53,373 nt of DNA, taken from Caulobacter sp. Lineage in GTDB: Bacteria > Pseudomonadota > Alphaproteobacteria > Caulobacterales > Caulobacteraceae. The notes under the pieces were generated by a model. It was not told where the DNA came from and ran no database searches. It saw only the letters and a program-made list of their open reading frames with translations. Shown here one piece after another: positions 1-53,373 of the stretch; position 1 is the first letter of the stretch, and every line of letters starts with the position of its first letter. Made by a program: the position numbers and the translations under genes. Location of the stretch: the NCBI GenBank assembly GCA_019636175.1, contig JAHBYC010000002.1, forward strand, positions 126,759-180,131, written 5' to 3'.

Positions 1-1078
1 CGAGATTGGCGTAGACTGTGTCGTTTCCGGCCCCCGTCTCGACCACGACGTCCCCGACGTCGTCGACATAGTAGGTGTCGTCGCCCAGTCCGCCCTGCAT
101 CCGATCCGCTCCGGCGGCGCCGTCGAGAATATTGTCCTCGTCATTGCCGACGATGGTGTTTGCCAGGGCGTTGCCGGTTCCGAGCCGGGCGGTTCCGGTC
201 AGGGTCAGCTTCTCGATTTCCGCGGACAGGACAAAGTCGACGCTGCTGAAGACGCTGTCCACGCCGCCGCCGGCCTGTTCGGTCACCGTGTCGCCGAGAT
301 TATCGACGTAGTAGGTGTCATTGCCGCCGCCGCCGGTCATGGCGTCCGCGCCCGTCCCGCCGTCAATGATGTTGGCCCCGCTGTTGCCCAGGATGACGTT
401 GTCAAGGTCGTTGCCGGTCAGCCGCAGATTTGCGGTTCCCATCGCGGTGAGGTTCTCGACGTTCGCGGAGAGCTCGTAGTTGACCCTTGTTTCAACAGTG
501 TCCTCGCCGCCTCCGGAAGCCTCCACAACCACATCGCCGGTGCGATCGACCGCATAGGTGTCGTTACCCAGCCCGCCGATCATGACATCGTCGCCGCCCA
601 GGCCGTCGAGCCGGTCGTTGCCGTCGCCGCCCGTCAGCGTGTTGGACAGGGAGGTGCCGGTTCCGACGAAATCACCGGAACCGACAAAGGTCAGGTTTTC
701 GAGGGTCGTGGAACCAAGGGCATAGGTGTTCAAGGTCGTCGCCACTGTGTCGACGCCCCCGGTGTCCTGGATCAGGTCGCCGATGTTGTCGACATAGTAG
801 GTGTCATTGCCCAAGCCGCCCTTCATCAGGTCCGCGCCGGCCTTTCCGTCGAGCACATTGTCCCCGTCGTTACCGATCAGGGTATTGTCGAGGGCGTTTC
901 CGATCCCGGTCCTGGCGCGGCCGGTGAGGGTCAGGGATTCGACGTCGGCCGTAAGGGTGTAGTCGATGCTGCTGTAGACGATGTCGAGGCCCTGCCCGGC
1001 CGACTCGACGACCACGTCGCCGACGTTATCGACGTAGTAGGTGTCGTTTCCGTCGCCGCCGACCATGAGATCCGCGCC
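1..1078 (-). repeat. Tandem 240/243-bp coding repeats in the RTX gene
   Basis: Equivalent codons (the Asp or Asp-like codon before L/V/A/R-M-x-GG) fall at 1072, 832, 589, 346 and 106, a spacing of 240, 243, 243 and 240 bp. Each unit encodes a nonapeptide block followed by GNDTYYVDNxGD and a strand-rich ExLTLTG segment. At least five units are present and the array continues past the left edge. Confidence 0.85.
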
Positions 1079-3001
1079 CGGGCCGCCGTCCAGAATATCC
1101 GGATGGTCGCCGCCGAACAGCTGGTCGTCGCCTTCCTGCCCCTGCAAGGTGTCGGCGCCCGCCCCGCCAACCAGGTGGTCGGCGTTGGCCGTCCCGGTCA
1201 GGACGTCATTGCCGGCCTGACCGTCAAAGTCGACCGCCGCGGCGCCGCCGCTCGGCGAGAGCACGTCGCTCGCGCCGTTTGTCGCCACGGCATTGATCGT
1301 CACGTGAGCGGTCGAGATCCCGCCGATCCCGGTGATGCTGTAGTCAAACGAGGCGTTGGCGTCGGTGGCGACGATGATGAGCCTTCCGTTGACGATCGAG
1401 ACCGTTGCGTTGACCCAGTTCGAAGTCCAGCCGATCGAGGGCGCGCCATCGGCCGGAGCAAAGCTGTCGTTCAGCAGCAGCACCGCCTCATCAAGGTCCG
1501 AGGCGATGCCGATGGTGGTCTGCAGCACGTCGTCCCCAAGCACGGGCAAGGGCGTCGTCGCCTGCAGGAAGGTTTTGGTCCCGTCCGCGAACTCAAAGAA
1601 CTCGACATTGGTGATCTGGTCGGAACCGTCCGGCGAACCGGCGCGGTTATCGGTGACCGTCACCACCCCCCCATTGAGCGCGATGGTGTAGTCGCTCCGC
1701 AGACCGGTGAAGACCACGGTATCGGAGTCAGCGCCGCCATCGATAATGTCGTTGCCGCCCCCTCCGACCAGTCGGTCGTCGCCGGCGCCCCCGTTCAGGG
1801 TGTCATTGCCGTCCACCGCGCCATTGTTCGGGTCGGCGCCCAGATCGGCCTCCAGGGTGATCGGCCCCGAGCCGCCCTGGTTGCTGACCATGTGGATCAT
1901 CCCGTCGCCGTAGAGAACGTCGTCGCCCTCGCCGCCGATCAGTTCGTCATTGCCTTCCGCCCCGGCCAGGATGTTGGCGCCGGCGTCGCCGGTCAGCACA
2001 TCATTGAAGGCCGAGCCCGAGAGGTTCTCGATGCCGGTCAGGACCACCGATCCGCCGCCGACGAAGTTCTGCACCTCGCCCTGAAGCAGCAGGCTGATGC
2101 TGACGCCGCTGGTAAAGTCGTTGTTGTTGAAGAAGCTGGCCGTATCGACGCCGGCGCCGCCGTTCAGGATGTTGGCGCCGGTCGAACCGGTCTCCAGCAG
2201 GTCGTCGCCGTCCCCGCCATTGAGCGTATCGCCGCCGCCCAGGCCCCACAGCCAGTTGTCGCCGGCGTCGCCGGTGAGCGTGTCCGCAAGGACGGTGCCC
2301 GAGACGTGCTCGATGCTGACAAAGGTATCCAGCCCATGGCCGGTGTCCTGCGGCCCGGAGATGGTCAGGTCGACGGTCGCTCCGGTCTGGATGTCGGTAG
2401 CCAGCGACAGGAACATGGCGGCCCGGTCGTAGCCGTCGCCGCCGTCGAACAGGTCGTTGCCCTCGCCGCCCTGCAGGTAGTCGTTGTCAGCGCCGCCGTA
2501 CATCAGGTCGTTGCCGTCGCGGCCGCGCAGGAAGTCCTCGCCGGCGCCGCCGACCAGGGTGTCGTCGCCGCCCTCGCCGATCAGCAGGTCGTCACCGCCC
2601 AGACCGGTCAGGACGTTGTCGTTGTTGTCGCCGTCCAGGGTGTCGGAGATCTGTGAGCCCGTGACATTCTCGATGCCGATCAGCTGGTCGACACCGCCAT
2701 CGCCCTGGCTCTGGTTGCCGCCCCGCAGCAGATAGACCCCAACGCCGATACCGTTGACGACATTCAGATCCTCGTAGGAGACCGTGTCTGTCCCGGCTCC
2801 ACCGATAACCGTGTCATTGCCCGTACCTGGAAGCAGCAGGTCATCGCCATCGCCCCCGTCCAGGGTGTCGTTGCCGCCAAGGCCGACGAGCGTGTCGTCG
2901 CCGGCTGTTCCGGTCAGGGTGTCATTTCCCTCCGTCCCGGTCTGAAGGTTCGGATCAACATTGCCAACGATATCCACCACGACGCTGCCCCCAAGACACA
3001 T
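1..3001 (-). CDS. RTX-type calcium-binding repeat protein (3' part beyond the left edge)
   Basis: A minus-strand reading frame opens at the ATG at 3001 (first residues MCLGGSVVVDIVGN) and stays open to base 1, giving 1000 codons with the C-terminus outside the window. Glycine/aspartate nonapeptides of the GGxGxDxL type fill the protein (for example GTEGNDTLTGTAGDDTL near residue 22). Around residues 470-575 there is a non-RTX segment resembling a cadherin-like domain, and from about residue 640 tandem 80/81-residue units begin. In this family the nonapeptides bind calcium and fold into parallel beta-rolls after export by a type I secretion system; the C-terminal secretion signal would lie off the window. 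No N-terminal signal peptide is visible, as expected for type I export. An in-frame TTG follows the upstream stop, so the start could be 17 codons earlier. The specific function (adhesin, S-layer-like or enzyme) cannot be told. Confidence 0.9.
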   Translation of the reverse strand, partial: MCLGGSVVVDIVGNVDPNLQTGTEGNDTLTGTAGDDTLVGLGGNDTLDGGDGDDLLLPGTGNDTVIGGAGTDTVSYEDLNVVNGIGVGVYLLRGGNQSQGDGGVDQLIGIENVTGSQISDTLDGDNNDNVLTGLGGDDLLIGEGGDDTLVGGAGEDFLRGRDGNDLMYGGADNDYLQGGEGNDLFDGGDGYDRAAMFLSLATDIQTGATVDLTISGPQDTGHGLDTFVSIEHVSGTVLADTLTGDAGDNWLWGLGGGDTLNGGDGDDLLETGSTGANILNGGAGVDTASFFNNNDFTSGVSISLLLQGEVQNFVGGGSVVLTGIENLSGSAFNDVLTGDAGANILAGAEGNDELIGGEGDDVLYGDGMIHMVSNQGGSGPITLEADLGADPNNGAVDGNDTLNGGAGDDRLVGGGGNDIIDGGADSDTVVFTGLRSDYTIALNGGVVTVTDNRAGSPDGSDQITNVEFFEFADGTKTFLQATTPLPVLGDDVLQTTIGIASDLDEAVLLLNDSFAPADGAPSIGWTSNWVNATVSIVNGRLIIVATDANASFDYSITGIGGISTAHVTINAVATNGASDVLSPSGGAAAVDFDGQAGNDVLTGTANADHLVGGAGADTLQGQEGDDQLFGGDHPDILDGGPGADLMVGGDGNDTYYVDNVGDVVVESAGQGLDIVYSSIDYTLTADVESLTLTGRARTGIGNALDNTLIGNDGDNVLDGKAGADLMKGGLGNDTYYVDNIGDLIQDTGGVDTVATTLNTYALGSTTLENLTFVGSGDFVGTGTSLSNTLTGGDGNDRLDGLGGDDVMIGGLGNDTYAVDRTGDVVVEASGGGEDTVETRVNYELSANVENLTAMGTANLRLTGNDLDNVILGNSGANIIDGGTGADAMTGGGGNDTYYVDNLGDTVTEQAGGGVDSVFSSVDFVLSAEIEKLTLTGTARLGTGNALANTIVGNDEDNILDGAAGADRMQGGLGDDTYYVDDVGDVVVETGAGNDTVYANL

Positions 3002-3290
3002 GAAGTCGATCGCAGACAGCTGCGTTGCCGTCGCGCGAGTCGATGGTCCCAATCAGGATGACTGGACCCCCCTTGGCGCAATTGTGAGCGCTATTTCGCG
3101 CCTTCGCGCTAGCCCTGTGATTTGGGTCGCCCAGCGGCCATCGGCCACCGCGGCCGGAGGAGGTCGGAAAGCTCTTTCAATTCAATCTGTGCAACATTCC
3201 GAACGATCAAATTGCGACAATCTGCCGCACCCAACTCGCGCGGGAGAAAGGCTGATTTGAAAAGGGGAAAAAGCCTTGGCCTTGACGGCG
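3002..3290. other. Intergenic region upstream of the RTX gene
   Basis: About 290 bp with no convincing gene. It is more AT-rich than its flanks between about 3180 and 3275 and must hold the promoter of the minus-strand RTX gene, but I could not pick a reliable -35/-10 pair or operator. Confidence 0.5.
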
Positions 3291-4340
3291 TCAGAACCCG
3301 TAAAGCGCCTTGAAATCCTCGTCGCGGGCGGCGATCTGGCGGGCGCAGTCGACCATCACCCGGGCCTGTTTCCAGGTCGCGTCGTCCTGCATCTTGCCGT
3401 CCAGCATGGCGACGCCCGTGCCGTCGGGCATGGCCTCCAGGATCCGCACCGCGAACTTCACCTCGGCCGGATCGGGGCTGAACACCCGCTTGGCGATGTC
3501 GATCTGGCTGGGATGCAGGCTCCAGGCGCCGGCGCAGCCCAGTAGGAAGGCGTTACGGAACTGCTGCTCGCAGGCCTCCGGATCATCGATGGCGCCGAAG
3601 GGACCATAGAAGGCCTTCAAGCCATAGGCTGCGCAGGCGTCGACCATCTTGGCGAAGGTGTAGTGCCAGATGTCCTGCTGGGCCGCGGTGCGCGGGGCGC
3701 CGTCGTCGCGCGGATCCTCGATCACCTTGTAGAAGGGGTGGCCGCCGCCGACCCGGGTGGTCTTCATCCCGCGACTGGCGGCCAGATCGGCCGGGCCCAG
3801 GCTGATGCCGTGCATGCGGGGGCTGGCGGCGCAGATGGCCTCGACATTGTTGACCCCCTCGGCGGTCTCCAGGATGGCGTGCAGCAGGATCGGCTTCTTC
3901 AGCCCGTGGCGGGCCTCAAGCACGGCGAGGAACTGGTCCATGTAGTGAATGTCCCATGGCCCCTCGACCTTGGGGATCATCATCACGTCCAGCCGGTCGC
4001 CGACCCCTTCGACGATCTGTGTGACGTCGTCGAAGTGCCAGGGACTGTTGAGGCAGTTGATCCGCGTCCACAGGCCCACCCCAAGGGCGGCGAAGTCGGT
4101 CGCATTGGCCATCTCGATGAAGCCGGCCCGGGCGGCGTCCTTGGCCTCGGCGGGGATGGCGTCTTCCAGATTGCCCAGGATGACATCGGCCTGCCGGGCC
4201 ATGTCCGGAACCTTGGCGCGCACCTTGTCCAGATGCGGCGGCACGAAATGGATCATCCGCTCCACCCGCACCGGAAGCTCGCGCGGCGGGGTCGGGGCGC
4301 CGATGGCCAGGGGTTTGAAAAATCCGCGCGGCGTTTTCAT
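3291..4340 (-). CDS. HpcH/HpaI aldolase / CitE-family CoA-ester lyase (malyl-CoA lyase-like)
   Basis: A 349-residue protein of the citrate lyase beta-subunit/malyl-CoA lyase family, (beta/alpha)8 enzymes that cleave or hydrolyse 3-hydroxy-dicarboxyl-CoA esters. Family landmarks are [14 protein letters not shown] near the N-terminus, GNLEDAIP (the acidic loop near the metal site), the arginine of [15 protein letters not shown] (metal-binding Glu) and SLGPADLA (metal-binding Asp). The longer frame to 4523 has a non-family extension, so I chose the ATG at 4340, which has GGAG eight or so bases upstream. Transcribed alone. An 18-bp near-palindrome, also found in front of the RND efflux operon, lies 10-27 bp upstream of the start codon and should overlap the promoter. 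The exact substrate (malyl-CoA, methylmalyl-CoA or another) cannot be decided here. Confidence 0.85.
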
Positions 4341-4349
4341 GCCCGTCTC

Positions 4350-4367
4350 CGTTTCGCAACTGCGAAG
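4350..4367 (-). promoter_or_regulatory. Operator-like near-palindrome upstream of the CitE-like gene
   Basis: The + strand reads CGTTTCGCAACTGCGAAG, with 6-bp arms TTCGCA and TGCGAA separated by two bases. The identical 18-mer occurs at 21061-21078 upstream of the RND operon. Size and symmetry fit a TetR- or MarR-type operator. The regulator gene is not in this window. Confidence 0.6.
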
Positions 4368-4573
4368 GCGGGTTTGGCGGGCCTTTGACGGTGCGTCAAT
4401 GGCCGCCTTGGCGGCGCCTGTTCCGGCCGCCGAACGATTTCTCCAACACATCCCTTGAGGCCGGATGTTCCTTGTCCGCCCAGGGAACAAGCCGCCGCAA
4501 GTCGCCCGAGGGCGCCGCCTCAACGGAAAAATGCTGCCTTCGTCCGTCGGATCGCCCGACGCCGTTCGGGGTC

Positions 4574-5479
4574 CTACTTGCGCCCCAGTGGATGCCTGGT
4601 CTCGACCGCCTCGCGCAGGCGGTCGCCGGCGACGTGGGTGTAGATCTGGGTGGTGGCGATGTCGCTGTGGCCAAGCAGGGTCTGGACGACGCGAAGGTCG
4701 GCGCCGCCTTCCAGCAGGTGGGTCGCGAAGGCGTGGCGCAGGACGTGGGGACTGACGCGGGCCGGATCGATCCCGGCCGCCATGGCCGCCTCCTCCAGCA
4801 GCTGACTGAACCGGCGCGGCGTCAGCCGCCCCGCCCGTCCGCGCGAGGGAAAAAGCCAGGGGCTTTCCTTCACCCCCTTGGGCAGGAAGTCGCCGCGCGC
4901 CGCCAGCCAGGCCTTGACCGCAGCCCGCGCCGCCGGGTTCAGAGGAGCCAGCCGCTCCTTGCCGCCCTTGCCCTTGACGATCAGATAGGCCGGGTCCCGC
5001 GCCAGGGCCGCCAGGGTCAGCCCGGTCAGCTCCGAGACCCGCAGGCCCGAGGCGTAGGTCAGCTCGATCAGACAGGCCAGCCGCAGACCCTGCCCGCCGT
5101 CCCGCGCGGTCGCGGCGGCGATGAGCCGGTCGACCTCCTCGCGGCTCAGGACCTTCGGCAGCGGCCTGCCTTTTTTCGGCGCCTCGACACGGCGTGAGGG
5201 ATCGTCCCCTCGCCAGCCCTCTCCCAGCACGAACCGGTAGAACTGCCGCACGGCCGAACGACGCCGGGCGGCCGTGGCGGCCGACAGCCCCCGGACCGAC
5301 AGATCGACGAACCAGGCCTCGATGTCCTCGGCTGCCGCGCTGTCGAAGCCGAACCCGCGCGCCTTCAGAAAGGCCGCCGCGTCCTCGAGGTCGCGGCCAT
5401 AGGCGGTCAGGGTATTGCGCGCCGCCCCGCGCTCGGCGGCCATCATTTCAAGAAAGGCTTCGACCCAGCCCCCGCTCAT
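4574..5479 (-). CDS. xerD: Site-specific tyrosine recombinase XerD
   Basis: A 301-residue protein with the N-terminal SAM-like core-binding domain (about 1-95) and the C-terminal catalytic domain. The tyrosine recombinase residues are all present: Arg147 in ASGLRVSEL, the KGKGGKE beta-hairpin lysine, H245-x-x-R248 in [14 protein letters not shown], His271 in LLGHSDI and the nucleophile Tyr280 in TTQIYTHV. Length and motif spacing fit XerC/XerD and not phage integrases; the match to XerD is by overall resemblance. With XerC it would resolve chromosome dimers at dif under FtsK control. The start codon overlaps the stop of the upstream secreted hypothetical protein by 4 bp (ATGA), so the two are translationally coupled. 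They are divergent from aroKB. Confidence 0.92.
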
Positions 5480-6810
5480 TTGCCGGTCAGGGCCAGCAGG
5501 CCTTCGACGGCGAAGGCGCGGGCGTCCGCCTCCAGCCCGGCCTTGCGCAGGGCGGCGATGATGACCGCCCTGTCGGCGGCCGTCGGCCCCGCCGCGCCGG
5601 CCTCGGCGCAGATCGACAGCACCAGCAGGGCGGTCTCGCCCTTGCGTCCCTTTTCTGCGGCCCGCTGCAACGCCGCCAGACGGGCCGGCGGGGCCCCGGA
5701 CTTGCCGGCGTCGAACCAGGCGAAGGCGTCACGCGCCTCGCCGTCCATTGGCGCGCCGAGCGCGGCGAGATAGAGGGCGGCCGGAATGGCCGGCGATTTG
5801 CGCCCTCCCGACACGGCACGGACCACCAGGGCGTCCTGCACCGGCCCCGGAGCCTCGCCGGAAGCGGCGGCGATCAGGGCGTCGAGCAGGTCGAGATCGA
5901 GGGTCTGCACCCCCGGCATGTCATCCCGGGTCAGCGCCTGACGGATGATCCGCGCCTGATCCAGATCGCCCGCCTGGACGAACTGCCGCGCCGCGCCGAG
6001 CGGATCGCTGGCCAGCATTTCCGGCGGGGGCGGCGGGACGGCGTCGGCCCGGCCCCCGGTCAGGATCGCCCGGATCGCCGGCGTGGCCGCCTGCAGCGCC
6101 GCTTCGTCCGGCGGGGCGTTCAGCCGCCGCGAAAGAGCCATTTCCAGACCGTTGCCATAGGCCGCCGCGCCGGGATCACTGTTCAGCAGCAGGGCCGTCA
6201 TCAGTCGGGTGAAAACCTTGTCCCGGCCCTTCTCGTTGGCCAGGGTCAGGCTCAACTGGGCCGCGTCCGGCTGGCCGGATATGGCCTGGCAGTAGGCCCG
6301 CAGCTTCAGCCAGTAGGCCTCGCCCCGTCCCTCGGTCACCGCCGCCTCGATGGCGCAGGCCCGCTGGTCTTCGCCGGTGATCAGCGCCGTCTCCGCGGCC
6401 ACCTCCGCCAGCGCCGGCTCGGCCGCCAGATTGGGAATGCGTTCGACCGAGGCGTTGGCCGCGGCCGCGTCTCCGAAGATCAGCAGGGTTCGTCCCCTCG
6501 CCGCCGCCAGCGCCCGGTCATCGCCGGCCCCCGCCGGGGCGTTGGCTCCGGTCGAGAACAATCGCACCGCCAGCCCGCGCGCCGCCGGCGTCAGCGGTCG
6601 CTCGGCCAATGTCGGCAGGACCCGCCGCAGCATCTGGGCCGAACTGTCCCGCCACAGGTCGTCGCCAAGCCCGGTGTCATGCGAGCCGCCGGAAAAGACG
6701 TCCGGCGCCGTCAGGGTCGTCACCTCCACCGACTGGGCGGCGGCGGGCTGGCCGGCGATTGACGGGGCGACGAGGCAGGCGCCGAGCGCCAGGACGGTGA
6801 GCGTTCGCAT
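5476..6810 (-). CDS. Secreted alanine-rich hypothetical protein upstream of xerD
   Basis: A 444-residue protein with a clear Sec signal peptide (MRTLTVLALGACLVAP, probable cleavage after AAAQ near residue 26). The mature part is Ala/Leu-rich and predicted helical, with repeats loosely reminiscent of TPR-like helical hairpins and a proline run (PPPPPE) near residue 255. I do not recognise a catalytic motif. It is coupled to xerD by a 4-bp overlap, and its start at 6810 faces aroKB across about 100 bp that must hold both promoters. A periplasmic helical-repeat protein is the best description; the function is unknown. Confidence 0.8.
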   Translation of the reverse strand: MRTLTVLALGACLVAPSIAGQPAAAQSVEVTTLTAPDVFSGGSHDTGLGDDLWRDSSAQMLRRVLPTLAERPLTPAARGLAVRLFSTGANAPAGAGDDRALAAARGRTLLIFGDAAAANASVERIPNLAAEPALAEVAAETALITGEDQRACAIEAAVTEGRGEAYWLKLRAYCQAISGQPDAAQLSLTLANEKGRDKVFTRLMTALLLNSDPGAAAYGNGLEMALSRRLNAPPDEAALQAATPAIRAILTGGRADAVPPPPPEMLASDPLGAARQFVQAGDLDQARIIRQALTRDDMPGVQTLDLDLLDALIAAASGEAPGPVQDALVVRAVSGGRKSPAIPAALYLAALGAPMDGEARDAFAWFDAGKSGAPPARLAALQRAAEKGRKGETALLVLSICAEAGAAGPTAADRAVIIAALRKAGLEADARAFAVEGLLALTGK

Positions 6811-6910
6811 GGCGTGACCCTAGCACCACTGGCGCCGGTTCGTCGCCTGCCCGCCTTGCGACGCAGGACTTTGCGGGCCGGGGGCCGGTCGTGTAAGCGC
6901 TGGAGCCATC

Positions 6911-8575
6911 ATGTCCGCCGACCCCCGCCTCCGTGAACGCACCATTGCCCTGGTCGGACTGATGGGCGTCGGCAAGTCCAGCGTCGGCCGCCGGCTGGCC
7001 GCGGCCCTGGACCTTCCCTTCAAGGACGCCGACACCGAGGTCGAGGCCGCCGCCGGCCGCACCATCGCCGACATCTTCGCCACCTTCGGCGAGGAAGACT
7101 TCCGCGACGGCGAACGGCGGGTGATCGCCCGGCTGCTGGACGAGGGCCCGATGGTGCTGGCCACCGGCGGCGGCGCCTTCATGAACGAGCAGACCCGGGC
7201 GCTGATCTCCGAAAAGGCCCTGTCGGTCTGGCTGAAAGCGGACATCGAGGTTCTGGCCCGCCGCGTCAGCCGCAAGGACAATCGTCCTCTGCTGCGCGGC
7301 AAGGACCCTCTGGCGGTGCTCAGCGAACTGGCCAGGGTCCGCTATCCGGTCTACGGCCTCGCCGATCTGACCGTCGAACTGGGCGAGACGCCGCACCAGG
7401 AATCGGTCGCCGCCATCATCGCCGCCCTGAGCGGGCGCCTGGCGGGAGAGGAGAGCGGGGAGATGACGCAGTCGGTGAATGTCGCCCTGGCCGGCCGCGC
7501 CTATGATGTCGTCATCGGCCCGGGCCTGCTGGCCTCCGCCGGCGCCCGCATCGCGCCCCTGCTCAAGCGCGGACGCACCGCCGTGATCGCCGACCAGACG
7601 GTGGCGGACCTGCATGGCCCGGCCCTGATCGCCTCCCTGAAGGACGCCGGAATCGAGGCGACGATGCTGACCATCCCGCCTGGCGAGGCCAGCAAGAGTT
7701 TCGAGGGCCTGGCCGACCTTTCCGACCGGCTACTGGGGCTGGGGCTTGATCGCGGCGACTTGATCGTGGCTCTGGGCGGCGGCGTGGTCGGCGACCTGGC
7801 CGGCTTCGCGGCCAGCATCTACAAGCGCGGCATCGACTTCATCCAGATTCCCACCACCCTGCTGGCCCAGGTCGACAGCAGCGTCGGCGGCAAGACGGCC
7901 ATCGACACGCCTCGCGGCAAGAACCTGATCGGCGCCTTTCACCAGCCCCGGCTGGTCCTGGCCGATCTCGATGTGATGGACACCCTGCCGGACCGCGAAA
8001 TGGCCTGCGGCATGGCCGAGGTGATCAAATACGGCCTGCTGGGCGACGCCGGCTTCTTCGCCTGGCTGGAAGACAACCTCGCCGCCGCCCGGTCGCGGGA
8101 GCCGCGGGCGCTGTCCGAGGCGGTGCGCCGGTGCGTGGCGATGAAGGCGGAGATCGTCGCCGAGGATGAGAAGGAGGCCGGCCGCCGCGCCCTGCTCAAT
8201 CTCGGCCACACCTTCGGCCATGCCCTGGAGGCCGAGAACGGCTACGGCGAGGCCCTCAAGCACGGCGAGGCGGTCGCCGCCGGCTGCGCCCTCGCCTTCC
8301 GCTATTCGGCGGCCCAGGGCCTGTGCCCCGCCGCCGACGCCGCCCGGGCCGAGGCCCTGCTGGCCGCCGCCGGCCTGCCCACCCGCCTGGATCAGGTCGC
8401 CGGCCATCCGTTCAGCGCCGCCGCCTTGGTGGCGCATATGGCCCAGGACAAGAAGGCCGAGGGCGGCGCCATCACCCTGGTCCTGGCCCGCGCCATCGGC
8501 GAGGCCTTCGTCGCCCGGGCGGTCGACCCCGCCGTCCTCACAGACTTCCTCAAGGCCGAAGGGGCGACGGCCTGA
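6911..8575 (+). CDS. aroKB: Bifunctional shikimate kinase / 3-dehydroquinate synthase (AroK-AroB fusion)
   Basis: One uninterrupted 554-codon frame joins two shikimate-pathway enzymes. Residues 1-184 are shikimate kinase, with Walker [10 protein letters not shown] at 16-24, the shikimate-binding [12 protein letters not shown] region, GGGAF, and the lid arginine in RPLL. Residues 185-554 are 3-dehydroquinate synthase, with [11 protein letters not shown], the NAD/substrate segment [25 protein letters not shown] and the zinc-ligand stretch [11 protein letters not shown]. In many relatives the two are separate adjacent genes. The ATG at 7463 (Met185) is preceded by a purine-rich GGAGAGGAGAGCGGGGAG that could act as an internal ribosome-binding site, so a free AroB may also be made. 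AroB converts DAHP to 3-dehydroquinate and AroK phosphorylates shikimate, both in the cytoplasm. Confidence 0.93.
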
Positions 8576-8690
8576 AATATTTGCGCGGGGTGGGGAACCG
8601 CGCGGCGCGGCCAGGCATTATCGTCCGACAGACGGCGTGTTGCGCCTTCAATCAGGCGACGCCGCGTCTGCGGGGTTGAGAGGGGGCTTC

Positions 8691-9083
8691 ATGGACCAGC
8701 AGGACATTCACCAGATCGACGGGCTCAAAGGCCTGAAGGTGCTGGTTGTCGAGGACGAGATGCTCGTCTCGATGCTGGTCGAGGACATGCTGGCCGATTT
8801 TGGCTGCGCCATCGTCGGCCCCGCCCCGGACATCGATCAGGCGCTGGCCCTGGCCGGCGACAGCGACATCGACGCGGCCATCCTCGACGTCAATGTCGGC
8901 GGCCGACAGATTTTCCCGGTGGCCGACGCGTTGAAAAAGCGCGGGGTGCCCTTCGCCTTCGCCAGCGGATACGGCGAGGCCGGTCTGGCCGAGGACCACA
9001 AGGGCGCCCCCGTGCTGCAGAAGCCCTTCCGTCAGGCCGATCTCGAGCGAATTCTGCGCGACCTGGCGGCGCGACGCGACTGA
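8691..9083 (+). CDS. Stand-alone receiver-domain response regulator
   Basis: A 130-residue single receiver (REC) domain with no output domain. The acidic pocket is E21-D22, the phospho-acceptor is Asp66 in AAILDVNVGG, and the conserved lysine is Lys111 in LQKPF. GAGAGGGGG about 8 bp upstream supports the ATG at 8691. It lies 115 bp downstream of aroKB on the same strand and is convergent with bolA. Short single-domain receivers of this type (VLVVEDEMLVSMLVEDML) are common in alphaproteobacteria and pass phosphate between histidine kinases and partners. No cognate kinase is adjacent, so the signal is unknown. Confidence 0.88.
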   Translation: MDQQDIHQIDGLKGLKVLVVEDEMLVSMLVEDMLADFGCAIVGPAPDIDQALALAGDSDIDAAILDVNVGGRQIFPVADALKKRGVPFAFASGYGEAGLAEDHKGAPVLQKPFRQADLERILRDLAARRD

Positions 9084-9093
9084 AGCCTGACCC

Positions 9094-9378
9094 TCAGGCC
9101 TGCTCCCCCGGCGCCAGCGCCTTGACCGACAGCGCGTGGACCGGCCCGGCCAGTTCCTCGGCCAGGGCGGCATAGACCTGTCGCTGGCGGGCGACACGGC
9201 TGACCCCGGCGAACGCCGGGCTTTCGATCACGACGTTGAAGTGGCTCTCGCCGCCCTCCCGATGGCCGGCGTGGCCCTGGTGGCGGTCGCTGTCATCGAC
9301 CACGTCCAGCCGCGAGGGCGCGAAGGTCGAGGTCAGTTTTTGGCGTATCGCATCTGATATGGGGCGGGATTCGGTCAT
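9094..9378 (-). CDS. bolA: BolA family protein
   Basis: A 94-residue protein with the BolA fold. Signature features are the N-terminal helix IRQKLTSTFAP, the segment RHQGHAGHR, then GGESHFNVVI and the helix RQRQVYAALAEEL followed by HALSVKAL. BolA proteins work with monothiol glutaredoxins in iron-sulfur cluster trafficking; the His residues of the loop and HAL segment are candidate cluster ligands. The ATG at 9378 is chosen because the frame upstream is not BolA-like. It is divergent from the J-domain gene across 45 bp. The bolA / J-domain / cobS neighbourhood is familiar in alphaproteobacteria. Confidence 0.92.
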   Translation of the reverse strand: MTESRPISDAIRQKLTSTFAPSRLDVVDDSDRHQGHAGHREGGESHFNVVIESPAFAGVSRVARQRQVYAALAEELAGPVHALSVKALAPGEQA

Positions 9379-9423
9379 GTTCAATTCTGGAAATGAAAAC
9401 TCTGGCGGCCCATACTTCGGGTG

Positions 9424-10068
9424 ATGAGCGGCGACTTTCAATACCGACCCCGATTTGTCGACATTCGCGTCCGCCCCCCCAAGCCCGGGGAGGCGGAAGC
9501 GGAGGCTGACGTCCACGCCCTGAAGCCGGGAGAGAAGCCTTGCGACTTCGCCGGCTGCCGCGCGGCGGCCACCGCCCGCGCGCCCAAGTCGCGCGAGCTG
9601 ATGCATGAGCACTACTGGTTCTGCCAGTCGCACGCGGCCGAATATAACAAGCAGTGGAACTTCTTCTCCGGCATGAGCGACGAACAGGTCGCCGCCGCCC
9701 AGGCCGCCCGGGTGACCGGCGAGCGCCCGACCTGGAGCTTCAAGGCCTCCAACCGCAGCCGCGAGTCCGCCGCCGCGACCAACAATCCGCAGGGCTTCGC
9801 CGACCCCTTCAGCCTGTTCGGTTTCGCCAAGAGCGATGTCGTCCACCCGCATCGCGCGGACGGTCGGCAGCTGGGCAAGATGGAGCGCGGCGCCCTGGCC
9901 GACCTCGACCTGCCCGACACCGCAGAGGCCGCCGAGATCAGGACCCGCTATCACGAGTTGCTGAAGCGCTGTCACCCCGACAGCAACGGCGGCGACCGCT
10001 CGGCCGAACACCGGCTGCAGCGCGTCATCCAGGCCTGGAAGACCCTCAAGAAGGCCAAGCTGGCCTGA
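9424..10068 (+). CDS. C-terminal J-domain co-chaperone-like protein
   Basis: A protein of about 214 residues with a J-domain at its C-terminus (roughly residues 150-214) rather than the N-terminus: [20 protein letters not shown], with the HPD motif at about residue 184, and a following helix ([15 protein letters not shown]). HPD stimulates DnaK-type Hsp70 ATPase. The N-terminal half has cysteines and a histidine in a possible zinc site (CDFAGC at 40-45 and CQSH at 67-70). A GTG directly precedes the ATG at 9424; neither has a strong Shine-Dalgarno. Divergent from bolA, followed by the oppositely oriented PAP2 gene. The client is unknown. Confidence 0.88.
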
Positions 10069-10072
10069 GATC

Positions 10073-10813
10073 CTAATCGGCCAGTCCCGGCCGACCCAGC
10101 CCCAGGCCCTTGGCGGCCAGCCAGCAGGCCATGGCCCAGGCCGCGCCGACACACCATCCGGCCAGCACGTCGCTGGGCCAGTGGACGCCCAGATAGACCC
10201 GGCTGATCCCCACCAGCAGGGTCAGGGTCACGCCGGTCGCCAGGGCGAAGACCCGCACCCGCCGCCGCTGCGCGAACCGCGCGATCAGCACCCCGAGACT
10301 CAGATAGACCACCGCCGAGAGCATGGCGTGGCCGCTGGGAAAGCTGGCGTTGACCGCCTCCACCAGCCTCAGGCTCTCCTCGGGGCGCGGCCGGGCGAAC
10401 AGGGCCTTCAGCCCCTGGCTGATCACCACCCCGCCGCCGCTGGCCAGGACCAGCACCGCCGCCTCGCGCCACCGCCTCAGGCTGGCGAACAGCCCCGCCG
10501 CCGCCAGCACCACCAGCACCAGCACCGCGATCGACCCCAGGGAAGTGATGTCCATCAGCGCCGTGCGCAGCCACAACGGCCCCACCGTGGTCGTCGGGTC
10601 GTCGGTCATCCGCAGCATCAGCAAAACGGCGCGGTCGATCTTCAGGGTCTCGCCCTCGGCCACCTCCTCGGCGATGCTCAGAAACGCCCACAGCCCCGCC
10701 GCGCCGGCCAGGCAGGCGGCGACCACCGCCGGCTGGCGGCGGGCCAGGCGACGGACGAAGTCCCGCCCCCGAACCCACCGGCCCCGCCACGACATCGCAG
10801 ACTTCTCCGTCAT
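10073..10813 (-). CDS. PAP2-family membrane phosphatase
   Basis: A 246-residue polytopic membrane protein with the three-part phosphatase signature of the PAP2/type 2 phosphatidic-acid phosphatase family: KALFARPRP (motif 1), FPSGHAM (motif 2) and [12 protein letters not shown] (motif 3). These residues form a vanadium-haloperoxidase-like active site that hydrolyses lipid phosphates such as undecaprenyl diphosphate, phosphatidate or phosphatidylglycerol phosphate. Several hydrophobic helices are visible, including [16 protein letters not shown] and [16 protein letters not shown]. The ATG at 10813 has AGGA about 8 bp upstream and is divergent from cobS across 63 bp. The lipid substrate cannot be assigned. 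Confidence 0.88.
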
Positions 10814-10876
10814 CTCGTCAATTCCTGCCGAACAGATGTTTGCCGAACGCGCGGACTGCGGTATCGAACCAGCAAC

Positions 10877-11884
10877 ATGGCTGATCCTATCGAAAACCCC
10901 GCCGCCGATCCCCTGCTGAGCCTGGTTCCGGACAAGCAGGTTTCCATCCGTGACGTCTTCGGCGTCGACAGCGACATGATGGTTCCGGCCTTCAGTCACC
11001 GCGACAGCCATGTGCCGGAAATCGACGAGGCCTACCGCTTCGATCCCCAGACCACCCTGGCGCTGGCCGCCGGCTTCGCCTTCGACCGCCGGGTGATGGT
11101 GCAGGGCTACCACGGCACCGGCAAGTCGACCCACATCGAACAGATCGCCGCCCGGCTGAACTGGCCGCTGGTGCGGGTCAACCTCGACAGCCATGTCAGC
11201 CGGATCGACCTGGTCGGCAAGGACGCCATCGTCCTCAAGGACGGCAAGCAGATCACCGAATTCCGCGAAGGCATCCTGCCCTGGTGCCTGCAGCGTCCGA
11301 TGGCGCTGGTGTTCGACGAATACGACGCCGGCCGACCGGACGTGATGTTCGTCATCCAGCGCGTGCTGGAAGCGGGTGGCAAGCTGACCCTGCTCGACCA
11401 GAACAAGGTGATCCGCGCCAACCCCTATTTCCGCCTGTTCTCGACGACCAACACAATCGGTCTGGGCGACACCACGGGCCTCTATCACGGCACCCAGCAG
11501 ATCAATCAGGGCCAGATGGACCGCTGGTCGATCGTCACCACGCTCAACTACCTCGACCACGACGTCGAGGCCGAGATCGTGCTCAGCAAGAACCCCCGCT
11601 ACGCCAACGCCGAGGGCCGCCGCACCCTGGCCGCCATGGTCCGCGTCGCCGACATGACCCGCAACGCCTTCATGAACGGCGACATCTCCACCGTCATGAG
11701 CCCCCGCACGGTCATCACCTGGGCCCAGAACGCCGAGATCTTCGGCGGCGACATCGGGCTCGCCTTCCGGATGACCTTCCTCAACAAGTGCGACGAGCTG
11801 GAGCGGCCGACGGTGGCGGAGTTCTACCAGCGCGCGTTCGGGGAAGACCTGCCGGAGAGCGCGGCGCGGGTGAAGGTGGCTTAA
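10877..11884 (+). CDS. cobS: Aerobic cobaltochelatase subunit CobS
   Basis: A 335-residue AAA+ MoxR-like ATPase that, with CobT and CobN, inserts cobalt into hydrogenobyrinic acid a,c-diamide in aerobic cobalamin synthesis. Visible are Walker [10 protein letters not shown], Walker B-type [10 protein letters not shown], sensor STTNTIG and the CobS-typical N-terminus [10 protein letters not shown]-like ([19 protein letters not shown]). Full length compared with the family. CobT, which normally follows directly in alphaproteobacteria, is not present downstream: the gene is followed after 32 bp by an AT-rich island with an oppositely oriented gene. CobT may lie elsewhere in the genome or be lost. 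Confidence 0.95.
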
Positions 11885-12860
11885 TACAAGCTTCAATATA
11901 AAAATAGCAATGCCATCTAATTGGCACCCTTTGAACTCCGCCGCCTGGGAGTCTTTGAAAAATAGGCATCTACCTCGCCTACACTTTCAAGCATATAACT
12001 CAACACGTCTTTATCATCTAAGCTTTTGATATTGGATAATATTTGCTTTTTATTTGTAGATTTTGGAGCTCGAACGACGATAAAATCGCCGTCAGAAATA
12101 TCTATTCCTGCAAGTTGAGAGCTTCTAATTGATGCTATAAATCCATCACAGTACGATCCGAGCGCCTTGTTGGAGAGAATTGAAGTGCACAAGAATTTTT
12201 TCTTTGAACCCGCAGCTGATAATACAATGTAATAAGATAGAAGACCCCCTATCGTAATATTTTCAAATGGATCTATTTCTTCATCTGTATTTAAATCAGC
12301 ATTTTTCTGAGTTTCTGTATTAGCGTTATCATTTATGCTGTCCATCATGGCCGTTACGTTTCTCGCGACCTGATCTATTTTTTCGTGTGGAAATGATGCT
12401 GCAGAAGCAGCGATGGAATTCGCGGCGTCTTGAAGCTGAACGGTTGCATCTGACACTGATTTCGAAGCGAAACTTATCTCCTCAATGCCCTTTGCAATAC
12501 CTTGGCTTGAATTCAGAGATTGAGATATCGCAACCATGGCAAGAACAAAGGAGGCAAATCCCAGAGCAAAACTTAATATTTCTGGCAGCCTTGGAACTGA
12601 TGACCAGTTCACACTCAAAGAAATTATAAGAAGAAATCCCAATATGCCGATAATATAATAGAAATGAACGCGATTTATTTTCATATCGACCCCCCCAAAT
12701 ACGTTTGTTCTTTCGAAAGCGATCCTACCCCTTAGCTGCACACTCGTCGAGGTTGATTTGTGATCGCCCCCCACTCAATTAGGCGATCGATTGAGACCGT
12801 TGGGGAATGTGGTGCCTTTACTCAGACGCCGTGTCGTGTTGCAGCTAATAGCTAACGCCA
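11885..12860. other. AT-rich island, probable horizontally acquired DNA
   Basis: Base composition changes abruptly from GC-rich coding DNA at the cobS stop to long A/T-rich runs (for example around 11995-12060 and 12600-12690), and returns to the background by about 12780-12860. The island holds a single complete gene on the minus strand. I see no transposase, integrase, tRNA gene or clear direct repeats at its edges. Confidence 0.75.
11917..12684 (-). CDS. Unknown membrane protein in the AT-rich island
   Basis: A 255-residue protein with two N-terminal membrane helices (about 8-26, YYIIGILGFLLIISLSV, and 34-56, LPEILSFALGFASFVLAMV), a helical linker with regular Ala/Ser spacing (about 60-105), an acidic region (DLNTDEEIDPFEN), and a C-terminal cytoplasmic-looking domain ending in a basic tail (TPRRRSSKGAN). 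The ATG at 12684 has a GGGGGG ribosome site 5 bp upstream; a longer GTG start at 12774 is less convincing. Codon use is unlike its neighbours (many AAT, ATA, TTT codons). I do not recognise the family. A small standalone gene with two helices plus a soluble domain is an architecture seen in defence and effector genes, but this is inference. Confidence 0.8.
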   Translation of the reverse strand: MKINRVHFYYIIGILGFLLIISLSVNWSSVPRLPEILSFALGFASFVLAMVAISQSLNSSQGIAKGIEEISFASKSVSDATVQLQDAANSIAASAASFPHEKIDQVARNVTAMMDSINDNANTETQKNADLNTDEEIDPFENITIGGLLSYYIVLSAAGSKKKFLCTSILSNKALGSYCDGFIASIRSSQLAGIDISDGDFIVVRAPKSTNKKQILSNIKSLDDKDVLSYMLESVGEVDAYFSKTPRRRSSKGAN

Positions 12861-12926
12861 CATTTGGTTCACTGCATTGGCTCCCCACCGGCGCAACCGC
12901 CTTTCCCCTTGTCCGTTGCGCTCCAT

Positions 12927-13703
12927 ATGAGCGTCATGACCTTCTATCGCCCTGAAAAGCCGCCGCTGCGCACCTATGCCGTGCTGGCCGCCGCCATCCT
13001 CGCCGTCGCCGCGGCGCCGATCCTGTCCCTGACCGGAACTCTCAGCGCCGAGGCCTTCGCCAGCAGCGGCGACGACACCCTCCGCGCCGCGCCTTACGCC
13101 TTCTCCATCTGGGGCCTGATCTACCTGGCCCTGCTGGGATACGCGGTCTGGCAGATGCTCCGCCAGGCGCCCGAGACGCCCGCCCTGCGGGCCATGGCCT
13201 GGCCCTCTGTGATCGCCATGAGCGGCTGCGCGCTGTGGCTGCTGGCGGCGGGACTGGAACTGAAGGCGGCGACCGTGATCATCATCGTCGGCTCGGCGGC
13301 GGCGGCGATCCTTGGCCTGTTCCGCGCCATCCCCCACATCAAGGGTCTCGGCCGGGCCAGCAGCTTCTTCATATTCTGGCCGATGGGCCTGCTGGCCGGC
13401 TGGCTGACCATCGCCAGCGCCATCAACATCCTCACCGTCCTGACCGCCTGGGGCCTGATCACCCCCGCCACGGCCCTGCCGGCCGCCCTGATCGGCATTC
13501 TCGCGGTGCTGGCCGTAGGGTCTGCGGTGGTCTGGCGCCTGGGCAGGATGACCTATGGCCTGCCCATCGCCTGGGGCCTGGTCGCGGTGTTCGTCGCCGA
13601 GCTGGCCGCCAAGCCGCTGGTCGCCTGGGTCGCCCTGGTCGCCGCGATCGCCATGCTGGCTGTCAGCCTCTACGCGGGCGGGCCGTTCCGCACGAGGTCC
13701 TGA
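12927..13703 (+). CDS. Polytopic membrane protein, TspO-related (AFSIWGLIYL type)
   Basis: About 258 residues with eight or so hydrophobic segments. The motif AFSIWGLIYLALLGYAVWQ after a first extramembrane loop is characteristic of proteins annotated as TspO/MBR-related or tryptophan-rich sensory proteins; tryptophans recur in later helices (GCALWLLAAGLEL, FFIFWPMGLLAGWL). TspO proteins bind porphyrins and related ligands, but membership in the functional TspO group is not proven here. ATG codons at 12927 and 12936 are both possible starts. The 3' end overlaps the 3' end of the convergent VOC gene by 34 bp. Separated from the AT-rich island by about 100 bp. Confidence 0.75.
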   Translation: MSVMTFYRPEKPPLRTYAVLAAAILAVAAAPILSLTGTLSAEAFASSGDDTLRAAPYAFSIWGLIYLALLGYAVWQMLRQAPETPALRAMAWPSVIAMSGCALWLLAAGLELKAATVIIIVGSAAAAILGLFRAIPHIKGLGRASSFFIFWPMGLLAGWLTIASAINILTVLTAWGLITPATALPAALIGILAVLAVGSAVVWRLGRMTYGLPIAWGLVAVFVAELAAKPLVAWVALVAAIAMLAVSLYAGGPFRTRS

Positions 13704-14086
13704 CCCGCCTGAGCCAAACTCAGCATATTGCCCTCGCTGTCCGGGAAGAAGGCGACCTTCGCCGCGCCGTCGGGCGCAGTCCAGATGCCCAGGGCGTCCT
13801 GGCCCATCCCCTCGTAGATCGTCATGACCACCCCCTTGGCCTTCAGCGCCTGCACGGCCGCGACGATGTCAGGCACATTCCAGCCGACAACCGGATGGGT
13901 CCCCGGCTTCCACCCCGGCAGGGCGGTCATGCGGATCTCCGCGCCGGCGCCGAACTGCAGGAAGTCCCCGAAGCCATCGCTGCTCTTCAGGGTCAGACCC
14001 GGGATGTCCTGGTAGAAGGCCAGGGCGCGGGCCCGGTCGACGACCTGGACGAAGGCCACGGGCGTGGCGGAGGGGGTGATGGACAT
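13670..14086 (-). CDS. VOC (glyoxalase/bleomycin-resistance) superfamily protein
   Basis: A 138-residue protein with two beta-alpha-beta-beta-beta modules: PVAFVQVVDRARALAFYQD in the first and NVPDIVAAVQALKAKGVV in the second, ending in AKVAFFPDSEGNMLSLAQ. The terminal Glu of the SEGN segment is the usual metal ligand in metal-dependent members. AAGGAG 8 bp before the ATG at 14086 fixes the start. Substrate unknown; members include dioxygenases, isomerases and antibiotic-binding proteins. Its 3' end overlaps that of the upstream + strand gene. Confidence 0.87.
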   Translation of the reverse strand: MSITPSATPVAFVQVVDRARALAFYQDIPGLTLKSSDGFGDFLQFGAGAEIRMTALPGWKPGTHPVVGWNVPDIVAAVQALKAKGVVMTIYEGMGQDALGIWTAPDGAAKVAFFPDSEGNMLSLAQAGQDLVRNGPPA

Positions 14087-14211
14087 CAGTCGTCTCCTTA
14101 TCGCCGAACCTTGGCGCTGGACCGCATCGCGGGCAATCATCCCGACAGGTGATTTTGCGGGAACGCCCGGAAGACTTGGCCAATCGCGAACCGGAAAGGC
14201 ATGGTCGGATC

Positions 14212-14799
14212 ATGTGCAACAACTACGCAAACCACATCCCGCCTTCGGAAATCTTCGAGATCTTCAGCGACCACCGCCTGCCGCTGATCTTTCCGGACGG
14301 CCCGCCGAATCTTGAGCCCAACGACGATATCCGCCCGACCGACGCCGCCCCGGTGATCCTGCCGGCATCGGATCATTCGATACTGCTTCGTATGAAATGG
14401 GGCCTCACGCCCAGCCAGCCCAAGCGTCCGCCGGTCATCAACTATCGCTCGGAGGGCCGCCGCTTCGAGCGCGGGCGCTGCCTGGTTCCCGCCTCCAGCT
14501 TCTATGAGTTCACCGGCGACAAATACCCCAAGACCCGATGGCGGTTTTCCCGCGCCGACGGCCAGTGGTTCTGCTTCGCGGGCTTCCACAGCGGCGAGGG
14601 CGAGGCCGCCCGTTTCGCCCTGCTGACCTGCGCGCCCGGCCCCGACATCGCCCCGACCCACGACCGCCAGCCGGTGGTGCTGGAACGCGCGGACTGGGAT
14701 CGCTGGCTGGCCGGCGAGGATGGCCTGCTGACCCCCTCCCCCGCCGGAACCTGGACCCTCGCCGAGGCGCCGCGGGCGGCGAAGGGATCGCTGCTTTAG
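14212..14799 (+). CDS. SRAP-domain abasic-site processing protein (YedK/HMCES family)
   Basis: A 195-residue SRAP protein. Removal of Met1 would expose Cys2, which forms a thiazolidine crosslink to abasic sites in single-stranded DNA. Active-site equivalents are Cys2, Asn77 in VINYRSE, Glu99 in ASSFYEF and His150 in APTHDRQPVVL. The family usually starts MCGR/MCNL; here it starts MCNNYANH. The ATG at 14212 is therefore preferred over a longer frame from 14149, since Cys must be at position 2. The role is to shield abasic sites at replication forks. No SOS-type LexA box was recognised upstream. Confidence 0.92.
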   Translation: MCNNYANHIPPSEIFEIFSDHRLPLIFPDGPPNLEPNDDIRPTDAAPVILPASDHSILLRMKWGLTPSQPKRPPVINYRSEGRRFERGRCLVPASSFYEFTGDKYPKTRWRFSRADGQWFCFAGFHSGEGEAARFALLTCAPGPDIAPTHDRQPVVLERADWDRWLAGEDGLLTPSPAGTWTLAEAPRAAKGSLL

Positions 14800-14808
14800 G
14801 CGCTACCC

Positions 14809-16590
14809 CTACCCCGCGAACGGCCAGAACACCGAAATCAGCAACGGCGCCACCAGCAGGATCAACAGCGACAGCGGCGCGCCCAGCCGGGCGTAGTCGC
14901 CGAAGCGGTAGCCGCCCGGCCCCATGATCAGGGTGTTGCACTGGTGGCCGACCGGGGTAAGGAAATCGCAACCTGCCCCGACCGCCACCGCCATCAGGAA
15001 CGGATCGGCGCTGAGCCCCAGCTGTTTGGCCAAGCCCATGCCGATCGGCGCGACGATCAGCACCGTGGCGGCGTTGTTGAGGAAGGGGGTGGCGATCATC
15101 GCCACCAGCATCATCGCTGTCAGGGTCAGCAGCGGCGGCAGGCCATGGAAGGCCCCGGAGAGGGCGTGGGCGATCAGGTCGGAACCACCGCTGGTCTGGA
15201 TCGCGTCGCTGACCGGGATCAGGCAAGCGACCAGGATCAACAGCGGCGCGTCGAGCGCCGCGTAGGCCTCGCGCATCTTCAGGGCGCCGACCGCCACCAC
15301 CGCCACCGCGGCGGCGAAGAAGGCCCCCGCCACCGGGGCCACGCCGGTCGCCACCAGCACCATGGCCGCCAGCAGGATCGCCGCCGGGGCGAAGGCGTGG
15401 CGAATGCCGCCCAGCCGCACCGCCCGTTCGGCCAGGGGCAACAGTCCCAGCGCCTGCAGCGCCATCGGCAGCCCCTGTTCACTGCCCTGCAGCACCAGCA
15501 GGTCGCCGCCCTTCAGCCTGGCCTTGGAGATGGGGCCGGTCATCCGGTGGCCGGCGCGGCTCAGCCCCAGCAGATTGACCCCATAGGCCTCGTTCAGCGA
15601 CACGCTGCGGGCGCTGGCCCCGATCAGTTCGCTCTGCGGGCCGATCACCGCCTCGACCACCCGCACCTCGTCGGTCGGCTCGGCCAGGACCACCGGCCGG
15701 TCGGCCAGGCTCAGCTTGAAGCCGGCGCGGACGATCAGCTCGTTCAGCTCCTGCTCCTCGCCCTCCAGGACCAGGGTGTCGCCGGGATGGATGAGACGGT
15801 TGGCGTGGGGCCCGGAAATCCGCTTGCGGTCGCGCAGGATCGAGACCACCCGGGTGCTGCCGTCGCCGAAATTGTTGATGTCGGCCACCCGGTCGGACTT
15901 GAAGGTCCAGTCCTCGGGCGCCTCGACCTCGGTCATATAGGCCTTGGAGGCCAGGGCCGCGTCGATGTCGATGGCCGCCTTGCGGTCGCGCGGCAGCAGC
16001 CGGTAGGCGAAGGTCACATAGAGGATGGCGATGACGGTCAGCAGGCCGCCGACGGGCATGTAGTCGAACATGCCGAACGCCTCGCCCGTGGCGCTGGCCC
16101 GCACCTCGCTGACGATGATGTTGGGCGAGGTGCCTACCAGCACGGCCAGCCCGCCGACCAGGGAGGCGAAACTCATCGGCATCAGCAGCCGCGAGGCCGG
16201 AACCTTGGTGCGTTTGGCGATCTGAAGGGCGCTGGGCATCATCAGCGCCAGGGCGCCGACGTTCTTGCTCAGCATCGACAGCACCGCGGTCACCGCCGAA
16301 AACACCGGCACCTGGCTGCGTTCGGTCTTCAGCTGCGGAACCAGCGGCGCCAGCAGGGTGTCGACCAGTCCCGACCGCGCTACCGCCGCGCTCAGCACCA
16401 GGGCGCTGCCGATGATGATGACGATGTCGTTGGCGAAGCCGTCGAAGGCGTTCTTGACCGGCACCACCCCGATCGCGACCCCGATGGCCAATGCCCCGAG
16501 CGCCACCAGATCATAGCGCCAGCGCCCCCAGATGAAGGCGATGACCGTCAGCCCGACCAGACCGAAAGACAGCCCTTGCTGCACGGTCAT
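14809..16590 (-). CDS. SLC13/DASS-type anion permease with two TrkA-C (RCK_C) domains
   Basis: A 593-residue permease. The N-terminal half has helices and the family segment GGLAVLVGTSPNIIVSE; the centre (about 210-385) has two cytoplasmic TrkA-C domains (LIHPGDTLVLEGEEQELNEL and RLKGGDLLVLQGSEQGLPMA); the C-terminal half has more helices with the mirrored signature ATPFLNNAATVLIVAPIG and the ending CDFLTPVGHQCNTLIMGPGG. This layout is typical of bacterial SLC13-like transporters for sulfate or dicarboxylates, where the RCK_C insertion may bind regulatory ligands. Single gene; its stop is 10 bp from that of the convergent SRAP gene. Substrate not assignable. Confidence 0.9.
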   Translation of the reverse strand: MTVQQGLSFGLVGLTVIAFIWGRWRYDLVALGALAIGVAIGVVPVKNAFDGFANDIVIIIGSALVLSAAVARSGLVDTLLAPLVPQLKTERSQVPVFSAVTAVLSMLSKNVGALALMMPSALQIAKRTKVPASRLLMPMSFASLVGGLAVLVGTSPNIIVSEVRASATGEAFGMFDYMPVGGLLTVIAILYVTFAYRLLPRDRKAAIDIDAALASKAYMTEVEAPEDWTFKSDRVADINNFGDGSTRVVSILRDRKRISGPHANRLIHPGDTLVLEGEEQELNELIVRAGFKLSLADRPVVLAEPTDEVRVVEAVIGPQSELIGASARSVSLNEAYGVNLLGLSRAGHRMTGPISKARLKGGDLLVLQGSEQGLPMALQALGLLPLAERAVRLGGIRHAFAPAAILLAAMVLVATGVAPVAGAFFAAAVAVVAVGALKMREAYAALDAPLLILVACLIPVSDAIQTSGGSDLIAHALSGAFHGLPPLLTLTAMMLVAMIATPFLNNAATVLIVAPIGMGLAKQLGLSADPFLMAVAVGAGCDFLTPVGHQCNTLIMGPGGYRFGDYARLGAPLSLLILLVAPLLISVFWPFAG

Positions 16591-16720
16591 GCATAGATCT
16601 CGCGTTGCATGGATCGCCCCTTCGCTCGCTCAACGCGCCTGAACGACGAAGGTTCACGGGGCTGATCACGGGTCGGCGTCTGCCTCCAGCGATCATCCCC
16701 GAGGGCGTGCAGTTTCGGGT

Positions 16721-19700
16721 TCAGGTCACCAGGGCAGGCGGCGGTTCGCGGTCCGGCGCCTCGCCGGCCGTGCCCGTCGCCGCGCGGAGTTCGGCCTTGC
16801 GCTGTTTCCAGGTCTTGCCCCGCCTGCGCATCAGCCAGCCGATGAAGCCGAAGATGTCCTCGACGATGGTGAACATCACCGGCACGAACAGCAGGCTGAG
16901 AAGCGTCGAGGTGATCAGGCCGCCGATCACCGCAATGGCCATCGGCTGGCGGAACTCCACGTCCTCGCCCCAGCCCATGGCCACCGGCAGCATCCCGGCG
17001 CCCATCGCCACCGTGGTCATGATGATCGGCCGCGCGCGCTTGTGGGCGGCGTCCATCATGGCGTCATAGCGGGTCATCCCGCCGTTGCGCGCCTCGATGC
17101 CGTATTCGACCAGCAGGATCGAGTTCTTGGCGGCAATGCCCATCAGCATCAGCAGGCCGATCAGGGCCGGCATGCTGAGGTTGGTGCTGCTCACCAGCAG
17201 GGCGAAGAAGGCCCCGCCCATGGCCAGGGGCAGCGCCATCTGGATGGTGATCGGATGGGTGAAGCTTTTGAACAGCAGCACCAGCACCGCATACATCAGC
17301 AACACGCCGGTGACGAAAGCGGTCAGGAAGCCGACCCCCAGTTCGGCGAAGGCCTCGACATCGCCCGACGGCTGGATCGAGACCCCGGCGGGCAGGTTCT
17401 TGAGGGCCGGCAGATTCTTCACCGCCTTGTCGGCCTCGCCAAGCGCGATCCCATCCAGCTCGGCGTTGATGGTGGCGTTGCGGCTGCGGTCCAGACGGTT
17501 GATCTGGCTGGGACCGGCGCCGAAGGTCAGGTCAGCCACCGCCGACAGCGGCACCGCCTCGCCCGACGCCGTCGGCACCCGCAGGTTCTCCAGCACCGCC
17601 ATATGCTCCCGCGCATCCTCGGTCAGGCGGATGCGGATCGGGATCTGCCGGTCGCCGACGTTGAACTTGGGCAGCAGCTGGTCGATGTCGCCCAGGGTGG
17701 CGACCCGCACCGTCTGGCTGATGTCATTGGCCGACACCCCCATCCGCGCGGCCACGTCCGGCTTGGGCGTGACCAGGATTTCAGGTCGCGCGATGTCAGC
17801 GGTGTTGACCACATTGCTCAGGCCCTGCAGGCCGCGCATCTGGGTCTCGACCTCGCGGGCGGCGCGGGTCAGGGCCGGGCCGTCGTCGCTGGTCAGGGTC
17901 ACGTTGTAGAGCGGCGCCGAGCCATCGACCCCGAAGCGGATGCGGGCTCCGGGGATGTCGGCGAAGTCCTTGGCGATGTCCTTCTCGAATTCCTGCTGGC
18001 TGAGCTTGCGGTCCTTCTTGTCGACCAGGTTGGCGGTGATCGCCGCCCGCCGAACGTCGCTGAGCGCCGAGCCCGAGCCGCCCGGACCGGTGGCCGCCAG
18101 ACCCGCGCCGACGCCGCCGTAGACGCTCTTGACCTCGGGCCGCTTGAGCAGGACCTGGGTCATCTGCTGGACCACCGCGTCGGTGTCTTCCAGCGTCGCG
18201 CCCGGCGGCAGCTCGACCGACATGGCGCTGTAGCCCTGGTCGCCGGCGGGGATGAACTCGGCCGGAACCCGGGAGGCGACGAACACCGAGAGCACCAGGA
18301 ACAGGGTCCCCATGGCGAAGGACAGCCTGCGATGCCGCATGCCCCAGGCCAGGGAGGTGAGGTAGGGCCCCATCCAGAAGGGGTCCTTGTGCTCCGACAG
18401 CTTGGTGTTCGATTTCAGCAGGTAGGCGCTCATCAACGGGGTGAGCATCCGCGCCACCACCAGCGAGAACAGCACCGAGACGCAGGCCGCCAGGGCGAAG
18501 CTCTTGAAGAACTGCCCGACCACCCCCGGCATGAAGCCGACCGGCGCAAACACCGCTACGATGGTGGCTGTCGTCGCGACCACGGCCAGACCGATCTCGT
18601 CGGCCGCCTCCATCGAGGCCTGATACGGTTTGAGCCCGTATTGCTGCATATGCCGGACGATGTTCTCGATCTCGACGATGGCGTCGTCGACGAGGATGCC
18701 GATGGTCAGGCTGAGAGCCAGCAGGGTGACGACGTTGAAACTCTGGTCCAGCGGCGCCAGCACGGCGAAGGTCGGGATCAGGCTGAGCGGCATGGCCACG
18801 GCGGTGATCATCGTCGCCCGCCAGTCGCGCAGGAACAGGAACACCACAGCGACCGCCAGCACCGCCCCCAGCAGCAGGGCCTCGACCGAGGCGTTGTAGC
18901 TGGCCTCGACATACTGCACCGTCGAGGTGACTTCCTCGATCTTCAGATCCTTGCGTTCCTCGTCCAGCTTGGCGATCGCCTTGCGCACCGCCTTGCCGGC
19001 CTTGACCTCGCTGCCGTCGCGGGTGCGCAGCATCGAGAAGGACACCACTTCCTCGCCGTTGAACCGGGCGCGGATGCGCGGTTCGGTCCAGCTGTCGACG
19101 ACATTGCCAAGATCGCCCAGCCGCACGCTGCGCCCGCCGCCCAGCGGGATGCGCTTGTCGGCCAGCTGATCGACCGTGTCGGCCCCGCCAAGGGTGCGGA
19201 TGGCCCGCTCCTCGCCGCCGATGGTCGCCCGCCCGCCGGGAAGGTCGGCGTTGGCGGTCTTGAGAATCTGGCTGACCTGGGCGGCGGTGACCCCCTGGGC
19301 CGCCAGCTTGGCCGGGTCCAGCTCGACGCGGACCTCGCGCGTCACCCCGCCCTCGCGGGTCACCTGGGCGACCCCCGGAATGGCCAGCAGGCGCTTGGAG
19401 ACGTCGTTGTCGACGAACCAGCTCAGCTGTTCGGGATTGAGGCTGCCGGAGCGGACCACATAGGTGATCAGCGGCTGACCGGAGATGTCGATCCGCTGGA
19501 CGATCGGCTCGGGAATATCCTGTGGCAGGTCCGAGCGGATCGAGGCCACGGCGTTGCGCACGTCGTTGGTGGCCTTTTCCAGATCGGTGCCGATCTCGAA
19601 CTGCACGCTGGTGTTGGACACCCCGTCGCCCACCGTGGAACTGACGTGGCGCACGCCCTGCAGACCGGTCAGGGCGTCCTCGATCACCCGGGTGACCTGG

Positions 19701-19888
19701 GCTTCCAGCTCCGGCGGCGCGGCGCCCGGCTGGGCGGCGGCGACCACCACCAGCGGAAAGTCGATGTCGGGGAAGTTGTTCACCCGCATCTTCATGAAGC
19801 CCTGGATGCCGGCGACCGTCAGGATGATGAACATCAGGACGACCGGGATCGGGTTCTTGATCGACCAGGCTGAAATGTTGCGGAACAT
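16721..19888 (-). CDS. RND efflux transporter, inner-membrane pump (HAE1/AcrB-type)
   Basis: A 1055-residue RND pump with the usual 12-helix, two-large-loop organisation. The N-terminus MFRNISAWSIKNPIPVVLM, the porter-domain motif QPGAAPPELEAQVTRVIEDAL, the proton-relay helix LTIGILVDDAIVEIENIVRHM with its paired aspartates, and GLLMLMGIAAKNSILLVEY in the second half are diagnostic. It begins 4 bp after the stop of the membrane-fusion protein gene, so the two form one operon. No outer-membrane factor follows; a TolC/NodT-type channel elsewhere is expected. Sequence is closer to the small-molecule/multidrug (HAE) group than to heavy-metal CzcA pumps. Substrates unknown. Confidence 0.94.
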   Translation of the reverse strand: MFRNISAWSIKNPIPVVLMFIILTVAGIQGFMKMRVNNFPDIDFPLVVVAAAQPGAAPPELEAQVTRVIEDALTGLQGVRHVSSTVGDGVSNTSVQFEIGTDLEKATNDVRNAVASIRSDLPQDIPEPIVQRIDISGQPLITYVVRSGSLNPEQLSWFVDNDVSKRLLAIPGVAQVTREGGVTREVRVELDPAKLAAQGVTAAQVSQILKTANADLPGGRATIGGEERAIRTLGGADTVDQLADKRIPLGGGRSVRLGDLGNVVDSWTEPRIRARFNGEEVVSFSMLRTRDGSEVKAGKAVRKAIAKLDEERKDLKIEEVTSTVQYVEASYNASVEALLLGAVLAVAVVFLFLRDWRATMITAVAMPLSLIPTFAVLAPLDQSFNVVTLLALSLTIGILVDDAIVEIENIVRHMQQYGLKPYQASMEAADEIGLAVVATTATIVAVFAPVGFMPGVVGQFFKSFALAACVSVLFSLVVARMLTPLMSAYLLKSNTKLSEHKDPFWMGPYLTSLAWGMRHRRLSFAMGTLFLVLSVFVASRVPAEFIPAGDQGYSAMSVELPPGATLEDTDAVVQQMTQVLLKRPEVKSVYGGVGAGLAATGPGGSGSALSDVRRAAITANLVDKKDRKLSQQEFEKDIAKDFADIPGARIRFGVDGSAPLYNVTLTSDDGPALTRAAREVETQMRGLQGLSNVVNTADIARPEILVTPKPDVAARMGVSANDISQTVRVATLGDIDQLLPKFNVGDRQIPIRIRLTEDAREHMAVLENLRVPTASGEAVPLSAVADLTFGAGPSQINRLDRSRNATINAELDGIALGEADKAVKNLPALKNLPAGVSIQPSGDVEAFAELGVGFLTAFVTGVLLMYAVLVLLFKSFTHPITIQMALPLAMGGAFFALLVSSTNLSMPALIGLLMLMGIAAKNSILLVEYGIEARNGGMTRYDAMMDAAHKRARPIIMTTVAMGAGMLPVAMGWGEDVEFRQPMAIAVIGGLITSTLLSLLFVPVMFTIVEDIFGFIGWLMRRRGKTWKQRKAELRAATGTAGEAPDREPPPALVT

Positions 19889-19892
19889 CGGA

Positions 19893-21005
19893 TCAGCCCT
19901 TCGGCCGGGCCGGAACCACCCGCACGACGTCGCCGTCTGACAGGAAGCCGGCGCCGTTGATCACCACCCGCTCGCCCGGGTTCAGGCCGGAGGCGATCTC
20001 CACCGACTCCCCGACCCGCGCTCCGGTCTTCACCTCGCGGAAGTGGGCGACGTTCTTGCCGTCGATGACATAGACCCCCGCCTTGCTGTTGCGGAACACC
20101 ACGGCGATCTGCGGCGTCACCAGCGCCGGCTGGTCGCCGACATCGATGCTGGCCCGGGCGAACATCCCCGGCTTGAAGCCGGCCGGCGCCAGCAGGGTGA
20201 CCCGCGCCAGCCCGACCCGCGTCTTGGCGTCGACCTGCGGCGTCACCAGGCGGACGACACCGGGGCTCTGGCCGCCCTCGTCGCCCTTGATTTCGGCCGG
20301 CATGCCGGGCCGGATCATCCTCAGCTGGGCTTCCGGAACCTCGCCCGCCAGTTCCAGCCGTCCATCGCGGACCAGGCGGAACAGCTCAACGCCCGGGGCG
20401 ACGATCTGACCCTTGACCACGCTGCGGCTGATGATGCGGCCCGAGACCGGGGCGCGAATGTTGGTCTGGTCCAGCTGGGCGGCCACCTGGGCGCGGGAAG
20501 CCTGGGCGGCGGCCAGGCCGGCGGCGGCGGTGCGCTGGTTGGCCAGGGCCTGGTCCAGCGCCGCCTGCGAGAGATAGCCCTTGGCCTTCAGTTCCTGGGC
20601 GCGGTCCAGGGCCGCGTCGGCCTGGGCCAGGGTGGCGCGGGCGCTGACCACCTGGGCCTCGGCCTGGCCCAACGCCGCCTTCAGAACCGTGTCGTTGAGT
20701 TTGACCAGCAGCTGGCCCTGACGCACCACCGCGCCCTCGTCGACCAGCACCTGGGCGGCGTTCAGGCCGCCGGTCTCGGCGCCGATGACCACTTCCTGCC
20801 AGGCGGTGACGCTGCCCGAGACCTCGACGATCCGCGGCAGGGACTGCGGCGTTGCGGTGGCCACGGTCACGGTCAGGGCCGACTTGGTCTTGGGGGCCTC
20901 ATCGCCCTTGCCGCCGCACGCGGCCAGCGGCCCGGCGACGGCGGCCAGCAGAACAGTCAGAAGCAGGCTCCGGAGCCGCGAGGGCCGGGCGGTAATTGCG
21001 GGCAC
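19893..21005 (-). CDS. RND efflux membrane-fusion lipoprotein (HlyD/AcrA-type)
   Basis: A 370-residue periplasmic adaptor. With the GTG at 21005 as start (GGGGAG about 8 bp upstream), the protein begins with a lipoprotein signal ending in LAAC (Cys30). Then come the biotinyl-lipoyl half motifs (SGSVTAWQEVVIGAETGG and IRAPVSGRIISRSVVKGQIV), a helical hairpin (about 110-170) and beta-barrel segments. It bridges the inner-membrane pump to an outer-membrane channel. A frame continuing to 21146 exists but would bury the lipobox inside the protein. The 18-bp operator-like site lies 56-73 bp upstream. First gene of the two-gene efflux operon, divergent from lepA. Confidence 0.92.
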   Translation of the reverse strand: MPAITARPSRLRSLLLTVLLAAVAGPLAACGGKGDEAPKTKSALTVTVATATPQSLPRIVEVSGSVTAWQEVVIGAETGGLNAAQVLVDEGAVVRQGQLLVKLNDTVLKAALGQAEAQVVSARATLAQADAALDRAQELKAKGYLSQAALDQALANQRTAAAGLAAAQASRAQVAAQLDQTNIRAPVSGRIISRSVVKGQIVAPGVELFRLVRDGRLELAGEVPEAQLRMIRPGMPAEIKGDEGGQSPGVVRLVTPQVDAKTRVGLARVTLLAPAGFKPGMFARASIDVGDQPALVTPQIAVVFRNSKAGVYVIDGKNVAHFREVKTGARVGESVEIASGLNPGERVVINGAGFLSDGDVVRVVPARPKG

Positions 21006-21060
21006 GTCGAGCTCCCCGGTCAGTGTGCAGCTGTAGCGTGGGTATCTAGGTATTTGCGGT

Positions 21061-21078
21061 CGTTTCGCAACTGCGAAG
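21061..21078 (-). promoter_or_regulatory. Operator-like near-palindrome upstream of the RND operon
   Basis: The same 18-mer as at 4350-4367, CGTTTCGCAACTGCGAAG, lies in the lepA/efflux divergent region, 56 bp upstream of the GTG of the adaptor gene. Its position is suitable for repression of the efflux promoter by a TetR- or MarR-type protein. It could also affect lepA. Confidence 0.6.
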
Positions 21079-21223
21079 AGCCGCGCGGACGCCAAAGGAC
21101 GTTCGCTGTTGCCATCTTCCGACAGCAGCGGCGCGGAATTGTTCACCGGCTGCTTCCATCGGTCCGCCCATGCCCCGCGCCCTGACTCTGGCGGAGGCGC
21201 GTGAATGTGCTAGACGCGCCCTC

Positions 21224-23032
<1,809 letters not shown>

Positions 23033-23070
23033 TCGAGGCCTCCGATCCCGCTCCCTCCGGGAGAGGTGAT

Positions 23071-24627
23071 CTACCCCTCGACCAGCTTCCTCAGTTCCGC
23101 CTTCGCCACCTTCTCGAGCGTGGCGCGGGGGAAGCTGTCGACGAACCGCACCTCGTGCGGCTGCTTGAAGCTGGCCAGCTGGTCCTGGCAGGCCGCCAGG
23201 ATGGCCGCCTCAAGGCCCTCGGTCCCGCCCTGCGCGATGACGAAGGCCACGGGGACCTCGTCCAGCATGGGGTGACGCTTGGCGACCACCGCCACCTCGC
23301 CGACGCCGGGGACCGACGCGATCACCCGCTCGATCTCGCTGGCCGCGACATTCTCGCCGCCGACCTTCAGCATGTCCTTGGAGCGGTCGGCGAAATAGAG
23401 ATAGCCGTCCTCCCCGCGCCGCACGCGGTCGCCGGTGATGAACAGGCCGTCGGCGTTGAAGGCCCGCGCCGTCGCATCCGGATCGCCGGCGTATTCGAGG
23501 AACAGCGACAGCCCCCGCACCCCGCCGACCAGCAGCTCGCCGGTCTCCCCGACCGCGACCGGCTGTCCCGCCTCGTCCAGCACATGGATGTCATAGACCG
23601 GCGAGGGACGCCCCATCGACATCGGCGCGTCCGGCGCAGTGGGCGAGCCGACCGTGCCGTGGGTCATGGTCTCGGTCATGCCCCACCAGCCGACAGTCTT
23701 GACCCCGAACAGCCGGTCGGTGGCCGGGTCGCAGATGCCGTTTCCGAAGTTGCGGTAGCTGTGCCGGGGCACGGGCTGGCCGGCGATGGCCTTGAGGCAG
23801 AAGGGCACCATCGAGGTCCAGGTACAGCCGTGCTTCAGCGACACCGGCCAGAAGCGGCTGGCCGAGAACTTCGGCATCAACACCGCCGTGGCCCCGGCCC
23901 AGAAGGCGGCCAGGACGCTGTAGACCTGGGCGTTGGTGTGGAACAGCGGCAGGTAGACCAGGTGCACGTCCTGCGGGACCAGACCCTCGTTCTGGGCGCA
24001 CATCCGCCCGCCCCAAAGGGCGTTGGCGTGGGTCCACAGCACCGCCTTGGGCCGCGCCGTGGTGCCGCTGGTGTACTGGATGCCGAAATGGGCCCAGGGA
24101 TCGTGCGGCCGCGCGGCGAGGCCGGCCGGATCGCCGTCCAGGGCCGAGAAGGGCTCGAAGCCCTCGGCCCTCGCCGGCGCGCCGCTGTCGTTATCGGTCA
24201 CCGCGATCCACGGCAGCCGGGGGGCCGCCTCGTGCACCAGACCGGCGAACATCGGCTGGGTGATGGCCCCGACCGCGCCGCTGTGGGCCGCGAAGTAGCG
24301 CACCTCGTCGAGACTGGACTTCGTATTGGTCGTCACCGGCACGGCCCCGGCGTAGGCGCAGCCCAGCCAGGCGATCACCGATTCCGGGCAGTTCTCCAGA
24401 TGCACCAGGACCCGCTCGCCGACCTTCACCCCCCGGCCCTGCAGCCCCGCCGCCAGCCGCCGCACGGCCTGTGCGAACCGGCGATAGGACCAGGTCCCGC
24501 CCTCCCCCTCGAAGGGCTCCCAGATCAGGAACGGATGGTCGCCGCGCCAGTCGGCCCGGGCGTCGATCAGGCTGCGGATATCCATGCCCTCGAAGGGGGT
24601 CAGGGCGCGGGGCGTCGAAGAGTTCAT
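23071..24627 (-). CDS. AMP-dependent acyl-CoA synthetase/ligase
   Basis: A 518-residue ANL-superfamily ligase that activates a carboxylate as acyl-AMP and transfers it to CoA. Core motifs are the P-loop YTSGTTARPKAVLWTH, A5 WWGMTETMTHG, A7/A8 TGDRVRRGEDGYLYFADRSK followed by KVGGENVAASEIE, and the catalytic lysine near the C-terminus in RATLEKVAKAEL. Overall it resembles crotonobetaine/carnitine-CoA ligase (CaiC) and medium-chain fatty acyl-CoA ligases. Single gene, convergent with lepA, divergent from the small 24781 gene. The acid substrate cannot be told. Confidence 0.9.
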   Translation of the reverse strand: MNSSTPRALTPFEGMDIRSLIDARADWRGDHPFLIWEPFEGEGGTWSYRRFAQAVRRLAAGLQGRGVKVGERVLVHLENCPESVIAWLGCAYAGAVPVTTNTKSSLDEVRYFAAHSGAVGAITQPMFAGLVHEAAPRLPWIAVTDNDSGAPARAEGFEPFSALDGDPAGLAARPHDPWAHFGIQYTSGTTARPKAVLWTHANALWGGRMCAQNEGLVPQDVHLVYLPLFHTNAQVYSVLAAFWAGATAVLMPKFSASRFWPVSLKHGCTWTSMVPFCLKAIAGQPVPRHSYRNFGNGICDPATDRLFGVKTVGWWGMTETMTHGTVGSPTAPDAPMSMGRPSPVYDIHVLDEAGQPVAVGETGELLVGGVRGLSLFLEYAGDPDATARAFNADGLFITGDRVRRGEDGYLYFADRSKDMLKVGGENVAASEIERVIASVPGVGEVAVVAKRHPMLDEVPVAFVIAQGGTEGLEAAILAACQDQLASFKQPHEVRFVDSFPRATLEKVAKAELRKLVEG

Positions 24628-24780
24628 GGCGCGAGGATGAACGCCGCCGGGGCCGGAGAAAAGGGCGCCGTGGCGTCACGCCAGGTCGCGCCGACCTCCA
24701 ACATAGCCCCCGACACAGCCCTCGACACAGCCGGGCAAACGGCGCCATCACACGCCCGCACTCGCACCGGGACTCCGCCG

Positions 24781-25185
24781 ATGACCACCGATCTCGACCC
24801 CTATCTGCAGGAAATGGGACGCCTGGCCCTGGAAGTGGCCGCCGACGCGGCGACCAAGGTGATGATCTACGCCGAGGCCGACCCCGAGGAGGGACTGAGC
24901 GCCGACATCTATTTCGCCGACGACGAGCCCGACGTCATCCATTACCGACTCTGCCCGCCGATGCTGGAGGCGGTGATCGACGCCTTCCGCGATGTCGCCC
25001 GCCTCAGCGACCCGCGCGGCGCCTGGCAGGTGATGCGCTATGTCGTCGACGACGGCGCCTTCCAGGTCACCTTCCGCTACGAGGACGACCTCGAGGAACA
25101 TGAGGACATCAGCGAGCGCCGCCCTCTGGCCATCGCCGAGGTGTTCGGCCCGGGGCTGGTCGACTACTCCCGGCCGGGTCTGTAA
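24781..25185 (+). CDS. Small acidic protein, possibly YezG/DUF600 immunity-like
   Basis: A 134-residue acidic protein without signal peptide or membrane segment: an N-terminal helix (DPYLQEMGRLALEVAADAA), beta strands (TKVMIYAEADPEEGLSADIYF), a middle helix (PMLEAVIDAFRDVARL), then FQVTFRYEDDLEEHED and RRPLAIAEVFG. Strand/helix order and the YEDDLEE segment recall YezG/DUF600-type antitoxins and immunity proteins, but this is a weak resemblance and no toxin gene is adjacent. The ATG at 24781 is the only reasonable start. It sits at the edge of the accessory-looking 24.8-28.9 kb stretch. Confidence 0.7.
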   Translation: MTTDLDPYLQEMGRLALEVAADAATKVMIYAEADPEEGLSADIYFADDEPDVIHYRLCPPMLEAVIDAFRDVARLSDPRGAWQVMRYVVDDGAFQVTFRYEDDLEEHEDISERRPLAIAEVFGPGLVDYSRPGL

Positions 25186-25247
25186 TTCCCGCGCGCGCCG
25201 CGCCGGGGAGCCGTAGAACCACGGCCGTTCGACCTGGCTATTGAATT

Positions 25248-25358
25248 CCGCTCCTCCCGGCGGAGGCCGGGACCCAGATTCAGCCGCTCCGCCAACTGAA
25301 TCATCCTGAGAGACTGGCGCTCAGGCGGCTGGACCCCGGCCGTCGCCGGGGAGAGCGG
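25248..25358. repeat. Diverged copy of the palindromic intergenic element (copy C)
   Basis: Left end CCGCTCCTCCCGGCGGAGGC and right end GCCGGGGAGAGCGG are imperfect inverted copies of each other and resemble the ends of the elements at 28050-28214 and 28671-28811. Each arm contains its own small hairpin (CCCGGC-GGAG-GCCGGG type). It occupies the gap between the 24781 and 25395 genes, and may act as a bidirectional terminator. Confidence 0.65.
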
Positions 25359-25394
25359 CGGAAGGCGGGTTCGTTCGCCTGATATCGCTTCGCC

Positions 25395-25736
25395 CTAGCC
25401 GCGAACCGCCATGCTGGCGCGCCCGGCGCCGCCCGGGGTCTTCATCAGCCGGTCGGCCACGTCCAGCAGGAACTCGCGCCGACGCTTGAGGGCGGCCTTG
25501 ATGTCGTCGCCGGGGCGGAAGGTGCGGATATCGTCGCGCTTGGACTCATGACGCAGCCGGTCGGCGACGGCGGGCAGGTGGTCGCCGCCCTTGCGGGCGT
25601 CCATCAACTGGGCGTGGCTGCGGGCTTCACCGATGCGCTTTTCCACCTGCGGCTCGACCTCGACCCCGCTCTCGGCGCGGGCGGCCAGGGTCACGAAGTC
25701 GCGGGCATACATGGAAACGAAGCCTTCTTCGGCCAT
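25395..25736 (-). CDS. Small charged hypothetical protein
   Basis: A 113-residue highly charged protein with no signal peptide or membrane helix. Predicted to be mostly helical: YARDFVTLAARAESGVEVEP, EKRIGEARSHAQLMDARKG, and IKAALKRRREFLLDVADRL. AAGGAG about 10 bp upstream supports the ATG at 25736. I do not recognise the family. It is preceded on the same strand by the Tat-exported protein gene, 160 bp away, so it probably has its own promoter. Confidence 0.75.
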   Translation of the reverse strand: MAEEGFVSMYARDFVTLAARAESGVEVEPQVEKRIGEARSHAQLMDARKGGDHLPAVADRLRHESKRDDIRTFRPGDDIKAALKRRREFLLDVADRLMKTPGGAGRASMAVRG

Positions 25737-25896
25737 CGGGGAGCTCCTTCTGGATGGAACCATCGCGCGCGGCGCGGCCGGAATCGACGCGGGGCGTAAG
25801 AGGGCGATGGCGCGCTTGCGAGCGCTCTGAGTCTTGATCTTAACACAGATTACCGCCAGCGGGGCGGAAACCGCCCCCGGCCCGGCCGCGCCCTGC

Positions 25897-26772
25897 CTAG
25901 TTCCCCCAGAACAGGTCTTGGCCGGCGTTCTGGGCCCGCTGCCACACCGCCGAGATCTGGGGCTTGCCGCCGTCGCTGAACCGGATGCACTGCAGCAGCA
26001 CATAGCCCTTCGCGGACAGCCCGGCGTGGCGGGTTTCGAAGTCGGCCTCGCTGTCGAGCCAGGCCTCCCAGCCATGGGCGCCGGCCGGGCGAAACAGGTT
26101 GCAGAACCGCACCTCGCCGCCCAGCGAATAGGGAACGCTCCGGGCGATGCGCAGCCCCTTGGCCTTCATCGCCGTGGCCAGGGGGCCAAGCTCGCTGCGC
26201 TTGAGATTGTGCCGCGCCTCCCAGGCTGCGGAGGTGCGGCGGGTGATGACGGTGAACCGCGGGGGCCCGCTCTGGTTGTCGACGCTGACATAGACCGGCT
26301 CGCGGCCGTTCCTGGACGCCTGGGTGACGATGGCCTGATACTCCTCCGGCGTCTTGCGCAGGTACCAGGCGTCGGGCGCCGCCACGCCGCCATACTGCAT
26401 CAGCATGATCACCGACTGGCCGGCCCGCTGGGAACAGAGGCTGCGCAGGCGATAGCCCTCGTCCGCGCCGGCCGACAGTGTCTCCTCGATCTCGCCGACG
26501 GGCACATCCAGGCCGACCGCCGAGTCAATTTCGTCGCCCAGACTCATCAGGAAATTGGCGTTGGGCTTGTCTCCGGCCAGGTCGACGGCGGTGACGCAAT
26601 AGCCGTCGTCGTCCGCGCCGAGGGCGCCGCTGAGCCCGCTCAGCGGATCCTCGAAGAACAGCTGCTCTATCGCCGGGGCCGCCGCCGCCGGCGAGGCCAG
26701 GCCAAGCCCGCCCCAGCCCAACGCCCCCAGAGCGGCCGATCCGGTGATCAGGCGACGACGCGAAATCGGCAT
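25897..26772 (-). CDS. Tat-exported protein with repeats resembling bacterial tandem repeat domain 1
   Basis: A 291-residue protein. The N-terminus SRRRLITGSAAL followed by a hydrophobic stretch and SPAAAA is a twin-arginine signal. The mature part contains several roughly 50-residue repeats with the pattern F/Y...L...GY.....V...G..P.F..V: clear ones at about 144-180, 195-230 and 243-280 (GYVLLQCIRFSDGGKPQISA). This pattern is like the structural repeat of polyglycine hydrolases (bacterial tandem repeat domain 1), which forms beta-propeller-like or helical assemblies. No catalytic domain such as a beta-lactamase-like serine hydrolase is attached. The ATG at 26772 is favoured because it places the Arg-Arg pair at residues 5-6. 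Function unknown. Confidence 0.8.
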   Translation of the reverse strand: MPISRRRLITGSAALGALGWGGLGLASPAAAAPAIEQLFFEDPLSGLSGALGADDDGYCVTAVDLAGDKPNANFLMSLGDEIDSAVGLDVPVGEIEETLSAGADEGYRLRSLCSQRAGQSVIMLMQYGGVAAPDAWYLRKTPEEYQAIVTQASRNGREPVYVSVDNQSGPPRFTVITRRTSAAWEARHNLKRSELGPLATAMKAKGLRIARSVPYSLGGEVRFCNLFRPAGAHGWEAWLDSEADFETRHAGLSAKGYVLLQCIRFSDGGKPQISAVWQRAQNAGQDLFWGN

Positions 26773-27104
26773 GGCAATCCCCCTCAACCACGCCAGTGTT
26801 GGCCTGCCCCGCGCCGTCGGCAATCCCCGTTTGCAGTGTCCCCTGCCGGGCGCCGCGGCCGCCGCCTATCGAAGCGCCCCACCATTCTAACCCGGCGCCA
26901 GACGGCGGCCCAGGCGATCGGCGCCGGAAAGGCCGGTGGCGCAAGGGTTTGTCGTGGCCTGGACGGTGGCCGAGGCGCTGTGGGCGTGGGCTTTGGCGTA
27001 GGCGCGGCGTGGGTCGGGCGGCGGGGAATGTGGGCCGAATGAGGGGGTGACGGCCTACAGCGGCGGGACAGGCGCCTCAACCATCGACCATCGTTCTCTC
27101 GAAA
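26773..27104. other. Intergenic region between the Tat-exported protein and M15 peptidase genes
   Basis: About 330 bp with no supportable gene. Open frames in it are low-complexity Arg/Pro or Gly-rich artefacts of GC-rich DNA. It must carry the promoter of the minus-strand Tat protein gene; no repeat element is recognised here. Confidence 0.5.
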
Positions 27105-27133
27105 TTGACTCCGGCACATCTTGGCGTTGTGAT
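27105..27133 (+). promoter_or_regulatory. Sigma-70-type promoter of the M15 peptidase gene
   Basis: TTGACT at 27105-27110 and TGTGAT at 27128-27133 are separated by 17 bp, a good match to TTGACA/TATAAT, with the gene starting 30 bp after the -10 hexamer. Confidence 0.45.
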
Positions 27134-27162
27134 GCGGGATCAACCGGGGGGCGCCGCTCACG

Positions 27163-27864
27163 ATGGCTGGCCAGATCGAAATCATCAAACTGATCATCGC
27201 CTATACGCTGGTCGGCGCGTTCGTCTTCACGGTCGTCGCGACCTGCGGCTCACTGGTCGGGCTGATCAAGTTCGCCGACAACGGCCAGCAGAAGAAGCTG
27301 TTCGCCGTGCTGGTCGTCGAGCTGGTCGTGATCTGTGTCGGGGCTTTCGCGAACCTCTTGAACCTGAACCCCATCGCCACCGCCAACGACATTCAAAAGC
27401 CCCTGGTGACCGAGATCCGGGGCCTTGAGGTCGCGGCCGTTCAGCAAAGCGAAGCGACGTCCACGGTGGCGAACCAGCTCAACACCGTAGCCCTCAAGGG
27501 CCTCCGGCCGGAAGCGGAAACAGCGGCGGCGGCCCTGATCGCGGCCGCCCGGCGGGAGGGCGTCGATCTGCGTCTCTGGTCCGGCTACCGGTCGCCCGAA
27601 CAGCAGGCGGCCCTTTACGCCCGCGGCCGCACCGCACCCGGCGCGAGGGTCACCAGTGCAAAGCGGTCGGTGCACACCACCGGCCTGGCGTTCGACGTGG
27701 TGATCTACACCAACGGCAAGCCGGACTTTGACTCGCCGAACTACCAGCGCGTCGGCGCGATCGGAAAATCACAGGGTCTGGTCTGGGGCGGCGACTGGCG
27801 CACGCCCGACTATCCGCATTTTGAACTGCCCAATGCGCAACGGGTTCTGGCGGCGATGAAGTGA
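27163..27864 (+). CDS. Membrane-anchored M15-family peptidoglycan peptidase
   Basis: A 233-residue protein with two N-terminal membrane helices (about 8-30 and 45-66) and a linker, then a periplasmic M15-type peptidase domain (about 115-233). Zinc ligands fit His171 and Asp178 in SVHTTGLAFDV and His219 in PHFEL, with Glu221 or a nearby acid as base; SGYRSPEQQAALYA is the family's substrate-binding start. VanY/CwlK/endolysin-type M15 enzymes cut D-Ala-D-Ala or L-Ala-D-Glu bonds in cell wall peptides. The double membrane anchor is unusual for a phage endolysin, so a cell-wall remodelling role or a domesticated lysin are both possible. No phage genes are nearby. Confidence 0.87.
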   Translation: MAGQIEIIKLIIAYTLVGAFVFTVVATCGSLVGLIKFADNGQQKKLFAVLVVELVVICVGAFANLLNLNPIATANDIQKPLVTEIRGLEVAAVQQSEATSTVANQLNTVALKGLRPEAETAAAALIAAARREGVDLRLWSGYRSPEQQAALYARGRTAPGARVTSAKRSVHTTGLAFDVVIYTNGKPDFDSPNYQRVGAIGKSQGLVWGGDWRTPDYPHFELPNAQRVLAAMK

Positions 27865-27935
27865 CGGGGCTGCGGGGGGCTCCGCCGGCCGGAGGTTGGG
27901 CTTGCGGCCCGTGGGCGACCTGCAACCACCGTAAG

Positions 27936-27978
27936 CCCTCATCCGGCGCTTCGCGCCACCTTCTCCCTCAGGGAGAAG
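27936..27978. repeat. Short palindromic repeat, family 2
   Basis: CCCTCATCCGGCGCTTCGCG followed by CCACCTTCTCCCTCAGGGAG. Contains two nested hairpins (GGCGC-TTC-GCGCC type and CTTCTCCC-...-GGGAGAAG). Related copies are at 33377-33424 and 33484-33544. Probably a REP-like element or transcription terminator. Confidence 0.65.
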
Positions 27979-28049
27979 CATTTTGATGGCGCGTCACCTG
28001 CGTCAGCGGCCGCGCGCGGTAGACCGATCAGCCCCACCAGCCACACAAT

Positions 28050-28214
28050 CCGCTCATCCCGGCAACCCGAAGGACGGCGCGAAGCGTCAATGCCGGGCCC
28101 CAACCGCGTGATCTCGATGTTTGAATTTCAGGGCGCTCCATCCGCCAGCTTTAGCGCCAATCCCAAAGGTCAGCGCTCTGGCGGATGGGTCCCGGCCTTC
28201 GCCGGGATGAGCGG
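28050..28214. repeat. Palindromic intergenic element, copy A
   Basis: 165 bp beginning CCGCTCATCCCGGC and ending GCCGGGATGAGCGG. The right 34 bp (28181-28214) are identical to the right end of copy B, and the shared stretch extends to about 44 bp. Both copies share an interior GCGTGATCTCGATGT. The left arm is enlarged by an insertion between CCCGGC and GCCGGG. It lies 49 bp from the stop of the GIY-YIG gene. Confidence 0.85.
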
Positions 28215-28263
28215 ATTTGTGGAGTGAGCGGAAGTGGGGTGACAGGTTTTTGGGAGGTGGGGA

Positions 28264-28608
28264 TCAGGGCGCGGGGTTGGGGAGGGTGGCGAGGAAGGCT
28301 TCGACGTGGCCGGGCGGGCCGATGCCGCAGGCATCCCAATAGAGGTCGCGCCAATTGGGGTTGGCGTCTTCGATGAGGCGGACCTTCCAGGACCGGCGCC
28401 ATTCCTTCATGCGGCGCTCGCACTGGAAGGCCTCTTCGCGGGTGTCGAAGGTCTGGAACCAGACGAGGCGGTCGCAGCCGTACCTGGCGGTGAAGCCTGG
28501 GATGGCCTTGCTCTTGTGCTGGGCGATGCGCGTGGTCAGGCAATCGGTGCTGCCGAGGTAGAGCGTTCCGTTCTGCTTGTTGGTGACGATGTAGCAGTAG
28601 AAGGCCAT
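28264..28608 (-). CDS. GIY-YIG single-domain nuclease (UPF0213/URI-like)
   Basis: A 114-residue protein made almost only of a GIY-YIG domain: AFYCYIVTNKQNGTLYLGS (the GIY and YIG motifs as CYI at 5-7 and YLG at 17-19), TTRIAQHK with catalytic Arg27, FQCERRMKEW with catalytic Glu64 and the Asn of ANPNW. All catalytic positions are present, so it should be an active endonuclease domain. The ATG at 28608 starts it as most relatives do; a longer start at 28659 is less likely. The gene is bracketed by palindromic elements A and B in direct orientation, with nothing else between them. Such short GIY-YIG genes occur in many copies in related genomes; the cellular role is undefined. Confidence 0.9.
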   Translation of the reverse strand: MAFYCYIVTNKQNGTLYLGSTDCLTTRIAQHKSKAIPGFTARYGCDRLVWFQTFDTREEAFQCERRMKEWRRSWKVRLIEDANPNWRDLYWDACGIGPPGHVEAFLATLPNPAP

Positions 28609-28670
28609 GGAGGGACCATGGGCTTTTGCGAACAAAATGGCAACATTTATCGCGGTCACAGACCCCTACT

Positions 28671-28811
28671 CCGCTCATCCCGGCGAAGGCCGGGACCCAT
28701 CCGCGTGATCTCGATGTGTGAGGGTCAGGGCTCCCCCTCAGCCTGTTCGAGCCCAATGCTTACAGGCCTGCGCTCTGGCGGATGGGTCCCGGCCTTCGCC
28801 GGGATGAGCGG
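28671..28811. repeat. Palindromic intergenic element, copy B (perfect 34-bp terminal inverted repeats)
   Basis: 141 bp. Bases 28671-28704 are an exact inverted copy of 28778-28811. Each arm carries an inner hairpin, CCCGGCGAAGGCCGGG. It sits 62 bp upstream of the GIY-YIG start codon and has the same orientation as copy A. The layout is that of a MITE or REP/BIME element. Confidence 0.88.
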
Positions 28812-28822
28812 ATGTTGGAGGA

Positions 28823-28888
28823 TGAGCGGAGGTGGGAGGGTGAGCGGAGGTGGGAGGGTGAGCGGAGGTGGGCGGATGAGCGGATGAT
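28823..28888. repeat. 18-bp tandem repeat (about 3.5 units)
   Basis: Units of TGAGCGGAGGTGGGAGGG repeated head to tail, the last ones diverged (TGAGCGGAGGTGGGCGGA, then a partial TGAGCGG). It directly follows the right end of copy B and reuses its TGAGCGG end sequence. Confidence 0.8.
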
Positions 28889-28936
28889 GAGTGCGGATGT
28901 TGGGGGAGGGCCGTCACCCCTCCCCCTCCACCAGCC

Positions 28937-31522
28937 TTAGTGCACCCGGGCCTTGCCGATCTCCAGCGCCCCGTCCCCGGCGTGCACCTGGATGACGCTG
29001 CCGTCTTCCAGGTCGCCGGCCAGGAGCTTCCTGGCGATCGGGTCGACCAGGTCTTTCTGGATCACCCGCTTCAGCGGCCGCGCGCCATAGACCGGGTCGT
29101 AGCCCTTTTCGGCCAGCCAGTGCAGGGCGCCGTCGTCCAGGGCGATGGCCATGCGGCGGTCGGCGAGGAGTTTTTCCACCCGGTCCAGCTGGATGCGGAC
29201 GATGGCGCCCATGTCCGCGCGGGCCAGCCGCTTGAACAGGATGATCTCGTCGATCCGGTTGAGGAATTCGGGCCGGAAGCTGCGGCGGACCACGTCCATG
29301 ACCTGGGGCCGGACCAGTTCGACGTCCTCGCCCTCGGCCTGGGCGGCGAGGAATTCGGCGCCCATGTTGCTGGTCATGACGATCAGGGTGTTGCGGAAGT
29401 CGATGGTGCGGCCCTGGCCGTCGGTCAGGCGGCCGTCATCCAGCACCTGGAGCAGCACGTTGAACACGTCGGGGTGAGCCTTTTCGACCTCGTCGAACAG
29501 CACGACCTGATAGGGCCGGCGACGCACCGCCTCGGTCAGGGCGCCGCCCTCGTCGTAGCCGACATAGCCGGGAGGCGCGCCGATCATGCGGCTGACGCTG
29601 TGCTTTTCCATGTATTCGCTCATGTCGAGGCGGGTGATCGCCGTCTCGTCGTCGAACAGGAATTCGGCCAGGGCCTTGGTCAGCTCGGTCTTGCCCACGC
29701 CCGTGGGGCCCAGGAACAGGAAGCTGCCGATCGGCCGCTGCGGGTCCTTGAGGCCGGCGCGGGCGCGGCGCACGGCGTCGGACACGGCGACCAGCGCCTC
29801 TTCCTGGCCGACCACCCGCTGGCGCAGGCCATCCTCCATGCGCAGCAGCTTGTCGCGCTCGCCTTCCAGCATCTTCTCGACCGGAACCCCGGTCCAGCGG
29901 CTGACCACGGCGGCGATCTGCTGGGCGTCGACCACCTCGGGGGCGAGGTCGTTGTCGGCCTTGCTGGTCACCTCTTCCTCGGCCAGGCGCTTTTCCATGG
30001 CCGGGATCTCGCCATAGGCGATCTCGGAGGCGCGCTGCAGGTCGCCGCGGCGCTGGGCGGCGGTCAGTTCGGCCTTCAGCCGTTCCAGGGCCTCGCGGCT
30101 CTGGGCGGCCGAGCCGACCTTTTCCTTTTCCGCCTTCCAGCGGGCGGTCATGTCGTCGGACTCCGCCTGCAGTTCCTCGATCTCGGCGTCGAGATCGCCC
30201 AGCCGGGCCTTTGAGGCGGCGTCTGTCTCCTTGCGCAGGGCCTCGCGTTCGATTTTCAGCTGGACCAGGCGGCGGTCGATCTCGTCCAGTTCCTCGGGCT
30301 TGGAGTCCACGGCCATCCGCACCCGGCTGCCGGCCTCGTCCATCAGGTCGATGGCCTTGTCGGGCAGGAAGCGGTCGGCGATGTAGCGGTGCGACAGGGT
30401 GGCGGCGGCGACGATGGCGCTGTCGCTGATGCGCACCCCGTGGTGCAGCTCGTATTTCTCCTTCAGGCCGCGCAGGATGGAGACGGTGTCCTCCACCGTC
30501 GGTTCGTCGACGAACACCGGCTGGAAGCGACGGGCCAGGGCGGCGTCCTTTTCCACATGCTTGCGGTATTCATCGAGGGTGGTGGCGCCGACGCAGTGCA
30601 GCTCGCCCCGCGCCAGGGCGGGCTTGAGCAGGTTGGAGGCGTCCATCGCCCCGTCGCTCTTGCCGGCGCCGACCAGGGTGTGCATCTCGTCGATGAACAG
30701 GATGATGCCGCCCTCGGCGGCGGTCACCTCGTTGAGCACGGCCTTCAGACGCTCCTCGAACTCGCCGCGGTATTTGGCGCCGGCGATCAGGCTGCCCATG
30801 TCGAGGCTGAGCAGCTTCTTGTCCTTCAGGCTTTCGGGCACGTCGCCCTCGACGATGCGCAGGGCCAGACCCTCGACGATGGCGGTCTTGCCGACGCCGG
30901 GCTCGCCGATGAGGACGGGATTGTTCTTGGTGCGCCGCGACAGCACCTGGATGGTGCGGCGGATCTCCTCGTCGCGGCCGATGACCGGGTCGAGCTTCTG
31001 GTCGCGGGCGGCCTGGGTGAGATCGCGGGCATAGCGCTTGAGGGCGTCGTAGCCTTCCTCGGCCGAAGCGCTGTCGGCGGTGCGGCCCTTGCGCATGGCC
31101 TCGGCGGCGGTGTTGAGGGACTTCTCGTCGACCCCGGCGCCCTTGAGGGCCTTGGCCGCCTCGCCGCCTTCCTTGGCCAGGGCGATCAGCAGCCGTTCAG
31201 TGGTGACAAAGCTGTCGCCGGCCGCCTTGGCGCCTTCCTCGGCGGCGGCGAAGACGCGGGCCGATTCCGGCTTCAGATACAGCTGGCCCGAGCCGCCCTC
31301 GACCTTGGGCATCTTGCCCAGCAGCGCCTCGACCGCCGTCTCCACGGCGTCGGGCCGGCCGCCGGCGCTCTGGATCAGGGCGGCGGACAGGCCGTCCTTT
31401 TCCTCGAGCAGAACCTTGAGCAGATGTTCGGGCGCCAGCTGCTGGTGGCGGCGGGCCAGGGCCAGGGATTGGGCCGATTGCACGGCCTGTTTGGCGCGGT
31501 CGGAGTAGAGGTCGATATTCAA
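28937..31522 (-). CDS. clpB: ATP-dependent disaggregase ClpB
   Basis: An 861-residue Hsp100 chaperone. It has the N-terminal Clp repeat domain ([18 protein letters not shown]), AAA-1 with Walker A GEPGVGKT and [17 protein letters not shown], the coiled-coil middle domain (about 400-530, helix-rich, with [20 protein letters not shown]), and AAA-2 with [19 protein letters not shown] and [15 protein letters not shown]. The middle domain distinguishes ClpB from ClpA/ClpC, and no ClpP-binding IGF loop is needed. It works with DnaK to dissolve aggregates after heat shock. A possible sigma-32 promoter lies 67-95 bp upstream. Full length. Confidence 0.97.
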
Positions 31523-31588
31523 GTGGATGTCCCCTCGATCAGGCGGATGAAACCGGCCGCCTCATCGGAGCGCAACCGGCTGATGCGG

Positions 31589-31617
31589 ATGTAGGTGTGG
31601 CCCAAGGGTCACACAAG
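31589..31617 (-). promoter_or_regulatory. Possible sigma-32 (heat-shock) promoter of clpB
   Basis: On the minus strand, CTTG (31617-31614) is followed after 18 bp by CCTACAT (31595-31589), similar to the alphaproteobacterial RpoH pattern CTTG...CCCCATNT/CCTATNT. The position, 67 bp upstream of the start codon, suits a heat-shock gene. Confidence 0.35.
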
Positions 31618-31683
31618 GAGGTGGATCAAAAGTCGGAGGATTTAACCCGTCATCCCGGAAGGGGGAGCGGGGCCGACTGCAAT

Positions 31684-31892
31684 TCCTCCCCCCGACCAAA
31701 GGGCGGGGGAGGGGGACCGCGGCCGCAGGCCGGGGTGGAGGGGGCGGCGCCGGGGGTGGGAGATTGACCGGAAGACTTGTGTTGGCGGACGGCGCCAGAA
31801 CGTGGGCCTGCCTGAACGGCCGGAGCCGCCCCCTCCACCACGCGGGGTATTCCCCGCGTGGTCCCCCTCCCCCAGGCTCCGCCTGGGGGAGG
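31684..31892. repeat. Inverted pair of GC-rich elements (family 3) with terminator hairpin
   Basis: The left arm (31684-31748) and right arm (31825-31892) share the pattern CCTCCCCC ... GGGGGAGGGGGACC ... GGTGGAGGGGGCGGC in opposite orientation. The outer end of the right arm forms a perfect 12-bp hairpin (31866-31877 with 31881-31892) ending one base from the stop codon of the M20 peptidase, so it can serve as its terminator. Confidence 0.75.
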
Positions 31893-31893
31893 A

Positions 31894-33312
31894 TTACTTC
31901 TGGTTGGCGTAGATCTTGACGACCTCGTAGAGGAAGCGGCGGCCATCGTAGAGGCTCTTGACCCGCAGGCGCTCGTTGAGGCCATGGGTGCCGTTGCCGT
32001 CGGGGTCGCCGAAGATGCCGGACAGGCCGTAGGTCGGAATGCCGGCGGCGGTGGTGTAGCGGCCGTCGGTGGCGCCGGTGGTCATGGTCGGGATGACCGG
32101 CACGCCGGGCCAGATCTCGCCGGCCACCTTCAGCGCCGGTTGCAGCACCTGCGGGGTCAGGGGCGGGGTGACCGCCACGGCGCTGGGCTCGGCGGCCAGG
32201 GTGATCTTGATGCCGGGATCGGCGGCGACGCGCTCCAGGTCCTTCAGCACCTGGCGCGGATCGTTGCCCGGGAGGATGCGGCAGTTGACGTTGGCGGTGG
32301 CCCGTTGCGGCAGGGCGTTGGGGGCGTGGCCGGCGGTGACCATGGTCGGCACGCAGGTGGTGCGCATCATGCTGTTGCGGCCCCGGTCCTTGGTGACGAT
32401 GGCCTCGGCTGCGGCGTCGGTCGGGTCGGCGAGGATGGCGGCCAGGGCGGCGGCGACCTCGGGCGTTTCCAGCTTGGCGACGCCTTCGAAATTGGCCCGC
32501 ACGGAGTCGTTGATGGCGATCGGGAAGTCGTATTCGCCGATGTTGGTCAGGGCCCTGGACAGCCGGACGATGGCGTTGTCCTTGTAGGGCCGGCTGGAGT
32601 GGCCGCCCTTGTTGGTGATCTCAAGGGTGTAGTCCTGATAGATCTTCTCGCCGGCCTGGATGCCGAGGAACTGCGGCTTGCCGGTCTCGTCGAGCCGGCC
32701 GCCGGCCCCCTCGTTCAGGGCCATGCCGGCGGCGAGGGCGTCCGGATGGTTCTTCAGCAGAAAGTCGACGCCGTTGAAGGTGTCGGCTGTTTCCTCGCCG
32801 CAGGTCAGGGCCAGCTTGATGTCGCGGCGCGGCTTGAAGCCCTCCTCACGGTAGCGAACCATGCTGTCGGTGAAGATGGCGGCCATGGCTTTGTCGTCGC
32901 TGGTCCCGCGCGCGTAGAAGTAGCCGTCCTCCTCGATCAGGGTGAAGGGATCGCGCACCCAGTCCTCGCGCTTGGCCTCGACCACATCGATGTGGGCCAG
33001 CAGCAGCAGGGGCTTGGCCTTGGGATCCTTGCCGTGCAGCACCGCGATCAGGTTGCCGTCTTTGGGCCGGTCGGCGGGGGCGATGATCCGGATGTCGCTG
33101 TCGGGATAGCCGGCCGCCTTGAGCCGCGCCGCCATCCGTTCCGCCGCCAGGGTGCAGCTGCCCGAGGACAGGGTGGTGTTGGTCTCCACCAGCTCCTTGT
33201 AGAGCCCCTTGAAGCGGACCAGGTCCGGAGACAGGGCCTCCTGCGCGGGGGCGGCGGACACGGCTCCCAGAGCCAGCAGGGCGGTTGCGGCGGTCAGGCG
33301 AAGGACGGACAT
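31894..33312 (-). CDS. Secreted M20-family metallopeptidase
   Basis: A 472-residue protein with a Sec signal peptide (MSVLRLTAATALLALGAVSA, cleavage near APAQ). Metal-site motifs of M20 dizinc peptidases are LLLAHIDVVEAK (His and Asp), the bridging ARGTSDDKAM (Asp), TCGEETADT (catalytic and metal Glu), NEGAGG and the late histidine in GNGTHGLNERL. The dimerisation domain contains TNKGGHSSRPYKDNAI. The long sequence upstream to 33534 in frame lacks family similarity, so the ATG at 33312, with GGGGAG 7 bp upstream, is the start. It would act as a periplasmic or secreted aminopeptidase/carboxypeptidase; the substrate is unknown. Single gene flanked by palindromic repeats on both sides. Confidence 0.92.
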   Translation of the reverse strand: MSVLRLTAATALLALGAVSAAPAQEALSPDLVRFKGLYKELVETNTTLSSGSCTLAAERMAARLKAAGYPDSDIRIIAPADRPKDGNLIAVLHGKDPKAKPLLLLAHIDVVEAKREDWVRDPFTLIEEDGYFYARGTSDDKAMAAIFTDSMVRYREEGFKPRRDIKLALTCGEETADTFNGVDFLLKNHPDALAAGMALNEGAGGRLDETGKPQFLGIQAGEKIYQDYTLEITNKGGHSSRPYKDNAIVRLSRALTNIGEYDFPIAINDSVRANFEGVAKLETPEVAAALAAILADPTDAAAEAIVTKDRGRNSMMRTTCVPTMVTAGHAPNALPQRATANVNCRILPGNDPRQVLKDLERVAADPGIKITLAAEPSAVAVTPPLTPQVLQPALKVAGEIWPGVPVIPTMTTGATDGRYTTAAGIPTYGLSGIFGDPDGNGTHGLNERLRVKSLYDGRRFLYEVVKIYANQK

Positions 33313-33376
33313 GAAAGCTCCCCGGATGTGTGACGGGAGCCTAGGGATCATGACGACGCTGGGCAACCATTGGCAT

Positions 33377-33424
33377 CCTTCTCCCCTTGCGGGAGAAGGT
33401 GGCGCGGAGCGCCGGATGAGGGGT
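33377..33424. repeat. Family 2 palindromic repeat, copy 2
   Basis: CCTTCTCCCCTTGCGGGAGA, then AGGTGGCGCGGAGCGCCGGA and TGAGGGG. It is in the opposite orientation to the copies at 27936 and 33484 and lies upstream of the M20 peptidase start. Confidence 0.7.
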
Positions 33425-33483
33425 TGATGAAGGATCCCGTCGCCATCGCAGCAAGACCCGCCCTTCCCTGTCAGCCGGCGCGA

Positions 33484-33544
33484 CCCCTCATCCGTCGCCC
33501 CGGACCTGGTCCGGGGCGACACCTTCTCCCGCAAGGGGAGAAGG
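33484..33544. repeat. Family 2 palindromic repeat, copy 3
   Basis: CCCCTCATCCGTCGCCCCGG, then ACCTGGTCCGGGGCGACACC and TTCTCCCGCAAGGGGAGAAGG. A perfect inner hairpin GTCGCCCCGGACC / GGTCCGGGGCGAC and a second CTTCTCC/GGAGAAG hairpin. It forms an inverted pair with copy 2 and is placed to terminate the DUF4893 gene. Confidence 0.7.
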
Positions 33545-33559
33545 ATGAATCGAGGCGGC

Positions 33560-34372
33560 CTACTTCACCAACTCCATCACATCCAGCTTCGACTCCTGCC
33601 TGGGCCAGGGCAGCACCAGGCGCCAGCGGGTCTCGCCGATCCGCTCCAGGGCGCCGATCTGGTCGCGTTCGGGCATCTGGCTGTAGACCGGATAGCCGGT
33701 CTCGCCGTCGCCCCAGGCCTGGGCGCCGATGAAGATCAGCCGCCGGTCGTTGGCCGGGTCGGGATAGAGCAGGCCTCGGGTGCGCTGGCTGCCGGTGGTC
33801 TTGGTCAGCACCAGATCGCCGCCAGGCGAGAGTTCGACGGTGCATTTGAACCAGGGATAGGCGACGTAGGAGAGGCCGTCCCCGCTGATCGACCCGATCT
33901 TGACGGTGCGACAGCGATAGACGCCCGGCGGCGGCTGCAGACGGCCGGCCAGGGCGGCGTCGGGAACCAGCAGCAGGCCCAGGGCGTCGATCTCGGCGCC
34001 ATGCTCGCGGTCGGCCTCGCGCAGGGCCTGTCGCCAGGCCCGGTTCAGCCGCGACAGGCGATCCTCGTCGGCGGGGCTGGCCACCAGACGCCACTGATCG
34101 ATCCCGCCCTGTTCGCCCTCGGCCGGAGGCTGGGGCAGAGGCGGCGACTCGGCCACGGGTTCTGGCGGCGTCCCGGCCGTGTCGGCGGGGGATGGAGCGA
34201 CAGGCCCCTTGGCCGCGTCGGCGGCCGCGGCGGCGGACGGCAGGGCGGCTCCGGTCCCGGCGGGTTTCGCCTCCGGCGGATCGGACCGCGCGGGCTCGCC
34301 GGACCGGGAGCAGGCGGCGGTAGCAAGAACGGCCGTGAGGGCGATGGAAGACAGGTATCGGGCGCGCATCAT
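33560..34372 (-). CDS. DUF4893-domain lipoprotein
   Basis: A 270-residue protein. The N-terminus MMRARYLSSIALTAVLATAAC is a lipoprotein signal with lipobox ATAAC (Cys21). An Ala/Pro-rich linker (about 25-90) follows, then a DUF4893 domain: WRLVASPADEDRLSRLNRAW, GVYRCRTVKIGS, YVAYPWFKC, TKTTGSQRTRGLLYPD and the closing WRLVLPWPRQESKLDVMELV. The family is found in alphaproteobacteria with no known function. The two cysteines in YRCRT and WFKCTV could pair in the periplasm. Separate transcription unit from pheA, about 40 bp downstream of it on the same strand. Confidence 0.85.
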   Translation of the reverse strand: MMRARYLSSIALTAVLATAACSRSGEPARSDPPEAKPAGTGAALPSAAAAADAAKGPVAPSPADTAGTPPEPVAESPPLPQPPAEGEQGGIDQWRLVASPADEDRLSRLNRAWRQALREADREHGAEIDALGLLLVPDAALAGRLQPPPGVYRCRTVKIGSISGDGLSYVAYPWFKCTVELSPGGDLVLTKTTGSQRTRGLLYPDPANDRRLIFIGAQAWGDGETGYPVYSQMPERDQIGALERIGETRWRLVLPWPRQESKLDVMELVK

Positions 34373-34413
34373 CCCTTAACGGTGACGCGCGCCAACGGTT
34401 CAGTCAAAGGCCG

Positions 34414-35256
34414 TCAGACCCGGTCGCGGAAGGGATCGGCCGGGAAGACGCCGAGGATCTCGATCCGGTCGGTGAAGTAGCCGAGTTCCTCCAGCGCCAG
34501 GGCCAGACCCCGGTCCTCGGGACGTCCATCGACTTCGGCGTAGAAGAAGGTGGCGGTGAAGGCGCCGCCCTCCATGTAGCTTTCCAGCTTGGTCATGTTG
34601 ACGCCGTTGGTCGCGAACCCGCCCATCGCCTTGTAGAGGGCCGCCGGGATGTTCTTCACCCGGAAGCAGAAGGAGGTGATGCAGCGCTGGGTGAAGGGGG
34701 GTGACGGCGGGGCCTTGTCGGCGGTCATCACCAGGAAGCGGGTGGTGTTGTGGCGCTCGTCCTCGATGTCCTTGGCCAGGATGTCGAGCCCATAGATTTC
34801 CGCCGCCAGGGCCGGGGCGATGGCGGCCCGGGTCGGGTCGGGGTTCTGCGCCAGGGCGCGGGCGGCGCCGGCGGTGTCGCCGACAGCCTCGGTCTCGACG
34901 CCCAGCTTCTTCAGCGACTTGCGGCACTGGTGAAGGGCGATGGCCATGCTGGACACGGTCTTGACCTGGTCCAGCCTGACGCCGCGGTTGGCCATCAGCT
35001 GGAAGCGGATCGGCTTGAACCGCTCGCCGATGATCTTCAGGCCCGAGTTGGGCAGCAGGTGATGGACGTCGGCCACCCGTCCGGCGATGGAGTTCTCCAC
35101 CGGGATCATCCCCAGTTCGCAGACGCCGCTGGAGACCGCCACGAAGGCCTCCTCGAAGGTGGCGTAGGGTGCGGCTTCATAGCCGGGGAAATAGTCGCGG
35201 CAGGCCTCGTGGCTGTTGGCGCCGGGGGCGCCCTGGAAGGCGATCTTCTTGAGCAT
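34414..35256 (-). CDS. pheA: Prephenate dehydratase
   Basis: A 280-residue monofunctional enzyme that converts prephenate to phenylpyruvate for phenylalanine synthesis. The catalytic domain has AFQGAPGANSHEA, PVENSIAGRVADVHHLL and the signature HNTTRFLVM with the catalytic Thr of NTTRF. A C-terminal ACT domain (about 190-270: FCFRVKNIPAALYKAMGGFA and ESYMEGG) gives feedback control by phenylalanine. No chorismate mutase domain is attached. It starts 7 bp after the kdsB stop, so kdsB and pheA are one operon. Confidence 0.95.
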   Translation of the reverse strand: MLKKIAFQGAPGANSHEACRDYFPGYEAAPYATFEEAFVAVSSGVCELGMIPVENSIAGRVADVHHLLPNSGLKIIGERFKPIRFQLMANRGVRLDQVKTVSSMAIALHQCRKSLKKLGVETEAVGDTAGAARALAQNPDPTRAAIAPALAAEIYGLDILAKDIEDERHNTTRFLVMTADKAPPSPPFTQRCITSFCFRVKNIPAALYKAMGGFATNGVNMTKLESYMEGGAFTATFFYAEVDGRPEDRGLALALEELGYFTDRIEILGVFPADPFRDRV

Positions 35257-35262
35257 TGTATT

Positions 35263-35997
35263 TCACACAGTCTTTGCGTGAGCCCGGGCGGCCTCGAGGT
35301 CGGCCGGGTTGTCGACGGAGATGGGCGCGGCCTCTGCAACGGACGCCCAGTAGGACAGGCCCATTTCCAGGCCTCTCAGCTGTTCCAGCTTCTCGCGCCG
35401 CTCCAGGGCCGAAGGCGGCGCGCTGTTAAATCGCTCGAGCGCGGCGCGGCGATAGCCGTAGATGCCGATGTGGCGCCAGACCGGGCCGTCGCCATAGAGG
35501 GTGGAGCGGGTGAAGTAGAGGGCGCGGCCCGAGCGGCCGTCGGCCTGCATCGCCAGGACGGCCTTGACCACATCGGGGTTGGCCCGGTCCTCGACCGAGG
35601 CCTCGACGGCCACGACGGTGGCGACGTCGCAGCCCGGCTGGTCGGCCAGCAGGCCTGCGCAGGCGCTCAGCACCGAGGGCGGGACGAAGGGCATGTCGCC
35701 CTGCAGATTGATCACCGCGTCGTGCCGCCCGGCGGGATCGAGCTCGGCCAGCGCCGCCTGGATGCGGTCCGAACCCGACGGCAGGGCCGGATCGGTCAGC
35801 ACCGCCTGGCCCCCGGCGGCCCGCACCGCCTCGACGATCTCGGCATCGCCGGCGGCCACGGCGACGGGGCCGATGTCGGCGGCCTCGGCTTGGCGCAGAA
35901 CGCGGACGATCATCGCAACCCCGCCGATTTCAGCCAGGGGCTTGTTCGGCAAACGGGTGGCGGCCATGCGGGCGGGGATCAGGACAATGGGTTTCAT
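35263..35997 (-). CDS. kdsB: 3-deoxy-manno-octulosonate cytidylyltransferase (CMP-Kdo synthetase)
   Basis: A 244-residue nucleotidyltransferase that activates Kdo with CTP for lipopolysaccharide inner-core synthesis. The N-terminal CTP-binding motif is IPARMAATRLPNKPLAEI; INLQGDMPF carries the metal-binding aspartate; YFTRSTLYGD and HIGIYGYRRAALERF are Kdo-site segments; and LEQLRGLEMG is conserved. The upstream in-frame extension lacks similarity, so the ATG at 35997 is the start. First gene of the kdsB-pheA operon, divergent from the cytochrome c gene across 149 bp. Confidence 0.95.
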   Translation of the reverse strand: MKPIVLIPARMAATRLPNKPLAEIGGVAMIVRVLRQAEAADIGPVAVAAGDAEIVEAVRAAGGQAVLTDPALPSGSDRIQAALAELDPAGRHDAVINLQGDMPFVPPSVLSACAGLLADQPGCDVATVVAVEASVEDRANPDVVKAVLAMQADGRSGRALYFTRSTLYGDGPVWRHIGIYGYRRAALERFNSAPPSALERREKLEQLRGLEMGLSYWASVAEAAPISVDNPADLEAARAHAKTV

Positions 35998-36146
35998 GGG
36001 CTCGAAACAGGGGCTTTTGTCTGTGCCTGCGGCGGTCCGCGCGCTTGCGAAGGCGGCGGTAGCGTGTAAGAGACGCGGGCGCAACAAGGGGCGGGATTCT
36101 CCACGGTTCCCGTTCATGACCGAAACACTCGATTTCATGAGCGAAC

Positions 36147-36794
36147 ATGAGCGACCTGACGTTCAATAAAATTGCCGGCGGCGTGCTGGTGGTCGGCCTC
36201 ACCATCTTCGGCCTTCGCGAACTGAGCGGGATGGTCTTCGAAACCCATGAACTCGAGAAGCCCGGCTACGCCGTGGCCGTTCAGGAAACCCCCGGCGAAG
36301 GTCCGGCCGCCGAGGTCGCTCCCGATTGGGGCACGGTGATTCCCGCCACCGACCCCGCGCTGGGCCAGGCCGTGTCGGCCAAGTGCGCCAGCTGCCACAC
36401 CTTTACCGCCGGCGGCGCCAACGGCACCGGACCGAACCTCTACGGCACCATGGGCAAGCAGCCCGGCACCCATCCCGGCTTCGCCTATTCGGACGGCATG
36501 AAGGCCTTCGGTCAGGGCAAGGTCTGGACCTTCGACGAGCTGGACCAGTTCCTCAAGGCGCCGCAGAAGCACGTCCAGGGCACCAAGATGACCTTCGTGG
36601 GCCTGAAGAAGCAGGAAGACCGCATCGCCATGTTGTCCTACCTGCACAGCCTGGGCTCGACCCTGCCGATCCCGGCGCCGAAGCCGGCCGCCGCGCCCGC
36701 CGAGGCCCCTGCCGCCGACGCGCCCGCCGCCGAGGGCGCGCCCGAAGCCGCCGCGCCGACGAACGGAACCACGGACGCCAAGCCCGCCACCTGA
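36147..36794 (+). CDS. Membrane-anchored class I cytochrome c (CycM/c552-type)
   Basis: A 215-residue protein with an uncleaved N-terminal membrane anchor (IAGGVLVVGLTIFGLREL). Heme is bound at Cys80-Ala-Ser-Cys83-His84, and Met148 in GTKMTFVGL is the sixth ligand; the class I fold is seen in GTGPNLYGTMG. The C-terminal 45 residues are an Ala/Pro-rich tail (APAEAPAADAPAAEG), probably a flexible extension. Such cytochromes pass electrons from the bc1 complex to terminal oxidases in alphaproteobacteria. The kdsB-divergent position is conserved in Caulobacter-type genomes as far as I recall. Confidence 0.92.
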   Translation: MSDLTFNKIAGGVLVVGLTIFGLRELSGMVFETHELEKPGYAVAVQETPGEGPAAEVAPDWGTVIPATDPALGQAVSAKCASCHTFTAGGANGTGPNLYGTMGKQPGTHPGFAYSDGMKAFGQGKVWTFDELDQFLKAPQKHVQGTKMTFVGLKKQEDRIAMLSYLHSLGSTLPIPAPKPAAAPAEAPAADAPAAEGAPEAAAPTNGTTDAKPAT

Positions 36795-36837
36795 TCGGCG
36801 GCTTCCCGACCAGGATTTGCCCGGCTAGGGTGACGCC

Positions 36838-37758
36838 ATGCGTCGCCTGATCCTGCTGATCGCCGCCCTTTGTCTGGCCCTGCCCGCCGCCGCGCAGCAG
36901 GCGGCCGATCCCGACGCCGACCTGACCGTCGCCCGCCCGGCCTACCGCGCCGGGACGGGACCACGGCTGATGATCGATGGCGGGCACCACAATTTCCACA
37001 CCCTGGACGGCCGCTTCGCCCCGTTCGCCGCCGTGGTCCGGAACGATGGGTTCGTCGTGGAGGCCGGCGACGGTCCGCTGACGGCCGAGGCCCTGGCCGG
37101 CGTCAAGGTGCTGGTGATCTCCAACGCCCTGAACGGCGCCAATGTCCAGGAATGGCGCCTGCCCACCCCCTCGGCCTTCACGCCGGAGGAGATCGCCGTG
37201 GTGAAGGCCTGGGTCGAACAGGGCGGCGGCCTGCTGCTGATCGCCGACCACATGCCCTTCGCCGGCGCGGCCCAGGATCTGGCCGCCGCCTTCGGCTTCC
37301 GCTTTTCCAACGGCTTCGCCCAACGAAACACGCCCGGAAGACCGGACATTTTCACCCGCGAGGCCGGGAGCCTGAAGGCCGATGTCGTCACCGAGGGCCG
37401 CGACCCCGGCGAGGCCATCAGCCAGGTGCGCACCTTCACCGGCTCGGCCTTCGAGGCGCCGGCGCGGGCGCGGCCGATCCTGGTGTTTCCGGCTGGCTAT
37501 CGTTCGCGCGAGCCGGACGTCGCCTGGGAATTCAGCGACCAGACCCCGGAGCATGACATCGAAGGCCAGTTGCAGGGGGCGGTGCTGACCGTCGGCAAGG
37601 GCCGGGTCGCGGTGTTCGGCGAGGCGGCGATGTTCACCGCCCAGCTGGCGGGTCCCAAGCGCACGCCGATGGGTTTCAACGCGCCTGACGCCCCGCGGAA
37701 CCGCCAGCTGATGCTCAACATCGTTCACTGGCTCGCCGGCCTGTTGCCCGCCGCATGA
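36838..37758 (+). CDS. Secreted DUF4350 / GATase-like domain protein
   Basis: A 306-residue protein with a Sec signal (MRRLILLIAALCLALPAAA). The mature domain begins LMIDGGHHNFHT, then AALAGVKVLVISNALNG-type strands, EIAVVKAWVEQGGGLLLIAD and RVAVFGEAAMFTAQL, which follow the class I glutamine-amidotransferase-like (DUF4350) fold with a Rossmann core. No catalytic cysteine is evident at the expected nucleophile position, so enzymatic activity is doubtful. Its stop overlaps the start of the next gene by 4 bp (ATGA), so the two are coupled. Confidence 0.8.
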   Translation: MRRLILLIAALCLALPAAAQQAADPDADLTVARPAYRAGTGPRLMIDGGHHNFHTLDGRFAPFAAVVRNDGFVVEAGDGPLTAEALAGVKVLVISNALNGANVQEWRLPTPSAFTPEEIAVVKAWVEQGGGLLLIADHMPFAGAAQDLAAAFGFRFSNGFAQRNTPGRPDIFTREAGSLKADVVTEGRDPGEAISQVRTFTGSAFEAPARARPILVFPAGYRSREPDVAWEFSDQTPEHDIEGQLQGAVLTVGKGRVAVFGEAAMFTAQLAGPKRTPMGFNAPDAPRNRQLMLNIVHWLAGLLPAA

Positions 37759-38516
37759 CCAACGCCGCAGACCAGATCCGGGCCGTCGTCGCCGGCGTGA
37801 AGCGGCTGTCCACGATCTGGATCGTGATCGGCAACCTGATCCCGCTGATCTGCGTCATCGCCTTCGGCTGGCCCGCCGGCGTGCTGCTGCTGCTCTACTG
37901 GTGCGAGAACGTCATCCTTGGCGGGATCAATGTGCTGAAGATGACGGCCAGCAGCCTGACGTTGGGGCCGGGCGGCCTGATCATCCTGCTGTTCCTCGTG
38001 CCCTTCTTCACCTTCCACTACGGCCTGTTCTGCATGGTGCACGGGGTCTTCGTCGTGGTCATCGGATCGGTCGGCGGCGGGGGACTGGCCAATGCGCCCG
38101 GCGGCCTGGACCCTTCCCCCTTCACGCTGTGGCGGATTGTCCTGGGCCAGATCCAGAGCGAGCCCGGCTTCGGCTGGAGCCTGGCGACCATCGGCGGGAT
38201 GCAGCTGTTCAGCCTGGTGTTCGACTGGCTGGCGCGGCGGCGATATCGCGATGTCTCGCCGATGGAGCAGATGGCCGCACCCTATGGCCGGATCGTGGTG
38301 CTGCACATCGCCCTGCTGGGCGGCGGCTTCCTGATCGCCCTGTGGGGAAGCCCGGTCGGGGCCCTGGCCGTTCTGGTGGTGATGAAGACCCTGTTTGACC
38401 TCGGCTACGTCGCCGTGGCCGACCGCAAGGCGAAGGGCGGCGACGACGCGGCGCTGGCCGATCAGCGCGAGAAGCTCTCCGCCGCCATCCGCAAGTTCGG
38501 ACAGAAGCGGGCCTGA
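37755..38516 (+). CDS. DUF6498-like polytopic membrane protein
   Basis: A 253-residue membrane protein with about five or six helices. Conserved-looking features are LLLLYWCENVILGGINVLKM near the N-terminus and FFTFHYGLFCMVHGVFVVVI in the middle, matching the Trp-x-Glu-Asn and HYG...HG pattern of DUF6498 proteins. The tail is cytoplasmic and charged. Function unknown. Translationally coupled to the DUF4350 protein, which suggests a joint envelope role. Convergent with the NlpC/P60 gene, 6 bp away. Confidence 0.75.
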   Translation: MTNAADQIRAVVAGVKRLSTIWIVIGNLIPLICVIAFGWPAGVLLLLYWCENVILGGINVLKMTASSLTLGPGGLIILLFLVPFFTFHYGLFCMVHGVFVVVIGSVGGGGLANAPGGLDPSPFTLWRIVLGQIQSEPGFGWSLATIGGMQLFSLVFDWLARRRYRDVSPMEQMAAPYGRIVVLHIALLGGGFLIALWGSPVGALAVLVVMKTLFDLGYVAVADRKAKGGDDAALADQREKLSAAIRKFGQKRA

Positions 38517-38522
38517 GACCGG

Positions 38523-39371
38523 TCAGCCGGCCAGGCCGGGCCGGCGAAACGCCGTCGGGGGCCCGGAGCCCGCGGCCTCGATCCGGGTGATCGCGGCGTC
38601 CAGCGGTTCGACGGCGACAGCCATGTGGTGGGCGTTGGCGTGAACCATCCGCGCCCCGTCCAGCATGATGGCCACATGCCCCTTCCAGAACACCAGATCG
38701 CCGCGCCGCAGATCGTCCCGCGAGACCGGCGCGCCGATCCTGGCCTGCATGTCGGTGTCGCGCGGACAGGCCATGCCGCAGGCGGTCAGGGCCATCTGCA
38801 CCAGGCCGGAGCAGTCCAGCCCCAGACTCTCGCGCCCGCCCCAGAGATAGGGCGCGCCGACGAACCGCTCGGCCACCCCCGCCCAGTCGTTCTCATAGCC
38901 CAGCCCGACCGGGGCCAGATGCTCGCTGATGAACCAGCCGCCCCGCGCGCCCCGCGAAAACCGGCCCTCGACGGCCTCGACGCTGACCAGGGCGCCCAGC
39001 GAGAAGAGACCCACGGGCTGGGTCTTGATGTCCGGCCGGCTGAACCCCCAGGTGCGCAGGACGCGGACCCAATGGGTCGGCGCCAGCATGGGCGATGACA
39101 GGGCCTCGACGGGGACCCAGCCGACATAGCCGTCCCGGCGCGACTGGCCGAAGGCATGGTCATCCTGTTCCAGCAGGACGTCGAACCGCTCCCCGAACAG
39201 CAGCCGGCTTTCCTGTTCGGCATCCTCTTGCGGATGGCGACGCAGCGGTGCGGCGGCGGCTGAGACCTGCATCGGCGTGGGGGCCAGATACCGGTCGGCG
39301 GGAACGACCCCCTGCAGGTCGAGGGCGGCCAGTCCCTGGTGAATGAGGGTCGTGCGGCGGTCGAAGCTCAT
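38523..39371 (-). CDS. NlpC/P60 cell-wall hydrolase with SH3-like domains
   Basis: A 282-residue protein. Two bacterial SH3-like domains (about 50-160; RDGYVGWVPVEAL and SRGARGGWFISEHL) precede an NlpC/P60 domain with the catalytic Cys in GLDCSGLVQMAL, His in KGHVAIMLD and third residue His in MVHANAHHM. The family cleaves gamma-D-Glu-(L) diamino acid bonds in peptidoglycan fragments. There is no signal peptide, so it may act in the cytoplasm in muropeptide recycling. It overlaps the leucyl aminopeptidase gene by 4 bp, and the two may cooperate in recycling cell-wall peptides. Confidence 0.9.
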   Translation of the reverse strand: MSFDRRTTLIHQGLAALDLQGVVPADRYLAPTPMQVSAAAAPLRRHPQEDAEQESRLLFGERFDVLLEQDDHAFGQSRRDGYVGWVPVEALSSPMLAPTHWVRVLRTWGFSRPDIKTQPVGLFSLGALVSVEAVEGRFSRGARGGWFISEHLAPVGLGYENDWAGVAERFVGAPYLWGGRESLGLDCSGLVQMALTACGMACPRDTDMQARIGAPVSRDDLRRGDLVFWKGHVAIMLDGARMVHANAHHMAVAVEPLDAAITRIEAAGSGPPTAFRRPGLAG

Positions 39372-40765
39372 CCGAACCTGGCCTTCAGCATGGCGAACAG
39401 CGCGCGGATGGCCTGGGCCTCGCCGCCGACGGGCCAGCCCGGTCGCCCCTTGGGGTTCCAGGCGAAGATGTCGAGATGGACCCAGGCGCCGCTGGTCGGG
39501 GCGAAGCGCTTGAGGAACAGGGCGGCGGTCACCGACCCGGCCTGGGCCCAGCCCTCGGGGTCGTTTCTCAGATCGGCGATCTCCCCGGTCAGGGCGTCTT
39601 CGTAGCCGGCCCAGAGCGGCATGCGCCAGAGCGGATCGCGGGCGGCCAGGGAGGCCGAGGCGATGTCGGCGGCCAGGGCTTCGTCGTCGGTGTAGAAGGG
39701 GATGACCTGCGGCCCCAGGGCGATGCGGGCCGCCCCGGTCAGGGTGGCCATGTCGATGGTCAGGTCCGGCGACAGCTCGTGCGCCCGCGCCAGGGCGTCG
39801 GCCAGGATCAGCCGGCCCTCTGCGTCGGTATTGCCGACCTCGACGGTCAGGCCCTTGCGGGTGGCCAGGACGTCGCCGGGCCGCATGGCGTCGCCGGAGA
39901 TGGCGTTCTCGACGGCGGGGACCAGCACGGCCAGCCGCACGGGCAAGGCCGCGTCCATCACCATCCGCGCCAGGGCCAGGGCGTGGGCGGCGCCGCCCAT
40001 GTCCTTCTTCATCAGCCGCATGCCGGCCGAGGGCTTGATGTCGAGACCGCCGGTGTCGAAGGTCACCCCCTTGCCGACGATGGCGACCAGTGGCGCATCG
40101 GCGGCGGCGCCCGGCCCGGACCAGGACAGTTCGATGATGCGCGGATCGCGGCCGGGACCGGCGGCGCGGCCCACTGCGTGAACCGCCGGATAGCCCTCGG
40201 CCAGAAGCTCGTCGCCGGTGGCCACCGTCAGGGTCGCCCCGTGCTGCTCGGCGATTTCCCGGGCGATGGTCTCGATCTGCAGCGGCCCCATGTCCGAGGC
40301 CGGGGTATTGACCATGTCCCGGGCCAGGGCGCAGGCGTGAGCCAGGCTCTTCACCGCCGCCAGGTCGACGCCCTCCCCGGCCACCAGCCGCGGCCCGGCC
40401 TCGCGGGCGGCGCGGTAGCGGTCGAAGCGATAGCCGCCAAGCCAGAAGGCCAGGGCGATGTCCTCGGCCTTCAGACCCTCCGGCGGTTCGGCCAGGACGT
40501 AGTCGCCGGCGGGCAGCCGGGCGGCGAGACCGCGAAAGGCGAAGGCGTCGTCGCCCGCGCCAAGGCCGAACAACGCCTCGGCGATCTCGCCCGCGTCGTC
40601 ATGCACCAGCAGAAGCTGGCCCGCCCCGGCCTTAAAGCCGCCGGTCTCCGCCAGCCGCCCCAGGCTCGCCGGTCGGGCCGCCAGCAGGTCGGGCCAGGCC
40701 TCGGCCGTGACCGCCCGCAGCGGGATGGCGCGCTCGTCGGAACTGGCGATGACAGGATCGGTCAT
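39368..40765 (-). CDS. Leucyl aminopeptidase family (M17) protein
   Basis: A 465-residue M17 dizinc aminopeptidase. Metal and active-site motifs are GKGVTFDTGGLDIKPS (Lys, Asp), MKKDMGGAAHALALAR and the signature NTDAEGRLILADAL (Asp, Glu, Arg). The N-terminal third is the divergent regulatory domain. A longer frame upstream is not family-like; the ATG at 40765 is the start. It releases N-terminal residues from peptides in the cytoplasm. Operon with the downstream NlpC/P60 gene (ATGA overlap). Similar pairs occur in other alphaproteobacteria. Confidence 0.93.
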   Translation of the reverse strand: MTDPVIASSDERAIPLRAVTAEAWPDLLAARPASLGRLAETGGFKAGAGQLLLVHDDAGEIAEALFGLGAGDDAFAFRGLAARLPAGDYVLAEPPEGLKAEDIALAFWLGGYRFDRYRAAREAGPRLVAGEGVDLAAVKSLAHACALARDMVNTPASDMGPLQIETIAREIAEQHGATLTVATGDELLAEGYPAVHAVGRAAGPGRDPRIIELSWSGPGAAADAPLVAIVGKGVTFDTGGLDIKPSAGMRLMKKDMGGAAHALALARMVMDAALPVRLAVLVPAVENAISGDAMRPGDVLATRKGLTVEVGNTDAEGRLILADALARAHELSPDLTIDMATLTGAARIALGPQVIPFYTDDEALAADIASASLAARDPLWRMPLWAGYEDALTGEIADLRNDPEGWAQAGSVTAALFLKRFAPTSGAWVHLDIFAWNPKGRPGWPVGGEAQAIRALFAMLKARFG

Positions 40766-40790
40766 GGGCGGGGACCTCTCAAAAACATGC

Positions 40791-40805
40791 TTAACGATTC
40801 CTTGA
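40791..40805. promoter_or_regulatory. CtrA-like box upstream of the TadD-like gene
   Basis: TTAA-CGATTCC-TTGA, an almost exact match to the CtrA site TTAA-N7-TTAA, ending about 50 bp before the TPR gene. In Caulobacter, CtrA controls pilus genes, so the position is sensible, but a near-match of eight bases has weak support. Confidence 0.35.
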
Positions 40806-40855
40806 TCCGGCCCGGCGATGCTGTCGCCCTGTCCGACCAGACCAAGGGTCTCCCC

Positions 40856-41770
40856 ATGTGTCGCAACCGCGCCCTCGCCGCAACCGTTCTCACCCCGGCC
40901 CTGCTTCTGCTGACGCTTCCCGGCGCCGCCCAGGCCGCCGGCTGGCCCTTCGGCGGCAAGGCGAAAACGGCGCCGCCCGCCACAGCCCCGGCCGCCCAGC
41001 CCGCCGCCGCGTCGACCACGCCCGGACAGACCATAACCCCCCTGGCCCCGCCGCCGGCCCAGCAGAAGGCCAGCGCCGCGCAGCGGGCCGAGGCCCGTCG
41101 CTTCGAACCCCTCGCCGCGGCGGCCTTCTGGGGGCGGGAGTTCGAAATCGACCCCCGCGACGCCGAGGCCGGCATCGGCCTGTCCCAGGCCCTGCGGGCG
41201 CTGGGCCGTTCGCGGGACGCGGTGGCCACCTCCGAGGCGGTGCTGGTGATCGATCCGCAGAATCTCAACGCCATGCTGGAGACGGCGCGGTCCTACATCG
41301 CCATGGGCCAGGGCTTCTACGCCATCGAGCCGGCCCGGCAGGCGGCCAGGCTGTCGCCGCGCGACTGGCGCCCCGTCGCCCTGCTGGCGGTGGCCTATGA
41401 GCAGGCCCAGCGCGACGAGGAGGCGCTGGCCGCCCATCGCCAGGCCCTGGGCATGGCCCCGGATGAGCCGGCGGTGCTGAGCAACTACGCCATGTATCAG
41501 GCCGGCCGGGGCGATCTGGCCGGCGCCGAACAGATGCTGCGCCGCGCCGCGGCCAGCCCCCGGTCGACCGCCCAGATTCGCCAGAACCTGGCCCTGGTCA
41601 TCGGACTGCAGGGCCGCCTGGGCGAGGCCGAACAGCTGGCCCGCCAGGACCTTCCGCCGGCCATGGTCGACAGCAACATGGCCTGGCTGAAAGCCGCCCT
41701 GGCCAAGGGCCCCGCTGGAACAGGGGGCGAGCGCAGCTGGCAATCGGTGACCCAGGGCGGCGGACGGTAG
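40856..41770 (+). CDS. tadD: Exported TPR protein, TadD-like (Flp pilus assembly)
   Basis: A 304-residue protein with an N-terminal signal (CRNRALAATVLTPALLLLTL) ending near QAAGW, a low-complexity Pro/Ala linker (about 35-75), then tetratricopeptide repeats through about residue 260 (for example DAEAGIGLSQALRALGRSRD and DEPAVLSNYAMYQAGRGDLA). TadD is a TPR lipoprotein/periplasmic protein needed for secretin assembly in Tad systems; here there is no lipobox. The pilus operon lies only 2.5 kb downstream. The start at 40856 is inferred from the signal peptide, without a strong ribosome site; an ATG at 40787 would add 23 residues. Confidence 0.75.
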   Translation: MCRNRALAATVLTPALLLLTLPGAAQAAGWPFGGKAKTAPPATAPAAQPAAASTTPGQTITPLAPPPAQQKASAAQRAEARRFEPLAAAAFWGREFEIDPRDAEAGIGLSQALRALGRSRDAVATSEAVLVIDPQNLNAMLETARSYIAMGQGFYAIEPARQAARLSPRDWRPVALLAVAYEQAQRDEEALAAHRQALGMAPDEPAVLSNYAMYQAGRGDLAGAEQMLRRAAASPRSTAQIRQNLALVIGLQGRLGEAEQLARQDLPPAMVDSNMAWLKAALAKGPAGTGGERSWQSVTQGGGR

Positions 41771-41811
41771 GCTGCCGGGGTCCGTCCAAGGGCCCCTCGT
41801 CGCCCGCGATG

Positions 41812-43155
41812 CTAGCTCGCCAGGTTGAGCACGACCCGCAGACCCGGGGCGGCGTCCTCCAGCCGGACCTCGCCCCCATGCAGCTTGGCGCAGGCGGCGA
41901 CGATGGCCAGGCCAAGGCCCGACCCCTGCAACGTCCGGCTCTCGTCCAGCCGCACGAAACGGTGCAGCACCCGCTCGCGGTCGCCGGCCGGGACGCCCGG
42001 CCCGTTGTCCGTGACGGTGATCCGCGCGCCAAAGGGGCTCCGATCAAGGCGGACGGTGATTTCCGCGCCCTGACCGCCGTAGCGTGAGGCGTTGTGCAGG
42101 AGATTGCCCAGCGCCTGTCGCAGCAGCAGGGCGTGGGCGGGGATCACGGTCGGCGCCGGCGGCAGGCTGAGGGTCAGGGTCTGGCCGGCGTCCTCGATCA
42201 TCGGCGTGAACAACTCGACCATTTCCTCGACCAGGGGCGCCAGGTCGAGCGGCGCCATGCTTTCCCGCGACAGGCCCGACTCGGCGCGAGCGATATCCAG
42301 CAGGCTGGAGATGGTGGCCAGGATCTGGTCGGCGCCGCGGTCGGCCCGCTCGATCTGGGCGAGGCGCTCGGCGGCCGGAAGCGCCGGGTCGGCCGCCTGG
42401 GCAAGCGCCGCCCTCAGCCGCGCCAGGGGCAGGCGAAGATCATGCGCCAGGCTGTCGGTGACCAGTCTCAGGTCGCCCAGCAGGTCCTCGATCCGGACCA
42501 GCATGGTGTTCACCGACCGGCCCAGATCGTCAAAGACATCGCCCCCCGGGGCGGTGGGCGCCCTGGCCGACAGATCGCCGCCGGCGATACGCTCCGCCGC
42601 CGCCGCGATGCCCCGCGCCCGACGGACCAGCAGACGCTGTAGCCAGACGCTGGCCGTGGCGACGGCCAGGAGGCTGACGAACAGGGCGGCGAACACCGCG
42701 CCGAGCACCGCGTTGCGGAAGTCCTGGCGGTCAGCCAGGTCCTCGAAAATGGCCAGAGTGCCGCTGGTCGCCATGGGCTGGACCAGCACCTCATAGCTGC
42801 GGTCGCCGACGGTGAGGGTCGTGAAGCCGGGCCCCGGCAGCTTCGCGAAGGGCATGACGGTGTCGCCGCCGATGAGACGCCCCGAATCGTTGAAGACGGC
42901 GAAGGTGAAGGCGCCCGCCTCCAGCCGGTCGCGGCGATCAAGGGCCCGGGCCATCGCCGCAAGCCCTTCCTCATGGGCGAAGGCGACGAAATAGTCGCGG
43001 GCGGTGCCGGCCACCAGACGCTGGCGGCGAACGATCTGGGCCTCGCCGGTGATGTCGATGACGGTCATGCTGACGGTCAGCAGCACGGCGATGCAGACGC
43101 CAAGCACCGCCGCCAGAAGGCCTGGCCTGGCGCTGATGCGGAAACGATCCCTCAC
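41812..43155 (-). CDS. Sensor histidine kinase
   Basis: A 447-residue membrane kinase beginning at GTG (43155), which overlaps the stop of the response regulator (GTGA). Helix 1 is at about 13-33, a periplasmic sensor at about 35-150, helix 2 at about 155-175 and a HAMP domain follows (RGIAAAAERIAGGDLSAR). The DHp helix carries DSLAHDLRLPLARLR with the phospho-histidine, and the ATPase has NLLHNASRYGG (N box), DNGPGVP (G1) and GSGLGLAIV (G2). The signal is not identifiable. It pairs with the regulator at 43152-43835, next to a small exported PsiF-like protein that is a candidate target. Convergent with tadD. Confidence 0.92.
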   Translation of the reverse strand: MRDRFRISARPGLLAAVLGVCIAVLLTVSMTVIDITGEAQIVRRQRLVAGTARDYFVAFAHEEGLAAMARALDRRDRLEAGAFTFAVFNDSGRLIGGDTVMPFAKLPGPGFTTLTVGDRSYEVLVQPMATSGTLAIFEDLADRQDFRNAVLGAVFAALFVSLLAVATASVWLQRLLVRRARGIAAAAERIAGGDLSARAPTAPGGDVFDDLGRSVNTMLVRIEDLLGDLRLVTDSLAHDLRLPLARLRAALAQAADPALPAAERLAQIERADRGADQILATISSLLDIARAESGLSRESMAPLDLAPLVEEMVELFTPMIEDAGQTLTLSLPPAPTVIPAHALLLRQALGNLLHNASRYGGQGAEITVRLDRSPFGARITVTDNGPGVPAGDRERVLHRFVRLDESRTLQGSGLGLAIVAACAKLHGGEVRLEDAAPGLRVVLNLAS

Positions 43156-43835
43156 GGGGCGGGCGACAGCCGGTAGCCGGACCCCCGCACGGTGTGCAGC
43201 AGCGGCGCCGGGAAGCCGTCGTCGATCTTTCTTCGCAACCGGCTGATATGGGTGTCGATCAGGCTGGTGTGGGGGTCGAAGCGATAGTCCCAGACCTCTT
43301 CCAGCAGCATGGTGCGGGTGACCACCCGGTCGTGGTGGCGCAGCAGGTATTCGAGCAGTTTCAGTTCGCGGGGCAGCAGGTCGATGGTCCGGCCCGCGCG
43401 GGTGACGCGTCGGGTGAGGAGATCAAGGTTGAGGTCGCCACAGGCCAGCGCCGTTTCCTTCGGCTGGGCGGCGCCGCGGCGCATCAGGTTGTCGAGCCGG
43501 GCCGACAGTTCGGAAAAGCCGAAGGGCTTGGTCAGATAGTCATCTCCACCGGCCCGCAGGCCCTTCACCCGTTCGTCGAGGTGGGCCAGGGCGCTGAGGA
43601 ACAGGACGGGGGTGGCGACCTCGGCGGCGCGCAGGGCCCGGACCACCGCCAGGCCGTCCATGCCCGGCACCATGCGGTCCATGACGATGGCGTCGAATGT
43701 CTGGGCCGTGGCGAGGTAGAGGCCGTCGCGCCCGTCGGCCGCGTGTTCGACCGTGAAACCTTCCTCGCGAAGGCCCTTGAGCACATAGTCGGCGGTGTCG
43801 GCGTCGTCTTCGACCAGCAGGACGCGGCGGCTCAT
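43152..43835 (-). CDS. OmpR/PhoB-type response regulator
   Basis: A 227-residue regulator. The receiver domain has EDDAD, the phospho-acceptor in AIVMDRMVPGMDG and the lysine in LTKPFGFSEL. The winged-helix C-terminal domain contains LLPRELKLLEYLLRHHDRV and the recognition helix IDTHISRLRRKIDD, ending TVRGSGYRLSP. GGAG 8 bp before the ATG at 43835 fixes the start. Forms an operon with the histidine kinase, transcribed away from the pilus operon. It may activate the adjacent small secreted protein gene. Confidence 0.93.
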   Translation of the reverse strand: MSRRVLLVEDDADTADYVLKGLREEGFTVEHAADGRDGLYLATAQTFDAIVMDRMVPGMDGLAVVRALRAAEVATPVLFLSALAHLDERVKGLRAGGDDYLTKPFGFSELSARLDNLMRRGAAQPKETALACGDLNLDLLTRRVTRAGRTIDLLPRELKLLEYLLRHHDRVVTRTMLLEEVWDYRFDPHTSLIDTHISRLRRKIDDGFPAPLLHTVRGSGYRLSPAP

Positions 43836-43889
43836 GGGGCGCTCCGGAAGCGCTGACAGCTGAAGCTTGCAGGATGTCAAAATTGGGAC

Positions 43890-43917
43890 GGGCGACCGTC
43901 CGGGGAGACGGCCGCCC
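43890..43917 (-). terminator. Hairpin terminator after the PsiF-like gene
   Basis: GGGCGACCGTC and GACGGCCGCCC pair (10 of 11 positions) around a CGGGGA loop. On the minus strand it is followed by GTCCCAATTTTG, a short T run, so it can end the PsiF-like transcript before the regulator gene. Confidence 0.55.
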
Positions 43918-43994
43918 GCGGGGGGACAGTTCAGATGGCGACGGACCTGGGGGTGCGGGGGAAAGGGTCGGTCCGGCGCCCGGGGAGGGGCCGA

Positions 43995-44201
43995 TCAGCC
44001 CTTGGCGACGCAGGCCTTGATGAAGGCCTTGTGGCTGCCCTTGTGGGTGGTCTGGGCCTTCCACTCGGCCTCGCAGCTGGTGCGCTTGGTCGAGGCGACG
44101 GCGGCCTTGGGCTTGGCCGGCGCGGCGGTGGTGGCGGCGCCGGCGGAGCCGGCGATGGCGAGGCCGGCGATCGCCAGCAGAACGGGGGCGAACTTGGTCA
44201 T
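43995..44201 (-). CDS. Small exported PsiF-like protein
   Basis: A 68-residue protein: a signal peptide (MTKFAPVLLAIAGLAIAGSA, cleavage at GAA near residue 22), then a short linker and one repeat with two cysteines (Cys43 and Cys64) in TSCEAEWKAQTTHKG and KAFIKACVAKG. This resembles the PsiF repeat (phosphate-starvation-inducible PsiF), in which two cysteines 20 residues apart form a disulfide. It lies beside the histidine kinase/response regulator pair, separated from it by a terminator, so it may be their target. The AGAGGA before the ATG at 44201 is a reasonable ribosome site. Confidence 0.82.
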   Translation of the reverse strand: MTKFAPVLLAIAGLAIAGSAGAATTAAPAKPKAAVASTKRTSCEAEWKAQTTHKGSHKAFIKACVAKG

Positions 44202-44270
44202 GGTGTAGCGTGGTCCTCTTTAGGGGTGGGCGGCTCTGTGTCCGCCATGACCACACCTCTAGAGAGCCCG

Positions 44271-44311
44271 CCTTACAGCCGGTCCGGGCCCAACCTCGCA
44301 AATCTGTAAGG
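44271..44311. promoter_or_regulatory. 8-bp perfect inverted repeat between the PsiF-like and cpaH genes
   Basis: CCTTACAG at 44271-44278 and CTGTAAGG at 44304-44311, with a 25-nt spacer. It may be an operator for the PsiF-like gene (starts 70 bp downstream) or a weak terminator for the pilus operon, since it lies 6 bp after the cpaH stop; there is no T run. Confidence 0.4.
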
Positions 44312-44316
44312 TCGGC

Positions 44317-45303
44317 CTACTGCTTGGCCATGATGTCCTGAACCTTGATGATCGCCGGTCCCAGGATGACCACGAACAGCACGGGCAGGAAGAACAGGAT
44401 CATCGGCACGGTCAGCTTGGCCGGCAGGGCGGCGGCCTTCTTCTCGGCGGCCGAAAGGCGCAGTTCGCGGTTTTCCTTGGCCATGACCCGCAGGGCCGCG
44501 CCCAGCGGCGTGCCGTAGCGCTCGGCCTGGATCATGGCGGTGACCACCGACTTGACGCCCGGATGGTTGGTGCGGCGGGCCAGACCTTCATAGGCCAGGC
44601 GGCGCTCGGGCAGGTAGGACAGCTCGGCGGTCAGCAGGGACAGTTCCTCGGCCAGTTCGATCGAGCTGGAGCCGACCTCCTGGCTGACCTTGGTGATCGC
44701 CGCCTCGATGGACATGCCGCTCTCCACACAGATCAGCAGCAGGTCGAGGCTGTCTGGAAAGGCGGCGACGATGCTCTCGCGGCGTTTGGTGGCGATGTTG
44801 GAGATATAGAGGTTGGGCGCGTAGTAGCCGATCAGCAGGGCGGCGACGCAGGCGGTGAACTTCTGCATCGTCAACAGGCCGAAGTCGTTGATCAGAAACA
44901 GATAGAAGGCCACCGCCAGGGCGAAGGCGAAGGGCATGACGAAGCGGAAGAAATAGAAGGTCGAGACCGGGCGCGGGCCGCGAAAGCCCGCCTGGGCCAG
45001 CTTGTCGACGACCTTGGGATCCTCAAGAAGGCGCGACAGCTGCAGCCGGTCGACCACCTTCTTGTAGAGCCCCTCGTCGGTGTGGCGCAGGCTGGTGGTG
45101 GTCGCCGAGCCCTTCTTGGCCAGGGCCTCGCGGTTTCGCTTGCGCAGTTCCTCGCGGCGGTTGGCCACCGACTTGAGCCGCCCCTCCAGATTGCTGCCCT
45201 TCAGCATCGGGCTGACCAGGGTGACGATGGTGGCGAAGACGACCGTGGCGACGAAGGCGGTGAGGACGTTGTCCGGATCAGTCAGGGTGTTGGCGAGGCT
45301 CAT
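44317..45303 (-). CDS. cpaH: Flp/Tad pilus inner-membrane platform protein CpaH (TadC)
   Basis: A 328-residue T2SSF-domain protein with membrane helices at about 10-32, 120-160 and near the C-terminus (PMILFFLPVLFVVILGPAII). The GspF/TadC core is visible in FPDSLDLLLICVESGMSIEAA and ERYGTPLGAALRVMAKENR. With CpaG (TadB) it forms the assembly platform through which the CpaF ATPase drives pilin extraction and insertion. Last gene of the operon, 13 bp after cpaG. Confidence 0.94.
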   Translation of the reverse strand: MSLANTLTDPDNVLTAFVATVVFATIVTLVSPMLKGSNLEGRLKSVANRREELRKRNREALAKKGSATTTSLRHTDEGLYKKVVDRLQLSRLLEDPKVVDKLAQAGFRGPRPVSTFYFFRFVMPFAFALAVAFYLFLINDFGLLTMQKFTACVAALLIGYYAPNLYISNIATKRRESIVAAFPDSLDLLLICVESGMSIEAAITKVSQEVGSSSIELAEELSLLTAELSYLPERRLAYEGLARRTNHPGVKSVVTAMIQAERYGTPLGAALRVMAKENRELRLSAAEKKAAALPAKLTVPMILFFLPVLFVVILGPAIIKVQDIMAKQ

Positions 45304-45316
45304 GACATGCTCCCCG

Positions 45317-46297
45317 TCAGAACTTGAAGTTGATCATCTTGCGCATCACGAAGATGCCGCAGCTCATCCAGAAGGCGGCGCCCATCAGCATCAGGTGACC
45401 GCGACTGTCGCTGAACATCGGGGCCATGTAGGCCGGGGTGGTCACGGTGATCAGCACCACCACGCCCGGCGGCAGGCAGCCGATGATGAAGCTGGAGGCG
45501 ATGGCTTCCGACGACAGGGCCTTGATCTTCTCGCGCATCAGCTTGCGGGCCCGCAGCACCGCCGACAGGTTGCCCAGCGCCTCGGCCAGGTTGCCGCCGG
45601 TCTTCTGCTGGATGGCCAGGACGATGGAAAAGAAACGCAGCTCGCTGGTCGGCATGCGCTGATACATCTTCTCCAGCGCATCGGAGATGGAGATGCCGAC
45701 GCCGACGTTGTCGACCAGGGTCCGGAACTCGCCGGCCAGGGGCTCGGGGCTCTCGCGGCCGATGATCTTCAGACAGTCATGCACCGGCAGACCCGACTTG
45801 ATGCCGCGAACGATGATGTCGATGGCGTCGGAGAAGTTGGCGGTGAACTTCTTGATGCGTCGCCCGGCCAGGAAGCCGATGACCCAGCGCGGCAGGCCGA
45901 ACCCGGCGGCGAAACCGGCGCCCAGGGCGATCAGCGGGTTCTGCCGCAGCAGCAGAATCAGCAGGCAGACGGTCAGGCCAATGGCCCCGCTGACGATCCA
46001 GAAGTTACGGACATTGCCCTTCAGCCCGGCCTGCAGAAGCTTGGCCTTGATGTTGAGCGTGGCCTTCTTCTGTTCCTTCTCCTGATCCTTGAGGGTCTTG
46101 AGGATCTGCTTGCGGCGCGCCTCGGGCGTGTTGGCGGCGGCGCGGGCGGAGGATTTGCGGGTCTCGCGCGGGCCGGCCGAGGCGATGGCCTGGGCGCGCT
46201 TGGCCGCCTTGGAGGAACTGCCGCCGCCGCCGGCGAAGACAAAGCCCAGGCCGGCGATGGTGATGAAGGCGAGGATGGCGACGAGGATGGTCGTCAT
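45317..46297 (-). CDS. cpaG: Flp/Tad pilus inner-membrane platform protein CpaG (TadB)
   Basis: A 326-residue T2SSF-domain protein. A membrane helix at the N-terminus (ILVAILAFITIAGLGFVFAG) is followed by a charged linker (about 30-90), then the GspF-like core FSDAIDIIVRGIKSGLPVHD and QKTGGNLAEALGNLSAVLRA, and C-terminal helices ending MRKMINFKF. It pairs with CpaH as the platform. It lies 3 bp from the stop of cpaF, consistent with one operon. Confidence 0.94.
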   Translation of the reverse strand: MTTILVAILAFITIAGLGFVFAGGGGSSSKAAKRAQAIASAGPRETRKSSARAAANTPEARRKQILKTLKDQEKEQKKATLNIKAKLLQAGLKGNVRNFWIVSGAIGLTVCLLILLLRQNPLIALGAGFAAGFGLPRWVIGFLAGRRIKKFTANFSDAIDIIVRGIKSGLPVHDCLKIIGRESPEPLAGEFRTLVDNVGVGISISDALEKMYQRMPTSELRFFSIVLAIQQKTGGNLAEALGNLSAVLRARKLMREKIKALSSEAIASSFIIGCLPPGVVVLITVTTPAYMAPMFSDSRGHLMLMGAAFWMSCGIFVMRKMINFKF

Positions 46298-46300
46298 GGC

Positions 46301-47815
46301 CTATTCCGCCGCGTCGAGGGCTTCGGCCAGTTCCCGCTCCAGCCCGTAGTAGCGGGCGCGGTCCCAGAAGCGGGGCCGGGCGATGCCGGTCGAGCGGTGG
46401 CGGCCCACGACGCGGCCGTTCTCGTCCTCGCCGGTGATCTCGTAGACGAACAGGTCCTGGGTGACGATGACGTCGCCCTCCAGCCCGACCACCTCGGTGA
46501 TGTGGGTGATGCGGCGCGAGCCGTCGCGCAGGCGCGCGGCCTGGACGATGACGTCGACCGAGCCGACGATCATCTCGCGGATGGTCTTGGACGGCAGGCC
46601 ATAGCCGCCCATGGTGATCATGGACTCCATCCGGCTGATGGCCTCGCGCGGGCTGTTGCTGTGCAGGGTGCCCATCGAGCCGTCGTGGCCGGTGTTCATC
46701 GCCTGCAGCAGGTCGAAGGCCTCCGGTCCGCGCACCTCGCCGACGATGATCCGCTCGGGACGCATCCGCAGACAGTTCTTGACCAGGTCGCGCATGCTGA
46801 TCGCGCCCTGGCCTTCCAGGTTGGGGGGACGGGTTTCCAGACGCACCACATGCGGCTGCTGCAGCTGCAGTTCGGCCGCGTCCTCACAGGTGATGACCCG
46901 CTCGGTCGGGTCGATGAAGGCGGTCATGGTGTTGAGCAGGGTGGTCTTGCCCGAGCCGGTGCCGCCGGAAATGATCACGTTGCAGCGGCAGGCGCCGATT
47001 ACGCCCAGAACCCGCGCGCCCTCGGGGCTGATGGACCGGAAGTCCACCAGGTCCTTCATCGTCAGCTTGTCCTTCTTGAACTTCCGGATGGTCAGGGTCG
47101 GACCGTCCAGAGCCAGAGGCGGGGCGATGACGTTGACGCGGCTGCCGTCGGGCAGACGGGCGTCACAGATGGGGCTGCTCTCGTCGACCCGGCGTCCGAC
47201 CTGGCTGACGATGCGCTGGCAGATGTTCATCAGCTGGGCATTGTCGCGGAAGCGGACGTTGGTCAGCTGGGTCTTGCCGCCGACTTCGATGAACACCCGG
47301 GCGGCGCCGTTGACCATCACGTCGCTGATGTCGTCGCGGGCCAGCAGGGGCTCGAGCGGGCCGTAGCCGAGGACGTCGTTGATGATGTCCTGCACCAGCA
47401 TGTCGGTCTCGGCGATCGACATGGAGACGTTCTTGATCGCCACCAGCTCGGCGACGATGTCCTTGATCTCCGCGGCCGCCGCGCTGGTGTCGAGCTGGGC
47501 CAGCTGGCTGAGATCGATGGTGTTCAGCAGGGCGTTGAAGATGGTGGTCTTGGTGGCGTGGTAGTAGTCGCTCTGTTCGCGCACCACCTCGGTGGCCGGC
47601 GCCTGGGCGGCCGACAGCTTGTCCATCACCTGGCTGCTGCGCGCAGCCGCTTCCGTCGGGGGTTTGGGCTTGGGGCCGCCGAGGGGCGGGCCGCCCGGCC
47701 GGGTCGTCGGCGCGCCGCCCTGGGGCCGGACAGCGCCCGACGCGCCGGTGGGCGGCGGCGGGGGAGCCGGTCTGGCCGGGGTCGGAGCCCCGTCGGTTGC
47801 ACGCTTTCCGAACAC
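46301..47815 (-). CDS. cpaF: Flp/Tad pilus assembly ATPase CpaF (TadA)
   Basis: A 504-residue secretion ATPase. Walker A is IISGGTGSGKTTLLNT, the Asp-box/Walker B region is EDAAELQLQQPHVVRLE plus RIIVGEVRGPEAFDLL, and the His-box segment is MNTGHDGSMGTLHSNSPREA. The N-terminus is a long Pro/Gly-rich linker (about 1-50) that may tether partners. It powers Flp pilus extension and, in Caulobacter-like species, retraction. Adjacent to cpaE with no gap, so strongly coupled. Confidence 0.96.
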   Translation of the reverse strand: MFGKRATDGAPTPARPAPPPPPTGASGAVRPQGGAPTTRPGGPPLGGPKPKPPTEAAARSSQVMDKLSAAQAPATEVVREQSDYYHATKTTIFNALLNTIDLSQLAQLDTSAAAAEIKDIVAELVAIKNVSMSIAETDMLVQDIINDVLGYGPLEPLLARDDISDVMVNGAARVFIEVGGKTQLTNVRFRDNAQLMNICQRIVSQVGRRVDESSPICDARLPDGSRVNVIAPPLALDGPTLTIRKFKKDKLTMKDLVDFRSISPEGARVLGVIGACRCNVIISGGTGSGKTTLLNTMTAFIDPTERVITCEDAAELQLQQPHVVRLETRPPNLEGQGAISMRDLVKNCLRMRPERIIVGEVRGPEAFDLLQAMNTGHDGSMGTLHSNSPREAISRMESMITMGGYGLPSKTIREMIVGSVDVIVQAARLRDGSRRITHITEVVGLEGDVIVTQDLFVYEITGEDENGRVVGRHRSTGIARPRFWDRARYYGLERELAEALDAAE

Positions 47816-49306
47816 CTATTTCTTCCTGAACAGGCCTGACAGCATCGAGGTCTTCTGCACCGCCGCCGGCTCCCGCCGGCTGATCAGCTGCGCCAGCTGT
47901 TCGATGCCCTCGGCCGCCTTCGACTTGGGGGCGGTCTCGGGGATCATCTGGCCGTTGTTGGCCGCCAGGCCGAAGGTCTTGGCGTCGAAGGGGATGACCA
48001 TCGACGGCTGGACGCCCAGGGCGTCGCCGAAGTCCTTGACCGGAATTTCCGGCCGTCCCGGCAGACCGACCTGGTTCAGCACCAGCCGGGGCGGGCTGTC
48101 GTTGGGCCGGGCCTGACGCACCAGGTCGACCATGTTCTTGGCGTTGCGCAGGGAGGCCAGATCGGGCGTGGCGACGATGACCAGATCGTCGGAGGCGATC
48201 AGCATCTTGCGGGTCCAGCTGTTCCAGCCGTGCGGCAGGTCGAGGACCACGAAGGGGGCGGCGGCGCGGATCTTCTGCGTCACCTCGTCATAGGCGTCGG
48301 CGGCGATGTCGTAGTCGCTGTCAAGGGTGGCCGGCGCGGCGAACAGGCTGAGGCGGTCGGTGCAGCGGGCCATCATCCGGTCCATCAGCACCGGATCGAG
48401 GCGGTCGGGCTGGCCCAGGGCGTCGACCACGCCCTGCAGGGGGTCGTGGTTGAAGTTCAGTCCGGCGGTGCCGAAGGCCAGATCGTAGTCGACGATGATG
48501 GCGCCGGCCTGGATGCGCTCGGAGATGGTCCAGGCGATGTTGTGGGCCAGGGTCGAGGACCCCGAGCCGCCACGGGCGCCGACAAAGGCGATCTGACGGC
48601 CGAGGAAGGGCGCGGACGGGTCGGCGTAGAGGCCGCCGATGGCGCGGATCACCTGCAGGGGCTGCAGCGGCGGCACCAGATACTCGCTGACGCCGCGCCG
48701 CATCAGCTCGCGGTAGAGGGCGATGTCGTTGGCGCTGCCGATCACCATCACCTTGGTGCCGGGATCGCAGACCTCGGCCAGCCGGTCGAGCTGGGCGATC
48801 ATCTCCGGGGCCGGGTCGAGGCTCTCGACGATCACCAGGCTGGGCGTGGGCTGGTTCTGATAGTGCTCGACCGCCGCGGCCAGACCGCCGGCCTTGACCA
48901 CCGTCGAGGCCCGCGACAGGCGACGGTCGGCGGCGGCGCGCTCGATCAGCGAGGCGGTCTCGGTCCGGGCGCAGAAGACGTGGATGGTGATCCGCGGAAC
49001 CGGGGCCTCGCCGAAGGTGGCCTCGGCCCCGGCGATCATTTCATGGACGGGGTTGGGAGCGGGTGCTGGCGCCATACGCTGGTACTCAGGCTCGTCATTC
49101 GGACGGGCGGGGGGGAAATCGGCAAAGGGGTCGTCGGCGGCGAAGGGATCGGCCGCGAAGGGATCGGGGGCCATCGGCGCGGAAGAGCCGATCGGCGCGC
49201 CCAGATCCGCCCAGGGATCGGCGGCCGGCGCCTGGGAGGGCGTGGCGAACTCGTCTTCGGCTTCAAAACCGAGATCGAAGGCGTCGTCTGAAGGGCGAGG
49301 CTGCAT
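47816..49306 (-). CDS. cpaE: Pilus localisation protein CpaE (TadZ)
   Basis: A 496-residue protein: an acidic, low-complexity N-terminus (about 1-80), an atypical receiver-like domain (about 100-215), then a ParA/MinD-type domain beginning IAFVGARGGSGSSTLAHNIA. The deviant Walker A GGSGSST lacks the signature lysine of MinD (KGGVGKT), as in other CpaE/TadZ proteins that bind nucleotide weakly or not at all. It marks the cell pole for pilus assembly. The start at 49306 fits the family length. Confidence 0.94.
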   Translation of the reverse strand: MQPRPSDDAFDLGFEAEDEFATPSQAPAADPWADLGAPIGSSAPMAPDPFAADPFAADDPFADFPPARPNDEPEYQRMAPAPAPNPVHEMIAGAEATFGEAPVPRITIHVFCARTETASLIERAAADRRLSRASTVVKAGGLAAAVEHYQNQPTPSLVIVESLDPAPEMIAQLDRLAEVCDPGTKVMVIGSANDIALYRELMRRGVSEYLVPPLQPLQVIRAIGGLYADPSAPFLGRQIAFVGARGGSGSSTLAHNIAWTISERIQAGAIIVDYDLAFGTAGLNFNHDPLQGVVDALGQPDRLDPVLMDRMMARCTDRLSLFAAPATLDSDYDIAADAYDEVTQKIRAAAPFVVLDLPHGWNSWTRKMLIASDDLVIVATPDLASLRNAKNMVDLVRQARPNDSPPRLVLNQVGLPGRPEIPVKDFGDALGVQPSMVIPFDAKTFGLAANNGQMIPETAPKSKAAEGIEQLAQLISRREPAAVQKTSMLSGLFRKK

Positions 49307-49311
49307 CGGTT

Positions 49312-50013
49312 CTAGTTCACCACCTGCGAGACCGCGCCGCTGGCCTTGGCGTCACGGGCCGAACCCGTCGCCTCGCCCTTGCGGTACTTTTCAAACACCG
49401 TGGCCCGCTCCTGGGCGTCAGCCGGGGCTATGTCGCGGGGGCCCAGCAGGTCTTCGGGATTGGCGACCTGGGCGGCCATGTTGGCCGTTACCGCGCAGCC
49501 GAAGTTGTCATAGACCCGGTTGTCGGCGCTGCTGGCGAGGTTGCGCCAGTCGCCGCATTTGGGAACCTCGACGGCGTAGCGGTTGAAGCTGATCACCACC
49601 GGGGCGGCGTCGTCGCCGCCAGAGTCATAGGCGCTCATGCGGATCCGGCCGGCCGGGACCCCCAGGGCGAGAAGCCGGTCGCGCGCGTCCCAGGCCACCC
49701 GGTTGGCGCCCCGGGCGTTGGGGCCGCTGTCGGGCGCCCGGACGATGATTTCGCGGGCCTGGGCCATCATCCAGGAGCGCACAAACCCTTCGAGAGCCAG
49801 AGCCTGATTGGCCGAAAGCCCCGTCTCATGCGGGGCCAGGCGAATGTCTTCGGGCTGGGCCGAAACCTTGACCTCCCGGTCCCAGGCGTCGAGCGGCGTG
49901 GCGACTGTCGGATCGGCCTGGGGGCCCCTGGCGGTGGCGCAGCCGGCCAGGAGCCCAGCCAGGGCCAGACCGGCGATGAGCGAGGGGCGAAGGCGGGGTG
50001 ATGCAAAGGTCAT
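49312..50013 (-). CDS. cpaD: Pilus assembly lipoprotein CpaD
   Basis: A 233-residue protein with lipoprotein signal LAGLALAGLLAGC (Cys near residue 25) and a CpaD domain: YDSGGDDAAPVVISFNRYAV, CGDWRNLASSADNRVYDNFG and NMAAQVANPEDLLGPRDIAP. The two cysteines in VPKCGDW and FGCAV are conserved-looking and may pair. CpaD is an outer-membrane lipoprotein thought to help assemble or stabilise the secretin. Starts 4 bp after the cpaC stop. Confidence 0.93.
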   Translation of the reverse strand: MTFASPRLRPSLIAGLALAGLLAGCATARGPQADPTVATPLDAWDREVKVSAQPEDIRLAPHETGLSANQALALEGFVRSWMMAQAREIIVRAPDSGPNARGANRVAWDARDRLLALGVPAGRIRMSAYDSGGDDAAPVVISFNRYAVEVPKCGDWRNLASSADNRVYDNFGCAVTANMAAQVANPEDLLGPRDIAPADAQERATVFEKYRKGEATGSARDAKASGAVSQVVN

Positions 50014-50017
50014 GGCG

Positions 50018-51610
50018 TTACTCGATCACGTAGCCGATGGGGCCCTGGTAGCGACGTCCGGCGTTGGCGTTCGGCGGCGCCTTGACCACCTTGTTCAGCC
50101 GGCCCAGCAGCAGGGTCTCGGGATCGCTGGCGATCTGCAGGCCGTCGGCCGGGGTCTGGAACTGGTTGGGCGCGCGGGGATCGACGATGTAGGGCGTCAC
50201 CAGAATGACCAGCTCGGTCTGGCCAGAAGTGAAGTCCCGGCTGCGGAACAGGCTGCCGACGACCGGCATGTTCATCAGGCCCGGCAGGGAATCGAGGTTC
50301 TGGGCCGAACGTTCCTGCAGCAGGCCGGCGATCATCATGGTGCCGCCCGAAGGCATCTCGACGACGTTCTCGGCCCGCCGGACCGAGAGACCGGGGATGG
50401 TCAGGGCCGAGGAGGTGCCTGTGCCGATGCTGAAGGCGCCGGCGCTGCTGAGTTCGGAGACCTCGACCGAGATCTTCAGGTTGATGCGCCCGCCGGACAT
50501 CACCACCGGGGTGAAGCCCAGACCCACGCCGTATTTCTTGAATTCGACGGTCACCCGGCCGTTGTTGTCCTGACCGACCGGCACCGGGAATTCGCCGCCG
50601 GCCAGGAAATTGGCGGGCTCGCCGTTGGACGTCGTCAGATTGGGTTCGGCCAGGGTGCGGACCAGGCCCACGCGCTCGAAGGCCTTGATGGTGGCGTTGG
50701 CCTTGTTGACGCCGTCGGAACCGATGACGTCCTGGGTGGTGGCCGCATCATAGTTGGGCGCATCGCCTGGGCCGCGGACGATGTTCGGGCAGAGGGCGCC
50801 GGCGGTCCAGCCCGTGCCCTGGCAGGGCAGTTGCATGACCGGGGCCTTGGTGGTGTCCACGCTGTAGCCGCCCGACAGGCCGCCAAGCAGGGCGCCGTTG
50901 ATGCCGAAGGTGGCCGCGGTGGCGAAGCTGAGCTGGTCGTTGCCCATCTGGCCAAGAACGGCGTTGAGATCGAAGCCCAGCTGCTTGACCACGGTGCGGT
51001 TGACCTCGATCACCCGGACCTTGAGCATCACCTGATCGCTGCCGGCCACCTGCAGCATGTTCATGACCTGCTCGGGCTTGGAGACGAACCGCGCGGCGAT
51101 CTGGCCGGCCTTGTCGGCGTCGGACGGGCTGAGCACCAGGCCGGTGAGGATGATGGAATCGCCCAGCGGCTCGATGCGCACCTGAGACCCGGGCAGGACC
51201 CGGTTGATGGTGTCGGCCAGGGCGCTGATGTCCTGATCGACCCGGATATTGAGGGACAGGATGCGGCGGCCGGCCCCGTCGAAGAAGACCGCGTCTGTCT
51301 GACCCGAGGCCACGCCCATGATGTAGATGCGGCGCGGGGTGCGCAGGATGGCGTCGGCCACCGCCGGGTTGGTGACCAGAACGTCGCGCACATCGACGGG
51401 CAGCTCGACGATCGCCGACTTGCCGCGCGGCAGCGACAGGCTCTGGGCCGAGGCGCCGGCCGACAGATCGACCCTCAGGGCGCCCGGAGCCGCGTCATAG
51501 CCGTAGGCGGCCTGGGGGCCGCCGGCGAGAGTCTGGGCCGAAGCCGTCGGACCGGCCAGTTGCAGGGCGGCGACGGCCAGCAGGGCCGGAATGATCCTCA
51601 AAGCGGTCAT
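50018..51610 (-). CDS. cpaC: Flp/Tad pilus secretin CpaC (RcpA)
   Basis: A 530-residue outer-membrane secretin. Signal peptide MTALRIIPALLAVAALQLA, an N-terminal pilus/BON-type domain (residues 35-215, including SDVRDVLVTNPAVAD-like strands and GDSIILTGLVLSP), then the secretin domain with VPVGQDNNGRVTVEFKKYGV and the C-terminal LVILVTPYIVDPRAPNQF. It forms the multimeric outer-membrane channel for the pilus. Overlaps cpaB by 4 bp. Confidence 0.94.
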   Translation of the reverse strand: MTALRIIPALLAVAALQLAGPTASAQTLAGGPQAAYGYDAAPGALRVDLSAGASAQSLSLPRGKSAIVELPVDVRDVLVTNPAVADAILRTPRRIYIMGVASGQTDAVFFDGAGRRILSLNIRVDQDISALADTINRVLPGSQVRIEPLGDSIILTGLVLSPSDADKAGQIAARFVSKPEQVMNMLQVAGSDQVMLKVRVIEVNRTVVKQLGFDLNAVLGQMGNDQLSFATAATFGINGALLGGLSGGYSVDTTKAPVMQLPCQGTGWTAGALCPNIVRGPGDAPNYDAATTQDVIGSDGVNKANATIKAFERVGLVRTLAEPNLTTSNGEPANFLAGGEFPVPVGQDNNGRVTVEFKKYGVGLGFTPVVMSGGRINLKISVEVSELSSAGAFSIGTGTSSALTIPGLSVRRAENVVEMPSGGTMMIAGLLQERSAQNLDSLPGLMNMPVVGSLFRSRDFTSGQTELVILVTPYIVDPRAPNQFQTPADGLQIASDPETLLLGRLNKVVKAPPNANAGRRYQGPIGYVIE

Positions 51611-52497
51611 GGGGCCACCTTCACTTCCGTAACCTCACCGCCGCGGTGAACCCGCACGGTGGCGACCTGACCGCTGTTGACGCCGGCCCCGCCCCGCTGG
51701 GCGCCGCCGGCCGTGTCCGAAACCCCGCGCAGCACCAGGATCAGCACGCCGCTCGAGCGGGCCTGGGCCACGGCGCTGGCCATCAGCTCGGCGTCGGCGG
51801 CGGGGATCTCCAGGGTCGCCACGGCGCCGACCATGGTCTTGGCGTCCTTCTCGGGTTCAGGCTTCTGGTCGATGGCGAGGATGCGCACGTTGCGCATGAC
51901 CGTGCGGGTCACATAGCCCTTGGAATCCTCGTCCTGGCTTTCGCGGCTGTAGATGATGTCGACCCGGTCGCCGGGAAGGATGAAGCCGGCGGCGGCGGAA
52001 TCCACCGTGACCGGAGCGGCCATGGCCCGCATGCCCGGGCCCAGAACCACCGACATGAAGCCGCCCTCGCCGCCCCGCACCACCTTGCGGGCGACAATCG
52101 GCTCGCCGCTGACGAAGGGCTCCTTGACGATGGCGCCGACCATCGACTCCATCCCCGCGCCGGAGAACAGGTTGCCCGCGACCTTGGCGGCGGTATCGGC
52201 GGCGCCGGCGGCGCCGGTGCGGGCCACGGCCGGCGCGGCGCCGTCGGTGATGTAGGCGGCGTTGGCGCCGTCGGCGGGCCAGGCCTGCCAGCCGAGGTCG
52301 CCGGCGGTCAGCCGGGTGCCGACCGGAAGGTCACGCTTGGCCACCAGGACCTGAACGGTCGCCTGGGCCGGGGCGGCGGCGACCACCGGGGCCGGGGCGG
52401 CGGCCTTGCGCGGCGCGAAGGCCCCGCGAACCACGAAGGCCAGCACGATGGCGGCCATGGCGGCGATCACGAGAATGAACAGGCGGACGGGGCTCAT
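51607..52497 (-). CDS. cpaB: Flp/Tad pilus assembly protein CpaB (RcpC)
   Basis: A 296-residue protein with an N-terminal membrane anchor (RLFILVIAAMAAIVLAFVV) and an SAF-type domain (about 45-120: VLVAKRDLPVGTRLTAGDLG), then RcpC/CpaB C-terminal beta segments (ERVDIIYSRES-like GDRVDIIYSRESQDEDSKG). It bridges the inner-membrane machine to the secretin. The ATG at 52497 is preferred over an in-frame start at 52569 because the anchor should be near the N-terminus. Stop overlaps the cpaC start. Confidence 0.92.
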   Translation of the reverse strand: MSPVRLFILVIAAMAAIVLAFVVRGAFAPRKAAAPAPVVAAAPAQATVQVLVAKRDLPVGTRLTAGDLGWQAWPADGANAAYITDGAAPAVARTGAAGAADTAAKVAGNLFSGAGMESMVGAIVKEPFVSGEPIVARKVVRGGEGGFMSVVLGPGMRAMAAPVTVDSAAAGFILPGDRVDIIYSRESQDEDSKGYVTRTVMRNVRILAIDQKPEPEKDAKTMVGAVATLEIPAADAELMASAVAQARSSGVLILVLRGVSDTAGGAQRGGAGVNSGQVATVRVHRGGEVTEVKVAP

Positions 52498-52623
52498 GCG
52501 GCTCGAACTGCTGTCCCGCCGGCAAGGGCGGGGAATAATCTGGCGGACCGGGCCTTGGGCCCCGTCCACGGGCGATTCGCGTCGCGCCCTTCTGGCGTCG
52601 AGCCCACCATCCTTCGCCCATGG

Positions 52624-52638
52624 TTAACGCCGGCCTAA
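52624..52638. promoter_or_regulatory. CtrA-like box between cpaA and cpaB
   Basis: TTAA-CGCCGGC-CTAA, i.e. TTAG-N7-TTAA on the minus strand, a near-match to the CtrA site, about 125 bp upstream of cpaB. It may give cpaB its own cell-cycle promoter. Confidence 0.35.
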
Positions 52639-52647
52639 GTTCCGGGG

Positions 52648-53169
52648 TCAGAACCCGGCGGCGAGCAGCTGGGCCAGAGGGCTTTGGGGGAACGCCGCCA
52701 GGGCGCCGATTGCGATGGCCACGCCGTAGGGCGCGTCGCCCCCGGGCTTGGCCAGCCGGCCGACCCAGTCGGGCCCGCGCACGGTCAGGGGACGCAGCCA
52801 CACCGACCGCAGTCCCAGCAGCGACACCGCCAGCGCGCCGCCGGCCAGACCGGTGACCAGAACGAAATTCATCGACGCGGGCCAGCCCAGCCACAGGGCG
52901 GCCGCCGCGAACATCTTGGCGTCGCCGCCGCCGATCCACCCCAGGGCGAACATCCCCATGGCGATGAACAGGCCGGCGACCCCGACCCCGAGACAGACCA
53001 GCGCCGTCTGCCAGGGCAGGCCGAGCGCGATGGCCGCCAGGCCGAAGCCGGCGATCAGCACCGCGGATATCCAGTTGGGGATGGTGAAGCTGGTGACGTC
53101 CTTCAGACCGCCCAGGATGACCATGGCCGGGAAGACGCTGAGCAGCAGGGTTTGAAAGGTCTGGAGCAT
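52648..53169 (-). CDS. cpaA: Flp prepilin peptidase CpaA (TadV)
   Basis: A 173-residue aspartic prepilin peptidase with about six membrane helices. The two catalytic aspartates are in LKDVTSFTIPN and GGGDAKMF. It removes the leader of PilA and probably of pseudopilins. The ATG at 53169 starts with MLQTFQTL; upstream in-frame sequence is not family-like. It lies between pilA and cpaB; a strong hairpin separates it from pilA. Confidence 0.93.
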   Translation of the reverse strand: MLQTFQTLLLSVFPAMVILGGLKDVTSFTIPNWISAVLIAGFGLAAIALGLPWQTALVCLGVGVAGLFIAMGMFALGWIGGGDAKMFAAAALWLGWPASMNFVLVTGLAGGALAVSLLGLRSVWLRPLTVRGPDWVGRLAKPGGDAPYGVAIAIGALAAFPQSPLAQLLAAGF

Positions 53170-53251
53170 CGAAGCGCAGAATGCCTCGCGAGCGTGAAGC
53201 AAAGGTTGATTCCGCCGAAGGGCGCCAAAGCCGGGGCCCGGACAAGCGGAA

Positions 53252-53277
53252 GGGGCCGCGGACAAGTCCGCGGCCCC
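53252..53277 (-). terminator. Strong hairpin between pilA and cpaA
   Basis: GGGGCCGCGGAC and GTCCGCGGCCCC form a perfect 12-bp stem with an AA loop (four bases in practice), followed on the minus strand by TTCC. It lies 30 bp after the pilA stop and before cpaA. It may attenuate read-through so that pilin is made in excess over the machine genes. Confidence 0.7.
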
Positions 53278-53306
53278 CCCGTTTTCAGCGAAAGCGTGCT
53301 GAAAGC

Positions 53307-53373
53307 TTACGGAAGCTTGGTGTTGATGTCGCCGAAGGCGGTGTTCAGCTTGCCGCCGAGGGTCGACACGGCG
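53307..53373 (-). CDS. pilA: Flp pilin PilA (C-terminal end only)
   Basis: The last 21 codons of a minus-strand gene, AVSTLGGKLNTAFGDINTKLP, end in TAA at 53309-53307. The amphipathic TLGGKLNTAF ending and the position directly upstream of cpaA identify it as the Flp pilin; the leader and main helix lie beyond the right edge. Confidence 0.75.
   Translation of the reverse strand, partial: AVSTLGGKLNTAFGDINTKLP

Follow-up and report, generated by a model that had tools for sequence, protein, structure and literature searches.

What does a small nuclease gene do between two palindromic repeats, and do the enzyme and the repeats belong together? The question is raised by a stretch of 53,373 nucleotides from a Caulobacter sp., the whole of which is called the window below, taken from a draft genome of 3.17 Mb in 91 contigs that is 86.9% complete. 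A first-pass annotation, made from the letters of the window, had recognised in it a short GIY-YIG gene with intact Arg27 and Glu64, located between two palindromic elements, and had likened the arrangement to an autonomous/non-autonomous pair of mobile elements. The gene and the repeats around it are the following.

28264..28608, minus strand: GIY-YIG nuclease gene, 114 aa, with an ATG at 28608, protein starting MAFYCYIV
28264-28659, minus strand: longer open frame of the nuclease gene, GTG start at 28659, 131 aa
28047..28217, no strand: element A, a REP pair whose left hairpin is interrupted by about 24 nt (repeat search, alignment)
28047-28063 and 28201-28217: outer perfect 17-nt pair of element A (repeat search)
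28181..28222: right REP of element A, forming with 28663-28704 a gene-spanning inverted repeat of 42 nt at 93%
28663..28704: left REP of element B, the partner arm of 28181-28222 around the nuclease gene
28670..28812, no strand: element B, a head-to-head pair of CGTC-like REP hairpins (repeat search, alignment with six other copies)
28670-28704 and 28778-28812: perfect inverted ends of element B, 35 nt, 100% complementary
25247..25358: element C, a diverged, gene-less REP pair (repeat search, alignment)

Both parts of the earlier description of the gene hold. With element A on one side and element B on the other, it sits between a D-Ala-D-Ala carboxypeptidase-like gene (27163-27864) and an open reading frame at 28937-31522 that we take, from its sequence, to be clpB. 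The encoded protein matches the Pfam GIY-YIG model PF01541 (E 3e-15, 56.7 bits, cut-off 22.6), which is the sole Pfam domain found in it, and it consists of this single catalytic domain. Among the positions that are invariant in 14 aligned nuclease proteins are Y23, R44, E81 and N100 in the numbering of the longer open frame; R44 and E81 correspond to the Arg27 and Glu64 of the ATG-initiated protein, where both are present, and from what is known of the GIY-YIG family we assume that these two are the catalytic residues. At an E-value of 0.001 the Pfam model identifies two GIY-YIG genes in the same genome, the window gene and one in a 590-aa open frame that is presumably UvrC. A protein search adds one decayed nuclease fragment (C65:2660-2779), which brings the total for the window-type nuclease in its own genome to one intact gene and one fragment.

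Elements A and B agree at 81% over 128 nt, and alignment confirms that their final 44 nt are identical, as had been read from the window. The inverted ends of element B are indeed perfect, measuring 35 nt and not the 34 nt given at first, and the third, diverged copy that had been placed near 25248-25358 was recovered by the repeat search as element C, with no nuclease gene among the adjacent ORFs. Each element end in the window is a hairpin with the tag GCTC, the stem ATCCCGGC/GCCGGGAC, the loop GAAG and the tail CCA; in the hairpin ATCCCGGC-GAAG-GCCGGGAC-CCA, the first pair is A-C and the remaining seven pair. All the copies that were aligned, namely elements A, B and C and four further ones from the same genome, are head-to-head pairs. 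Since the window repeat occurs in at least 37 distinct places of its own genome, the window included (78 of 94 matches, merged within 400 bp; 40 of 131 candidates scored), the repeats of the window are not there by chance. Element B was also considered as an RNA gene and rejected, Rfam giving only a sub-threshold miRNA match (28.6 bits, gathering score 77.5). Two other repeats lie close by: directly outside element B, positions 28802-28891 hold a short tandem array of 18-bp units (approximately GGGTGAGCGGAGGTGGGA), each with a tag-like TGAGCGG, and a different repeat of about 50 nt (GCCCTCATCCGGCGCTTCGCGCCACCTTCTCCC...), found at 27929-27981 downstream of the carboxypeptidase-like gene, has matches of about 90% in several relatives.

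Hairpins of closely similar form were defined as CGTC REPs by Di Nocera, De Gregorio and Rocco (2013; PMC3733652). As described there, these short hairpins carry on one side an unpaired tag (CGTC, often TGTC or CCTC) and have a stem of 8-9 bp starting with AT, a loop of 4-5 nt and a CCA tail; head-to-head dimers predominate, most occur in Alphaproteobacteria, and the Neisseria type CGTC-1 is equated with dRS3 (PMC3733652). The paper describes the elements as seemingly devoid of a dedicated transposase and as old components of bacterial genomes (PMC3733652). The stem, the loop, the CCA tail and the head-to-head pairing of the window repeats fit this class, whereas their tag, GCTC, is one letter away from CCTC, and the partner loci found elsewhere carry mostly CGTC or TGTC.

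A search for the nuclease in 61 genomes of the Caulobacterales (the source genome included) gave matches in 48; a single genome has as many as 13, and fragments are among them. The survey took in every match at E 1.8e-15 or better, 110 in number, plus four weaker loci, 114 altogether, and retained 110 loci that have 60 or more aligned residues and come from 48 genomes (L050, L063, L080 and L346 were dropped; L, G and C numbers are our own handles). Inverted repeats (at least 22 nt, 88%, within 400 bp) were found at 79 of the 110 loci and span the gene at 51, and CGTC-type hairpins lie within 300 bp of the nuclease at 70, on both sides at 38. Random ORFs, drawn from twenty 20-kb stretches of eleven of the surveyed genomes, were flanked by inverted repeats under the same tests in 25/307 cases and spanned in 1/307, and the same hairpin detector found a hairpin on any side in 7/307 and on both sides in 0/307. 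When each of the 86 sites distinguished by flank homology is counted once, 60 loci have an inverted repeat, 38 a spanning one, 55 a hairpin and 29 hairpins on both sides, the respective Fisher p values against the random ORFs being 4e-30, 1e-27, 8e-37 and 1e-21. Repeats of either kind accompany 95/110 nuclease loci vs. 29/307 random ORFs, and 15/110 nuclease loci have neither kind. Further controls for the inverted repeats gave 8/133 for intergenic regions and 2/41 for short genes and, in an earlier 77-locus set, 8/107 for distal windows (500 bp or more away from the nuclease) and 4/106 for windows of the clpB region. Note also that the hairpin detector demands a perfect stem except for the first pair, and its matches are therefore not counted as evidence for pairing. 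That GIY-YIG genes should have such elements close by more often than other genes, an expectation derived from the window, is thus confirmed in this clade (79/110 vs. 25/307, and 51/110 vs. 1/307 for the spanning repeats).

The association was also followed across phyla. A collection of species genomes holds at least 571 relatives of the nuclease, the best 80 of which were kept as named loci; at least two of these are also in the order-level set (L180 = G029:C72 and L183 = G052:C10). The phyla represented among these best 80 of at least 571 include Alphaproteobacteria, Bacteroidota, Gamma- and Deltaproteobacteria, Parcubacteria, Roizmanbacteria, Chlorobiota and others. Inverted repeats are present at 44 of the 80 named loci vs. 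4/149 distal windows; CGTC-type hairpins are present at 58 of the same best 80 of at least 571, on both sides at 39, the corresponding figures for other ORFs of the named loci being 3/31 and 0/31. An earlier detector with a slightly stricter tail had given 56 and 37 of the best 80 named loci, and 6 and 0 of the 307 random ORFs. The hairpins of the named loci mostly consist of CGTCAT or TGTCAT, a stem and a CCA tail, and their stems are very different. Nine loci from a plasmid collection, picked for breadth out of 35 records, carry a TCAT-type palindrome in eight cases, that of Spirosoma being without the CCA tail and Planktothrix being the locus without a palindrome; the Neisseria locus has CGTCATTCCC...GGGAATCC repeats. 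On the Planktothrix agardhii plasmid (L172), the GIY-YIG gene is found between genes labelled MmeI and DISARM helicase drmA, and it perhaps belongs to a clade with a role in defence.

If enzyme and repeat form a pair, they would be expected to vary together, and they do. The similarity of two nucleases correlates with that of their hairpins (r 0.62 for 55 one-per-site loci), a value reached in 0/2000 full permutations and likewise in 0/2000 shuffles of the hairpins among the nucleases of one genome, which preserve genome kinship (mean r 0.31, maximum 0.54). For pairs under 0.8 nuclease similarity r is 0.58 (0/2000); the co-variation is weaker for very diverged nucleases (similarity below 0.6), with r 0.33, a value reached by 1/2000 within-genome shuffles. 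In the named set (58 loci of the best 80 of at least 571) r is 0.55, with 0/2000 full permutations reaching it. When each nuclease was compared with its nearest counterpart in another genome, using an earlier set of 54 loci in which several per site were allowed, the repeat of that counterpart was more similar than the mean of the repeats of that genome's other nucleases in 27/29 comparisons, and more similar than the best of them in 23/29. The conserved feature is the hairpin with its tag and tail, the sequence itself diverging: a perfect stem of 6 bp or more lies inside 32 of 38 arms (the longest repeat of each one-per-site locus with a gene-spanning repeat, defined without the hairpin detector), where letter shuffles lead one to expect 3.3. 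Retention of an internal hairpin in most arms while the sequence diverges suggests that a folded end is recognised.

Evidence that such units move comes from one nuclease clade, present in G029, G025, G026 and G011 with units of about 500-600 bp. Seven full copies occupy four distinct sites, three of them in G029, and have sharp ends: they align from CCGCTCATCCTCGCGG...GTGCAC to its inverse, and their flanks are unrelated except in same-site copies. Truncated derivatives keep the inverted ends of the full units. In a first form (six copies, five in G026 and one in G011), the left end is joined to the 3' part of the gene at a junction identical to the base, and a second form (five copies, two in G026 and three in G029) has its own common junction. 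Some of the truncated copies lie at contig ends, a few flanks have short repeats in common, and the truncated L053 of G026 stands at a place that in G011 is taken by a full unit (L056), so that independent insertions are fewer than copies; gene conversion may also have spread some of the deletion junctions. A junction shared at several places is nevertheless the expected outcome of amplifying a deletion derivative and, together with the sharp-ended units at four sites, it supports the autonomous/non-autonomous pair proposed from the window.

Outside the REP tag of these G029-type elements, CCCC occurs within 16 nt at 18/22 left and 16/22 right ends (15 distinct sites; background 151/3216). It takes the form of CCCCC plus 5-8 variable bases, directed at the element from both sides (L041-L063, L112, L347-L366), and the ends at three G029-type sites have approximately GACCTCAACTCCCCC in common further out. 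The C-tract and this shared outer motif imply that the true end of the element may lie further out. A site-specific palindromic target was considered and rejected: the left and right flanks of one element are no more alike than those of different elements (likeness 6.68 within vs. 7.06 between, a value that 4106/5000 shuffles reach). By eye, one old unit site (L112/L120, G011:C135) appears to contain a REP pair of one type enclosed by the ends of a different type.

The number of repeats also follows the nuclease. The exact 24-mer CTCATCCTCGCGGAAGCGAGGACC of the G029-type clade occurs in 6/61 genomes (the reversed control in 0), with 23, 14, 12 and 5 copies in the four genomes that have the matching nuclease clade and with 3 and 2 in the two others. 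Within the genus, three repeat types are commoner in genomes with the matching nuclease (one-sided p 2.7e-4, 1.6e-4 and 6.5e-7), after subtraction of four gene-flanking copies. On the other hand, repeat type 2 is present in 38 copies in G027, a genome without any nuclease match, and G034 has 113 copies of repeat type 1 while its only nuclease is flanked by another repeat type; among the unmatched genomes of the genus, at least one copy is found in 12/31 for type 1 and in 9/32 for type 2. For the dependence of the repeats on the nuclease that the first-pass annotation anticipated, the picture is mixed: copy number is higher with the matching nuclease, but repeats persist without one, G027 and G034 indicating that repeats outlive or outrun their nuclease, or that other enzymes act.

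Orthologous sites differ in whether they hold a unit. Azospirillum lipoferum 4B has one between sufB and sufC that is absent in 3/3 aligned relatives (A. ramasamyi, A. oryzae and strain B510), and in Shinella HZN7 a unit lies between amidohydrolase and hydrolase genes, at a site where 3/3 aligned relatives (L304, L305 and L306) have no homologous unit and where the annotation of L309 shows no such gene. The L041 site holds the full unit in G029, G025 and G026, a gene-less pair in G011 and nothing of the kind in G000. The contrast of empty with filled sites that had been envisaged at the outset is therefore available as presence or absence at orthologous positions, but not as clean empty sites: with the unit absent and the spacers diverged, no target duplication or clean junction is readable at the aligned Azospirillum, Sinorhizobium, Shinella and G030/G033/G027 sites. 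For the window itself, clpB matches in relatives seldom cross the spacer and no empty site is readable among the matches listed; G014 matches both sides of the window spacer and has a longer spacer of its own. Rhizobium tumorigenes and CIAT894 offered no usable site among the matches listed, and a region of S. medicae contained just two hairpins.

Sequence comparison establishes that nuclease and repeats are associated and co-vary, that inverted ends span the gene, that nuclease units occur at several unrelated sites, that deletion derivatives have a common junction in several places, and that orthologous sites differ in having the unit or not. Judging from these comparisons, we consider it probable that CGTC-type REPs have the single-domain GIY-YIG nuclease as their dedicated enzyme, and that the gene and the palindromes make up one selfish system that also mobilises gene-less derivatives. 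The autonomous unit, of about 480-600 bp, would be composed of a REP hairpin, the nuclease gene and an inverted REP hairpin, while gene-less REP pairs such as A, B and C (about 110-170 bp) and internally deleted units would be non-autonomous and mobilised in trans. The nuclease would bind the REP type that belongs to it, probably in the form of a hairpin or cruciform, and would move the derivatives by nicks or cuts at the ends of the REPs or close to them; host repair or replication would then complete the insertion. GIY-YIG enzymes hydrolyse DNA and are not known to carry out strand transfer.

Alternatively, the gene could be a free-standing parasite of homing type that targets existing REP pairs, another enzyme having made and moved the REPs, in which case the co-variation would express target specificity only. 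GIY-YIG homing endonucleases such as I-TevI are indeed known, and they have the catalytic domain and the mobility of the gene in common with the units described here. They possess, however, an added DNA-binding domain and one cognate target and often reside in an intron, whereas the present units have inverted ends and occur at several unrelated sites; Pfam finds no second domain in the window nuclease, the group I intron endonuclease model scoring 16.8 bits against a cut-off of 56.05. The behaviour of one Sinorhizobium site is in line with such a parasite. S. meliloti Ak57 has an intact unit with a truncated one beside it, the latter consisting of two REPs around a 3' piece of the nuclease gene (94.5% over 91 nt). 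The place of the truncated unit is taken in Sinorhizobium K101 by a solo palindrome composed of the outer halves of both REPs (L263 vs. L174 1170-1350), a possible excision scar or insertion target; the pair fits insertion into, or excision from, a hairpin loop. Yet truncated units with a partial gene recur with a common junction, the identity of full copies stops at the REPs and not within them, and no transposase gene regularly adjoins CGTC repeats according to the part of the original description used here (PMC3733652). We regard this alternative as unlikely.

It is also conceivable, though in our estimation very unlikely, that the REPs are housekeeping palindromes (terminators or mRNA stabilisers) that gather at small accessory genes, the nuclease being incidental or profiting from termination. 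A location mainly downstream of genes, reported for REPs (PMC3733652), agrees with this, as do the nuclease loci with one-sided REPs (70/110 with any, 38/110 with both). But short genes in general are rarely flanked in this way (2/41), gene-spanning ends mark 51/110 nuclease loci vs. 1/307 random ORFs, the repeat type tracks the nuclease type across genomes, and the units occur at several sites of one genome. Slightly less likely still is a domesticated control enzyme, with a host or anti-mobile function, that would remove or edit REPs by cutting their extruded cruciforms and would on that account be retained in their vicinity: conserved internal stems would suit it as cruciform or hairpin substrates, and many REPs persist in some genomes that have no matching nuclease, but matching nucleases accompany more repeats, not fewer, and the genes are multicopy in many genomes, with some matches being fragments, as in mobile genes.

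For a system formed by the nuclease and its REPs, the obvious comparison is REP/RAYT, in which a small gene is bounded by its own REP type, many gene-less REP pairs exist, and enzyme and repeat co-vary. The bounded small gene, the gene-less pairs in many copies and the co-variation all recur here, and the likeness to REP/RAYT noted at first sight holds for architecture and co-variation alike. The difference lies in the enzyme and the tag, RAYT being a Y1/HUH tyrosine transposase of GTAG REPs and REPINs, whereas here a GIY-YIG enzyme accompanies the tag GCTC or CGTC; the present system works like REP/RAYT and is not a member of it. As in a pair of insertion sequence and MITE, terminal inverted repeats span the gene (51/110) and recur on gene-less and deleted copies. 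Penelope-like retroelements are mobile and have a GIY-YIG domain linked to a reverse transcriptase; the domain is common to both, but the unit described here measures about 0.5 kb and is without a reverse transcriptase. The closest solved relatives by profile are the UPF0213-type single-domain GIY-YIG proteins PDB 1zg2 (E 1.2e-7) and PDB 1ywl (E 1.7e-4), which have the same small catalytic domain as the window nuclease.

As published, CGTC REPs seem to have no transposase of their own, whereas here a GIY-YIG nuclease is their regular partner. The term GIY is absent from the main text of the defining paper (PMC3733652), and the text of a 2006 survey of GIY-YIG proteins contains neither "palindrom" nor "inverted repeat" (PMC1564403). 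Among the papers listed from the open PMC literature, we found no report that pairs GIY-YIG with REPs or dRS3. A co-varying nuclease partner makes the mover of CGTC REPs directly testable. If the proposal is true, it would place a nuclease class among the known enzymes responsible for spreading bacterial repeats, assign a function to the many small proteins that are labelled just "GIY-YIG nuclease family protein", and have a bearing on known repeats such as dRS3; the variety of nucleases, each with its own hairpin, would also be of technical interest. A wider generalisation, for which we see the chances as evenly balanced, is that of a multi-phylum class of DNA insertion elements whose sole enzyme would be a hydrolytic GIY-YIG protein of about 100 residues, recognising its own hairpin ends and spreading itself and a very large number of gene-less palindromes through host repair; pairings of this kind would have arisen in two GIY-YIG clades or more, with two different palindrome classes (CGTC REPs and TCATCCTGAGC...GTCGAAGGA), and much of the palindromic repeat content of bacteria would be owed to GIY-YIG enzymes.

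The second of these clades came to light through a control. Seventeen loci (L265-L281) of weaker Caulobacterales GIY-YIG matches, mostly of a separate clade that we take to be UPF0213-like (assigned by eye), were meant as negative examples. They served as such for CGTC-type hairpins, found at 0/17 (two loci were not relocated), but failed for palindromes in general, since 7/17 have long inverted repeats that looked like another palindrome class. That class reads TCATCCTGAGC...GTCGAAGGA, and it is with these palindromes, not with CGTC hairpins, that the UPF0213-like clade of the Caulobacterales pairs. At least two copies of the motifs TCCTGAGC/GTCGAAGGA, which were picked after the arms had been seen, are present in the flanks of 11/15 relocated loci vs. 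5/480 random windows, and inverted repeats span the gene at five of the 15.
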